Source of the DNA: Polytrichum commune
Lineage: Eukaryota > Streptophyta > Polytrichopsida > Polytrichales > Polytrichaceae
DNA: 64,000 bases
Direction: 5' to 3'
NCBI GenBank assembly: GCA_950295325.1
Contig: OX485807.1
Coordinates: forward strand, 49,816,440-49,880,439
In this document: positions 1 to 64,000 of the stretch, in pieces
Numbering within the stretch: position 1 is the first letter of the stretch
How the letters are laid out: every line of letters starts with the position of its first letter
Notes under the pieces: model-generated
The model's database searches: none
Seen by the model: only the letters and a program-made list of their open reading frames with translations
What the model was told of the DNA's origin: nothing
Position numbers and translations under genes: made by a program

Positions 1-349
1 AAAACTACGAGGAAGATGGTTATGACCTCAATTGTGATATGCAAATCATATCGTATTACTTGAGTGTTTAGTATCCTAAAAGAAGTGGATGCAAAGCTAA
101 ATGCATATGTTGAGGGATTCAAAGAGTACACTAAACATATGATTTAGTGTGGTATTAAAGTTAGTATGGGTCATGTTAATTGGAATGGAATATAATATAG
201 AAATAACATCGATGTGTATTAAACTGATATGTGATTTTTGTTCACCACTTCCATTCCCCGTATGCGTGAACAAGGGGTCTAGGAGTGGCTTAATGACTAT
301 TGTCAATAGATGGATTGTAGTAACATATTAGTTTGAATGGTTATGATGG

Positions 350-791
350 GCGGTTTAGTCAAGCAGGCTTGGTGAGTGTTCTTTTCCTCAAGTTTGCATT
401 TGTTTAATATGATGTGCATTAAGAATTGGATGGCCTCCATGACTTTATAGATGTTATGAGTGCTAATATTTAGGTCTTTGAGGCAGTTGACGGTGTGTGT
501 ATGGATGGTCCCACTAATACTTGCATTTATGATGATTGATGGTAATACTTCCCATTATTGTTGGATTAGGATTGGTTGTAGTATAGCATGTTTATTGAGT
601 TTGCGACATATAGCTTCCGTGGCGAAATGGTCATTGCGATAGGTGAATTCTAATATTTGTATTTTTTGGTGGGGGTTTGGGGAGAAAGGAGGTTCAACAG
701 TGGGTGGTGTGCCAAGGAGCCATAGTTTATCAAGGCGTGGTCTGGTCAAACATTTGCACCATGGGAGAATCATGTGCCTGGGAGTAGCCAT
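350..791 (-). pseudogene. C-terminal restriction-like endonuclease-like (REL) block of the non-LTR relic
   Basis: The - strand reading 791-555 contains a basic RPRLD motif about 29 residues before an acidic strand EFTYRND and a K-x3-KH-like helix. The spacing recalls the (R/K)PD ... (D/E) ... K-x-x-KY layout of the REL endonuclease of R2-like and related LINEs; the Pro of the PD pair is Leu here. After one stop the frame continues as protein-like sequence to about 350. REL is the best explanation I can see. An unrelated C-terminal domain remains possible. Confidence 0.38.
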
Positions 792-1384
792 GACAATATA
801 ATATTATGTGGGGTGCAATCAACAATTTTCTTGGCATTAAACAGACTAAAGCATAATGAGGCAACGTGTTGTGGGGTGGGCTAATAGTGTGTGGGAAAAC
901 GCATGTGCCACTTGCTTATGTTTGTTCGTTCTTAGGTTATTTATGTGTTTATTTTTGCAACATGATAGTAGGTGGAGGCAACTGTCATTTGTTGGGTTAT
1001 GCAGAGGTTACATAACGGGGATATGTCTTCTTTGAGTATGTGTTTTCCCATGATAATTGTTGAGATATCAACCAAATCTGAATAAAATGTCTTGTGTGGT
1101 TTGGGCATCAATTATTCAATGTGCATCCTATAATAGTTTGGACCATTTTGGATGTATGTCGTTGGAGGATAGCCATTTGTTTATGTTGGGTATTGTTTAC
1201 ATTGGGTGTTTGTGGCTTGTGATATGAGGCACTTGTGTATTCTACCACATGTGCTTTTTTAAGTTATGGACCGAGCCATCGTGTTGAGTAAGGTTGGGAG
1301 AATTGCGGTTCAATATGGCATTTGGTGTCCTATATGGTGGAAGGGAATGTGCATGATACGTGATTCTTCCACACCCTTTTTGGC

Positions 1385-1600
1385 TAGTTTGTTGGCTAAC
1401 TTTTTTTATAATTATTTTGTGGGAGGAGTTTTTTATTTCATTCATGATGTGTGCTATTAGGAGTTTTTCGGGATGGTTGTATTGTGAAGGATTTTTAATG
1501 TGGTTTGATAGTACGTATATGTTGTTAAGAGTGTCAGTGAAGATAAATGTGTTTGTGGAGAGTGATTTAATGTGTTCTTTTTGCAATGAGTAGTGCATAT
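1385..1600 (-). pseudogene. RNase H-like domain fragment of the non-LTR relic
   Basis: The - strand reading 1598-1242 contains FIFTDTLNNIYVL, matching the RNase H core strand that carries an active-site aspartate (the 'TDS' block; Asp at residue 22 here). It is followed by an Asn/Pro/His-rich loop, a helix (KLLIAHIMNEIK) and a KIIIKKV strand equivalent to the 'VKWVxxH' strand. The other acidic residues and the terminal His/Asp are not recognisable. An RNase H domain after RT occurs in several LINE clades. Pseudogenic. Confidence 0.45.
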
Positions 1601-3329
1601 AATTATGCTTATAAAATAGTTGGGTATCCAGGTAATTTAGCCACTATGTTGGTTTGTGAAGGGCCATTGAATAATCCGGAGCTTGCAATGTTTTCGTGAC
1701 CATTTTCATCCAGGGGGTTAAAAGAGACATTTGTGTGATACAAGTGGGTTAGTAGGGGTTGTGCTTGTACCTTGATGCAAAGGAGTTTGGTGTTAAGAGT
1801 GTTTTCTTGCGGATGGTGTTTGGTTGGGTATGTTGTACATAGAGAAAGAGTGACTATAGTGTCTACTCTCGAAAGGGGGAAGTAGTTCTATACCTCTATT
1901 CCTTTGTCCAGTGGACATAGGTCTAGGGGTGGAACGAACATACACTTCATTCACGTCGGCCTCCTAACGGAGACCGAAGTTTCTCTTCTTCTTCTTCTTA
2001 CATAGAGAAAGGAGTGTGGTTGGAAGTTTGTGTAAGGAGGAGGTATGTGTAGGGGTTTGGTGTGTTTGAGAAGAGTAGGCTAGAGGTGGGGAATGGTTTT
2101 TTGTTACTATAATATGAGGGGAGGGACGGGGATGTTGCATATTGCACAATGAGAGGTGGGATGGTAATAGGAGGGTAACATTGGTTCGGTGTAGGGGTTT
2201 AGTATGGTTGTTAGACCAATTATTGTGGGCGAAGACAATTATTATATGCGAGTTTTGGGTTTGTTTGGGCGCAATTTGTGCCCGTTTATGACTTTTGGAG
2301 GAGGTCAAGTTTCGTGATGTGAGCGAGGCCTTGTCATGTCCATTGGGTGGTAAAAGTTGGGCCTAATGATCCAAATATTTTTTCTCTTATGTATGGTGAG
2401 TTGTATTGTAAGAAATTTGTAGGGCATGTGAAGGGCTTGGAGAAGCACGAGTGTGTGAGGTGGAAAGTATGGTTGAGTTTATCTAGTATTGCTGGCGGAA
2501 GGGAGTGGTGGCTATGTAAAAAACGGGATGTTGTGGGGTGCGTGTTTGGGTAGGGTGTTAATGTAGTGGTTGATTAGTTGGAGAACTTTAGTGGCGAAGT
2601 CTTGTTTGGGGGGGGGGGGGGGTGGGGCAACATATGTGAAGGGTTGGCAAAATATGTTGAGTATTGTAGCCATAGCCAAGTGACTCTTTCTAGTGGGATA
2701 GCAGTTTGGTAGTTTGCTTTGTTTGGTAGTTTGGGCCTAAGGAAGGTGAATTTGTATGTTTGGTATTGTTGATATGACATCTTTGTCCGGGTTGCATTCA
2801 CGAATTTGTAGTATGAGGTTTGGGATGTGTATACTTGGCAAGATGCACCGTCTATCTATTGTTTGGAGGTTTTGTTGGTTAGTAAGGAATCGAACTTTTA
2901 TGGATTGTTGTTTGGTGTTTTGTGTTAGTTTTGTGATTAGCAGTAGCTTATGGCCGAAGAAAAGATTGTTAGGGTTTAGAAGTTGTGATTGTGGTATCTA
3001 TTTTGTGAATTTGATGTGTGGGTATTCCCATTCCCATTGGCGTTGAAAGTTATGTGTATATTTTGGGCCTCCCCATTTGTCTTTCCTAATTACGATGTGA
3101 AGGTGGAGATGTGTGAGATGGAAACTCGTAGTGGTTGGGAGTTGTGATTGTATCTAGGAATTATGGGGATGTTTGGTGGTTGTATGGAGGGGAGCGGTGG
3201 GAGTGGTGGTTGTTGATTGTTGGGCGGAATGTAGTAGGTCATTGGGGGGAAGACGGCGGTGTTGAGGTCACCTTCAACCTTGAACCCTCATCCTTAGACG
3301 GTGTAACTCGTTGTTGACCAGTTACATGA

Positions 3330-5640
3330 ACATCACTCCTCTTGGAATTAGACTTCACACAAACTTTAAATCCTTGAAGGCAAAAATATGTATGTTAGTA
3401 TTTGAAACTTAGATTTATACTAGTATTCTTTGTGGTAGGGAGGAGTACCTTCTTCAAGGTATATTATGAACTCTTCCAGGTTTCCACCTCTTCCTTCCTT
3501 CATAGCATTTTGAGTATTTTATAAGCTTATGTTCCCCTAAAATATTACTAATAACATCCTATGATTTGAGGGTGAGCTAAGATTACCCATCTTTTAATTA
3601 TCTCTACATGTGATGTGAAGGTTAAGTGATTTCTCACTCACTTTATCATGCTCAGTTATAGGATTGAGTTCCTTTCGAATAATATGACCTAGGGAGCAAA
3701 TTTCTAATTCTATCTCTTGATTTGTTCAAATGATCATCTTGGAATCCACATAAGTTAAACGCTCAAGCATCTCAAGATATTCAATTTAATCTAGTGTTCA
3801 TGGTTATGTGTCCATAGAGTGTTAGAAATCTTGCGTATCTAACATCATTCATTATGCGAATTTTAGTTACAATAAATCCTCAAAGCCCAGGTCAAGAATT
3901 CTTCTTGTCACATACTAAATTTCTTTTATTTAAGAGTTTCTCATAAGTGGTCAAATCTGATTTCAAACGTTAAAACTAAATCTACCAAGTTAGTACAATG
4001 TTACTCATTTGAAGTGAATTTCTAAGTATTTCTAAGTATGAAGGGTTGTGAGATTTAGCATACTTGATGGTTTGGCATGATCTTCCCTTCACCTTAAAAT
4101 GTTTCTTGTATGATTGTTTTTTTCCCCCGTCAACTGGATTCCTCATGGTGTCCTTTGGGTACACCTGATGAATCTTTCTAATCTTACCCAGGGAGTGCAT
4201 TGTTCAAGTACTGTATTTATACACGTGGGTGCACAAAAGGGGTATTATTTAAAACAAGCATGTACAAAATGTACGTACAAGAGACATATTGCTATTAAGC
4301 AAGAAGTAGATATACATGAGGCTATAGAAAAATATATGTAAAGTATGCATTTACGCGTTTACGCGTTCAAGTCAGACCTGGACCAAGAATCATGTGTTTT
4401 TTCATCCACTAAGTAACGACTTTATAACTAAAAATCCATGATTTGATATTATACATATAATAGGGCCATATTTTTGCATTTCCAAACATTTGTACACATG
4501 TTATATACAATTTCTGTATTTTTTTTTGGACCCTTGTGTACGTATGGAGATGTATTTTGAAGCAATGAGATTTGTAAGTATATTGCTTGATTTTAGCAAA
4601 AATAAAATGTATACAGAGGTATTTTAATAAGGGGCATGCACGCACGTGATGCTTGGTTTTAATGAATAGTGCACTCCCTGAGTAATCTTACTTGAGTGTA
4701 ATTCTCATTAAGTCACTTCGAACCTTTGCCTTTGTAATTTTGCCTCAGATTATGAGCTTTGCTTTGTTCAAGTATTTAATTTGGCTAATTACTAAGTTAC
4801 AAGGGCATAGTTTCAAGTATCCAAATTTCTTGGATTTCTTTCATGCCTAAGCAAAATTTCAAGTATCCATATTCCTTGAATTTCTTTATAAGTCTCAAGT
4901 AATTGATTTCTTCAATTTCTTCAAAATATTCCAAGTGTCTCAATTCCCTAAGTCAATCAGTCCGATTGATCAATCTTCACGTGTCTTGAAATTAATTGAT
5001 CCGGTTGATCAATTTTCACAAATTGTCTTCCTTGGAATTCTCAGTGTCTTGTTGATATTTTCTCTTAGGTCACAATCTTAGTTTTTCTTCTCCAAATTGT
5101 CGAGTTAAATTACTCAAAATGTTCTTCTTACTACATACCTTTTGGTATCAAAATACATCTAGTGGTTGGATTCTCATTTAAGGCTCATCCATCCACTAGT
5201 TCATCTAATTGCAAGTTCCTATAAATAAGGGTTCTCAATCCTTATTTACGTGCCTCTTGGGTTCCCGAGCCTTGTGTTACGTTCTCATGGTCTCACTCTC
5301 GTTCATGATGCCTAGTTGTGTTTCCATGGTCTCATGGGCGTTCCCGATGCCTAGCTGCGTTCCCATGTGTTTCCCCATGAGAGGGGAACTACGTCTCTCT
5401 CTCCCCCGAGACCTTCCCAATTTCCTCCTTTGCCAAACTCGCTACTCCTCTCACGTGCTTCTATTGATCTTTACACATGCTGGATGTGTCTACACGTGAT
5501 GGCTTGTAGAAGTGCATTCTTCATTATTATGATTTGGTGTGGTATTTTGTTGGAATTTTTATAAAGCTGAATATGGGGGTGCTTGTATTTGGGGTATTGC
5601 GGCAATATTAAATGTGGCAAGTTTTTGGATGAAATTCTTC
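3330..5640. other. AT-rich non-coding interruption
   Basis: Composition changes abruptly from G/T-rich to AT-rich at about 3330 and back near 5510-5640. Apart from the hAT-like element at 4187-4682 I see no gene. Near 4800-5040 there are degenerate repeats of phrases such as 'caagtatccaaatttcttg', and a paired 'ttgatcaat' phrase near 4967-5015. It may be a decayed insertion (possibly a solo LTR), but I could not define matching ends. Confidence 0.4.
4187..4682. mobile_element. hAT-like nonautonomous element with 8-bp target duplication
   Basis: Terminal inverted repeats are CCCAGGGAGTGCATTGTTCA at the left and, reverse-complemented, CTCAGGGAGTGCACTATTCA at the right (17 of 20 match). The 496-bp unit is flanked by direct repeats TAATCTTA at 4179-4186 and 4683-4690. 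An 8-bp duplication and a CAGGG-type end fit the hAT superfamily. A 9-bp reading (TAATCTTAC, Mutator-like) is possible if the first C is given to the flank. No transposase is encoded. Confidence 0.75.
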
Positions 5641-6390
5641 ATGTAAGAATTTTGGTAGGCATCAAGGGAAATATAGAAGGGGGTTTATACTAGTTATCGT
5701 GAGGAAGCAATTGGGAGAGGGGGAAGGTAGTGTCTATGGAGTGACTGTGATATTGAAATTTCTTTTCAGGATGTAAAAGGCTCTCGTGGTGGGTGAACTG
5801 GAGCAAGTTTGGTATTTAAGTAGGGGGAGATGCTCTACTCCACCGTATTTGTCGATAGTGAATTTTACAAGGCTTTGGTAGATTTGACCAAATAGTCCCG
5901 CGTCATTGAGTGTTTGTGTGAGTTGTTCGATAAGCATGGTGGCATATATAGGGAGGAGAGAGAATGTTTCTATACTAAAAGTTTCCTATGGAAGTTGTGT
6001 GAAGTTGTTGCATGAATCAAGTGGGACATTGCATTTGGTTTTTGTAGCTTTAATGAGGAGTTTGTCCAATTTTTTGACATCTAGGACGAGGAAAGGTCTT
6101 GTGTAGAATGTGTATTCTATGCCCTAGGCAGATGACCGTGTTGAAGATTTGACTTTTTTTAGAGTGAGGTCGGGGAGGTAAGTAGGGCGGTGCTTTGTTT
6201 TTTGAAATTTTTTATGGTAACTAATTTTTGGATGGCCCATTTGAGGGAAGGTATTAGGTGTATGCTTAGGTAGGTGTATGGTTCAATTTGTGAGAGGATG
6301 GGAGTTGTTTGTTTTTGTAGTTGAAATAATGTCCTTTTATGTAGGTGGTGAATGTAAGGGGTTGTAGTTTTGATTTGATGGGGCACCCTG
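5640..6390 (-). pseudogene. Reverse transcriptase C-terminal (thumb/connection) fragment of a non-LTR element
   Basis: The longest open piece (6386-6159) contains a stretch reading YTYLSIHLIPSLKW. It resembles the 'YLG(I/L)xLxxxLxW' block that follows the RT catalytic core in many non-LTR elements. Downstream on the - strand similar sequence continues after stops, including 5937-5734, which reads as an alpha-helical thumb-like segment. The RT catalytic YxDD box is not visible, so only the C-terminal part of RT survives. Broken by several stops and frameshifts, it cannot encode a working enzyme. Confidence 0.45.
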
Positions 6391-6599
6391 TTGATTGGAA
6401 TGGTCTTCGTGAATGGATTGGTATTATCACCTTGTTAACGATATTATAAATTTCAAGTGAGTGGAATTATAAAACATCATCAACACCAATCAGGTAGGTT
6501 CTTCAACATCATTAGGTTCTTTGATAGTGATATTGATATTGTGTATTTGATACCATGCATTGACTTATGCACCAATCAACATTGGTTGTGAGTTGCTTA

Positions 6600-7098
6600 T
6601 GGCCACTTCACACATGACACTGAGAGGCCGTGACCATTACACTTCAAGCACTCTCATTGGTGGAAAAGGTGGAGCTGGTCCAAGTTCGCATCACACTACC
6701 CTTAAGGGACCAACAAAGCATGTGAATGCAAGATGGACGTAAAGTCTACATGGATTCCTATATGGCATTGATTGGATCATGTTTCATGGTCACTTAGATT
6801 ATTTTTTGAAACCACCTCTTGGAGGTAGGTCTAACACAACACCAGGAGATCATGGCACTCCGAACGCTCACAACCGTTGATTTATTCTAGTTTATCATGG
6901 TTGACGATCCACATGAATAGAAATTCATTGAAATAGCATTTGGTTGAAAGCCCGGTCACATGTGACTTCACACTACACTTGAGGGTCCGTGATACCACTA
7001 CATGATTTTGGAGGTGTGTTGGGATGGCCTTTGGACACTTTCTTTTGGGCTCACACAATTTCATGGTCATGGCTATTGGCTTGTGTGTGAAGTGACCT
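6600..7098. mobile_element. PIF/Harbinger-like MITE, family H1, full length (499 bp)
   Basis: The element starts tGGCCACTTCACACA and ends with its inverted form (TGTGTGAAGTGACCt), and is flanked by TTA at 6597-6599 and 7099-7101. A 3-bp TTA/TWA target duplication with a G-rich terminal repeat is characteristic of PIF/Harbinger (Tourist-like) elements. It is colinear, in the opposite orientation, with the copy at 13917-14406; three further partial copies lie in the window. The family never encodes protein. Confidence 0.78.
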
Positions 7099-7281
7099 TT
7101 AGTAGTGTTATCATGTGTGGATTCAACCTTGGATTCTGAGGGCCAGAATTTCACCAGGAACTTGGGTGAGCAAATCACTTCATTCGAATCTTGAGTGAAT
7201 TCGATCATGGACTTAGTGATGGGTGGCCGAACTTTGGTAATACAAATTTGATAGAAGCCGGTAGGTTATTTGGTACATAAC

Positions 7282-7415
7282 ATTATTCAGATCTATAACA
7301 GTGTTTTGTGGGACTGACAGTATTATGCGAAATATTCCCCACATTCAGTCTGAATATGGGAATATTTCATGGAATATTGTCAGTTCCACATAACATTGTT
7401 ATGAATTTGAATAAT
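7282..7415. repeat. 134-bp foldback (imperfect hairpin)
   Basis: Arms of about 58 nt, attattcagatctataaca... and its imperfect complement ending ...tttgaataat, pair across a short loop at about 81% identity. No target duplication was found. It could be a tiny MITE or a precursor-like hairpin for small RNAs. Confidence 0.55.
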
Positions 7416-7429
7416 TTTATGACCATATT

Positions 7430-8560
7430 TTTTTTTTCTTTGTAATATTTTGCATTCACTTCTATATGAGTCCAACATTGTGTATAAGTTGTTGCCAAGT
7501 TATGTTAAGTTGAGGTAGAAGTGTCCACTTCCATTAATGAACCCAATTCCAACATCTACTTTTTTTTTTCTTTCCAAAGTTGATAACTATGTGTTTAATA
7601 TGAACACTAATCATATTATTCTAATGACTAAAAATTAAAGCTCATTGGTTGAAGAAGACTAAATGTCAATGAACAACAATGTCCACTTTGGGGAGGATCT
7701 AGGTGACTAGGACAAGTGAAATGGAGTTTCTTTTCTAAAACTTTCCGTAGAAGTTGGATGTGCTCTTATTCATATGATTTGAGCGTACTCGCTAATCCGA
7801 ATGAAACATTGGATGATTTGGGTAAAGTGAGGGACCCTAATGCTCAAAAGTGTCCGCTATATGCGCTTCAACATTTCCCTAAGTTGGTGTTTTGTAGGAG
7901 ATGACACTTCGAGGGTAAAGCTTTCTAACTTAGGCAAGCAAATCACTTCATTCAATTCCCGGTGAAGTGGGATGGTGGCCGGCCGGACTTTGTGCGGCAA
8001 GGGCAATGAGGGTTTCGCGTTTTGTCTTTGATCCGTAGATCCACCCGGAAAGTGTACTCATCATGTTAAAAGACACGAGCTCAATGATGACACCTAACAA
8101 AGGGAGGAAAGCCCAAGGGCAAAGGGAGCGGATGAAAGGGCCCGAAGGGTGGATGGATGGGGGACGGGTGGATGAGACCGGGAGTAGATAAGTCCCCCCC
8201 ACTCACCATGAGTTGGCCGCCACTAATGGGAAGGAGGTGGCATGACATAGCAATTGGTGGAGGGTTACGATGTTACTAAAGAGCCACTAAAAGAAATGTG
8301 GTGGGGTAAAAGGCAAGAGGTGGCACATTGGGAATGCCTCAAAAGCATATTTGCAATTGGAAAGTTGTGTGGATGGGCACTCATGAGATTTCAAGTGCCT
8401 ATCGTAACTTAACAATCTTATTGGCAATCGGGTCGGGTCGGGTCGGGTCGGCGAGCTTGGGATTTCATTCTCAAGTCATTGCTCCATCCTAACTAGTCTC
8501 CTACTACTACTACTATGGTAGCTAGGTACATTTGTTGGTAGTGGTTTGTAAATAGTGTCG
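7430..8560. other. Intergenic stretch without a gene
   Basis: Short spurious ORFs only. It contains T-rich runs near 7428-7440 and 7560-7571 and a (GGGTC)n tract at 8430-8451. No family signature was seen. Confidence 0.5.
8430..8451 (+). repeat. (GGGTC)4 tract, potential G-quadruplex
   Basis: Four GGG runs separated by 2-nt TC loops, followed by GG, on the + strand. The pattern satisfies a simple intramolecular G4 rule. No nearby gene is supported, so any function is unknown. Confidence 0.6.
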
Positions 8561-8570
8561 TCTTATGAAT

Positions 8571-8960
8571 AGGAAGGCATGTGACCTTATTGTGGGCATC
8601 TCCAACTCCACAAACATTTATGGCCATTGGATCGGCAGATTATCGTAACATTGTTACGCGGGGAGAGAATGTTATGTTCCTTTTGTATGCTCTTAGGTAA
8701 ATGCACTTTGATTCTAGAAAGAAAGAAAAAAAGCATGATGTAGAGGGTTGATTTCATTTATGTATGTAATATGAAGTGGTAGAAGAGAGGGAGTAGGTTT
8801 TACTAGGTTTAGAAAGAGAACAAGTTTAACATGCTAAATAATGTCATGGTCATGAAGATTATTATTTCAAGTTTCAAAATCATAATAGTCATTAGAATTG
8901 GAAGAGTTGAAAGTGAAGGTTTTTTCCCCTCTTGATATAATCACATAGGACCTCCCAACT
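8571..8960. repeat. Dispersed repeat family G (GGTATGTGACC ends), partial copy
   Basis: Begins ggcatgtgaccttattgtgg and continues 'catctccaactccacaaac...ccattggatcgg', then 'tttcaagtttcaaaatcata', in the same order as the copy at 60673-60900. In reverse complement it matches the right end of the copy at 62437-62826. It is a nonautonomous, MITE-like family; no precise ends were defined here. Confidence 0.5.
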
Positions 8961-9279
8961 ATGTGATTTATATTCATTATGCTTACAAACCAATCTCGTT
9001 GTAATAAATATCGGTTCGTGAGTAGTTCCTACTACTTAGAGTAGGTCTATCTCCAAGACTAGATCAATAGAGCTTCTACTAGGCTACTGCTTGTTTATAG
9101 TTACCATATTCATAACCACATTCAACTTTGAGCATGGTACAAAGGGGAATCTCCATAGAATGATGCGGCACACATTGCAAAACAACATTGGGCTCACCCA
9201 AGTTGACGACAAAGCCCAACAAATTTATGCTCATGTATTCAGTCATAGACAACTAGATATGCACACTAATTGTAGTATT

Positions 9280-9308
9280 TATAATAATAATAATAACAAC
9301 AACAACAA
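9280..9308. repeat. (AAT)n/(AAC)n microsatellite
   Basis: Short run of ATA/ATAACA trinucleotides within non-coding DNA. Confidence 0.8.
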
Positions 9309-9979
9309 ATTTATTAATCATATTAATAATTGGGAGATTTGGTGTAGTTCTTGTCCCCACCTCCCTTTCCACCCTCTCTTTGAATAAAGATGCTTTGCTT
9401 GTCGAAAGTGGGTGAGAACATGCCCGACCGTGGCAACAAGATAATGTGTGGTTGTCCGAGAAAAGTTTCACTTTAGTAGCAACCTGTCCTTATTTATTTG
9501 TCATATGATCTATGACAAACACTTACATTTGGACTTTTGTTCCAATTCGGACCATTGATACTGATTGAAGTGGATGATCCATAGCAAAGTACATTAACCC
9601 CCAGTGATTAAAGAAGAAAACTAATGTGATACTTTTGGTTTTGGATCGTTATTGGCTTTGTCATGTGGGAAGAGACCTAAGGGTGGTCTCCGAAATGGGC
9701 CAAAGTTTGGCTTCAAACCCAAATTGGACACATATGGTGTTAATAACTCACTCTTTAAGTGGAGTCCAATTGCAAGTGATTGTTGATGTAAAGTGATCTC
9801 TAAAACAAACCAATGTTTGGTCTTGGTTGGACAACCGACTAGAATTGGTCATGTGTGCAATATAATACTAGGGCAGAGCACTCTTACGACTAGCCACTTG
9901 TTTTGGGTGGATTGTTTGTTAGTTTTCCAAGTGTTCAAAGAGATTCAATGAATCAATGCTTAATGATTGGCCACCAAGG

Positions 9980-10357
9980 ACTACACTAAATATGATATTT
10001 AGTGTCACCAACTCTAATTATCTTGGTCAACGCTAATTGCAAACCTCAGTGTAGTGTCACCAACACTAAATGTTAACCCAACATTATTTGTCATTCCTTG
10101 TAAATTTATTGGGGGATTATAGATTTACAGAGTCATAAATTACTGTCACTTACGAAGGGGTTTTCATCCAAATTTAAATCATCCATGACAATATTTCATC
10201 ACAAGTCGTTGACAAGAGAACGTAGGATTTTGACCAATGGATGAACTCATCTTTCATCCCTAATAATATATGTTCATGTGTTCATAAGAAGTCATCCAAA
10301 AAGTTACCATAGTGACATAAAATACCATATGACACTAAATATCATATTTAGTGTAGT
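9980..10357. mobile_element. MITE candidate with 28-bp perfect, internally palindromic terminal repeats
   Basis: The two ends (9980-10007 and 10330-10357) are perfect inverted copies, each containing CACTAAATATGATATTTAGTG, itself a near-perfect palindrome. The 378-bp unit has no ORF. A further 'cagtgtagtgtcaccaacac' phrase lies inside. CACTA-type ends are suggestive, but I found no clear 3-bp target duplication, so the superfamily is open. Confidence 0.55.
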
Positions 10358-10463
10358 AAGCCCAAAGAATGGGTCCTAAAGAGGAATCAAGAAATTATAC
10401 CCAACCTCGGACCTTTTGCATTAGGGTTACCAGGCCATACTGAAATTGCACATGTCATCAATC

Positions 10464-10589
10464 TTTTCTTCTTTTTTTTGAGACAGAAGGCCAAACGGCC
10501 AACGCCAAAATGAATACCACAAAAGAAAAAACACGCGCCCTCACAGAGGGGAGGCGGGCCCCTCGGACGCGTGAACACCGCCACGTAAA
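10464..10589 (-). mobile_element. SINE-like retroposon, 5'-variant copy with 17-bp target duplication
   Basis: Read on the - strand the insert ends TTGGCCTTCTGTCTC followed by an A-rich tail. It is flanked by identical 17-bp direct repeats tgcacatgtcatcaatc at 10447-10463 and 10590-10606. Variable-length duplications plus an A-tail indicate LINE-mediated retroposition. The 3' tail is shared with the copies at 13426-13615 and 62841-62870; the 5' part differs from the 13 kb copy. The ORFs that overlap it are by-products. Confidence 0.75.
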
Positions 10590-10759
10590 TGCACATGTCA
10601 TCAATCAAATCCATAAAAACTCTTTGCCAATGTTGAAATTGATTGTCTTTCAGTGCTTTTTTCTTTCCTTTTTTTCCTTCGTTTTTAGGGTTTCCAAGAG
10701 AGCCTAAAATGGCGATAACCGTCGGAGCAATGAAGCTATACACGTGTGGATGATGTACC

Positions 10760-11510
10760 ATCCAAATATAAACCTATTGATCTAACTTTTGACGATTTCA
10801 TTCAAATTTTATAACTTTTGAGAATGTTTCTGGCAATTCTTTTGCCTAGAAAAAATAGGGCTGGAACTTGTTGTCATCATGAGTCATCGACACCAAGAAC
10901 GGTGATTCATAGATTCTAAACATGTCCACTTGCTCAATGCACGTGGTGATATGGGGCCAAATGTACATGGAGGCTCTATCCTTGAAGATTTTGACGCCAC
11001 TTTGGTGTGCTAGTGAGTTCATTACACCTCAAACAAACCACTAGATTTTTTGTGAATTTTTTCTCTTCTTCTTGGTGGATCTTCTAGTGGTTGGAAATCT
11101 TAATTTTGTTTTATAAAGCTTACAATTTTGAGGAATGTCACAAGGTAAGTGATTTTCGAAGACAAGTTATGAACATCATCTTTCTAGCTAGTCAAAGTAA
11201 AGCTCACGTAGTTTTGTTATAGATTGGAGTTATATCTACTATAAATATATCTCCAATATATTAAAGCGATTCTATGCAAACGAGTGATTTGATTCTTCTT
11301 TGACATTACACATTTGCTTTGAATTGGACCCTCCAAACCATCCAAAGCAATTAGAGGTAGACTAGTGATTGATTAGTACACACGATTTACAACTTATAAT
11401 CTTGAAAACATCAATTTCTTATAGAGTGATTTGTTTTGACACTTTGGAATGACAACCACGCCAAAATTGTAAAATCATTTGTTATGGATATCATATTGGA
11501 AATCTACATC
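10760..11510. other. Intergenic stretch without a gene
   Basis: AT-rich sequence with no ORF or repeat signature that I recognise. Confidence 0.5.
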
Positions 11511-11515
11511 ACTAA

Positions 11516-11971
11516 GAGCATCTCCACCTTTGCCACCACATCTCACTTCAAGACTACTTTACATGGAGCGCACATGTAACAATCACCACCACATTGCATC
11601 ACATCTCTCTCCAAGTTGGTTGTTGACATAGGCTTAGAGCACGGCTTAGAGAGACCAAAATGAAGAGGACACTCTATTTTGATGTATGGCACAAAGGATC
11701 AGCCACCCAATCAACCCTAGGAAGCGATCTCTTCATAACACTTGGTGCTTTATAATAACCTTTACATGCTTATTCTATTGATATCAAAACACACATTATT
11801 TTTCCTACACATTTTGAGGAAACTACATTACGCATAGAATAGCAATCATTATTGTAGCGGTGGTACCTCTGTCACTGTAGTTTTCAATGCACCTAATACT
11901 CCACGAGCTCCTCCACCACCACTTTGGAGTAGGATTTGGAGAGAGATGTGATGGAGACTATGAAGATGCCC
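11516..11971. mobile_element. MITE candidate, GAGCATCTCC/GGGCATCTTC ends
   Basis: The left end GAGCATCTCCACC... and the reverse-complemented right end GGGCATCTTCATA... are similar, and both continue into 'CACATCTC'. Flanks are TAA and AAA, close to the TWA site of Harbinger elements. The interior has no ORF. The repeats are diverged, so the element is old or the call may be wrong. Confidence 0.4.
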
Positions 11972-12367
11972 AAAGTGTGTCATCCACATATTGTTGCTAA
12001 TCACTACCAACATACGAGTCCTAGGCATTCGTCATGCGTTGGTGAAAGAATGATGCAAATATACCACTAAGATAGATTTACATATTTTCTAATGATGTAG
12101 GAGAAGTTTCTAGAGACACATGACAATTGTCCAATTTTCATGTACTTGTTGCAAATGAATTATCATGATCTCCAGGTTATCTTAACAAACCACTAAGTTA
12201 TAGCACCCGAGATAGCACCTTATGAGTTTAGGCACTCTACTTGTCAAACAAAATATAATAAAAAATATTTTCTTACCACATCAACTTTGAATATGTTGTA
12301 ACCGACAACTGTGTGGATGAATGTTCACAACACCTATCAAGGGTGAGGATGAAAACCTTGATATTTA

Positions 12368-12652
12368 CTCCCTCCGTCCCAAAATGATTGTTCTACTTCC
12401 TAGATTTTTTTGTCCCAAAATGATTGTCTAGTTTATATGTCCAGCTAAAAACTTGAGGCTCAAAGTCAAATATTTTCGTGCCAAACTTTCTAAGTCAAGA
12501 AGTCTTTCGACACCGCAAATTATGGGGGCATTTCAAAGCAGTTGTTGTTTACTTATTCTAAGAGTCATACTTACAACTACTTGGTCAATGATCAACGGAC
12601 CTTAGTCTCGCCAAAGTTAGAAACACGGACAATCATTCTGGGACGGAGGGAG
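12368..12652. mobile_element. Stowaway (Tc1/mariner) MITE, 285 bp
   Basis: Both ends carry the classic Stowaway terminal repeat CTCCCTCCGTCCCA(A/G)AATGATTGT in inverted orientation, flanked by the TA dinucleotide target site on each side (12366-12367 and 12653-12654). Length and ends fit the family well. The left subterminal block 'tcccaaaatgattgt' is repeated once inside near 12413. Confidence 0.92.
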
Positions 12653-13425
12653 TATTGTAGACCCATGGTTTACTTATTCTGACCAACTAAACTTCTAAAT
12701 GAAAGTCAAAGACCCCCAATTAGTCAAATGAACTTGAAACAACAACCAACCTACAAGGATGAATCATTGGGATGAATCAACAACCCACCTATAGGAATTA
12801 ATTTTTACTATTAACCCCTCGGTAGGTATTAGAAAACCAAATCACAATTGCATGAGGTGTGGCATTATCAGTCAAGAAAATGGTTTTTTTTTTTTTTTTT
12901 TTTTTTGAGTGCGGAAATTGATAAGGTACTACAGTAAGGGACAATCTCTTTGGAGGAACCAAGAGAAATGCTACTTGAGCAACAGATTGTGTTCAGTTTG
13001 ACAAACCATACACTTCAAGTTGCAGCCACTCCTTGTAGCCTTTCTACTTACACTACAAGATTGATAGCACTGAGCTCAAAATTGCATCTCACAAATGTCT
13101 ACACTAAACACTCAATTACTGCAACAATTAAAGGCTCAATATTAGATAGAAGAGATGAATCTATCTATCTATCTATATGTCTATATTACATTGGTGTATA
13201 TTGCTAAAGTTAATATGAGTCCATTACCTTTAGGCTGCTCAAATGTTTCCTTTTGTTGCAAGATAGTATACTTTTCACACCTTTTAATAGATGGTTTGGG
13301 GGTTTGTTACAACGATGTTTTATCATATGGGACCCTACTTTGCTAAGCCAGTCACACGATTGTTGTTATCCAAATTTTTCCCTAACACTAGTAATTATCT
13401 TAAAATGTACTACTTTTGGAGTATG

Positions 13426-13615
13426 TTTTTTTTTTTTTTTGAGACAGAAGGCCGACATGCCAACGCCAAAGCACAGGAGGTAGTTGACCACCTGGCAAGT
13501 TTTCCGTCAAGTACAGAGGAGATTTCACAACCGGGATTCGAACAACCTACCTCTTCCTTGAGATTTGGGTATCTCTCCACTATCATCCGGTAGTTTAAGG
13601 TCATCTCGGACCAAA
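13426..13615 (-). mobile_element. tRNA-derived SINE-like element, longest copy
   Basis: On the - strand it begins GGTCCGAGATGACC, contains GGTTGTTCGAATCCCGG (like the tRNA B box GGTTCGAATCC), and ends GGCCTTCTGTCTC plus an A-run. Near-identical 11-bp direct repeats tttggagtatg / tttggagaatg at 13415-13425 and 13616-13626 flank it. A pol III-type internal promoter would drive transcription on the - strand. Related copies are at 19080-19225 (5' portion) and at 10464 and 62841 (3' tail). Confidence 0.75.
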
Positions 13616-13916
13616 TTTGGAGAATGTCTTTAAGCCAGTGAAGGAAATAGTGTCCAATTGACCATCCACCATTGCAAAAGTGTCTAGAAATAACCTTGAA
13701 ATTCCCTTACTTATACAGTGGCCACACATGGGGCCCAGCCAGCCCGTACAGTGTGCCCCCCCGCCCCCTGCGGAGGATGAGCTAGCCATCCATGGCGCTG
13801 GGCACAAAGTCCCGAAGGCCCTGGCTGGCTAGATGGTTGGCTCATCCTCTGGGGGGGGGGGCACCGGCCAGGTCGGTTGGACAACCCCCCCCCCCCGCGG
13901 TGTGGATGGGCTATTA

Positions 13917-14406
13917 GGGTCACTTCACACACGAGCCAAGAGCCGTAACCATGAATTTGTGAGAGCCCAAAAGAAAGTGTCCAAAGACCGTCCCGATACA
14001 CCTCCAAAATCATGTAGTGTGGTCATGGACCCTCAAGTGTCGTGTGAAGTCATATGTGACCGGACTTTCAACCAACTGCTATTTCAATAAATTTCTATTC
14101 ATGGGGCCCTCACACACGATAAAATATAATAAAACAACAGTTGTGAGAGTTTGGAGTGCCATGGTCTCCCGGTCTTTTGTTAGACTTCCCTCCAAGAGAT
14201 GGTTTTTGAAAGTGGTTTTTGAAAAATGGTCCATTTGATGCCATGTAGGAATTCATGTAGACTTTACATTCATCTTGCATTCACATACTCCATTGCTCCC
14301 TCCAGTTTAGTGTGAAGTGAACTTGGACCGGCTCCACCTTTTCCACCAATGAGCGTGCTTGAAGTGTAATGGTCACAGGCTCTCAGTCTCGTGTGTGAAG
14401 TGGCCC
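13917..14406. mobile_element. PIF/Harbinger-like MITE, family H1 (490 bp, reverse orientation)
   Basis: Ends GGGTCACTTCACACAC and GTGTGTGAAGTGGCCC are inverted repeats. The flanks are TTA (13914-13916) and TGA (14407-14409), a duplication with one mismatch. The whole body aligns in reverse complement with 6600-7098. A C/G homopolymer-rich patch lies immediately to the left (13850-13900). Confidence 0.75.
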
Positions 14407-14409
14407 TGA

Positions 14410-15975
14410 GGTTCTCAGTTTAAATGACCAAATTTTGTTACAAGAATAAGTGCTTTTTAACAACCTATTTTCCCAACCACAACCATTGAAATTGCATAGA
14501 ACACCCAAAGCTTGATTATTATTAGAATTCTATAAAAATATTGGTTGTCATCTATACCTCATGAAGTGCTCACATCTTGGGAAATGTTCAGACATTAGAT
14601 CACTTCAAGATCACATTTATGACTACAAATTTATAGTATCTATGGTTTCAAGGAATCCTATCAAATTCTCATTTAGATGCCGAGGTTTGTGATTCAATCA
14701 TTTTTTAAACTTCTTACTTTCTAAGTCAATAGGAGGAGCATAAGTATTTATGGTATTTTGAACCATATGGATGTGATCCTTAGAAGTTGCCTCACAACTT
14801 CTCTTTTGTGTTAGTTCTTAAGGAACTCTAAGAAATATGAATCTATAAGGGGGCATTCATGTTTGGGGTACCAAGAATGAGTGTTTAAAAGTTAAAGAAC
14901 TAAAGTAGATAACTTTACATAGTTGGTGTGCTTGGATTTGTATTGTGGAGCATGTTTTGGATTATACCTACATTTAATATTCCATTATGAGTACACCGAC
15001 AAAGTTAATTTACAAGGAATAGGGTTTTCTAAGATATCATTTTGATTCCTTAACGGACATCCATGGTTGTTGTCATAACTATTGACCTTAGGATTAAGGA
15101 ATGGAAAGGACAACACAAACTAATTGAAATGATCCCAATTTTCTTCCTCACACTTATTGTTCGATTGTGTACTGCATCCAATGTATAGCTTTACATATGA
15201 CACCAAACATGGCCAACATTACCCAATAACATGGCTACATGAAAACGGAACGTTTAGAATGAGAATTGAACATAATAAAATATATGTATGGACACATGAC
15301 ACTTACACCAAGGTACTAGGATGCAGAAGAGGAAATATTTCACCTCCGATGTACACTTCAATAATGAAATTGCCATTCATGTGGCCCAAACAAGTCCTAT
15401 GACCTCTCTACAAGTCCTATGATCTATCTACTCATTTCATAAATGATTTTTTAATTATTAGTTACCAATTTAATAATAAATAATATATTTGTTGATAAAT
15501 TCCTATGACCTATCTATAGTAAATCATACTAAACATTGGGATCCAATGCGACATAGTGCTTAATTCCTTTGTCCCAAAAGTAGTTTCCCAATTGTGAATG
15601 GACCCATAATGCATCTTACAAAGTGGTTCACCCTCATTGGCTTTAAATGAAATTGAAACGAAATGAAATTGATTTTAAAACCCCGGAAGCCAAAAGGTTA
15701 ATGGGACTAAGAAGCACATTGAGGTGGTTTTGAACCAGCTAATTACCTAGAGTGGTAGAGCGTAGTAGCCTTCATGAGATAGAGGCTAATGTCAACTTGA
15801 TGGTTCAACTGAAAGAAATACTAAAGGCTAGCTGATATTACATTCTCAAATAGTGATGGAAACTTATCTTCAATGGGGTTATGTAAGGGAGACTTCAACA
15901 CAAAGTGTGCCTCATTTTCAACTACATTTTAAGAGAAAAAGTGACACAATCTCTTGTCTCTAGAGATAGGGATAG
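14410..15975. other. Intergenic stretch without a gene
   Basis: AT-rich; only short spurious ORFs. A 20-bp unit 'caagtcctatgacctctcta' occurs twice in tandem near 15390-15430. Confidence 0.5.
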
Positions 15976-15979
15976 TTGA

Positions 15980-16640
15980 TCATTGTCCAATTTCAATGAC
16001 AAGTCTATGATTCAATGTGCGGTAAGCCACAATGATCTTGTGTTGTGGTGGGGTCAGTGGTGGCTTCAAGTACAATTCACATTCGTATTTGAGAAAATCC
16101 TTGAGGTGGAGATAATCTAGTTTCTTCCTTGAGAGATGGAAAAAGTTATACTCTTTAGCAAGAAAAGCCTCCTTGATAGCATCAAATGTGATTTTTGATG
16201 TTGTGTCATGGGTTTCCCAATGAGATAGACCCCATGATGCCTGCCATGTGGTTGTCGTTTTGTGCCATGTGTTAAGCCTTGTTCGGCAAGGTGTTGGGAA
16301 AGTGAGGTTGCTTGACTGACTAAGCGAGTTGAAGGTGGGTGGGCCAACTGGTGTTGAACCCATAGTGAGCTTAAGAGCATATAATTCTATGGGTTGTTCT
16401 CTAAATTTGGCGAACATACTACAATAGGTTGTTGAAGAATGCACTTTGACATGCGACATCGTATGTATCGTCATGCATCTTCTCGAACACCTTCCAATGA
16501 AAGGTTTTCAAGTCCTATCCCAAAATCTAGTGCCATATGTGAAAGTTGATAGCACCAAAGCCTTGATCAAATGTGACTCCAACTACTACTCCTTTCCTCG
16601 AGGTGACCATTACATGTGTTGAGGTTCCATGATTCACCTA
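15980..16640 (-). pseudogene. Possible LINE-type ORF2 C-terminal fragment
   Basis: The - strand ORF 16474-15980 (164 codons) ends with an aromatic/Leu-rich part (KKLDYLHLKDFLKYECELYL) that recalls the 'dxxxYLQLRxxl' segment near the end of plant LINE reverse transcriptases. Protein-like sequence with a stop continues upstream to about 16640. No catalytic motif is visible; this is a resemblance only. Confidence 0.3.
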
Positions 16641-16699
16641 ATGCTAACCCTCACTTTATAACCTTATATCAAAAAGTGATAGTTCATTTTTTTTACAAG

Positions 16700-17917
16700 C
16701 ACTAAACAAAAATGTAAACACAACACAAAGACACCCCCCCCCCCCCAAAAAAAACCTTGATATTGATATTGACATGAAATATGGTGTTGCCTCATCTTTG
16801 AGTTGGTCTAACTCTGTAAATAAGCATGAAACAAACATCACAAGATTTAGAGGGACCTTGAAGACTACTATCTCATTTCAAAGCCAAACACCTTGAATGG
16901 ACGTAGTCAAGCCAACATTCATATGTCTCCCCTAAGTGCACACCTCTAAGTTTTCACATGGTTTGTTGAGAATATGTGCTTCGCCTAGATACTCCAACTA
17001 TAATTAAGTGGATAATAGTAGGACGGCGCACCGAAAATAAAATGTTGGGAATGTCACCCATCCCATCATTATGCCAACCTTAGATGACTTAACCCCATGT
17101 TTCTCATGAGATATAGGTTCTGACATTGAGTTGCGCCACTCTTGAAACACACATATTTTGTATACATAATGAACAATGTGGTGACGATAGTGGTTATCAC
17201 TTCACTGTTCCCCACTGTTGCGAAAAGGTAAGGACTACGTAAAAATAATGTCCTATTATGCACAAGTGTAAAGGGTTGAGACGGCGCATGCCCATACAAG
17301 TAAGACATACATAAGAATTCACTTTTTGAATTCCTAAAGAGAAAGAGAAAAACCATACCCTTGCATCGGCCTCCGAGATGCTTTGGGGGGTTTTAGGCAT
17401 GAGATTTGGAATTGCTTGAGCAACAAGTACAAGGTTGTGGAGGGTCATGACTCCAACTTTTGAGCTTTAAGTTACCTTCAGGTGTTGGACAATAGTACAC
17501 CCCACATGGCGTAAAATATCATGACACATTCCAAGTTGGTTAACCCCTTAGTGTCCTAGTCTAAAATTGGGCATAGGTTCCCTTAGGGCCGTTATGGATT
17601 TTGAGTGGGGGTGGAACTTGACCCTTTTTCTTCAAAGGATGCCAATTTCTATAAAGAAAAATAGAAATAGGAACATCGATGTATTTACACCGATGTGAAT
17701 ATGAGTTCGTTTGCCCTAAAATGTTTGCGGATGAGTTGGGTATCAATATAGGGCTTATTACATGTCTTTTAAAAGGTAAGTCATGTTGGGGTGTAACTAC
17801 TCATTGTAATAACATGAGTTCTATGTGGGTAGAACCAAGCTTTGTTTGTTGTCTAGAATTTTTTTTGTTTAGGGTGAGATGGATAAGATAGTGATAGAAG
17901 ACCTTGCCATATAGCTA
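16700..17917. other. Intergenic stretch without a gene
   Basis: Contains a C-run/A-run at 16733-16755 and short ORFs without recognisable content. Confidence 0.45.
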
Positions 17918-18613
17918 TATTAGTCATGCTAGGTTGAATTGCAAAACATAATGGGAGGGAATTTGTGATTCTTTGATGAGAAAAAATATCTTCACATTGA
18001 CCTCCTGCAACTTTTGTATCTTGAATTCAATTTGAGAACCTGAAATGGTCATGTGCGTGATTCGCAATTGCTTTCTGGATGAAAAGAAATTGATTTTACA
18101 CTCCATGAAGCCAAATGGTTCATATCAATCCAAAAGTCAACATTGTCCTTGGAGTTGGAAGTGCCCATAATATAGGGCCACATATCTTGGACCAGTCACA
18201 CGTGGAGTTGAGCTCTAGTTTCCAAATATTCGGCTAAAAAGCATGCAAACTAAGGTATGCGGACCTTATGTGGTTATTGTTCTCAATTAGACACCTATAG
18301 TTGAGCAGTATATGGGAAGGGTTGTAGTCAAGAAATGAGACCAAAAAGACGCATGTCACTATCATGTGATTAGACTCGTGGCTTGCAGTAGAGACATCAA
18401 TCTAGGCTCAACAATTTAACATAATGGGAGTGTTTTTGTGATCATGTGAATAGAACAAAAATATTCACTTTTACCTTTTATAAATTTTGCATCTTAACGT
18501 AAATCCTTGAACTTGAAATGATAATCTTCATGATTTGCAATCCATAGTGAGATGAGACCATGACCAATGTGATCCAATGGTCAAAATTTGTATGAGCCGG
18601 AAGTTCCAAAGCA
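17918..18613. repeat. Dispersed repeat family G, two adjacent copies
   Basis: 17918-18193 is the right part of a copy ('...acctgaaatggtcatg...ggaagtgcccataatatagggccacat'). 18252-18613 is a second copy that begins aaggtatgcggaccttatgtgg and repeats the 'cttgaaatgataatcttcatgat' block. The same block order recurs at 55330-55880 and 62437-62826. Nonautonomous and non-coding. Confidence 0.55.
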
Positions 18614-19079
18614 TTAACAAGCTCCACAACCTGGGACTTACTCCTCATTAAACTCCCTAAAAAATTTATACCCTTTTTTTAACCTCTCCAAACATAGCCT
18701 CAATGCCCGCCTCCAACCCTTAATCAAAATATAAATAAAAAATCCCAACAATTCCTTTGGTTCATATGTTTGTAAGATTCAAGATGTTGTGAATTCATAA
18801 CTAGCTAGTAGATTGGCACTTACATACATAAAAAATGTCGGTTTCATGGAAAGCGAACATATATGAAGAAAATTTTCACCCAAAGGGCTCATGCCGCATA
18901 TTGATAGTGGTAACTTAACAAAATTTTGCAAAGGATGTTTTTTTCCTCATCCTCTACCCACCACAAATTTTATAGTTTTTTGTCGACTTGATTTATGTGC
19001 ACATAACTCTCAGGCCAATGCATGTACAAACATGAAACATTATAGTAAACAATTTACTTCTTTATTTATTTCTTTTTTG

Positions 19080-19225
19080 GAGAACACAAGAGGCGCTTGA
19101 GCATCTGACTAGTTTTTCCATCAAGCAGAGAGACGATTTCACAACCGGGAATCGAACCGCCAACCACTCCACTTCGTTTGGGCACCTCTTCACTATCATC
19201 CAGTAGTATAGAGTCATCTCGGACC
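19080..19225 (-). mobile_element. tRNA-derived SINE-like element, older copy
   Basis: On the - strand it starts GGTCCGAGATGAC and carries GGTTCGATTCCCGG (B-box-like). It is colinear with 13426-13615 through 'gatttcacaaccggga' and 'ctatcatcc', but has lost or replaced the CTTCTGTCTC tail. Diverged; target duplication not clear. Confidence 0.6.
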
Positions 19226-19617
19226 AGTATAACATGCAGTATCATGCATTGGCCTAGGAATATTCTCTTATTCTCAACCTAAACCTAAAGAGTGAAAAAT
19301 ATTCCAAATTACACTCTTTGAAGTGAAATTTGCATCGGGGTGGGGATATCATTGATTTGTAGTCACTTGCATTCAATCTCATTTAGGTATTCGTTTTCCA
19401 AACGTCATAATCGGCTATTAAGCATTGGTTTCCAAACCACAAAACTTGCTAACTTAACAGGAGACTTTGGACGACTCAAACTGTTCCGGTCAGCAGAATA
19501 GACTTTGTCAACATTGATGAAGCTTTGGCGGCCGGCATCTCCATTTTGTTTTTGGGTTTATGTAGATGGGCCTTGGTAGATGGTTACTTTTTTGACTAGC
19601 CCATTTCTTCTAGGGCT

Positions 19618-19703
19618 AGGGCGAACCAACCCGTACACTGGTTCCTTGGAGGCAAGGGTTTAGGCATTCAACAAGGAACAAGTGTATGGGTTGGTTCGTC
19701 CAA
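19618..19703. mobile_element. ~85-bp foldback family F, copy 1
   Basis: Arms gggcgaaccaacccgtacac and gtatgggttggttcgtcc pair over nearly the whole element. Related sequences occur at 59577-59669 and 61858-61950. A candidate direct repeat ttcttctagg flanks this copy (about 19606-19615 and 19708-19717), which would suggest a 9-10 bp (Mutator-like) target duplication. Confidence 0.55.
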
Positions 19704-19775
19704 AACCTTCTTCTAGGATATGAAACATTCAATGAGCGATGAAAAGGGAGAGCCACCTGCTACATACAAATGAAC

Positions 19776-19930
19776 CGGTTGAGTTTGAGAAATAACCAGT
19801 TCAAGTTCAAGACTCCAGGAAAAATGGCCCATCGTCTTAGAGGAATCTATAGAATATACCTCAATTGAATAAAGAAAAGCCGAAAGATGTCAACATGTAA
19901 TTGGTTGGACTTGGAAACTTCAAGATATCA
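19776..19930. repeat. Dispersed repeat family P, copy
   Basis: Shares, in order, 'ccggttgagtttgagaaata', 'atcgtcttagaggaatctat' and 'ttggttggacttggaaac' with 58060-58300, 41925-42135 and 38370-38770, and in reverse with 41040-41290. Confidence 0.6.
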
Positions 19931-20167
19931 ACCAATTAAGGTATGCGGGTGTTATGCGGTTACTCGGACTCCTATATTTGATTGGTATGCGGTTCGATGA
20001 GGATCAAAGAGCAAACATCATGAAGATACATGGTTAGAAGAGATTGGACTATGTCTTCAAATTTTTTAACTTTTGTACACTCAATAGTGAATACAATTGG
20101 GAGGCCATGTGTATCTAATTAAGAAATCAACAAACATGCACTTGTTATAACCATAACTAAAGTAGGG

Positions 20168-20914
20168 TAGATTTGATTTTTACATGGAGGGTGGACTCTT
20201 CATCAGAAACACAAATGACATGCATGAGTCATTATGAAATTAAACCCACTATATATGAGAAATTTATAGAGGAAAACAAATGTATATATACTAATGGCAA
20301 GCTATAAAATGGGCTCATGTAATTATACCAAGATTTTTGATTTAATGTGATAAATGCATCCACTACATGTACAAAATAGACACCTTGAATTGATTAGTCC
20401 TTCTGACATGTAAAATGCATTTTCGCTTTCATAATGAGAAAGTCATTGAGCCTTTTTTTTTTCATTCACATGATATAGGTTAATGATTGCATCGAACAAA
20501 CAAAGACAAGAGCACAATAACTCAGCCACAATTTGGAGAGCATAACTCAAGGAAGCCCATGAGCACTCTAAGAGCCTCTGGCTTGTCCTAAAACCTTATT
20601 GCAAATCCAAACAATAATGGACAAGGGAGTCATTAATTTTTTTACAATATAATAACAATGGATGAATGTGAATTGGATGAAACTATCACGTTTGTTGTAA
20701 AAACAAATTCTAAACCTGAAGGCCCGCTTTTGTACATCTACCTTTACTTCAAAATACTTAATAGCCTTCTTGAATGTACACACTCTAGAAAATTAATAAC
20801 TCTTCCTTATGTGTAGTATATATGCTAATGCCTCATACAATACCCTTTTTTTACACTCATGTTAATTCGTACATGGTATGAAGAGTCCACCCTTCATGGA
20901 TTTCAATCCAATTT
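20168..20914. mobile_element. TIR element candidate (~745 bp)
   Basis: Left end 'gatttttacatggagggtgg' + 'actcttcat' and right end 'gaagagtcca' + 'cccttcatggatttcaatcc' are imperfect inverted repeats of about 30 bp. No target duplication or ORF with recognisable content was found. Confidence 0.35.
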
Positions 20915-20919
20915 TCGCG

Positions 20920-22040
20920 TTTATTTCATTGTAGATTTGCTACTGCAACACCAATTTTGTTGTGTATATCTAATCAATAAAAGTTGGAGAACATGAAAAA
21001 GGAACTAAATAACACCAACAAATCTTATGCCCAAAAATCTTCGTAGACACTGCCAATTAGTATAAGATGGTTAGCAAATCCAAATTGAGGCACTTTCCCT
21101 ATAATTAACAGATGTCATGTGAATATCTTGTTCATTATCAAAATGAAGGTTTTGTGCTCATTAAATGATCATTTAGGCTAAAATTTTTGGCCATAGCCCG
21201 GCCGAAGCGTGCAATTCTCAAATTTTGGTGGCTTTCATCTAGTGTTTTATGATTAGAATTTCATCCACATTGAATTAGAATGCTATTGCCTTGATAAGTT
21301 AATTATGCATGTAACCACTTTCCTTTTCCTCTTGACTTAACAAGGAGAAGGTCGGCCAAGGAAGAATGACGATATTTTCACAAGTACAATCAAGCATATT
21401 CTCAACATAGTATAGCAATAGACTTTTATGTGAACATTGAAGCTTAATGATTGAGTTCAGGTGTGTAGACAATAGGCGAATCCCGAGTGAGATGCTTGAG
21501 GATAGGAAATTAGTATGACACGAGCTCGGTGATTTGGATTCTAGAAATTCTTGGATACTCTAACATTGAGAGTAAGTAACTTATTTTGATGAGCAATAAC
21601 ATGGATGCCTTTGAAGTGAAAGTTCAATGATTGTGGTTTGTATTACAATGTGAATGAAAGATGTTGTGGAACAACATTGGCCATAAACATGGCTTTAAGT
21701 GAGTGAGTCATTAAGAGTTTGAGTAAATTGATTAAAATTTGTGAAAGACATAGATTAATGTTATAAATCTTAATCCAATGTAACATTTATCCTTACATAC
21801 ACTAGCTTAATCTTCCTTAAGTATTTGTTCCCTTTGTTGTTTTCTTTGGGTTAGTTTAAGTGATAGCAAAAACCTAACTACATTTTGGCGTTGTTGTTGA
21901 GTAAGGTTGTTGTTGTCCTTTAAGATTAGGGTTGGAAAGATTTTAATAGCATATGATAGGTGTCAAACTTGTTTACAATGAATATAATAAATATATTAAG
22001 AAATCACATTCTTAATCTACATTCGTGAGAAAAGAAACTA
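20920..22040. other. Intergenic stretch without a gene
   Basis: AT-rich, no recognisable coding or repeat signature. Confidence 0.45.
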
Positions 22041-22049
22041 ATGTTAGAG

Positions 22050-25000
22050 CTAAGGAAGAAATAGATGCATCAAGAGATCATAGGAAACAATTGTGGGAAA
22101 GAGGAAGAAGTTAGATGCAACCATTTTTAGGAGTTAAAGGAGGTTCAAATGTGTCTACAAAGGGCAAATTTGATACCGCTTTAGGATGGTTCTCACTCAA
22201 TCGTGATAGGGAGTTTCTTACATTGACAAAATATATTTGGGAAATTTCCTATTGAAAATCTCGACCTCATTCACCATCCACCTCCACATTCAATACCTCC
22301 TCATCTCTTCGAGTAACCCTTATAATTAACGTGCAAGCCAACCCATAGTTAACACCTTATATACCACCTATGAACCCAAATATAATACCAATTTCAATAT
22401 GGCAACTAATCCACCGCCTAGGATAATTAGTGTAGTTAATCTACCTTGTTTCCAAGATAGACCATGAACATATGTTCATGTTCATGTTAAAAAAATTAGA
22501 TTGCGTGTGTTGCAAATAATGTCGTTGTTGATAAACTGGTGGAAGTAGTTGTTGCTACTTTGCAACAAAACATGTTTTTGTGGGGTTTTTTTTTGTCAAG
22601 CACCTTTCGTTGATTGGGATGCCCTCAAAAAATGCATTTGTATTACATTTCAGACCCTTGGGGTTTGAGTTCAATTTAATGATAAACTTGAGAACCATCC
22701 AAATGTGTATAAATGAAAGCGTTGATAGTTATTGGGGAAGGATGAGTGATATATTGTTGAGAATGGGTAATCACCACACTCCCGATAACTTCATGAGAAT
22801 CTCCATGATAGAACGTACACCGGCTACTAGAGAGGATGCATTTGCACTTGCAAAGGCATGGGAGGAGTCTTGAGTAAAGGATTGTTATGTTTTTCATAAT
22901 TATAATTATGACCTATAATTACACATTGCATAGTCAATCATTGATGTACCCAAGAGGTAATCGATCCAATGATTGATGCCATGCAATTCAATCATCCCAA
23001 TGCCAATTTGTTTGTTCCACCAAAGTTTATATTGAAACCCCAACCGGTTGTTCAAACCACTCAACAAGATTTAGCTTTGATGGATATCACTAAGAAGATA
23101 ACCGAATTAGAAGTGAAAGTCACTAAAGGTGCAAACAAACAACCACAAGTGACCGAGGAAAGAACTAACATATGGTGTAACAATTGTAAAGGTCATGGAC
23201 ACTTGTCAAATGAATGTCCAAGCCCAAAAAGAATATGGATTAAACGCACCTTTTGCAAAGGGAAATATTCTATCAAAGAGTGTTGTAATTTGAACAAGAG
23301 TCGCGTGGGTAATCAAGTAGAAACTAATCAATCACGACCTTGGCAACAAGGGCATGTTGATGAAGGGCCAAATGCAAGCTATAACCCTAAGAGGAATTTT
23401 AATCGGCAACCAATACCTATTAATTTTGAAAATACACCTAGTTGGGGAAATATGAATCAATTGCCTAATTGGAATGGTCCACTATATAACCGCATAATCC
23501 AAAATCATATGGCACCAATGTGGAATCAATTTGTAGTATGTTTCCCTTGTGGTGAGATAGGTCATTACATGGGAGACTATCCCAACCCCATGAAAATACA
23601 ACAATACATCACATTATGTGGAAATTGTAAAGAGGCATGACACCCCATAATAGAATGCACCCAACAACATGAGGGTCCACCATCTACGAGAGATTGGAAG
23701 AAGGGTATACATGTTACTATACAATAGGACGAGGAAAGAAACCACAATGTTCACCAAGTGCAATATTATGAGGCGCAAGGAGAGATTCCTATAGTAGAAA
23801 TTGTGAATGTTGTTACTACTAGATTCAAACAACCACTTGCGAAAGAAATATAACAAGATGGGTATAGAATTGAGAGGTTTAATGCTCAACGTAGCAATGA
23901 AAGAACAAGTTCCTTTGCATTTGTGCCCAAAAACACAAATTAATTAAAGACCCCAAAATTTTCCCTGCAATGTTAGTGCACACTAAAATATTACTGGAAA
24001 AGGAGCATTGAATCCACTATAGTATATACATTTAAGGAATCTAATCTTCCCTCTCCCTTACCAAGTATTAACCCTCGATCCAATTTTACACATGCTCAAC
24101 AAAGTCCTCAATATAGTAAAACCCCTTTTGTCCAAACTCATAAATTAACCACCAAACCATTGTCATCTAGATCACCAAGATCAATGGCATTCTCCAAAGA
24201 TAAATATGGCATTATCCTTAAACCCTAGGATAGTATGGAAGACCTAGGTCGATTAGAACCGACTCTAACCATGAAGCACCCCAACAGTGGTTGGCTATAG
24301 CACCCCAATGTCCTAGCTCCTTGAGTACTTCCATATATGCAAAAGGACTAAACCTACAAAAGTGCATGATATTACTATGAGTCGTGATCCAAGAGCCCCT
24401 ACAGTTGATGAATCATTGGAGGTGCTCTTATCCCTAGTGTCAATTTGATAAATGTTGAGGCAATGAATGAATTAAGAATAACTAACATAGTTTCAACTAC
24501 CATTATTTTGAAAATGGCGGACTATAGCAAATGAAACCATGAAGAGTGTTGGAACAAGTCCCGACTTTCATTGCTAACATTAAATATAAAGTAAATCGCG
24601 TTTTGTGTAAAACAATGGATACCCTCTTTTACATATCTCCTAGGGCGCATGTGGTTACTAGATGCGCATGCAAAAGAAGATTGGGGGAAGGGCACTCTCA
24701 CAATTGGAAGAGGGTCTAAGAAAGTCACATTACCTTTGTTTCCTACCCAATATCACGGTGAAACTCGTAATAATGGTACTAGATTTACCAAAGATGATGG
24801 ATATGAAACATAGAAGGAGACGACTGTGAGTGAATCCATTCACAAAGAAAACGTTAAATTATTTATATTCATCTCTTTGGGATTGGGAGAATATTTTTGT
24901 GCACTTGGTCAAGGAGATTTTAACCATGCTATTTTAGCATCGGAGAACACCATGCCAGTATAAGTAGTTGCCACCCACAAGTTGTCATCATATAATTCTT

Positions 25001-25200
25001 GATTCCCACATGTAGTTGACATGGTACATGGGCAAGATGAACTTAAACCCATGTATAAAGATGAGTCAAATGAGAAATGAGAAGCCTCAATGCTTGAAAT
25101 TGATAGAGGGCTTAAGAGTCATGTAGTCAAAGATGTGTGTATTCATATGGATTTGAGTGATGATGATACACCTCGTACTATCAGATTATATGAGAAGACC
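22050..25200 (+). mobile_element. LTR-retrotransposon remnant: gag and protease-like part, pol missing
   Basis: From about 22050 the + strand gives broken gag-like sequence, then an ORF at 22580-22873 and the nucleocapsid ORF at 22969-23640. Protein-like sequence with many stops continues to about 25190, including a possible protease segment (near 24420-24530, reading GGALIPSVNLINVEAMNELR, like the 'DGGAxxNLI' aspartic-protease site with the Asp lost). No RT, RNase H or integrase follows. The right side stops where MITE H1 begins (25204). No LTR was identified. Capsid/nucleocapsid and protease normally precede pol, so this is a 3'-truncated relic. Confidence 0.65.
22969..23640 (+). pseudogene. 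Gag nucleocapsid with multiple CCHC zinc knuckles
   Basis: The 223-codon ORF has one intact CCHC knuckle (C70-x2-C73-x4-H78-x4-C83). A second at about 93-105 has lost its first Cys and the His. A third is C191-x2-C194-x4-H199-x4-Y204, its last Cys replaced by Tyr. The start of a fourth (C217-x2-C220) is cut by a stop with His/Cys following in frame. Between them the chain is Asn/Pro/Trp-rich and basic. Knuckles bind the element's RNA during packaging. Up to four in a row is more than the usual one or two. Confidence 0.65.
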
Positions 25201-25203
25201 TCT

Positions 25204-25634
25204 AAGGCCATCCCAACACACCTCAAAACCATGTAGTGTGGTCACAGACCCTCAAGTGTAGTGTGAAGTCATATGTGACCGGGCCCTTAACCAAATGCTA
25301 TTTCAATAACTTTCTATTCATGTGGGCCCACACACATGATATAATAAAATAAATCAACGGTTGTGAGTGTTCGGAATGTCATAGTCTCCCGGTTCTGTGT
25401 TAGGCCTACTTCCAAGAAGTGGTTTTTGAAAATAATCCAAGTGACCATGAAACATGATCCATTTGATGCCATGTAGGAATCCATATAGATTTTACATCCA
25501 TCTTGCATTCACTTACTCCGTTGGTCCCTCAAGCATAGTGTGAAGTGAACTTGGACCGGTTCCGCCTTTTCCACCAGTGAGAGTGCTTGAAGTGTAATGG
25601 TCACATGCTCTCAGTCTTGTTTGTGAATTGGCTA
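25204..25634. mobile_element. PIF/Harbinger-like MITE, family H1, left-truncated
   Basis: Colinear with 13984-14406 (same orientation) from 'caacacacctcaaaaccatg' to the right end (tttgtgaattggct). It lacks about the first 65 bp. It marks the right limit of the gag-protease relic. Confidence 0.65.
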
Positions 25635-25814
25635 AGACCCATCCGCTCTTACAGAAGCCCAAATCACTCCAGTCCTCAATTTTGGCAAAGACTTTACATG
25701 CACCCTCACCTCAAGTCCCTGACATATCTTATGCTTGACAAAAGAAAACTAAAAAAACATGAAAACCCCACTCACCATACTTATGAGCGGGATCGAGCCC
25801 TTCCATGTGAGAAT

Positions 25815-25844
25815 ATCTCTCTCTCTCTCTCTATATATATATAT
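25815..25844. repeat. (CT)n(AT)n microsatellite
   Basis: About nine CT units followed directly by about six AT units. Confidence 0.85.
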
Positions 25845-25849
25845 GGTCA

Positions 25850-26460
25850 TTTGGCACATCCACCCAACTTTACCAACCTCACATGGATAGTATTTTGCTC
25901 CATGTGGAAGTTAGGTATTTAGGCTAACGTGTAAGAACGTCCAACGTGGGACTCCATTTTCTTTTGGATGACTATTTGCGTAGTCTTTGTACATTTTCAT
26001 AGAAAAAATAGTTGTTCATTTGGATTGGTTCATCTACAATTCTTAGAATATTGAAGAAACATGATTTGTTTGGAGAGATCTTTAGAAAATAACTAGGGAC
26101 ATGTTCACCATTGACCAAGGATCTTGAATCATGCCATATATTCAATATTGAATTGTGTCTATGTGTCAATCCTCACATATTGAAAAGACCACACCGTTTT
26201 GGATATTTTAAAGACTGAATTATTGTTCCTCCCAAACCATGTGATGAATCACCCCATGTAGTAACATCCACGTTAGGGTATCATCCAGCTTTGTACATTT
26301 AGTAATAAGATATTGAATAATGCCTTCGAGTTTATTGAGTCCCTCGAGTTTGAATTTGATTGTTGTCTTTCATGGCTAGGTGGCTATATTTCCATTTATA
26401 GTTTAGACACACAATTGTTCTAGCTATTCTCATTAGGTCTACTTAGGGGTATCTTGGTCA
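25850..26460. other. Intergenic stretch without a gene
   Basis: No gene seen. A short family G fragment (aaggtatgtgggcattatgtg) lies at its right edge, 26470-26560. Confidence 0.4.
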
Positions 26461-26564
26461 AAGGATCGGTAAGGTATGTGGGCATTATGTGATCACTCTT
26501 CTTAACCATGAAGATCTTAACTTTTATTTCAATTATGGCAAGGCTTGCAGTGGACTTGTAGTTA

Positions 26565-26829
26565 GGGCCACTTCACACATAGGACTGAAAGCCCACAACC
26601 ATTACACTTCAAGCACTCTCATTGGTGGAAAACGCGGAGCCGGACTAAGTTCACTTCACATTACGCTTGAGGCACCAACGGAGTAAGTGAATGCAAGATG
26701 GATGTAAAGTCTACATGGATTCCTACATGGCATCAAATGGATCATGTTTCATGGTCACTTGGACTATTTTTAAAATCACTTCTTGGAGGTAGGCCTAACA
26801 CATAACCGGGAGACCAAGGCACTCTGAAC
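26565..26829. mobile_element. PIF/Harbinger-like MITE, family H1, right-truncated
   Basis: Begins GGGCCACTTCACACAT after TTA (26562-26564). It is colinear with 6600 to about 6866 and stops at 'cactctgaac', losing the right half. It sits at the right edge of a family G fragment. Confidence 0.65.
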
Positions 26830-27256
26830 TGTCGTGTAAATAGCGATTGTGTGTCACTGCAACTCGAGTACCAACCACCACTAACAAATAAAACTAAAAC
26901 ACACATACACAACACACCTACACATGCCCCCCCCCTTTGCTGACTATGGAGCCCCGCCAAGCAACTAGGACCAACGCCATTGCAAAGGGCATGGATAATG
27001 AATAATTGCTCCGCAACCAACTAGGGTGGTGAATGTCATTCCAAGGATTTGTAGGTTGGGTGCAGTGGGAGCCCCATCCTTAATCACTTCTGATGTTTGG
27101 CCATCAGATTTCGAAGAATTAATTCCACCATCTTGCGTTCAATCACGTCTTTAAACCATAACTCCTCATTTTCCACTTGGGCATGCACAACACGGTGTAA
27201 ACCACACATGATCGTTGAGTAGGATTGCTCAAGGCACTAGGTACCAAAGATCCTCA

Positions 27257-27391
27257 ACAACGCGGACAACTCCATTGTCCAGATGATAGAGGAGTCAAAG
27301 GTGGCCTCATGCATGCCATGTGCCAACCATGTTGACGTTGATCACACAAGAGCATAGTAATTGCTCCTTTCTTCTCCCCACACGTAAAACA
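27257..27391 (-). pseudogene. PHD-like zinc finger at the C-terminus of the integrase region
   Basis: In the reading 27631-27254, ligands follow the C4HC3 pattern: C81-x2-C84-x11-C96-x2-R99-x4-H104-x2-C107-x14-C122-x2-C125. It has the typical Trp before the His (GWHMAC) and a Trp two residues before the last Cys pair (W-S-C-P-R-C). Seven of eight ligands remain; the fourth Cys is Arg (CGT, one transition from TGT). PHD fingers usually read histone H3 tails, so in an integrase it could guide insertion (inference). A stop follows directly after the last Cys. Confidence 0.7.
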
Positions 27392-27640
27392 TGGACGACC
27401 TTGTGGCATGACGGCCAATACAAGATGAACTATACCTTTGATGGATACATGATGTTGGGCACAATTTTTTGAATTTTCGCGATCTTCCTTGTCATCCTTG
27501 CCTTCCACCAACAACACACCATTTGGCAACACCTCCTTCGTCCGAAGGATAGTGCGCCCATCCTTCACATCCAATGTCGTAGGTGCCTCACGTTGGAGAT
27601 AAACATAATCCCTTTGTTGGAATCTCTGCAACTAAGGTCG
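27392..27640 (-). pseudogene. Integrase C-terminal domain
   Basis: The first 80 codons of the reading 27631-27254 (DYVYLQREAPTTLDV... EVLPNGVLLVEGKDDK) resemble the small beta-barrel C-terminal domain of Ty3-type integrases, in which a 'GDxVYL' strand is followed by short strands. It joins directly to the PHD-like finger. There is no chromodomain. Confidence 0.55.
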
Positions 27641-27759
27641 GTAAGCACACTGCGAATGCGTGCATAGCGCATTGTGTCACAGTTCTAAGCAATAAACAAA
27701 TTTTCCATAGCCACAGGCATGGCCCTTTGGAAGAATTGAGTCCGCTTTTGCAAACACTC

Positions 27760-28620
27760 TGCCTAAGCGTTTGGATCATCCAAGTCCACGACATGAGCTA
27801 GTTTTTCTTGAATAGAACTCGAGAGTACATGCTCACGTCCATATAATAATTGATATGGGTTGTAGGATGCCAAAGATGGATGCCTACTAAATGAATAGCC
27901 CGTAGCAATCCAAGGCAACATAAGGTCCCAATCCCGGTGGCTCTCCCGAAGTAATCCATACTTTCCCAAGCCACGCTTGGTTGTCTGAACAATGCGTTCA
28001 GCCAAGCCATCCGCCTCCGGATGATCCCGCAATGTAGTACGGTGATCTATAAGAGCCTTAGTGCACGACTTCTCAAGAAAACTGAGGAACTCCCTCCCCT
28101 AGTCTGTCAATACTTTAGCCGGTGCTCCAAAACGTGCCAACACATGATCTAAAAAGGCTGTTGTAACCAACTCTGCATAATTTTGGGATAGAGCGACAAG
28201 CTCAATCCACTTGCTAGAATGCTCCACCATCACCAACACGTAGTTTGCTCCAAGTGGTATGACAACCAACGGTCCTACAAAGTTCAATGACCAACGGTAG
28301 CCGAGTTCCATGATAGGTAAGGGTTAGAGTTGAGGTAACAAGGTGTTGAAGATAGACCTGACCCGGTCACAAATTTCACACCTCCCAACATAAGTAACAA
28401 CCTGTTGATACATGCCAGTCCACCAATATTGGCTACGCAGCATCGGATGTGTCCTACGTATGCCAAAATGGCCAAGTTCCTCATGCACTTGCTGCACCAA
28501 AGACGCCCTTTGATTTGGTCCAGAAACAATTCGCCTTGTCCCATTCAACCATAATTGAAATAACAAACCGTTCTTCCAATGGAACCTTGTTATTTGATGT
28601 CCAATCTTATCCTTTTTCAT
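27760..28620 (-). pseudogene. Integrase zinc-binding and catalytic core
   Basis: The reading 28620-28324 has the HHCC zinc module (H-x4-H, then about 29 residues to C-x2-C, in HEELGHFGIRRTH... GRCEICDRV). The reading 28311-28099 continues as the catalytic core: the first Asp of the DDE triad is Asn (SLNFVGPL), and the second is kept (VLTD). The third acidic residue lies in 28032-27763 (GLAERIVQTTKRGL). An in-frame stop near 28100 and the D-to-N change show it is dead. Confidence 0.8.
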
Positions 28621-28869
28621 CGCCGAGATAGACAGGGGAAAGGTCCTATGTTGAAGCTTATGGAATACTAGAAGACCCTCTCATATATCCGCAATAGCTT
28701 GAGGTCGATTAGTCTCATCATCCGCGCCATGTATCGGAACCTTAACAGTGAAGCCAGAAAACAATGTCAGGTAGGCAACTGCGTGCCACCTGCAACCGCC
28801 TCTTGATCACAATGCCCATGACCCTCGAGTCCAAGCGGCCGGGAAAGGGGGGGAGGGGGGTTTAAGGCT

Positions 28870-29680
28870 TTAAACCTTCAATGAACCTTAAGTGACCATG
28901 TCCTCACCCATAGGGCCAATTGAAATATTTTGGACATTGTCAATATGTCACCCCCCACTAACCTGGCTCTAGTAAAGTCCTCGTCCAAAATACTTGGATT
29001 GCATGAGAGTCCATTTGCATCCAAATTGGTAATATCAACATGGTGTACTACCTTAGAGTCGTACTCCTGGAGTGATCCACCTGGCGAGCTTACCAGTAAG
29101 CTTATCCGACTCAATGAGCCATTGCAGATGCTGATGGGTTAGTCACAAAAGTAAAGTGATGACCCTAGAGATATGGCCGGAAATGGGCAATAACCCACAC
29201 TGCCGCCAACGTTTCTCCCTCATAGGACGATTAATTGGCCTCTGCAGTATTGTTGCAGAGTCATCATTTTGAGTGAGAACTTCTTCTAAACCCAATAAAG
29301 TCCAGTCCATATGCAACTAGAAAAATTTGGATACATCAGGATGTCGAATCATTAGAGCCGCACCCAGTCTCTGTTTCAATGTCTCAAATGCTTACTGCTC
29401 CTTACGACCCCAAGTCCAAGGTTGATCCTTGCTCGTGAGAATGGTGAGAGGCTTGGCGATCAAGCTAAAATTCTTGACAAATCGACAATAATAATTTGCC
29501 AAGCCCAAGAAAGCATGAAGTCTCGGCACATCAACCAAAGTTGAAATCTTCCGCAAGGTGTTCACCTTAGCTTGCTACACCCCAAGACCTCTTAGAATAA
29601 TCATATGACCTAAATATGCGAGTCGGTCATGGAGAAATTTGCACTTGCCATGTGCAAGTGCAATTCCTATCGCTGCAACT
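28870..29680 (-). pseudogene. RT connection and RNase H region
   Basis: The - strand reads LAYLGHMI..., then FLGLANYYCRFVKNFSLIAKPL and DQPWTWG, which are the connection motifs between Ty3/gypsy RT and RNase H. Next come an LHMDWTLLGLEEVLTQND block (RNase H first Asp region) and, in 29114-28878, a KVVHHVDITNLDANGLSCNP tail matching the end of RNase H (NxxADxLSR in intact elements). Several stops and a deletion between 29100 and 29260 are visible. Confidence 0.75.
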
Positions 29681-30350
29681 GTTAAAAAACAACTTGCAGA
29701 TGTCTCACTTGCTCCTGTGGTATCTTCCAGAAGATGATTACGTCATCAATGTAACACTGAGAAAATGGCAAGCTAAAGAAGACATGGTCCATCACTCTCT
29801 GAAACTCAGCAAGTGCATTCTTCAGGCCAAATGGAAGAAACTTCCAATGGTATGGTTGATCATTCCCATCCTGATTAATTTCCCATAATGTAGTTTTCAC
29901 TCGATCTCCTGTAAGTAATGGGGGCTGGTGATAGCCAGATCTCAAGTCCAGTGTGCTAAAAACTCGAGAAAATCCTATGGCATTGAACAACTCCTCCGGG
30001 ATTGGCATGTGATATCCATCCAACTTGGTCTTCCGGTTAACTGGACGGTAATCCCTGCACGTCCACTTCTCCGTCCAATTGCCAAAGATATCATTCTTTG
30101 ATGGCATAACCATAGCACAAACATGCTAACTGTTGGAGATTTCAATCACCATTGCTACCAAGAGCTCTCGGCAACGAGCCTGGATGCCAATCCACTCGGA
30201 GACACTAATCTTATAAGGTCTCCGCAAAATAGGATGGTCATCTTCCAACTGAATGTGAATGGGTTTTCCTTTATAGCCTTCAAGATCTTGAAGGCTAAAA
30301 GCAAAACACTTATGGTTCAACAAATGAACGCTCATACCTTCCATTTCTTA
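29680..30350 (-). pseudogene. Ty3/gypsy reverse transcriptase
   Basis: The reading 30344-30126 contains HIQLEDDHPILRRPYKISVSE, the N-terminal RT block. 30113-29682 contains CRDYRPVNRKTKLDGYHMPIPE, FSTLDLRSGYHQ (first catalytic Asp), FLPFGLKNALAEFQRVMD and CYIDDVIIF (YIDD at codons 121-124, 29753-29742). The core motifs are intact, but the two halves are in different frames and separated by stops. Confidence 0.88.
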
Positions 30351-30452
30351 GCACCAATGAGATGAGGGCCTAATTCCAATGGCCAGTCATCAAAGTTTGT
30401 AGTCTCCCTCTCCACCAAAGGAGAACCATGCCACCTGATGCTAGCACGGATT

Positions 30453-30690
30453 CTAACGGCTACTCATAGAAGGCGGCATTAGCCATGCCCCGGCCTGAGT
30501 GCTAGCAGTAAAGTCTGATCTCTCTTCATCACCACCAACATGTGATGATGAAGCCACCACCGGAGGTAAAGAATAAAATGAAACCATTCGTGGGAATATC
30601 CGTTGTGCGTCAATTCTCTCAAATTCAGAAGCCAAAGCAATATAAACCCGTTGAGCTCGAAGCTCCTCCATCACCTACTGCTCAAATCAA
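30453..30690 (-). pseudogene. Linker between methyltransferase-like domain and RT
   Basis: The reading 30674-30453 (MEELRAQRVYIALASEFER...) is continuous, in order, with the methyltransferase-like block upstream and RT downstream. I recognise no domain; it is presumably polyprotein spacer. Confidence 0.45.
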
Positions 30691-30779
30691 AAGATTCGTT
30701 CGGTTTTTACAACCATGGCCTCAACTCCCTCCTTCATGGATGTGGATTGCCGTGACCCTTTACTGAAAACCTCTGCACC

Positions 30780-32080
30780 TAGAAACAACAATTGGTCACC
30801 ACGATGCCTTTGCAATGCAAGGCATAAACCAACAGTGCACACCATGGTGATAGGATTCATAGCTTGGCCCAACACGAATTGTTATTGGCTCTCAAAATGG
30901 CCATGAGCTACTGTGGTTCCAGTCAGCAATCCCATGTCACGCTCCCATTCATTGGCAATGGGCTCACAATGGGTTTTAGTGTAAGCATCTCACACCATAC
31001 TAGGCCCCCAATCGCGAAATGCAAATGACTATGGAAAAGTCATAAAGGTTGGGAGGCCCTCCGTGGTGGCCCACTTTGTTGACGAATGCAAATGGGGGTA
31101 AATCATCTCGAACAACTAGCAAAGAGGTCCGGTTTGGATCCAAGATGTCATCCATCTTTTGATTAGAAGGTGGAGACACTGTAAAAAAATTGCATCTAAA
31201 ATGGATAGTGGTGTGAGGTTGGTCCAAAGTCACCGAAGATGGTGGAAATATGAACCAAGTACTGCGGCATTCACAAAAATGGGATTCCCAAGATGTTGAC
31301 AAGCATGATGTATGCCCTCCAACACCTTATTCCGAGAGTCTCCCAACAACGGTACATTATTGAGTATGTACCTTGGAGGGGAAGGTTAGTGGACAGACCA
31401 CCACTGCATGAGCCGGATGAGGTCGCAGAAAAAACTAGACCTGAGATCCTCTAAACCTTGACATGCTCCAACACGTGAGTGGCCCTAGCATGCCCATCCC
31501 GCAATCACCAGATCCACGGGCCCCAACCTTCATAAGTTTGCCTCAATGATAAGTGTAACATCACGAAGGAAACGTGCGGAGCACCCACGAATGGCCTTCG
31601 GGTCTAATTGTTGTGGGTTGAACACCATCAACTGGTGGAAATTGTGACGAGCCACACGGGTGGACACAGAACTGTCATTTACATATACATATTGTCGAAC
31701 CGTGAGGCCAACATCCAACACGGCCGCCAATCTTGTCCCAATGGCCACAAACAATTCCACCAAAGTGATCCCCTCGTCTGGCGGACACCATGGAATGAAA
31801 TGTGCCAACGCCAATGGGATATCCGGCATGACTGGTGGTGTAGAATCTAGTGAGAGGTCAATGTCCTCACACCTCTGGAATAGCTTTGCGGAGTTGCGCC
31901 ATGAAGGAAGAGGAACCTTGGGATGGCGCACCAATGCACCCTTAGGTGTCATCTCCCATTGATCCTCAGTACTCCCCATGAATGCCAATGTTTCCTCTAA
32001 TAAGGCGAAACCACATGGCAATGCGTCAATAGTAGCTTTACATCCAAAACCATGGATAATGGTGCTATGGTCGCGGCTAC
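30780..32080 (-). pseudogene. Cytosine-5 DNA methyltransferase-like domain inside the retrotransposon
   Basis: Motif I: TLVELFVAIGTRLAAVL (31766-31716) followed by RQYVYVNDSS, the AdoMet-binding strand-loop (family FxGxG; here AIGT). Motif IV: LVIAGWAC then a stop, then GHSRVG (about 31515-31465); the catalytic Cys codon is kept, but the preceding Pro is Ala. Motif VI: NNVPLLGDSR (31361-31332), where the ENV Glu is Asn. Motif VIII-like: LGSYFHHLR then LWTNL near 31250-31200. Motif X-like: LGQAMNPITMV (30875 downward). The order and ~430-codon span match a C5-MTase, and stops and frameshifts make it a pseudogene. Its position, between protease-type sequence and RT, places it in the pol polyprotein. 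Confidence 0.82.
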
Positions 32081-32159
32081 CGGAAACACCACAAAAATAG
32101 CTCCCTTCTGCCGTCCCCAACCAACCAACATGGTCGGATCCACGCCTCCTCAGTCTAGT

Positions 32160-32435
32160 TGTCCAAACCAAAACCAACCAGGCGTTGTGTGTATGGTGAA
32201 TGAAACCAACATTTTGGTAGCCAGTCGGGCTGGGGGCAACGCTATTCAGGTTGCTCCCCAATGTATGATGATGAATTTGGGGGCACAACCAGTTATGATC
32301 GGCAAAAGGCTTGCCCAGAAATTACAGTTGACGGTTGATGACTTGGCTCCCTGCCCATTTACCATCGTTACATCCATTGGTCACGTGGAACATGCCACTA
32401 ATTATACTCGGCAGCCATTACAACTTAGCTAATGA
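32160..32435 (+). pseudogene. Retroviral-type aspartic protease fragment, inverted relative to the element
   Basis: The + strand reading 32052-32432 ends with MMMNLGAQPVMIGKRLAQKL, PCPFTIVTSIGHVEHAT and GYTRQ-like text. This resembles the pepsin-like 'DxGAxxxxI' flap-and-core of retroelement proteases with the catalytic Asp replaced by Asn (NLGA). The sequence just below 32190 reads on the - strand as the segment that should follow protease (GLDN, stop, TEEAWIRP), so a short piece has been flipped. The part of the + strand ORF before about codon 37 is therefore antisense. Confidence 0.6.
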
Positions 32436-32699
32436 GTGAAACATGTATGGATGAAAACCCCCTGGATGTGGTGTGGCCGCCGACGCCGCATATCGTGACA
32501 CCACATTAATAATGATCACCTTTAATTGTCCACAAGTGCTCAACCAAGTCATTGCCTAGTTGATAGTGAGAGTTTGTTTGTTGGATCACGAGCAATTGTT
32601 GTGCAAACCTATCAAACGAGAGGAATATTGGAACCAACAAATTATCTAGTTAAGTTTACATCGGTGCCACCCAACAATTTGGATTCTTCATTGAGTCTT

Positions 32700-33560
32700 C
32701 CTCTTCATCCTCAATGATCTTGTTGTACATGATCATTCATGCCTTCCACACACATTTCATCTTTGTTTCACTCCAGAACTGTGATGGATACCACACCACT
32801 CCCCACCTTGCTTGCAAGACCCCAAACTCCCATTCTACATCTTTCCGAAGCGCCTCTTGCATCTTCGCATACCATTTCTTTTTTTCATATTGCAGTTCAA
32901 AGATAGTCTTTTGAAAAATGATCCAATCTAGATAAGCTCCATCTGCTAGAAGGTTACACATATGATACTATAGGTTGTTTACTATAAATCTTGCGTTTGG
33001 GGCAATGCCTTGCAAATAATTCATTATGAGAGGAGAACGATCAACCACATTGATATTATTCAAAGATCCATGAATATCTATGAATGCGTGCCATATCCAC
33101 AAATCCTTTGTCACAATTACTTCCATGACCAAATTCCTTTCCCCATCCTTGTTTTGGTACTAACCTTGCTAAACCACATGATTTGTAATGAATCAAGTTC
33201 TTAATGTTCTTCCATGCCCAGTGAGTGCAATTCACTGATCCAAAACACTCCCAAAATCCATGCTTTCCATATTTCTTAGGACATTGGTCACCGTAGGCTC
33301 ACCGTAGGTCACAAGTGTTCTCGCCCAAATATCTCAATCACAACACTTGGAAATCAATAGAAACATTTTGTAGCAGTGGATTCACCAAATATGCTCCACA
33401 CTTCATCAAAATCATGCGCCATTCCATATGCAAACAATCTAAGAGTTGTTGTGATCTTTTGTACACTCGAGAGCCCAACTTTGCCAAGCACATCGCTTTT
33501 CTCTTGAAATAATACGTCATGGTTGACAACTGCATTATGAATTCAGTCAAACAATCAATT
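32700..33560 (-). pseudogene. PIF/Harbinger (ALP1/HARBI1-like) transposase pseudogene
   Basis: From right to left, 33550-33338 gives YYFKRKAMCLAKLGSRVYKR... (N-terminal YF-KLG block). About 33290-33180 gives KKYGKHGFWECFGSVNCTHW (first catalytic Asp region GSVDCTHW, here Asn). 33120-33001 gives LWIWHAFIDIHGSLNNINVV plus DRSPL (canonical NDINVLDRSPL). 32961-32737 gives LLADGAYLDW and EFGVLQARWGVV, then WKA-stop-MIMYNKIIEDEE (KACxIMHNMIIEDE). Such transposases are DDE enzymes that mobilise Tourist-type MITEs at TWA sites. Several stops and the D-to-N change inactivate it. Confidence 0.85.
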
Positions 33561-33699
33561 TTGCATTCTAAAACGTCATTTGAATATTTGTTTTTCTAGA
33601 AACATGGAGTATTGTGTAAAATAATCACCCATATTCGATCATGTGCTTCCTAAAACCCTCAATCATGTTTGACACCTTGCTAACTCGAGAGCCTTTCCA

Positions 33700-35700
33700 C
33701 CACGGCGACTCCTCCTACATTTAGATGCATAGTTGTTGGTGCATCAAGCTCACCATCGCCCAATACTGCTATGTCACCTCATCATCACTCAATAGATGCT
33801 CGTCCAACCAAACTCCATCTGTCATCGTGCAAATTTACATGGGCCCAAATTTTTTAGTGTTGTTGTGGGTTGGGTGAATTGAGCACCGTAAACCCTAAAT
33901 CTAGACGGCAACAAGTCACCTAGTGAACTAGCAATAACGTAGCCTTTTCCCATGGTGCAATGCAGATGCTCTTATAGCCTAACAAGTCATACTGGCCGAA
34001 TCAAGGTGAAATTGTGCCCCATTCCACCAATGATATTGATAGTTTGTTTTCCTCTTCATGGTTGATACAATAATGCATGTAAAAGCAAACAAATTCGTGT
34101 AGCTTAAAGAATAAAGATGCATTTAGTTGTTGCTTGGTCCAAATGGTGGCAACCTTAGTCTTTTCTTCCCCAAAGTATGAAGAGTTCATTTTCCATGTTG
34201 TCTCTCTAAACTTTTCCCTATTCAAATTGATATGTAGTAACAACAAATTATGATCTTCAATCAAATTTGACACTTCACAATACAAGCTAAAGGAGATGAA
34301 ATGGAGTTGCAGCGCAAAAATAATAATAATAAAAGAATAAAAATAAAAATAAAAATCTATCAAACCTAGCAAGAATAAGAGTTTCATTTTCTCTAGAATT
34401 GTCCCATAATTAAAGTATCCCAGAATCTTAAGAGAAGAAATCCTCCACCGTAAACTTGGTTTTAACTTGATTCCATGTCAAATCTTCGTTTAGTCCCATA
34501 GGTTGACTACAAGAAATGAAGGATCTATCTAAAACAAACTCTATCAAGTTAAAATCACATGTGATTATCCATCTACAATACGTGGCTAAAGAACTTTATG
34601 CCATTTCCCACTTAAAATAGTGTTTAGATACGTTAGTAGAAGCAGAGAGATCAAGAATGCCAAGGATATCTCATTCTATCCCTGAGACACGTATTGATTG
34701 CGCCCGGTTATCAACAAGGGTGACATGGCCTATGACCAATGTCAGAGTTGTAGACTCATGCACATAGTAATTCCATTGTGTCCAACAACAATTGCACAAT
34801 GTTCATCATTTTGATTGCATTGGCCCTCCGTATAGCAAAAGGAATCAAACTTCCATAACATCCGGACATGTTTGTCTACATTATTTCCACGGAGTTTGTG
34901 CTCTTGTACATATTAATTAGGAACCTTAGGATGAATGCCATAAATGTAGTTACGGACTATGCCCGCTTTAAGGTTGGTGTTGAGGCCATGCATGTGAGGA
35001 GGCATAAAATCATCAACAAGACAAGGATGAGTTGGCTCATCCATCCATACTTTGGCATTGTCACGACCTTGCGCCCTTGCCACAAACTAAAGTTAGGGAT
35101 GGAATTATCCTCATGAGCACTCTTGTTCTTGGGTGAGAGCTTGGCTCCCTTGAGGTTTATCTCTTTACCCCATGGATTGCCTTAGGATTATTGGGGAGGA
35201 GGCCAATCACTATGAATGATGAGGGACCAAGTTCAAAGGGGCGTTGGTGTTGATTGGAGAAAGTTGAGAGCGAGCTTGCATTGCGTTGAATTTCCTTGAT
35301 CCACCTACTACAAGGGAGTTGGTGTTGGCCACATGTTCCAAACCATCTTTAAAAACATTTATTTCCTCCTAACCATTATGTCCAAAGTGTGTTGACATCG
35401 TGATTGAGATTGGACTATTCTAATAACAATGCTTACATGAGTGATTGCATAGCCACCTCCGACGGATTGTGAGGCTATGATCCCCATTTTTATTCTAAAG
35501 TGTGCAATCTTCTCAATTAACATGGATTCCTACAACATTATTACACCCATACCAAAAGGTTTTGTAGGCAAATTTCCAATCTAGCAAACTTGTGCAGATT
35601 AGTTAATTAATTTACCAAAACTTGGACTAGGACTCTAAAAAATAAAAACTGAAAATTTGTTTTTTCTTGAATTTTTATCAAATTCGGTTAAGTTTTTGTT
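33700..35700. other. Intergenic stretch without a supported gene
   Basis: The longest - strand ORF (34387-34001) is Lys/Leu/Phe-rich with an AT-driven start, and I recognise nothing in it. It could be decayed upstream sequence of the Harbinger element (these usually carry a second, Myb/trihelix-like ORF), but no such motif is visible. Confidence 0.4.
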
Positions 35701-35756
35701 TTTAATCAATAAATACCCAATAAATAAGTACCAGGTGTTCATAATGCACATGCATA

Positions 35757-36193
35757 ACTACTTCAGACCTTGGACAACTAACCAACTAATTTAATTATTA
35801 GTTAACTAGTTTCCTTTCGTAATTATAGTTGTTCGTGATTTGACCTGCCAAAAAATGTAGTTAACTATAGTTGTTTTAAATCCAGTCTGCCAAAAAAGTA
35901 GTGAAGTATAGTTATATCTAGTTACCTAAAGTTGATCGCAACATGTTCATGGAATTTTGTTGTAGTGTTATAGTTTCACTAGTGTGTTATTTGTGTTGGT
36001 GGTGTACATGAAGGTTCCGGAGCCCAACATTGTGAGTGATCGTATAAAGGCATTTCTTGACGATCCTCAATATCCTCAAAGACCCTCAACTAGAGCAAAT
36101 CAAGAGGCGAACTTCTTCAAATATACATTAATGCTTGAAATTTTTCTAGATAACTATAGTTATGTTGGTAGTTGTCCAAGGTCTGAACTACTT
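35757..36193. mobile_element. TIR element candidate (~437 bp)
   Basis: Left end aactacttcagaccttggac + aactaaccaac and, reverse-complemented, right end aagtagttcagaccttggac + aactaccaac are inverted repeats of about 30 bp with few mismatches. The interior is rich in 'tagttaactatagttg' phrases. No target duplication was found, and the short ORF 35984-36241 spans the right end and is unlikely to be a gene. Confidence 0.5.
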
Positions 36194-36239
36194 CAAACCT
36201 CAAAATCCTTTTTGGAGATGAATGTTTGCTTGATATTGT

Positions 36240-37099
36240 AGCATTTCTTAGCATAACACAACTCCAACAAAAGTCTTTCCTTGAAGACAATCAAGCTCCG
36301 AAACTTCATACCACATTTCCCTCCTCAAACTTCCTTCACCTCTTGGAAGAGCTTGTTGAAATGCATTTATATCTTTTGCATAAGAGATTTGGTTCAAAAA
36401 CTTCTTGCCGTTGGTGGTATTTTTTAAGTTTCGTTGATAACTTTGCCCACATCTTCAACAACTTTTGGGAGATCAACAACATTGGTCCAAGGGCATTGTG
36501 TAATGGTATTGGAGAGGTGATAACCCCGATTGGCTAACACAATATCATTGATAGTGGGCAAACTTCATAATCTTTCCAAGCCTTGGGTCCCCTTTTCAAC
36601 CTTCACCCCGGAGTTAAGACGTTGATGATATATTATTGAATATATCTAAAGTCACACTCCTTTGTTGGAGCACGTAACACCATATCGTTCAAAACCTAGC
36701 TAGGAGCTCAAGGCACTACCAAACTCGATTTGGATTAGCAAGTCTTGAATGGCGAGGTTTCACTAGCATCAATTCATGGGCATATTACATGTGAAGGCAC
36801 AACTTGCTTGGGCGATACTTGCAACCATTTGGGTCCCATCATGTCGCGCCACTCAAGCCCTTGGACTATGGGATGCTCGATGCGGGCACAAACATTCGCA
36901 ATTAACCATGTTACCATTCAATAGGATTCAACACCCAGTTAGGTTTCCTTAGTTCATGTGCCCTTGCATAGTTATTCAAGGTCCTTGAGATTCTTAATTT
37001 CGTAATTTGTAGACATCAACTCACGATCTCTTCTTAGTTGCATAAACCTCCTATAAACATCCCATTTAGTGTGCCCCCACTATTCATCATCGAGACACA
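36240..37099. other. Intergenic stretch without a gene
   Basis: Short spurious ORFs only. Confidence 0.4.
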
Positions 37100-37102
37100 T
37101 TA

Positions 37103-37496
37103 GAGCATCCTCAGTCGGTCTAGGTAAAGCTCACTGCAAACCAAAACCTATCTTTTGACTGACCTAAAATTAGAAACTGAAATTACCATCATTAGAAGCA
37201 CACCTAAATAAACGTGAGATATTTCTCAAGAAAAAAGAATTGTAAAAATTTGACGTAGGTGAAACCCCTCATTGAAAACACCACATTTTCAAAATTTAGA
37301 GGGAGTGCACCAAATCTTGCTTAAAAATGGAAAGATCCTCCCACACTCCCTCCAAATTTTTGACATTTAGAGGGAGTTTGGGAGGATCTTTCCATTTTTA
37401 AGCAAGATTTGGTGCACTCCCTCTAAATTTTGAGCATTTTAAGCAAGATAGGTCTTGGTTTGCAGTGAGCTTTACCTAGACCGACTGAGGATGCTC
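37103..37496. mobile_element. Long-TIR PIF/Harbinger-like MITE (394 bp) with TTA duplication
   Basis: The ends GAGCATCCTCAGTCGGTCTA and its exact inverted copy extend for more than 45 bp with a few mismatches, flanked by TTA at 37100-37102 and 37497-37499. A second inverted pair of about 60 bp lies inside (37276-37334 against 37374-37430, 'tagagggagtgcaccaaatc' ... and its complement), so most of the element folds into one hairpin. The near-identity of the arms suggests a fairly recent insertion. Confidence 0.85.
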
Positions 37497-38369
37497 TTAC
37501 TTGTCTTTGCATTTGATAAGTGACAACCACAAAGGGTGTCATATGATGCTTGATTCCACATGACAAGTCATGTAGATGACTCTAATGAACAAGACGCGTC
37601 ACTTTTAATGCCACACCAAATTAGTACCAAGTAACATTTAAATCACAATGTTTTTATCTCAAACTTTAGTAAACTCCCTAAACTTCCACCGTATTAGGTC
37701 AAACCACCCCCGCCTCAAGGGCACATTGTCACTTACACTTAGCATTGAGGGCTTGTGAACCATTAAAATACAAGCTTGTTTTGATTAGATTAGAGGTGGA
37801 CCGCGAACATGGACCTTCTCATGATTTGTGTGCTTCCAATGGTCCACGGGCCCTCGACTTGAGTGTAAAGAAGGACATAACTTCCAACCACTTGCCACAA
37901 TAGGCCGGTCTATTGGCCGGATGATAACTTGCAACGGAACCAAGGCAAGGGTGTTCATGGGGAGAGGAAATCGCTCGCTCACCCCACCTCGCTATCCGTA
38001 CCACCATCACCACCACCACCGGGAAAGAAGGGGAGGGGGGGAGAGAGAAAAGAAAAGAAAAGGGAGAAAATACCCTAAAACAATTATAGCTTTGATTGAC
38101 CACAACCAACCAATCGGTCATGCCCACTCACACCCCTTCCATAAATAAACGATGAGAGGAAACGACCAACCGCTCGAGCCCCTCCCCGGTGGGGGTGGAG
38201 CCCCGTCCACCCGTTTCCTTTTAAGTGGGGGGGCATATACTCATATAATAATAATAAGCGAGGCTTAAAGTTTGGCTTGGCTTGGTTTGGGACGGTTGAG
38301 CTCCACGGTTCGCTGTGCCGGCCTTTTGGCCCAATGACCGAGGACGAGCCCGACTGCTAGTTACGGATG

Positions 38370-38770
38370 CACCGGTTGAGCTTGAGAAATAGCCGGGACT
38401 CAAAGAGAAGAGGTAACATGTGTTGATGAACACTTCTTTGGAGTCGATGTTGCACCAAAAAAGGGAGTTGGAGAAGGCGGAATTCAATTCCCATCATTTG
38501 TGTTCAAGACCTCGACATGTTTTCTTCCTCACGTGCATGCATTCGATCGAATATGCCGTTCGGAGCCGTTGCCGTTGGTTAGGCTAACTTGGGATCTTAA
38601 TGTTCAAAAGTTGGAGAATGTTGCCGTTCAACACTTTGGGAAAATTAACCCATCGTTTTAGAGGGATCCATAGAACACACTTAAGATTCGTAAAGAAAAA
38701 ACCGAACGATCACAACATCACCTAACCGGTTGGACTTGGAAACACTAGGGATCAAAAATCTTCCCGGACA
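38370..38770. repeat. Dispersed repeat family P, interrupted copy
   Basis: The first block, 'ggttgagcttgagaaatagc', lies near 38372. After about 240 bp of other sequence the remaining blocks resume at 38638 ('aaaattaacccatcgtttta', 'ccggttggacttggaaacac', 'cttcccggacacc'). The family's usual spacing is a few tens of bases, so this copy contains an insertion. Confidence 0.45.
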
Positions 38771-38790
38771 CCGTTCCCAAGTTCCGGCCT

Positions 38791-38850
38791 TCTTCCTTCC
38801 TTCCTTCCTTTCCTTCCCTTCCCTCCCTTCCCTTCCCACCACCCCCCCCC
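38791..38850. repeat. (TTCC)n microsatellite and C-run
   Basis: TTCC/TTCCC units followed by a run of C. Confidence 0.75.
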
Positions 38851-39084
38851 CGCGGGCCCGCTAATTAAAATAAAATACCCTACCTAGCCATCGTTGCACT
38901 TTTGATGGGTCCCACCAATTTGGCCACAAGCCCATGCCCACCACCAATTTGGTATCGGTTGACAGGGTCCTCGAAATGAGCCGAGGAGGACTGTCCCTCC
39001 CTCCCACTTCACTTCCGAGCCCGTCTTTGTTGAGGACACCGGGCTCCGGATGGGATGGGATGGGAATGGGAATGGATGATTTTC

Positions 39085-39322
39085 ATCCACACTCTCCACA
39101 AGTTGGTCAAAGTTTTTATTATTATTTTTGTTGTTGTTGTTGTTATAGGACGCACGGGTGCACGGCCAAGGATTTGTGGAAGCCATGTACGATGAAGGTA
39201 AGAATTTGGGAAGTTCTTGTTTCTCAGAGCCACCCCTTATAACTCCTCCTTTAAACTCTAGTCCAAGTTGAGGACGTTGTGGTTTGGTTGGGGTAATCTT
39301 CATCCACACTCTCCACAAGTTG
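39085..39322. repeat. 24-bp direct repeats around a 190-bp segment
   Basis: 'ttcatccacactctccacaa' plus 'gttg' occurs at about 39085-39108 and again at 39299-39322. Between them is a (TTG)n run and non-coding DNA. It may be a local duplication or an unusually long target duplication. Confidence 0.5.
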
Positions 39323-39329
39323 TAAGTTT

Positions 39330-41035
39330 AGATGTGGTGTGTAGTAGGGAGTGTGGGCATGTTTTCAGGGGATCATGTTGACTTAGGTCAACTGCAGGTG
39401 AAAGTGTTGGGAATTCTTTATACCTTTGATCTTTGTTGGTTCTGTATCATATCGTGGAATAGAAGCATTGTGAAGATTACCTTTGAGTGGTAGTAGGGTC
39501 TGGGTAATGTGTATCAGAAGTTTATGAATAGGGTGTGGTGGAGCTCAGTGGAAGCTTAGTGAAATTTCCAATTTAATATGAAAGAAGCTAGTAATTGTAA
39601 TCGATTGCTTTTAACATGCCATTTTAGGACAATGCCTCTCATGGCAAAGTCGCATTCCTTTGTTATCCTTGAAAGCTTTGAATTGATATAGTGAGATTAA
39701 GTTGGAGTGACTTAGTCAAAAACTTATAGGAGGTAAGCTTTTATACCATGGTAAGTCAACGCTCATGTGCCCAAATGAAACTTTACTTTTGTGTTAGGTT
39801 ATTTACTTCAAGATTTTTTAAACACTAGTTTATGACATGTGGGTTATTAACTTCAAAAATAAACCGTATTGAAGTTGCCATGGTGCACGTTTCGTTGTTA
39901 TTGGGTGCGTCGTTGCATGTTCCTATGAGGATTGCACCGCTACCAATAAATTACATGGTGGATTGCATCGACCTCAATGCATTTCCCATGAAGAATGTTT
40001 TCCACTTATATGAATTGATACATGCATGTGAGCGGTGTGTTAATCTAAGGATGAACACCACAAATGCATGTGTTTAAAGGAAATTGGATTGCGTGCTCAA
40101 TTTTTTTTTAACTATTCTAGATTCAGCGATCAACATAATTGTGAGTGTGTAGAGAGAGAGAGAGAGAGAGAGAGAGCCTCTTGGATAATGACTATGAGCT
40201 TGATTTGGATTTGCTAATCATTTTACAACAACCCAAATGATTTCAATTTAGAAATGAAATTGAGATGCCTATTGGAAAAGTAATGCAAGGGTGGACAAGC
40301 AAAGGAGGGGTTAGGGTCCGGGGCACCACACAACAACTACCAACTGTTAATTTTAGTTGCCGCACCATCTTCATTCTCAATATGGAAATAGCGAGGTTTA
40401 GGATTTCAGTATTGGGAAAAAACATTACTATTTTTATCCACTTGGGCAATATTGTTTTTGGCAACATATAATGAATGTGTGAGTGCAAGGTTGCACTAGG
40501 TGGACATCAAAAGAGGTCCACCTCGCCTCCGTTGTATTTCAAAACACATTATTTTCACGACAACCAAATTAGGTTTGGCACAATAAAATGGTTTTTTGGG
40601 TTGGTCCATTCAGTTTGAGATATCTCATACTAATCACATGCTTAACATCCTGAGACGAGTGGGGCTGCTTCAAAAAACTAACCATTCAAGACCCGCCTAC
40701 CTTATTAATGTGGGGGCTTGGCACTTGGCACTCGCCCCGGTGCATTACCCTACACATAACCTATATACATTCCAAAACAATCACCTTGTGAGGCGCACTT
40801 TGTGTTGGAGTTGTCCCCTACATAACTCCATTAGAGATAAGTTTCAGTCACTATTTGTGTATGTAGTATTAGGGAGTCTCAAGCCTCTCTTTCAATTGGA
40901 CCATCAAGTCGATACTAGCCTCTCTCTCACAAAGGCTACAACACTCCGCCACTCTAGGGAATTAGGCCGGTTTCACACCATCCTAATGTACTTTTAGTCC
41001 CATAAACCTTTTGGCTTCTTGGACTTCAAAACCAT
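39330..41035. other. Intergenic stretch without a gene
   Basis: Includes a (GA)n microsatellite at about 40149-40176. Short ORFs only; nothing recognisable. Confidence 0.4.
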
Positions 41036-41039
41036 TTCG

Positions 41040-41290
41040 TTTTGTTTCAATTTGTCACCAAACTTTGCGATTAGGAAACAAGGGCATAATCAGCCAAAAT
41101 CCTAGTGTTCCCAAGTCCAACCAATTGCATGTTGTGGTCGTTTGTTTTCTTCTTCTTTGTTACGTTGAGTTATATTCCATAGATTCCTCTAAAATGCTGG
41201 GCAGTGTTCCGAAAATCTGGAAGTTCAACCAGTTTGTTCTCAAACTCAATTGGTTCATCTGTAACCAGCGGTCGGCTCTGCCCATTCATT
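41040..41290. repeat. Dispersed repeat family P, reverse copy
   Basis: Reverse-complement matches to the family blocks: 'tagtgttcccaagtccaacc', 'tagattcctctaaaatgc' and 'gaagttcaaccagtttg'. There is foreign sequence between the blocks. Confidence 0.45.
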
Positions 41291-41549
41291 GTCGGAAAAA
41301 AGTTGGGGAAAAAGTCTGGGGAAAAAGTTTGGGAAAAAGCAAAGCACTCAGATAATAATAAGGTCTCTAGTTGGGTAGGTCAACCTCCTATACCTTGTTA
41401 AAAAAGCAGCGGAGGAATCCGAGCTGCTGCCGCCCAGTATATACCCGCCGAGCCAGCCACACGTCCCAGACACCCGGCCTATACCCGCCGGGTAGGGACA
41501 ACCCTACCTGACAGCCCGCCGCCAGCCCATTATTGATTGATAGGGGCCC

Positions 41550-41710
41550 AGTACGATCCAATACCCGGGTGTATCTACTCCCAATGTAGGTGTCAACAAC
41601 GGTATAAAGGACCTACCCGTGGGTATCGAAATTGTAATACTCGTCAAATATTGATATTCGGTGGGTGGGTTTGTCAAGGTGAGAGAACCCGCGTTATCAT
41701 TTGGGTCGTT
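41550..41710. repeat. Dispersed repeat family N, reverse copy
   Basis: 'tgtaatactcgtcaaatatt' + 'gatattcggtgggtgggttt' + 'gtcaaggtgagagaa' is the reverse complement of the block 'ctctcaccttgacatacccaccaaatatcaat...' present at 57680 and 59505. Confidence 0.5.
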
Positions 41711-41924
41711 ACCACTCCAAATCATGTTGATATTGCCTATTTTATCATGTCTAAATGATGGCATACATTATTTGGAACCTATTATCATTCAATGCCTCTA
41801 TCCAACCAAAATATCATCAAATATCCACACCTTATTGGTATCGAATATTTCAAAATCTTCATTATAGACACCCAAATGATATCATATTAAACACTTGACC
41901 ACTATTGGTATCTACACTTCTACG

Positions 41925-42135
41925 GGGAGAACCGGGTGCGAGGTACCGATAAACCGGTTGAAGTTCAAGAGCTTAGGGAAATTATCGATCGTTTTAGAGG
42001 AATTTGTAGAATATACGCCAATTTCACAAAGAAAGAAAAACCAAAAGACTTCAACACGTAACCCAGTCGGACTCGGAAACACTAGGACATTGACCGACTA
42101 ATGCCCCCCAAAATCTCCCCGGACACTGCCCAGTT
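41925..42135. repeat. Dispersed repeat family P, copy
   Basis: Runs from 'cggggagaaccgggtgcg' through 'aaaccggttgaagttcaag', 'cgttttagaggaatttgtag' and 'gactcggaaacactaggac' to 'ctccccggacactgccc'. The two ends are weakly inverted (cgggaag/cttcccg type). A (CTAC)n run follows. Confidence 0.55.
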
Positions 42136-42299
42136 ACCTACCTACCTACCTACCAACCTACCAACCAGGCGGGTCAGGGAGTGTGGTGGGTATCTAGTTG
42201 CCAGCATGAGGGCAGGCGGATGCGATTTTCTTTCTGTCAACATAACAATGACAAGATCCGATTTGGAGTAGTGAATATTTTTGCAATATTTATATAATT

Positions 42300-45200
42300 T
42301 GCATTTCACATTTCCTGCGGGGCTATGAGTCACCGGGCATGGATGATGATGATGATGATGATGATGGTGGCAGGGTCATGGGATTTCTTCTTCCTTTTTG
42401 CTTTGATTTCTTCCTTTTCTAACTTTGTCGCTGTCGCCAAGTAGAGTAGTATGTAGTGGTGGTGGTGGTAGCTTGTTTGTTGTTGTGGTGGATGATATTC
42501 AAGAAGAAGAAGAAAGGAGGTGGAGAGCATGATCAAATGAAGGAGATGATTGGTTCGGGTGTTAAGTTAATTGAATCGAATCGTTTCTTCATTGTTTTTG
42601 TGTGACAAAAGTCGGTTTGGTTTGGTTTGGTTTGGTTTTGTTTTGTTTTGTTGTGTATTGATTTTGGTGTTGGGCTGGCGACGGTGGTGGTGGTGGTGCC
42701 CCGCGTGCTAGCTTTTTGGAGTGGTATGGTAAGTAGGCCAACATGGATGGGGCAAGCTTTTGACATATTGTCGAGTGGAGGTTAACAAGTATAAATGATT
42801 AACTTAGGGTTGAGTGGCAAGGAATAGGTAGAAGAAGGCTAGGGTTGGGAGAATTCCAAAGAGATCAAGGATGAATTGATAGATGAAGAAGAAACATGCA
42901 GCATGAAAAAAGTAAATGAGAGAAACGAGGGAAAAATTAGGTTGAAAGATTGCAGGGTGAAGAATTCTTTTGGGAGAAACGAGGAGGATAAGCTACTTAA
43001 GCTAAGTGAAGCTAAGGTAAGGTAAGGTAAGCCAAGCTGAGACAAAGGATGAATGATGCAGGGTGAGGTCACGAAATATTTTTATTGGGTCTTCACCTGT
43101 ATTCACATACCTAATTCACCTGTACAAACAATCACATTGAGGGAAAAGAGGAGGAGTGAGTACCTTGGGGGACGGAGGATGCTGGCAGGGTGAAAAAATG
43201 GAGAGGCAAGAACTTGAGAGGAGTAAGTAAGTTAGTTGATGACCTTAGATGATGATGATGACGATGCTGCTGGGCAGTGACTCCAGATTGAAAACTGAAG
43301 ACAAGGAGGAACTTATATTCATGTAAGACTTGTTGAGTGGTATTAGCCACTGAACATTACTGACAAAGGAGAGACGATGATGATCATTGTCGATGAAAAT
43401 GGAGATGAGGAAATGATCATTGTAGAGAAAAAAGGAGTGGTAGAATAGAATAGGGTAAGTGGAGTAGAGTAGAGTAGAGTAGAGTAGGGTGGGGTGGGGT
43501 GGGGTCAGTGGCCAGGCAGGCAGGAGGAGTGGGCGACCGGGGCGGGTGGGAATGTGAGCGACTAACATAGAGGCTGGTGGTCACACGGCCTGTGTATAAA
43601 GAAGGAAGGGAGTTGGGAAAAGTGCAAGTTCTTTACTTATGGGGGAATTTTTTGGGTTGCAACTGGTAACAGACGGCTCCTGTTGCATTGCATTGGGATT
43701 TGGGGTGTTCTGGCTGGCTGTAGAATCATCACCATCACCATGATGAAGTAGCGTAGTAAGTTAGGGGTGGTTACTGTGTGGATGGATGTGAAGGAAGGGT
43801 GGAGGGGAGGAAAGGAAAGGAGATGAGAGGAGGAGAGAGAGTCGGAGTAATTAGGCTTAAGTGTATTAGGAGGTCGCTGCTGCTTCCCCGCTGATGAGGG
43901 ACGACAATAGTGATTTTTGAGTTAGCAAAGCCACAGTGATGATGGCTGATGGTAAGGTTAACCCATCCCATCCCATCCCATCCCATCCCATCCCAGCCCA
44001 GCCAGGTGAAGTGAAGTGAAGTGAAGTGAAGGGCTATGGAATGGAGGAATGGGGTCTGTCACTCAGGCCTGAAGTGTTCAGTGTTGCTATTCATCATCAG
44101 CAGTGATAATATTGCTGGACGAGATTGTGGCGTCACAACTGTTGAGGGCGTAGGGGGAAGGGAAGGGAAGGGAAGGAGCCTGGATGCGGAAGGGAGCATT
44201 GTTATTGATGAAGAGGGAGCGAGGGCCATTGATGAAGCCCAGTTGTTGAGTGGCTTCTTAGCCATCGCTCTGCTCTGCTCTACTCTAGTCTGCTCGGCAC
44301 GAGTGAGTTCGGGAAGAGGAGTTCGGGTTGAGGGACTTAAAGCATCCTTCCTTATTAAGTTAAGAGGAGGAAGGAGTGGGGAGGGGATATGTTGGTGGAG
44401 TGCGTTTGTTTGTGTTGTGGCAACAACTCATTCTTCACTCTTGTCGCTACTAGGGTTGACCAGGAGTGTTGTTGGAGAGTGTGATTGATGAGCGAGCTGT
44501 TGTTGAAGAAGACGAAGAATCTGTTGTCAATTGCGATAAAAGTAGGTAGCTTGAGGTGATTCTCGCCTCCATCTCCACCTCCATCTCCGGTGTGCAAGCC
44601 GGCTGCCTGTCTTTTGTTTGTGTCATACACATCATCTCTCCATCTCCATCTCCACATCCACATCCATATCCAGGTTTATGTGGAATCCAACATCGAGTGT
44701 TTATGTGGACTGCAGTCTGCAGAAGGCATTGAGGATTGTGTGTCCAGCAGCCCCAAACAAGGAGTTGTGCCAATTTTGAGTGCTGCTGTATTTTGAGGTT
44801 TTCACAGTACACAGCAGAGCAATTTGGACATGCACACGGAATTGCTGCTCCTGTCTGTTTGTTGTGGGGGAGAGAAGTGGGGCTTCTGATCTGTTAGAGA
44901 TTGGTTTGGGACCTGCACCCATCGGAGCTAATTTGCATTGGAAGGAGGGCAATCTCTGCTCTGGCTTGGTCATTCGGAATGACCAAAGTCATTCCAATCC
45001 AAATGGTCAGTCAGCGAGGCTCCTTGTAGTTGCTTGCTTGCGAAAAGAGGAGAGGAGAGGAGAGGAGAGGAGAGGTTGGAGAGTAGGCCGGATCAACACT
45101 CACCCGCCGGCTGGTTGATTGAAGCGTTGGGCGAGGTCACCAGATTGATTTCAGCTGGACAGACCAGACAGACAGACAGGTGTATAAGATGTAAACCTCT

Positions 45201-46032
45201 TCCGCAAGGGATTTGAACTCTGCCTGCCTGCCTGCCTGCTGCCTGCCTTTCTTCGATTGACTGGCTTCTTTCTGTCTATTTTCTTTCTTTGTCTACTCGA
45301 CTTGGTATGCATGCAGCAGAGGTCTTACTACTACTCTATTGTGTGCTCTTGTTGAGTCCTTTTTGCGGTGGTGGTTAGTAGTGGCGGGATAAGAAGATTA
45401 GATTCTTCTTCTTTCTCTTCTTCTTCGATTGGATTAGACTTGTCGATTTTGATGATGTGCAGCAACTTGAAGTGGCTACATGAAAATTTTTCATCAGCTG
45501 TGTGTCCACGAGGGGGTCCGCGGGCGGCCTCTTGAACGCCATTTTGTCTTGAATGGTGAGTTCATGGTTAACTGAATTCCGCTGTCGCATGCTCGCCTGG
45601 ACTTTTTCGGAAAGACTGAAATGTAGGGTAGCTGCCACAAAGAGTAGTGGCATGTCCAGCAATTTTGTGTCCATCGAGCTCTTCGAAACCCAGAGGTTGT
45701 AAACCCCCCCACATCCACACAACACCCAAAAAAAAAAAAACAAAAAAACAACACAACCAAACAAGTAGCGACACAGACAGACAGACAGATTCTCCATTCT
45801 CCATTCTCCATTCTCCATCCTCTTCTCTTCACATACACACAGGGAGGCAGCCAGTCAGCCAGGGAGATAGGTTGAGAGGAGGTTGAGCCGAGTATGTGCA
45901 AATCCGAGGTTGTGTGTATTGGATTTGCTTGGAATTTGTGAAAATCTTGTCAAGAAAGTTGCAAAGGTGAGAGTTTTGAGGGAGTATTAGTAGTTGTCCA
46001 GAGAGAGAGAGGATTGACAGAGGGAAAGGCGT
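42300..46032 (+). promoter_or_regulatory. Upstream region and probable 5' leader of TPS1, microsatellite-rich
   Basis: Lies directly upstream of the TPS1 start and contains many short perfect tandem arrays: (GAT)n near 42341-42366, (GGTTT)n near 42613-42650, (AGAGT)n/(GGGGT)n near 43465-43504, (CCCAT)n near 43965-43995, (GAAGT)n near 44007-44030, (GAGGA)n near 45050-45075, (CTGC)n near 45221-45235, (CAGA)n near 45775-45788, (CCATTCT)n near 45793-45818. Composition changes sharply from the AT-rich flank. In-frame stop TGA at 46015 sets the coding start. I cannot place a TSS or TATA box with confidence. A 5' UTR intron is possible but unsupported. No ORF here looks real. Confidence 0.5.
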
Positions 46033-46417
46033 ATGCCGTACTCTTGGTCATCAAAGCCTGCAGCCGAGAGGACGAAAGTATGGGAAGGAGAAGAAGGCTG
46101 CACGATTATTTCCCCCGAGGAGTTGAGCTACCGCCCTCCTCCATCTCCATCTCCCACTCCTAATCTAACCCGGACCACGTCTACTTCTCTGTGTGAGGAA
46201 CAAGAGGTAGGAGTAGAAGTAGAGGTAGCGGTGGTCCTGCCTCAGCCTGAGGTTCTTGCTACTACTAGACCCCGAGTTGTAGTGAATTCCCCCACTGTCC
46301 TCCCATCTTCACGCGTGAATTCACGTTTGAATAATAGGGACCACAGGCAGCACCAATTCCCAGCAGGGAGCGACAATAATTCCACGCTCGGTGATGAAGC
46401 AGCGGAGGGCAATCATC

Positions 46418-46448
<31 letters not shown>

Positions 46449-46822
46449 CAATCACAATCGCAGCAGTGGGAATCAGGAGGCTCTTGGGGGGAATGGGGGA
46501 ATGGATGGTGGAGGCGGGGAGCATCATCAAAACCATAACCAATACCAACATCAGCAACATCATCATCATCATCATCATCATCATCAGCAGCAACAGCAGC
46601 ATCCACATCGACGTGCATCTGCTGCGGAATCTGGAGGGGCCAGCCATCACCATAAGACCCCACGCATGGATGGCTATGACAGCTACAATTCCAACCAATT
46701 GCATGACCGAGGTGGGCAGAGGCTGTTGGTGGTGGCCAATCGCCTCCCTGTCTCCGCAATCTGGGATGGCCAGAAATGGGATCTCAAGCTCAGTGCTGGA
46801 GGGCTTGTCAGTGCTCTCTTAG
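46033..46822 (+). CDS. TPS1: TPS1 exon 1: low-complexity N-terminal extension and start of GT20
   Basis: Residues 1-228 form an extension unlike other TPS1 N-termini that I know. It has a Pro/Ser/Thr-rich part (35-55), a Val/Glu run (60-68), His tracts at about 128-142 and a His/Gln tract at 164-190 encoded by CAT/CAC/CAG microsatellite. I do not see the short Leu/Arg-rich motif found near the start of angiosperm TPS1. The GT20 fold begins at residue 230 (RLLVVANRLPVSA, the Arg/Asn loop for the phosphate and nucleotide), then LSAGGLVSALL. The exon ends in phase 1 at a Gly codon. Confidence 0.9.
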
Positions 46823-49800
46823 GTACACCACCATCTCTTTGTCACCCAAATTTCAATTCTTGTCATTTGGGCGAACCTGGATGGCTACTTTCCTCCTCCA
46901 TCTGCTCACCCATCCTGAGCTCTGAATCAATGAATGCTGAGTCGCAGCATACATACAGATTCTGTTGGGTTCGGTTCCTGTTGCAAAGTTGTTGTCTTTT
47001 TTTTTGTGTGTGTGTGTGTGTGGGGATGTGCATCTCGATTCTGGGTGATCAATGTGAAATGTAGTGGCTCAATTTTCAGAATCGTCCTAATTGTCAATGT
47101 TTCCAATGTTAGGTTAGGTTGTTGGTTGTTTCCAGAAACAAGTTTAGGTAGCATAGAGTTGGTTGGGGGTGAGGTCAGTGAGTCTAATTCTGTTGAAGAA
47201 GATAAGTTTGCTTCTGTTTTTTTAATTTTTTATTTGTGTTTGTGTGTGTGTGTGTGTGTGTCTGTGTTATCTATGTGTTGTTTGTGTTGTTGTACTCACT
47301 GGTGTCATGTTTGTGTCCATGTACTTTTTGCGCATGACTATTCCAGGGGTCAGCTACTATTCCAGAATGGCTGCAACTGAGTGAGCTCTTCTTCTAAGAG
47401 TGGAGAGTCTGTTCTGCTGCAGGTGTGAAACAGAACTTTGAGACGAGGTGGATTGGGTGGGCAGGCGTCAGTGTTCCAGATAAAGACAAAGACAAACTGA
47501 TAGATTCACTGGCTTCGAAGGTTGGTTGGTTGGTTCTATTTTTCTTTGCTTCGCTTCGCTTTTTTCTATTTTATAAAATTTTCTAAATAGTTCTCAAGTT
47601 ACACCAAGTTTTCAGTCTGGTAGCAGAGAGGAAGAGATTTCAGTAACTGGGATCATTTGGAGTTTCTGTCTTCAACAATAGAGGGAGAATCAGAATTTGA
47701 GAGTATTTCTGTGACGCTGGACCACTGGAGTGTATATACGTTAGTTGATTGAAGGGTTTTTAATGGCGACGTGTGTCTCGATGATTCTCTTTTCAGGTTT
47801 TAGTGCTTGCATTCTATTCGATTGTGATAGACACAAGGCTCGCTACTATCGAAAGGATAGAAAAGAATAATCTGAAGAGGGGGAGTTTTTAGGGAGCCCA
47901 AAATAGATGGCTCCTGCTACAATTGTTTGTTGGATCAACTGACAGGCGTATGTAAGAGTGACAGCAGTAGTATTAATAATTACCACTGTTATACTTACTA
48001 ATTACGAGCTACTGTAGTGAGTCATTACCATGAGTGTGTGAATATAAGTGTAACTGACATTTGTTGTTGGTTTCCAGGGCTGTGTTCCAGTATTTTTAGA
48101 AGATGACATTGCTGATCAGTACTACAATGGGTACTGCAACAATGTCCTTTGGCCATTATTCCATTATATTGGGCTACCTCAGGAGGATCGTCTGGCGGCC
48201 ACCCGGAGCATGGACTCACAATTCTCAGCCTACGAGGCGGCCAACGAGGCATTTGCTGAGGTTGTTCTCAAGCAATATCAGGTAAGAAAGATGTGACGAC
48301 ATACTTTCTAGGTTACCGGACTTCCACCACAACTTAAACCTTGAATAAGTTGTCATTGTTGGGATGACGACATGTTAGCTCTTTGAGAGTAGTAGTCAAG
48401 CTGAAATCTCCTGAGACCATAATTTATGTGAATAGGTTGGTGTCACTTCTTGCAATTTGTTTTTATGTTCCCCCCACCCTTGATTTCTGTAGATCAATTA
48501 GAGACAGTATTTGATTTCATTCAATTGGATGTGAACCTCTCTTTGTAATGTTTTACCAGGAAGGTGATGTGGTGTGGTGTCACGATTATCACCTCATGTG
48601 CCTCCCAAAGTACTTGAAGACCAAAAATCCCCACATGAAAGTCGGATGGTTTCTTCATACTCCATTCCCGTCGTCAGAGATATTTCGGACTTTGCCACTG
48701 CGGTCAGAGCTCTTGAAGGCCGTCCTCACGGCTGATTTGATTGGGTACGTTGTTTTATGCAGAATGAGCGTGTGCATGTTAAATAAGTTGTTGTAGTAAC
48801 GAATTCTTAACTCTTAGGGGTGTGAATATTTGGCCTGCAATCACAGTTCAGCTTCTGTAGTTAGTGCAATAAAGTTATCCTTTAAATTACTGGGACTTTT
48901 TGTTTGGAGTTGGTCCCCCATGATATTCCATTGGTTGTTTTGCGTACAATATCAATAGTTTCTTTCCACTTGTGGTGCATTTTCGGAATTCAGTGTTTGA
49001 ATTTGAATGAAGTTTTGAGGTGCTGTCTTTTTAAGGGGCTTACGTGGAGAATGCCCATGATATTGCAGATTCCACACTTATGACTATGCAAGGCATTTTG
49101 TCAGTGCCTGTACACGCATTTTGGGTCTGGAGGGCACACCAGAGGGAGTGGAGGATCAAGGAAAGCTCACCCGTGTTGCAGCTGTATGGTCTCAATATCC
49201 AAATGATAACTTAATGTTGTTTGATTGTAACAAGTTAAATTGTATCATTGCAAGGTATGCTACTTTTCTTTGTACATGATATGGTTTTCACTTGGATATT
49301 TCTCGCTCCTGTACTGAAGTAAGGGTAATTTGATTGTGGTTCAGTTTCCCATTGGTATCGACCCAGAGAGGTTTATCCAGGCGCTTGAGACAGAGCCAGT
49401 CAAATTGCATATAGAAGAGTTGAGAAAATTTTTCAATGGTCGCAAGGTACATTCCTACACATCTGTTAGTTACCTGGGTTGATTTAAGTGTCCCAAGTCA
49501 AAGAGTTTGTTACAAAAGGCTAGTCATGGTCTGATGAATCTTCAGTCCTTGTCAGATTAAAAAATTATGCGATGCCCAAATCCTATTCATTGTGGTCACC
49601 ATGACCTCCCAAACATCCATACAGCAGGTGGGAGGAGGAAGAGGTTCCAACTGGTTGCTTAAACAAGTCCACTAATTAGGTTTTAGTGATTTGAACCACT
49701 TCCTTGAGAGCCATGGGAATGAGATTTTGAAGAATTTCATTGCTGTGGAAGATGACACATAGCAATAAAATAAAGTTGAAGCAGTTTCTTTTTCATCTGA

Positions 49801-52800
49801 CTATTTATTATGGCTAGATATAATGCAGGAAGTTATCACAGTATCTCAACATCTATTGAATAGGTTCCACTTGCTGATACTATTTATTGACACCAGGTAA
49901 TGTTGGGAGTTGATCGACTTGACATGATCAAAGGAATCCCTCAAAAACTATTGGCATTTGAGATGTTTTTGGAAAAGAATCCAGAATGGCGGGAAAAAGT
50001 GATGCTTGTACAAATTGCTGTCCCAACACGGACAGATGTTCAGGAATGTAGGTTTTTTTTCTCATCCCCCTTTTCACTTGGCTTTGTGCGCACATTATTA
50101 GTTTTCAACACGAGATTTTTAATGCAAGGGATTACCGATTACTGCAAGTAGCCTAGGATTTTTGAATCTGCTATTTTCTATTGTGCATTTCTCTTATCTA
50201 GTGGGAATCTGGGGATGCAGATCAGCGCTTGACAAGTCAAGTCCATGAAATTGTTGGCCGCATCAATGGCCGCTATGGTTCTGTCACATTTGTTCCCATC
50301 CATCATTTGGCAAGTCATCTAACCTTAATAGTCCATAATTGGGAGTGCAGTGTTCTAACTTATTCTGCACAGCAAATCATCTATAATAATAGCATATGAA
50401 AAAGCTTCCTAGAAAGACAAAAGAGTAAATTATGTACAGCTTTGTTAGGAATCCTGACTTATATGAGAGCATATTTGAGAAGGGCTAACTGTGTGTTAAT
50501 GGTGTGGTCTGTGCAGGATCGGTCGTTAGCTTTCCATGAGTTATGTGCTCTATATGCAAGCACAGGTAATATCCTTATATCTGGCGTTTGAAAATTTCTT
50601 TTGGAGTTACCATTAAATTACCATAGTGGAAAGCTCAAGGGGGCACTATTAATTGTATCCTTCCAAAATTTTGTGGATGCTGAATGCCGATTTTGTGTAT
50701 TTTCTTTTGGACTAGATGTGGCGTTGGTGACATCGTTGCGAGATGGAATGAACCTTGTGAGCTATGAGTATGTCGCCTGCCAGAATTCCAAGGCCAAGCA
50801 AGGCGTTCTTGTTCTGAGTGAGGTTAGTTTCTACCTTAAAAGACTTTGAAGATGAGCTAAAGTTTGAAAGCATGCAGCACTAAGAAAAATATATATTCTA
50901 CTAGATAATCATAAAATTCTATTCTGTGGTCTGTGGCCTTCCAGAACGCAATTCAAGGCGTCTCCGGTTGTAAAGAGTAAGGTTAGTTACGGACTTCTGT
51001 GGTTTCACCATCATCATCATCATCATCATCGTACATATTCAAGCAACAAACCTGCGGAAAATGAAAAATGATTGGCTATTAATTTTTGCATTGGATAAAA
51101 ATGCTCAAGAAGTTTGCTGTGAGGGCTAGCTTAAGTTTTAAGCTTTTTCCATAGTTGATGGTCTGGTTCTGCAGTTTGCAGGGGCAGCCCAGTCATTGGG
51201 AGCTGGAGCAATACTTGTGAACCCTTGGAACATAACGGCGATGCATGTGGCAATTAAAGAGGCACTTGAAATGCCAGATAATGCAAGAAACGAATATCAT
51301 CGCCACAACTTTCAGCATGTTACCAATCACACTGCCCAACACTGGGCTGATACTTTTGTCAGGTGAAATCTACAAATTCCCAAGAGCTGGAGTTTTTTCA
51401 CTTTACCCATTATTATTCCATGTGAAACATAACTATATTTGGTATGCACAATTTTGTGCAAATGTTGGCATTTTATCAACAGGTTCAGTGGAATATTGAA
51501 GGTGTAGACAAGTCTATTTTGAATATTTTCTATGTGAATTGAAGCAGGAAAGATTTTGATGTTTTGAATAGGACATGGAAAATATGACATTAACAAACTT
51601 GAAACAGGTCCATCACCCAGAGAAAATTATATGGGTGTGCTAAGTCTCTTTCTTTCTTTCTTTTTTAATAATTTTCTTTTGTGAATGTCAGTGAGCTGAA
51701 TGATACCATTGTGGAAGCTGAGCTGCGAACTTTGAAATCCCCACCAGAGTTGCCAGTAGAAGATGCAGTCCAAAGGTTTCGAAACTCGAAGCGCCGTCTA
51801 ATAGTCATGGTCAGTTTGAGCCATCCTTTCTGGATAAGTCATAGAAGTTCTATTCTGAGATAATTGTTTTTAAGGTGGCTTTGAACCTATCCTGGCAATG
51901 GCATAGATGCTTCATGTAGGGTAGAAAAGAAGGGCTTGGCCTTGTCTTTAAAGTGTTTATTTCTAGTTAGGGAATTTGACAATCAAATGTGTGAAGGAAC
52001 TTTAGGTTTTCTCATCCAGAATTACATAAGGACATGGGGCAAACAATCTTTTTTTACTTATTGCAACCCTGAAAATTTACCACCATCAGAGGAATAACAC
52101 CCAAGTTTTTGTGTGCAGGGCTTTAATGCCACTGTAACTGGACCAGTGGAAAAGAAACCCGACCAGAGAGCTGACCAGGTCAGAGAGATGAAGTTGGGGT
52201 TACATACAGACATTAAGGAGCCTTTGAAAACGCTATGCGCAGAAGAAAATACTGACGTTGTTATACTAAGTGGCAGCGAACGGTCCGTACTGGATGAGGT
52301 TTTTATAACTAACCTTCTTGAATTCCCCAAATGCATAAAGTGAGGTGTTTGTTTTTCCTTTTTGTTATTTCCTCTATATTGTTGGAGGGTGACACAGAGG
52401 AGAACTTTGTCGATCAATTGCACGAAGGTAATTCCCATATACCACATTTCATTTTTTAGATGTAAGTGTCTATTTTGATTTGAAGACTGAACTTGGGCAG
52501 ACTTAGAAAAATTTCTCGCTCTGCTTTAAATGAAACCAAATCAACAGTATTAGTTGAAACTGTTCAGGCTCAGATCTGATTTAACCATCAATAGCCCTAA
52601 TGTATCCAGATTTGTATCGAGGCTGTTGGTTTCATTCTTTACCTTGAGTAAGTAAATAAGTCTATCTAGAATGTTTTCTGATACCAATGGAAGACTTGTG
52701 AGGTGCATATTTGAAGGTAATTGGCAGAGGATATTGCATTTCAAGGTGTCCTGTTTTTTTTTTCCAATTTTTTGACAGCACTTTGCTGGGTGGTTATTCC

Positions 52801-54866
52801 ACTGCCCTTACTCTACTGTCTTTTTAGTCTCACTTTGGTCTACTTGAGACCTTATATGAGGTGGACTAGTTATTCACACACATTTTTTTATCTTTGTTTG
52901 CTATGTAGGTTTTTGGAGACTACAACGTGTGGCTTGCAGCTGAAAATGGGATGTTTTTGCGTCACACGAGGTTCGGTTGGATTAGAACAATGGAGCATTT
53001 GAACATGGACTGGAGGGAAAGTGTTCAGGTAACAATTTTGATCAATTTCTTCCCAAAACTTGTTCTAAATTGTGAGTAGAGAGTGAGTTAATAAACTCCT
53101 GTCCTCTATGGTGGACTGGTTTAAAGCTGTAAATGTTTTGAGTTTGCAAGCTCATTGCTACGTGGTTTCACTTTCTTTTCTTCTCTGGTTCAGCTGGTGT
53201 TCGATTACTTTCGGCAAAGAACTCCTCAATCCTACATCGAAGTCCGGGATACGGCTTTAGTCTGGAATTATAAATACGCAGGTATGTTGTTGTGGGTATT
53301 TGCTACTCAATTTGCCTACTTTACTGTCACAATACAAATCTTTTTTGGATCATAAGAATGCTGTGGGTTCAATATGCTTGATGTTGGTACTGAAGCATTT
53401 AGAGCAAGTTCTAAACTATCGCACCATTGCTTCTGCAATACATAAGCCAAAACATCCAATTTTTAGCATGCCTGATTTGGGTATTGCAAAATTTATGGAA
53501 CTTGCAGATGTGGAATTTGGAAGAGTTCAAGCTCGCAACATGCTCCAACATTTGTGGACGGGCCCAATCTCGAATGCCGCAGTAGATGTTGTTCAGGGCA
53601 GCAAGTCAGTTGAGGTTCGCCCGATTGGTGTCTCGAAGGTTAGCATTCATTCTCATTGCTGTTTTTGGAGTTGTCATAATTTAGAAATCATTGTAACTTG
53701 GATTAAAATTTGTAAACACGCACCTTGAACAGGGAAATGCACAAGCACAAGTCTCTTATTTATAACAGCCTTTTGCCTCTTTTTCCATTTTGCAGGGTGG
53801 TGCACTTGACCGTATCATCAATGAGATTAGATCTACCAAAGATGCGGGGTATAAAATTGATTATGTCTTGGTGATAGGCCATTTTCTCAGCAAGGCAACT
53901 TTCTTGACTCTCAAACCAGTTGATTTTTATAAATAGCCTCTCTTGGATACACCACAAACTTTTGATCCAAAATTTTCAGGTTATATGATTAAAATGTTGA
54001 AATAACATCATAAAATCTTGATTATTTGCTTCATAAATGCATGGTTTTCTTATTTTCTTCTAATGTGTGCTTTGTTTTGCTACGCAGCAAATTGTTACAT
54101 AAGCATAAAACATCAATTATAAGATAATTGCATTATAAACCACTTAATATAATTCCAATGTAATAATCATATAATACACCACCCCTTGGAAATTTGTGTA
54201 ATTTCACCAATGTAATGATTTCTAAAAGTGGTGTGATGCTTGAAAAATGTACAGGATGAAGATGTGTATGCTTACTTCGACCCAGATATTGCGTTAGAAA
54301 GAGAGCATCCCTACAACAATGGAGGGATTGGAGGAGGTCTCGATCGCCGATTGTCTGCAAAATCATGCGACCGAATTCTTGCTAAAAGCAACAAGCATGG
54401 TGTGGTCCGAAACAACAAACCTAACCGTGTAATTTCTCCCGACCGCAACGGAACTCATTCAAGGTCAAGCAGCGGCTCTTACTCTTCTTACTTGAGGTCA
54501 AATAGCAGCTCGAATTCGATCTCGAACTCGAACTTCAAGGAGGACGGTTCTTTTGGTGCGGAAGATAATAAGGATGACGACAAGGAAGAACAAAGTGGTA
54601 CATTCGTGACTGTAAACCGAGAAACTTTCTTTTCCTGTGCAGTTGGACGCGCGCGTTCCGCAGCCCGATTTTCTTTGGCTTCTTCCGAGGAGGTGGTCTC
54701 ATTTGTCAAGGCGCTTGCAGACCCGAAGAATATTGATTTGGGTACAAGTGATGAAGAAATTTCTTCAGTCAGCTTGAGTTTGGAAAACCATACGTTCCAA
54801 TTTTCTGGGGAACGAAAAAGTTTCATACCTCGACCCTGCGACGTTGAACCTAGGCTAGGCATATAA
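46033..54866 (+). CDS. TPS1: Class I trehalose-6-phosphate synthase (TPS1 type), 18 coding exons
   Basis: Makes trehalose-6-phosphate from UDP-glucose and glucose-6-phosphate, the plant sugar-status signal. Exons, joined at AG/GT-type borders with consistent phase: 46033-46822, 47423-47520, 48078-48281, 48560-48744, 49069-49183, 49345-49446, 49897-50047, 50221-50309, 50517-50565, 50716-50822, 51175-51362, 51692-51809, 52119-52298, 52909-53028, 53194-53281, 53508-53638, 53796-53894, 54255-54866. They total 3426 bp, 1141 residues plus stop, with no frameshift, so the gene looks functional. Arabidopsis TPS1 is 942 residues; the extra length is mainly an N-terminal His/Gln-rich extension. Introns 8 and 17 have GC donors. 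The start is the first in-frame ATG after TGA at 46015. A downstream Met (residue 212) would give a much shorter N-terminus. Exon borders are inferred from family conservation, without transcript evidence. Confidence 0.95.
47423..51362 (+). CDS. TPS1: TPS1 exons 2-11: GT20 synthase catalytic domain
   Basis: Conserved blocks appear in order: RWIGWAGVSVP; QYYNGYCNNVLWPLFHY (Tyr/Trp of the glucose-6-phosphate site); DVVWCHDYHLM (catalytic-site Asp); VGWFLHTPFPSSEIF (His); FHTYDYARHF; LGVDRLDMIKGIPQK (Arg and Lys binding the donor phosphates); VPTRTDVQEYQRL; VGRINGRYG; VALVTSLRDGMNLVSYEYVA (Asp/Glu of the donor site); FAGAAQSLGAGAILVNPWN. All residues known to contact substrate in bacterial OtsA have counterparts, so synthase activity is expected. 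The stretch NSKAKQG before VLVLSE is three residues longer than in Arabidopsis. Confidence 0.95.
50310..50516 (+). other. TPS1 intron 8 with GC-AG borders
   Basis: The conserved VPIHHL/DRSL junction needs the donor TTG|gcaagt at 50310 and the acceptor gtgcag at 50516. No GT donor near the junction keeps the frame. The donor otherwise matches the U1 consensus, as is usual for GC-AG introns. Confidence 0.85.
51692..53894 (+). CDS. TPS1: TPS1 exons 12-17: TPP-like domain without catalytic aspartates
   Basis: Follows the synthase domain after SELNDTIVEAELR. The phosphatase DxDxT box is GFNATVT here (start of exon 13), as in other class I TPS, so no phosphatase activity is expected. Later blocks are kept: VVILSGSERSVLDE, NVWLAAENGMFLRHT, HLNMDW, VWNYKYADVEFGR, MLQHLWTGPISNAAVDVVQG, KSVEVRPIGVSKGGALDRI and YVLVIGHFLSK. 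The donor of intron 13 (GAG|gttttt) is weak, and the donor of intron 17 is GC. Confidence 0.93.
53895..54254 (+). other. TPS1 intron 17 with GC-AG borders
   Basis: The conserved HFLSK/DEDVY junction requires donor AAG|gcaact at 53895 and acceptor tacag at 54254. In-frame read-through meets a stop at about 53934. Confidence 0.75.
54255..54866 (+). CDS. TPS1: TPS1 exon 18: end of TPP-like domain and Ser/Asn-rich tail
   Basis: Starts with DEDVYAYFDPDI, the end of the TPP-like fold. It then has a Gly/Asn patch and a Ser/Asn-rich tail (RSSSGSYSSYLRSNSSS...), an Asp/Glu/Lys patch, and the conserved C-terminal block FFSCAVGRARSAARFSLASS plus EEVVSFVKALAD at about residues 1062-1094. About 45 further residues precede the TAA stop. 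The same architecture (Ser-rich spacer plus FSCAVGR block) ends Arabidopsis TPS1. Confidence 0.93.
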   Translation, partial: DEDVYAYFDPDIALEREHPYNNGGIGGGLDRRLSAKSCDRILAKSNKHGVVRNNKPNRVISPDRNGTHSRSSSGSYSSYLRSNSSSNSISNSNFKEDGSFGAEDNKDDDKEEQSGTFVTVNRETFFSCAVGRARSAARFSLASSEEVVSFVKALADPKNIDLGTSDEEISSVSLSLENHTFQFSGERKSFIPRPCDVEPRLGI

Positions 54867-55060
54867 ATTTTATGGTATAACCAACCCTTACCATTTTTTG
54901 GCCCCTATGCTATGCAGTAGGGACTCATAGAGTGTACAACTCATGTAACGACTTTTAACCCTGTTGTCTGTAGTCTCTGTAAAAATGCCTTCGCTACTCA
55001 TACCGGTGTCTTTCATTTTCTTGTGCCCATTCTTCTTTGATGTGACGATCGAATAGTGGA
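54867..55060 (+). other. Probable 3' UTR of TPS1
   Basis: T-rich sequence after the stop codon with plant-type 'tgtaacgac/tgtctgtagtctctgtaa' U/G-rich stretches. No canonical AATAAA was seen. The end is not determined. Confidence 0.35.
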
Positions 55061-55329
55061 TTTGAGTCGAGTCTCACAGCCAATATCAATGCTCATCAAT
55101 CCTTTTAATTACCAATGTTTGTTAATAGCTATAATCATAAATAATTATTAGTTATTAATTATGATAACGACACTTGGTGCAAAGTGAACATGTGAAATGC
55201 CACAATTGGTGACTCAAAGTTGAATTCCTATGGCATAGGAATAGTCTACATTGATATTTCAAACTCCACCAAGATACATAGAAACTTGCCAAATAGACGT
55301 GAGTAACAAATGAGACTGACAGCCTATGT

Positions 55330-55880
55330 GCTCAAAACATGTCAACCATTCTAGGGTGACTAGTTAACACACTTGAGGGGGCGCTGAGAAAGATAGTCTT
55401 CAATTTGACCTCCTTCAACTTTACGTCTGAACTTTGTTTCTAAAACTTGAAATGATAATCTTCGTGATTCACACGCAAACCGGATCAGACAATTCTGAAC
55501 TGATCCAACTATCAAAACTATCTGTGGAGTAGTAAGTGCCTGCAATAATAGGGTTGCATACGTTATGACAACTCACTGCTATCTAGTGTCCATTGACTCC
55601 TCAACTCTGGACCTATGGGCTTTCAAAATATCAACCATTCTAGGTTCATTAGTGAACACACTTGGGAGGGTGCATGTGATCCCTTAAAGAGTCTCCACTT
55701 TGACCTCTTAGAACTCTGTATCTGAACTCTGATTGTGAAACTTGAGATAATAATCTATGCATTTCGGTTCAATTGCTGAAAACTAGACAAATGAGATGAT
55801 TCCCAAACTGACTCACCAGTCAAAAATCGTTTGTGGTGTTGGAAGTGCCCACAATTATAGTGTCGCATATCTTACGACTA
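55330..55880. repeat. Dispersed repeat family G, two tandem-like copies
   Basis: 55330-55567 and 55618-55880 share 'atcaaccattctagg', 'aacacacttg', 'tttgacctc', 'aacttgaaatgataatct' and 'ggaagtgccc...ataatagggt' in the same order, at clearly reduced identity. Together they resemble a head-to-tail pair of old copies. Confidence 0.55.
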
Positions 55881-55899
55881 CTAATTACTAAGGCAAAGG

Positions 55900-57210
55900 G
55901 TGCTTAAACCAACCCTTTGGCAAATCCAACCTATAGTTACCATCCAAATTGTATAATTGCGGGAAAAAAAAACTTAGCAAATGGAAGCACTTTGCCATTA
56001 ATCAAATATTTTCACCACAACATGAATATAGTACACAATATTCTTTCAAAATATGTAGTAGCATCTCAATGTTGTCATGTAGGGGGTGCTTGACTAGGCC
56101 ACTAGGTAGTAGCAAAGCACATGTGTTATTTTGTCCCTTCCTAGCCTTTTCCCATTGCATTTTACCTCATAGCCAACCCCTTATAGCCTTATTCCGTTCA
56201 TCCTACAAACCCCACGAACCAAGGTATCATGAGCCTTCAAACCTCCACAAGAGCCCACGACACTTACTAAAGACAATGCATCTAACTTAATGTGTCTCTT
56301 AAAGTACTTACTTTTATTAGTCTTCATGCAGCATGCCCTCATTTGGAAACCGTAGCTCACTTTGGCTGAAAGCACAACACTTTGCCACCCGATGCTACTA
56401 TGTCTGGCACCCTTCACCGTCACTCTAACCTAGCTGACAAAAGGGCCCTATTTAGAACTTGCCAGGCTATGAGAATGGAAGGCGACCATAGAGACCGGTT
56501 CTAGACCCCTAATGGGATTAGCCCCCTCTACCTTACTATTCAATGTCATGAACTCATTCCTCATCAACGCCGGACGCCCTCGAACGATCAAGTTTGTCCA
56601 AATCTTCTTCGACGACACTAAAAATGGAATCTAATTTTCAATCACCAATTACAAGGTGCTCCAATCCACGAACGCACCAACCGACCGTGCATTGAGCAAG
56701 CAAGCAAGCAAGCCAGGCTCGAGCCTCGATGATCCCTGATTTTGATCTTGTCCAGGCCATGCACAACACTGCCACATGATTTTTATTTCTTTCCACTGTG
56801 CACCTGGTCCCCTTAAAGCTAAGCTATTGAAATTTGAAGCTATTGAAGCTATTGAAGCTATTGACCCCCTTTTGGTGAGTGTTCAGGTCTGGATAGGTTG
56901 AGTTCCAAGCCACCCGTTTTGTGCCTTTAAACAAAACCCAAAGATACTACTCCGGCGATCGAGAAGTTGTTGCCGACGGACCCAACCGGCTGGCCTCCAA
57001 TAAATGACACTTTCGTGCATGGTACTAATTTCTACTTGAAGCTCAAGGGGACCAGAGCAAAGCAGCCCTAGTGCATGCTCACTGACTCAGGTGTGGCGGA
57101 GTGTTTACTGTAAAAGCAAGGCTCGTTTTGAGACCAGCATTGGACTGGCATCGTCTTTTTACTCGATTTGGACCATTTGGGTACCTGTAATGAGGAAATC
57201 ACATTATTTG
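55900..57210. other. Intergenic stretch without a gene
   Basis: Includes a short run of 'gcaa' units (56696-56711) and three 'attgaagct' units (56827-56860). ORFs are short and unrecognised. Confidence 0.4.
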
Positions 57211-57214
57211 TTCC

Positions 57215-57790
57215 CGATACGGCATGGGTATTCGACACTGTTTTTTTTTGGTCTTCGATACTGTGCAAGTCTATGTACCATGCAAAAACCTTCACATCTT
57301 GGTAACATCACCTTAGGGCCACTTCACACACGAGACTAAAGGCCCATGACCATTGCATTTTAAGATCTCTCGTTGGTTGAAAAGGTCGAGGCCACCCAAG
57401 TTCAATTCACACTAGAAGGTGAAGGCCTAGGGGCCCAAAGAAAACATCATGGATGAAAAGTATGTTTCATGGTATGTTGGGATCTGCGTCAAGCCCACCT
57501 CCAAGAGGTAGGCCTAACGCAAATTCCTGCAAACCATGTTGGAGTCAAGGCCTTAGACACGTGCTACGGCCTTTGGATACGAGTCAATGATCATGACCCT
57601 TGACTCGTGTGTGAAGTGGCCCTTAGGCTCGATACGGTTCAGAATAGTAGTGACCTAAATAATAATTCGAGTATACAAAGATTCTCTCACCTTGACATAC
57701 CCACCAAATATCAATGTTTGACTGGTATTACAATTTTGCTACCCACAAAAAAGTTTTTTAAAAAAAAAAAAGCCATTAGTGATGTTGATT
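57215..57790. repeat. Dispersed repeat family N, split by a MITE
   Basis: The flanks (57215-57315 and 57626-57790) align end to end with the uninterrupted copy at 59335-59580: 'gtaccatgcaaaaaccttca', then 'cgatacggttcagaatag', 'atacaaagattctctcacct', 'ccaaatatcaatgtttgact'. The interruption is exactly the H1 MITE plus one TTA. Confidence 0.65.
57316..57622. mobile_element. PIF/Harbinger-like MITE, family H1, internally deleted (307 bp)
   Basis: Perfect ends GGGCCACTTCACACAC and GTGTGTGAAGTGGCCC with TTA on both sides (57313-57315, 57623-57625). The body matches family H1 near both ends but lacks about 185 bp of the centre. It is inserted in repeat family N. Confidence 0.82.
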
Positions 57791-58059
57791 ATTGATATCA
57801 TGCAATCTCCTATACAGGTAACCAGACCAACACTGGTCGAGAACCTTCTGAAAATAGAGGCTGCCTATTAAGTTACAACAGGAAAATCCGATGGCAGTCA
57901 GGACATGCTACCTGCATGGGCTACAATGCAGGCTGTGATCTCGGGAGCTCTGAGCCGCGTTTTCACTTAACTTACATGTGTGGCAAGTTTATCCATAGCA
58001 ATCAAAGTTTGCCCTGAACTGTTGGGTATGAGCACACTCCAATCTTGAAGTCTCCTTAG

Positions 58060-58300
58060 CACTGCTCGGGAAGAACCAGGCAGTTAGTTACCAATGAACT
58101 GGTTGAGTTTGAGAAATAACTGGTTGAAGTTGGAGACTTCAGGAGAATTACCGATCATTTTAGAGGAATCTATAGAAGAATATACCTCGAATGAATAAAA
58201 CAAAACCGGAAGATATCAACATGTAACCGGTTGGATTTAGAGTCATTGGGATCTTGACCGACTATGCCCAAAAACTTCCTGGGCATTGCTTCTTAGGAGC
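58060..58300. repeat. Dispersed repeat family P, near-complete copy
   Basis: Starts agcactgctcgggaagaacc and ends aacttcctgggcattgctt. The two ends are imperfect inverted repeats (gcactgctcgggaag against gcaatgcccaggaag), suggesting a small TIR element of about 240 bp. No target duplication was identified. Confidence 0.6.
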
Positions 58301-58309
58301 GAACTTGCA

Positions 58310-59330
58310 TTCCTTGCAATTCGGTATAACTCTTTTAGTGGATATTATGCGGTCCAAATTGGTCAGATCGTTCATGTCAATCAACAAAATTGGATAGGTT
58401 GGCCACATACACTAATGCATTTTGCATGCGTCAACTTATTGAGCACAATAATGTCACACATATGACACAGTGACTTTCTCTCAGTATAACTTTAGAATGC
58501 CACAAAGTTGACAAACGAATATGACATTAAATCCATTGGATTTCAGTAGTGATGAATGATGTAAAGGGGCGTACACTACATTGAGTATAGTAAATAGTGT
58601 GGGCAGATGTATAGTATGACTTACCTTCGGCAAACCTATATTGTGACCCATAATATACACCATCATGCATGAAAATAGTGTCCGAAAATGGCTACATTTC
58701 TGAAAGCCCCCCCCCCTTGATATCTTCACCTCATTTGAAACATTATATCCCAAAAATATACGCTAGGTTGGAAGTGTTTCAAATGCACATTATTCAAATG
58801 CCTATTCTTCATAAATATTGCAACCCACAACGTGGACCTCTGATGTTAAATATTGTGTGTTGGTAATTATTGTGCACCCACAAGATTACCCCTAACAATG
58901 ATTCAAGTGTGGAACTAGCTCAATAGGGCGGCTCACAATATTTACCATTATCAAGGTTTATTTATCCCAATATGTTAAATAATGTCTTGGAAATGTATTT
59001 GGTTCTCCATACCCGATCCTTCATCCAAGAGCATAATGGTTATGAGAACTCGTCATAATTTTATGTCCATGTAGGCGTGATATCATCCATAATTCCAAGA
59101 TATGCACACAAGCTGATCAATTATGTCCGATAACTAGCTTGAGTAGGTGGATGATTCGCCGCTTCCATGGCTCACCATCCACTCTCCTCTTGTCGAGTAT
59201 CAAGCCTGTTTCATAAATAAGTGGAGTATTTGCACCTCATGCTAGCCCAATTCGTAGGTACAAACCAATGTTGGATTGGTGTTCTCTTTTAAAAAAAAAA
59301 CTATCAATTGAGTATCTACAACGAGGATTT
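58310..59330. other. Intergenic stretch without a gene
   Basis: A C-run at 58709-58717 and short ORFs only. Confidence 0.4.
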
Positions 59331-59334
59331 CACA

Positions 59335-59580
59335 TTTGTATACCAATAAGGTATGGACGTTTGATGATATTTGTATTTTTGATACCATTCATGTCTACGT
59401 ACCATGCAAGGACCTTTATACGTAGGTGAAATCTCCGTAGTATCAATATCGTTTAGAATGGAATTGACTCAAACAACAATGTGGATATACAAAGATTCTC
59501 TCACCTTGAGATACCAACCAAATATCAATATTTGACTTGTATTGTGATGGTGATACCCACATGTAGGTTCACCATGTTGG
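59335..59580. repeat. Dispersed repeat family N, uninterrupted copy
   Basis: Provides the pre-insertion version of 57215-57790. The site equivalent to the MITE insertion reads 'atctccgtagtatcaatatc', without the MITE. Confidence 0.6.
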
Positions 59581-59669
59581 GGTGAAACAACCCGTACACT
59601 GGTACCTTGGAGGTAGGGCTGCAATCATCCAACAAAGGAACTAGCTAGTGTTTGGGTTGGTCCACCCTC
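59577..59669. mobile_element. ~85-bp foldback family F, copy 2
   Basis: Arms ggggtgaaacaacccgtacac and gtgtttgggttggtccaccc pair. The internal 'tggtaccttggaggtagggc' matches copy 1. Confidence 0.5.
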
Positions 59670-59699
59670 CCTGATTCTTCAATACCATCATTAATGTTG

Positions 59700-60660
59700 T
59701 TGATTATTATTACCCATGCATTCACCTGTATACCGGAACAACCCTGGCACAGACTTGTCTCCAGAAGCTAATCAGCAAGTGTTGAAGATTCATCGCAACA
59801 GCTCATCTGCACCCGATCGATCCATGGGTACAAAATTCTAATGCCGATCTGAAAAATGCTCCAAGTTAATCACCCCTAGCCTCCTGGCATGGATCCGCTG
59901 GCTTCAAACGATCGAGATGTCCCAATGAGCACGCCACTCCGTGTCGGAGTCGGAAATTGAAACTGAATCGGTCCTTGGAACCTGCAACAAAACCTACCTG
60001 TCACGTGTAATATGGGAGCCGGGAATAAAATCTCACACTCCACTCTACAAGAGATCCCCCAAACTTTTTAAACCCATTTAATTCGTGCTCGTAGTATCAT
60101 GAGATCCGCCACACGCGACCACAGAAATTTTTCACATGATCTGACACCCGCCCACATTCTTCGACTTTTGCAACATTTGTAGCAGCAATCGGCTGATCGA
60201 GGTCTAACTTAGCCTTTTTGCAGTCTGAGGATCTGGACCACCAAGTGCACATCAAGCTGGCCGCATAATATTGCTTCCGGATCGATTGTGCTTACTTAGT
60301 ATTATGCAGTTACAAATAAATAGGCTGGCCGCGACAATATTATCACATGTGGACCACTCGTTCAAAAGCGCAAAAAAATTCAGATATGTGTTTTTACAAC
60401 ACACACATGAATGTCAATGGGTTTCACTGCTATTCACCAGTGCAGTTTTTTGGTGGGGAAAACATGGCCACATGTGTACCTGCAAGATTGTAACCTATAA
60501 GATCGTTACTTTCTATGCTACATTGACTTCCACAGGCAGTTGCGGCTGTCGGTGCCCTAGCTAGTGAATACTTAAAGTCACCTCCTGTAAATTATTGCTG
60601 GCAACATTTTCTTATAACTTTCTTCAAGCGGTTGTAGCCTGTAACTTAGTTACTGAATAA
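59700..60660. other. Intergenic stretch without a gene
   Basis: No coding or repeat signature that I recognise; the ORF 60271-60564 has no family features. Confidence 0.4.
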
Positions 60661-60672
60661 AGGTAAAATTGA

Positions 60673-60900
60673 AGGTATGTGGCCCTATTGTAGACACTCC
60701 AACTCCACAAGCCATTGGATCGAATCAGAAACTCTCCCATCCCATCCAATTAGCAAGAGCGATCCATGAATGACAAATACTGTAATTTCAAGTTTCAGAA
60801 ACGGAGTAGTCATGAAAAGCTGTAAGAGTCCAAAATAAAAAAATATCATTCTTTTCAAACGATCACATAGGTCCTTCGAAACATGTTCACTACGGAACTT
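60673..60900. repeat. Dispersed repeat family G, partial copy
   Basis: Begins ggtatgtggccctattgtag, then 'actccaactccacaagccat', 'tttcaagtttcag' and 'gatcacataggtcc', parallel to 8571-8960. Confidence 0.5.
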
Positions 60901-60949
60901 AGAAACGAAGTCTACATTTTGTGCACATAGTCCAAAAGTATTGTAACAT

Positions 60950-61850
60950 GTGTTTTTACAGTGTCCACGCTTAACTCCCTATTAAATAAAGGTGCCACTC
61001 ACATGTATACAAGGTGCTAGATTAAGACTTAGAGTGACCACATAAAAACCCATGCTGGAGGATGCTATATAAATATCTGGTTCAACACAAAACGATTTTC
61101 TAAAATTTTGTTTTTGTCATGTGTCATGTCTAATTGATCGAGACCATGTTTAGTCCAAAAGTGGATATTAGCTTTCAGCATTAAAGTGTTGAACCAAACA
61201 GCATCCCACGGTAAGTATACCTTATGAACTGGCATCTCTGCTGCCTGCAATTGTTAACTGGCTCCCAGCAAAATAGGTACATATTGAGGAAACCCTTCTG
61301 CTGGGGAATTTTTTGTTCTAACTTTTGCGTCAGCGACGACTCAACCCAAAACCACCTTCTCTTTGCACGATGGATATATATATCTCACCGAGCTCGAAGT
61401 GGACTTTCCTGTGTTTGATTCAGAGGTACAATAATTATTATTGTGTAGCTGGCCCATTCCCCTCCTGCTTGTGAGGCGCCACATGTACCAGCGGGGAATG
61501 CCAATGACTTCACAAACGAACAAGACGCAGCCGGCACAAGAGTCCTTTGTTTGCATTCAAAGAGCTTTGTCGCGCTTTTGATTGCCAAACCAAAGTACTA
61601 CGTCAAAAGCACCAAAAGCAAAAGGGCCGTGGAGGGGACCATTGTCTCACAATTCGGTGCGCTTGTCAGCCTACGAATTGCAAGCAAACCAGTCACACCC
61701 TATAAAGGCCCCGGCCGGCCGGACCGGCATTATAAAGCCATCAGTGCACATGTAACTTGGATCATTCTTCAAAAGAGAATTGAAAAGTTGGTGTGTATCT
61801 TTTATGAATATACATACGGATGAGTACTTGCCAAATACATGTGATGCACG
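60950..61850. other. Intergenic stretch without a gene
   Basis: A GC-rich patch (ccccggccggccggaccgg, 61710-61728) lies between two 'tataaag' strings (61701 and 61731). I see no ORF downstream that would make these a promoter. Confidence 0.35.
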
Positions 61851-61857
61851 GTAAATC

Positions 61858-61950
61858 GGGAGGGCAAACCAATTCATACATTGGTTCATTGTTGGATGAC
61901 TATTGCTCTGTCAACAAGGAATCAATGTACAAGTTGTTTCGTCCGTCCTG
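61858..61950. mobile_element. ~85-bp foldback family F, copy 3
   Basis: Arms gagggcaaaccaattcatac and gtacaagttgtttcgtcc pair imperfectly; the most diverged of the three copies. Confidence 0.45.
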
Positions 61951-62436
61951 GTGAATGAAGGTTATAACAATTAGCTAATTTATAGGGTCACATAACAACC
62001 AGTGTACAAAGATTGAAGAACTTCACTTTAAAGGTGTAATGGGACACTTTCAACTCCAAATACACTTTTAGTTGTTGGATGGGATCGTGAACTACATCCA
62101 CTGATCAATAGCTATGAATCATGAAGATGGCCGTTTCAAGTTTCAAAATCATAATTAAAATTTAATGTGTGTGTGGGTGTGTTGTTTTTTCCACTAGTGT
62201 CTCTTTGAAAACCATGGTCCTAAACAACATAGTTCAAGAAAAACATGCTTGAAATAAAACCGGGGTGTCCAATCTATGAGGGTCCTAGGTTAGGCATTTT
62301 GATCTAACAAAGCACTTATTTGGAACCTATATCCTACTTAGTGGGAGGAGCCACCTCTCGCACCATGTAATTAAGGTGATGGGAGTGGTTCCTGTGGCCA
62401 TTTGCAATGACTTGTGTGCATGCAACATGTAACTAA

Positions 62437-62826
62437 GTCAAAGTATGTGTGCCTGATGTGGTCACTCTTCTTAGTGGTATATGACAAGGTTTGTAGTTAA
62501 GAACAGACACCAAAAAGACACATGTTACAATGAGATCGGAACATGCATGCAATATATGAAAACCATTCTAAGCCCATTCCAAGTTCAATATATAGTTATG
62601 AACACAATTGAGAGAAGACCCATGTGATCAATTCAAAAAAAAGATTAATCTAACCTTTAGACGAGTCTTACAACTTTTACATCTCAATCCCAATTCCAAA
62701 CCTCGAAATGACAATCAAGATTGTGAGATTCATTGCAATTGCTAACTAGATGAGACGATTTCCAAGCTGATCCAACAGCAAAAAGTGATTGGGAATTTGG
62801 AAATGCCCACAATAGGGTCACATACA
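62437..62826. repeat. Dispersed repeat family G, near-complete copy
   Basis: Runs from gtatgtgtgcctgatgtggt to 'aatgcccacaatagggtcac' + 'atac'. The right end in reverse complement (GTATGTGACCCTATTGTGGG) resembles the left end, so the family may have short TIRs. About 390 bp, non-coding. Confidence 0.55.
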
Positions 62827-62840
62827 CCATATGTACGTTT

Positions 62841-62870
62841 TTTTTTTTTTTTTGGTTGAGACAGAAGGCC
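62841..62870 (-). mobile_element. Extremely 5'-truncated SINE with target duplication
   Basis: Only GGCCTTCTGTCTCAACC plus the A-run remain on the - strand (30 bp). They lie between perfect 15-bp direct repeats accatatgtacgttt at 62826-62840 and 62871-62885. The tail is the same as in the copies at 10464 and 13426. Confidence 0.75.
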
Positions 62871-62889
62871 ACCATATGTACGTTTGAAT

Positions 62890-63470
62890 GCGCCCCATGA
62901 TCAGTGAGGTAGACTGTGTGCATGAGTCCCGACAGTACTTAAAAAAAAATGAAAAAATCTTGTTCTTTTGAGCGCACATGAGACACAGACAAGGTTGTGG
63001 TCTCCCATATCCCTAAGGCTAGTCTAATATCCACATATACTTTGTGTGCACCTAAGTAATGCTCAAGTTGACGTCTAGCTTGGTGGAGTAAGGTCGACAT
63101 GCCTTACATGGATACTTTTCTCTCTGCACCTACAGTTTCTTGTAGGATATGAAACATGCAATTAGTGAGGGAATATTATCAATTTCAAATCGCTTTCGCA
63201 GCAATTTGTTTCATGAATTTTGGAGTTTGTATGAGTACCTTATTCATTATCCAAGTGAAGATTTTCATGTTCATGAAGTGATCTTTTAGGTCCCCCCTCC
63301 CAATCATGTTGATTGTTGAGCTTAGAACAATTAGCATATTTTGAGCACATAATCTAGTCTCTTGTAAACACACAGCATTTTGGGACTAATGCTTAGATCC
63401 ACACCTAAACACATACCACTCAAATACATGTGTCTAGATTATTGTTGTTTTAAGCATGTCTACCTTAATA
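62890..63470. other. Intergenic stretch without a gene
   Basis: No recognisable feature. Confidence 0.4.
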
Positions 63471-63471
63471 C

Positions 63472-63474
<3 letters not shown>

Positions 63475-63553
<79 letters not shown>
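63475..63553. repeat. (CT)39 microsatellite
   Basis: Uninterrupted CT array of about 79 bp, the longest pure dinucleotide array in the window. Confidence 0.95.
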
Positions 63554-63554
<1 letters not shown>

Positions 63555-64000
63555 ATGAGCCAAAATGGAACTATAAGTGTTAAGTACCTCCAAACATTGC
63601 AGTAGCCAATGTTCAGGGATATTTTTTGACATAATCAGTTGAGATCCTAGTGTTTCCAAGTCCAACCAGTTCATAACATTATTCAACTACATGGATTTGT
63701 TCCAATCTATACCAAGCATCTGGCATGGGCCTCCACTATCTTACCTTCACAGAAAGAAACTTTTAAAATAGGAAGAAACCGACATCGTTACAAACAATGA
63801 ATAAGGCCGGTATGAATAGTATGGACATTTTGAACGGTGTCGGTATCTTCAGTGAAAACTGTCGGGATCAACAACGATTCATGTGAATAGTGCCAGGAGT
63901 ATAACTTCCCCCAAATTTCCAAGTGTCGGCATGAATATATGAACAGTTTACGAGTATTCTTACTACGTTCGAAGGCTCACATAATATAATTGACATATTC
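63554..64000. other. Intergenic stretch, family P fragment at 63635-63680
   Basis: 'gagatcctagtgtttccaag' + 'tccaaccagtt' is the reverse complement of a family P block. Nothing else is recognised. Confidence 0.4.

Follow-up and report, generated by a model that had tools for sequence, protein, structure and literature searches.

A decayed methyltransferase-bearing retroelement in the window

The window, by which we mean the whole 64,000-nucleotide stretch of Polytrichum commune DNA analysed here, carries the remains of a Ty3/gypsy retroelement in which a cytosine-5 DNA methyltransferase (MTase) domain lies beside reverse transcriptase (RT) (Table 1). This copy is dead, with many stops and frameshifts and an inverted piece of its protease, and gag was not found in the window on mapping with the frames of an intact relative. 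Amino acids 810-1362 of the first open reading frame (ORF1) and 10-1048 of the second (ORF2) of an intact relative cover the minus strand of the window by tblastn. The alignment of ORF1 residues 854-1362 with positions 32048-30468 (58.6% identity, E 1e-170) excludes a chance resemblance to MTases, a reading that was accordingly rejected. The RT, the H2C2 domain and the PHD finger all follow the MTase on the minus strand, in keeping with the preliminary description, in which the MTase shared the orientation of RT and integrase and the PHD finger went unmentioned; the protease-type sequence that it placed beside the MTase is indeed there, but as an inverted fragment on the plus strand. The integrase core piece of the copy (27763-28098) was not matched by the Pfam rve profile and is covered by tblastn, while the A repeat described below was not found in the window by blastn at E 1e-3.

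Table 1. Parts of the decayed element copy, in window coordinates
Feature	Position	Strand	Evidence
B repeat (B1), with the G-run (polypurine tract) before it	26830..26919	-	blastn 84%
ORF2 remnant: RT, RNase H, integrase, PHD finger	27215..30427	-	tblastn, ORF2 aa 10-1048; Pfam
PHD finger, integrase C-terminus	27257..27391	-	PF00628 2.2e-8, residues 81-125 of 27254-27631, cut-off passed
Integrase H2C2 zinc-binding domain	28324..28680	-	PF17921 8.7e-18, cut-off passed
RT core	29682..30125	-	PF00078 8.8e-14, cut-off passed
TAG-CCG-TTA at the ORF1/ORF2 boundary, a decayed version of the putative leaky stop TAG-CARYYA	30454..30462	-	junction comparison
Decayed Dnmt3-like C5-MTase domain	30741..31832	-	tblastn, PF00145, DNMT3A; both ends interpolated from tblastn
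Remnant between protease and MTase (ORF1 aa 810-841)	32083..32178	-	tblastn
Protease fragment (ORF1 aa 690-778), in opposite orientation to the other parts	32175..32441	+	74% identity, 3.8e-35

The MTase remnant retains motifs I, IV, VI, VIII and X in their normal order, despite stops and compensating frameshifts. The domain thus lies near the minus-strand interval 30780..32080 in which these motifs had been read from the letters, and it measures about 346 codons, in place of the approximately 430 estimated there. Searched against Pfam and the PDB as one frame with its stops written as X, it reached 20.1 bits (E 4.6e-4) with PF00145, below the curated cut-off of 22, and its best PDB matches were DNMT3A and DNMT3B (1.5e-4). 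The relatives score 39.5-51.7 bits with the same profile (39.5-47.6 in a set of four), so that the Pfam match expected in the preliminary description is obtained for the family, but not for the window copy itself. Motif IV reads AGWAC-stop-GHSR in this copy as against AGWPCQGHSR in the relatives, motif VI reads NNV as against ENV, and motif VIII is interrupted by a stop. Relative to three intact copies, C-to-T changes in the window copy (26800-32190, minus strand) affect 104/452 CG, 108/421 CHG and 166/1639 CHH positions, transitions of A and T standing at 0.067-0.077. Such an excess at CG and CHG is the trace that long silencing by methylation of these sites leaves in a copy; although it carried an MTase, the element was thus not protected from host-type methylation or from decay.

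The host genome and other sequences of the window

The host genome, as searched, comprises 407.8 Mb in 64 contigs, 406.1 Mb of it in seven contigs, the window lying in the one designated C5. A profile search located four SAM_LFY places in it, which marks the host as a streptophyte, LEAFY not being known outside that group. The N-terminal DNA-binding exon of one of the four matched the PDB entry 4bhk best (1.2e-32), with 9fwy and 9g19 at 2.5e-29, 2vy1 at 2.6e-24 and 8s8q poorly, at 1.9e-7. We take 4bhk to be the LEAFY of the moss Physcomitrella, 2vy1 that of Arabidopsis and 8s8q an algal protein, and the fit to 4bhk over 8s8q supports the land-plant host that had been suggested for the MTase-bearing element and makes a moss likely. 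The SAM exon, which matched a single PDB chain, GinLFY, is not discriminating. A DRM exon query found only two DRM genes in the host (on C2 and C5) and a third, apparently decayed copy on C6 (G000 C6:4825121-4825288, L076).

Elsewhere in the window, a gag-like frame with a CCHC zinc knuckle occupies 22945-23637 on the plus strand (PF00098 2.4e-4, 21.5 bits, cut-off 20.8) and apparently belongs to another retroelement. The frame at 46018-47061, also on the plus strand, includes the stretch RLLVVANRLPVSAIWDG...AGGLVSALLG, which presumably resembles the start of a plant trehalose-6-phosphate synthase; this frame had no Pfam match at 0.01.

A large family in which the methyltransferase is joined to RT

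A search of the host genome with the N-terminal piece of the MTase returned at least 145 scored places among 917 candidates, and the PF00145 profile at least 123 among 353, one of which is a host DRM exon. Of the rows from the first search, at least 13 fall in frames of at least 1300 aa, and at least 11 of these are without a stop in the matched stretch. At least two subfamilies are present in the host, A (frames of approximately 1366 aa) and B (1386 aa), which share about 62% identity in the MTase domain and about 90% in RT-RNaseH. A third lineage, L072, occupies CADCWO010000201.1:1-8206, a contig filed under the cyanobacterial (Synechococcales) MAG AVDCRST_MAG81; it has the same two frames and domains as the host copies, and we infer that it is misbinned eukaryotic DNA. 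The MAG itself probably contains streptophyte-type contamination, since L072 is a eukaryote-type retroelement coding region. Contig C4 gave the uncounted impression of many lower-scoring, stop-bearing MTase copies, as if old copies were kept longer there.

The element copies read gag-protease-MTase, UAG, RT-RNaseH-integrase-PHD in one frame (L010, L012, L013 and L072). ORF1 contains two zinc-knuckle motifs, a DSGA protease motif and the MTase, and ends in TAG, the Pfam matches of its zinc knuckle and protease lying below the cut-offs; by Pfam, ORF2 contains RT, RNase H, H2C2, rve and PHD. The order protease-RT-RNaseH-integrase, with the protease upstream and below its cut-off, is that of Ty3/gypsy elements (Pfam, ORF2 of L013 and L072), and among the PDB matches listed the RT is nearest to Ty3 (2.7e-72), far ahead of other chains. 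At 40 distinct junctions the MTase is linked with the beginning of ORF2, and retrieved host copies, as well as L072 from a second organism, show it linked with full RT frames. The C5-MTase is a standing part of the Ty3/gypsy family to which the window element belongs, which supports the interpretation given in the preliminary description; the search of the genome for intact copies, which that description had suggested, found MTase and RT linked in them, and a chance MTase insertion unlinked to RT was rejected on that ground. No viral contig carried the window piece or matched the integrase-PHD profile, and the MTase profile found six loci in viral contigs, over short stretches only (31-58% identity).

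Type and constraint of the methyltransferase

A profile of 22 open MTase domains scored DNMT3A (2.3e-12) above DRM (8.2e-8) and HhaI (~8e-6), by which a DRM-type or bacterial-type enzyme was rejected. The motifs of the element MTase run from I to X, as against the rearranged order, read by eye, of the host DRM genes, in which VI-X precede I-IV. In a Foldseek search with the predicted structure, a weak model (pLDDT 51), all of the best 50 PDB matches listed were DNMT3 entries.

The MTase frame is open at 22 of the 40 loci examined (42 loci, less one duplicate and one failed extraction). PCQ is the same in all 22 open domains and ENV in nearly all, and the catalytic motifs are also present in L072. 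Ka/Ks of the MTase is 0.245 within subfamily A (63/66 pairs), 0.454 within subfamily B (41/45) and 0.116 between them, the last value being drawn from 70/120 usable pairs with Ks of about 2.4, near saturation. RT-RNaseH gave 0.027 between the subfamilies (four A copies against one B copy). The MTase is thus under purifying selection, yet evolves faster than RT; its value between the subfamilies being about four times that of RT, it is the less constrained of the two.

An in-frame UAG between the two frames

The MTase had been described as joined to RT by a linker, which proved not to be the case: in intact copies an in-frame UAG separates the two. The junctions were compared in 43 loci and the window, which gave 42 rows (L003, L008 and L021 are without a covering alignment), reduced to 40 once duplicates were removed (the window copy is L001, and L012 is L031). 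TAG is present at all 40 distinct junctions, and CARYYA directly follows it at 38 of them, copies within a subfamily being related, so that the independent comparisons are those between A, B and L072. The six bases are CAATCA in 18 copies, CAATTA in 15, CAGTTA in five, CCGTTA in the window copy and TAGTTA in L004; in L072 the TAG is followed by CAATCA, which fits CARYYA. The codons around TAG-CARYYA differ between A and B.

The frame was checked in 39 junction rows, with L072 and the duplicate L031 included and L002 missed by the filter, and was scored as open where at least 300 codons preceded the TAG and at least 100 codons, or the remainder of the locus, followed it. It is open on both sides in 18 of the 39 rows, corresponding to 17 distinct copies (seven of A, nine of B and L072) in which no stop but the UAG was seen around the junction. 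The remaining 21 rows carry an additional stop or frameshift close by: in L009 and L011, for example, a lesion just upstream of the TAG closes the frame, and in L035, which is also L055, a second stop follows the TAG by 37 codons. These extra lesions are expected of decaying copies, but are no proof of function.

At the level of the nucleotide sequence, UAG-CARYYA and an open frame beyond it correspond to the features of readthrough of the tobacco mosaic virus (TMV) type. SIRE1 is a further readthrough candidate. According to the accessible parts of PMC2754532, UAG followed by CAR YYA is the context required in TMV, and rice gypsy elements have been proposed as readthrough candidates (work cited in PMC2754532). 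The present stop is unlike that of TMV in what it divides, namely Gag-Pro-MTase from RT-integrase.

Ends, repeats and putative primer site

The element does not carry full identical LTRs at both ends, the 5' end having the A repeat only. The arrangement A-internal-B-GC-A-B was found in four copies of subfamily A and five of subfamily B (with B2 partly covered in one of the latter), the A repeat measuring approximately 333 or 432-453 bases and the B repeat approximately 106. The B1-GC-A2 joint is present in nine of the 11 copies examined; the other two, of subfamily B and located on C2 and C6, are without A2-B2. The outer termini are TGTC...GACA, and a perfect 4-bp target duplication flanks all ten copies in which both ends are visible, the eleventh being without its 3' end in the retrieved stretch. 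Two of these ten, both of subfamily B, are A-internal-B copies without terminal repeats. Tyrosine recombination is not known to give target duplications. The family works like an LTR element, but with permuted ends.

In four subfamily A copies, A1 is separated from A2 by 0-2 differences in 330 positions (99.4-100%). The repeat identities of subfamily B copies are 64/64, 295/295, 279/279 and 387/388, with 99.2% and only two gap positions in L056/57; these insertions are therefore young. Direct repeats approximately 160-230 bases apart were noticed beside one young element copy (L013 8877-9901, L050/L051).

A G-rich tract stops directly before B1. The bases directly 3' of the A repeat are perfectly complementary over 13-15 nt to a site within A at seven of seven loci from three lineages; the complementarity lies at offset 0, is accompanied by matching changes between lineages and was reproduced in 0/1000 single-base shuffles per locus. 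The pairing site within A lies at about position 124-127 in subfamily A and 189 in B. An ordinary tRNA primer was rejected by eye, the site beginning ACTTGRCAA and pairing with A. With a polypurine tract before B1 and a putative self-primer site after A, B-GC-A is framed as an ordinary LTR for reverse transcription, and the integrated ends consequently lie inside it, at the palindrome GACA-GC-TGTC of the B/A joint, which is kept in L072. Self-priming in place of a tRNA primer site is described for Tf1-like elements (accessible parts of PMC6317226).

Discussion

We propose that the element in the window is very probably a dead and rearranged member of a large land-plant Ty3/gypsy family in which a Dnmt3-type MTase ends the Gag-protease frame, a leaky UAG-CARYYA follows it and integration takes place inside the LTR. 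A minority of ribosomes would pass the UAG into RT-RNaseH-integrase-PHD. Because the MTase lies upstream of this putative leaky stop, it would be made at the level of Gag and packed into every particle, RT and integrase being the minor readthrough product. Reverse transcription would be self-primed in the manner of Tf1, with B-GC-A serving as an ordinary LTR, and the integrase would act at the palindrome GACA-GC-TGTC inside this LTR rather than at its ends. Most simply, one- or two-LTR circles would be opened at the palindrome, two-LTR circles yielding A-internal-B-GC-A-B copies and one-LTR circles yielding A-internal-B copies without terminal repeats. The family would then be a natural case of integration through a circle junction, a route that was once proposed, and then dropped, for retroviruses. 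Recycling schemes other than circle opening are possible, and recombination between B1 and B2 after insertion could also be the source of the copies without terminal repeats. By analogy with what has been proposed for the published counterparts, the packaged MTase may methylate the element's own new DNA before or during integration, an idea to which we give roughly even chances. The combined scheme, in which the integration sites have moved inside the element's own LTR and the termini meet there head to head as the palindrome, circles are opened at it and a Gag-level Dnmt3 pre-methylates the packaged DNA, is more tentative, and we would sooner doubt it than assert it.

It is rather unlikely that the MTase acts instead on the host, allowing the element to escape silencing by a shift in host CG methylation or by competition with the host enzymes that silence it. 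The family has a high copy number, several of its insertions are young (A1/A2 99.4-100% in four copies of subfamily A) and an enzyme made at the level of Gag would, on the leaky-stop model, be plentiful, all of which would suit such an activity; however, the one old copy examined bears, at CG and CHG, the deamination pattern that silencing leaves, and the published methylome of Klebsormidium is, in the accessible parts of PMC5890265, not unusual. As for the UAG, its presence at 40 of 40 distinct junctions and that of CARYYA at 38 of 40, with neighbouring codons that differ between A, B and L072, render a chance stop improbable, ORF2 being expressed by internal initiation or splicing in that case. 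Random stops do occur in many plant LTR elements, according to the accessible parts of PMC6317226, and additional stops or frameshifts lie close to the junction in 21 of the 39 rows; against this, 17 distinct copies of three lineages have TAG as the sole stop in a frame that is open before and after it. Slightly harder still to defend is the notion of the MTase as a passenger gene, captured once, now decaying and without a role for the element. The window copy is dead, and the MTase evolves faster than RT, with a Ka/Ks of 0.45 within subfamily B, but 22 open domains, drawn from two subfamilies about 62% identical, show little or no variation in the catalytic motifs, which are also present in L072, Ka/Ks between A and B is 0.116 and 22 of the 40 loci examined have an open MTase frame. 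Integration by a tyrosine recombinase, suggested by split A-B-A-B repeats laid out as in DIRS elements (as described in PMC5890265), is barely credible and was rejected, since ORF2 encodes an rve-type integrase with H2C2, Pfam detected no tyrosine recombinase in the frames scanned and 4-bp target duplications flank 10/10 copies with both ends visible.

The closest known system, as set by published descriptions, is KnitGypsy-Dnmt3 of the charophyte Klebsormidium nitens (de Mendoza et al. 2018, PMC5890265), which likewise combines Ty3/gypsy coding domains, an intronless, non-rearranged Dnmt3-like MTase under purifying selection (Ka/Ks below 0.2 in Klebsormidium) and DIRS-like repeats. The present family is probably of the same kind, judged by that description. 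It differs in being large and in a land plant, and in the position of the MTase, which here lies in the Gag-protease frame before the putative leaky UAG and there in the Pol polyprotein ORF (accessible parts of PMC5890265). The main text of PMC5890265 mentions neither PHD nor readthrough for KnitGypsy-Dnmt3, and its accessible account of that element contains no self-primer, palindromic joint or 4-bp duplications. SymbioDIRS-Dnmt3 of dinoflagellates resembles the present family in having a Dnmt3-like MTase in a retroelement and A-coding-B-A-B repeats, but is a DIRS element with a tyrosine recombinase, whose MTase is described as acquired independently (PMC5890265, same parts). A 2025 survey of DNA methyltransferases again places DNMT3 members in retrotransposons of dinoflagellates and streptophytes and classes the LTR elements among these as Copia, and its accessible parts present no land-plant case (PMC12344493); those of a 2019 survey of plant LTR elements do not mention PHD, readthrough, Klebsormidium or methyltransferase (PMC6317226). 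Titles and the starts of abstracts in the open-licence literature yielded no land-plant MTase-bearing retrotransposon. Relative to the published description of KnitGypsy-Dnmt3, the land-plant host would be new, as would the placement of the MTase with Gag before a putative leaky stop, the putative self-primer and an integration site that is palindromic and lies within the LTR.

Tf1/sushi elements and Tcn1 chromoviruses, like the present family, have a chromatin reader at the end of their integrase, a chromodomain in theirs and a PHD finger here; the MTase and the split repeats also set the present family apart. What it would share, in addition, with Tf1/sushi and the plant Tcn1 chromoviruses is self-priming instead of a tRNA primer site (accessible parts of PMC6317226).

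Through the palindromic joint, an ordinary integrase could coexist with repeats of the DIRS-like type, which reopens the question of integration from circles. The leaky stop, if true, predicts that the MTase is a component of the particle and not a rare replication enzyme. DNA methylation is a main weapon of plants against transposons. An element with its own conserved de novo methylase is a paradox, known before from an alga and from dinoflagellates, and such an element may mark its own copies or disturb host silencing. The present land-plant family, which is large and has been active recently, provides a system in which this paradox can be tested, mosses being culturable, editable and amenable to methylation profiling.
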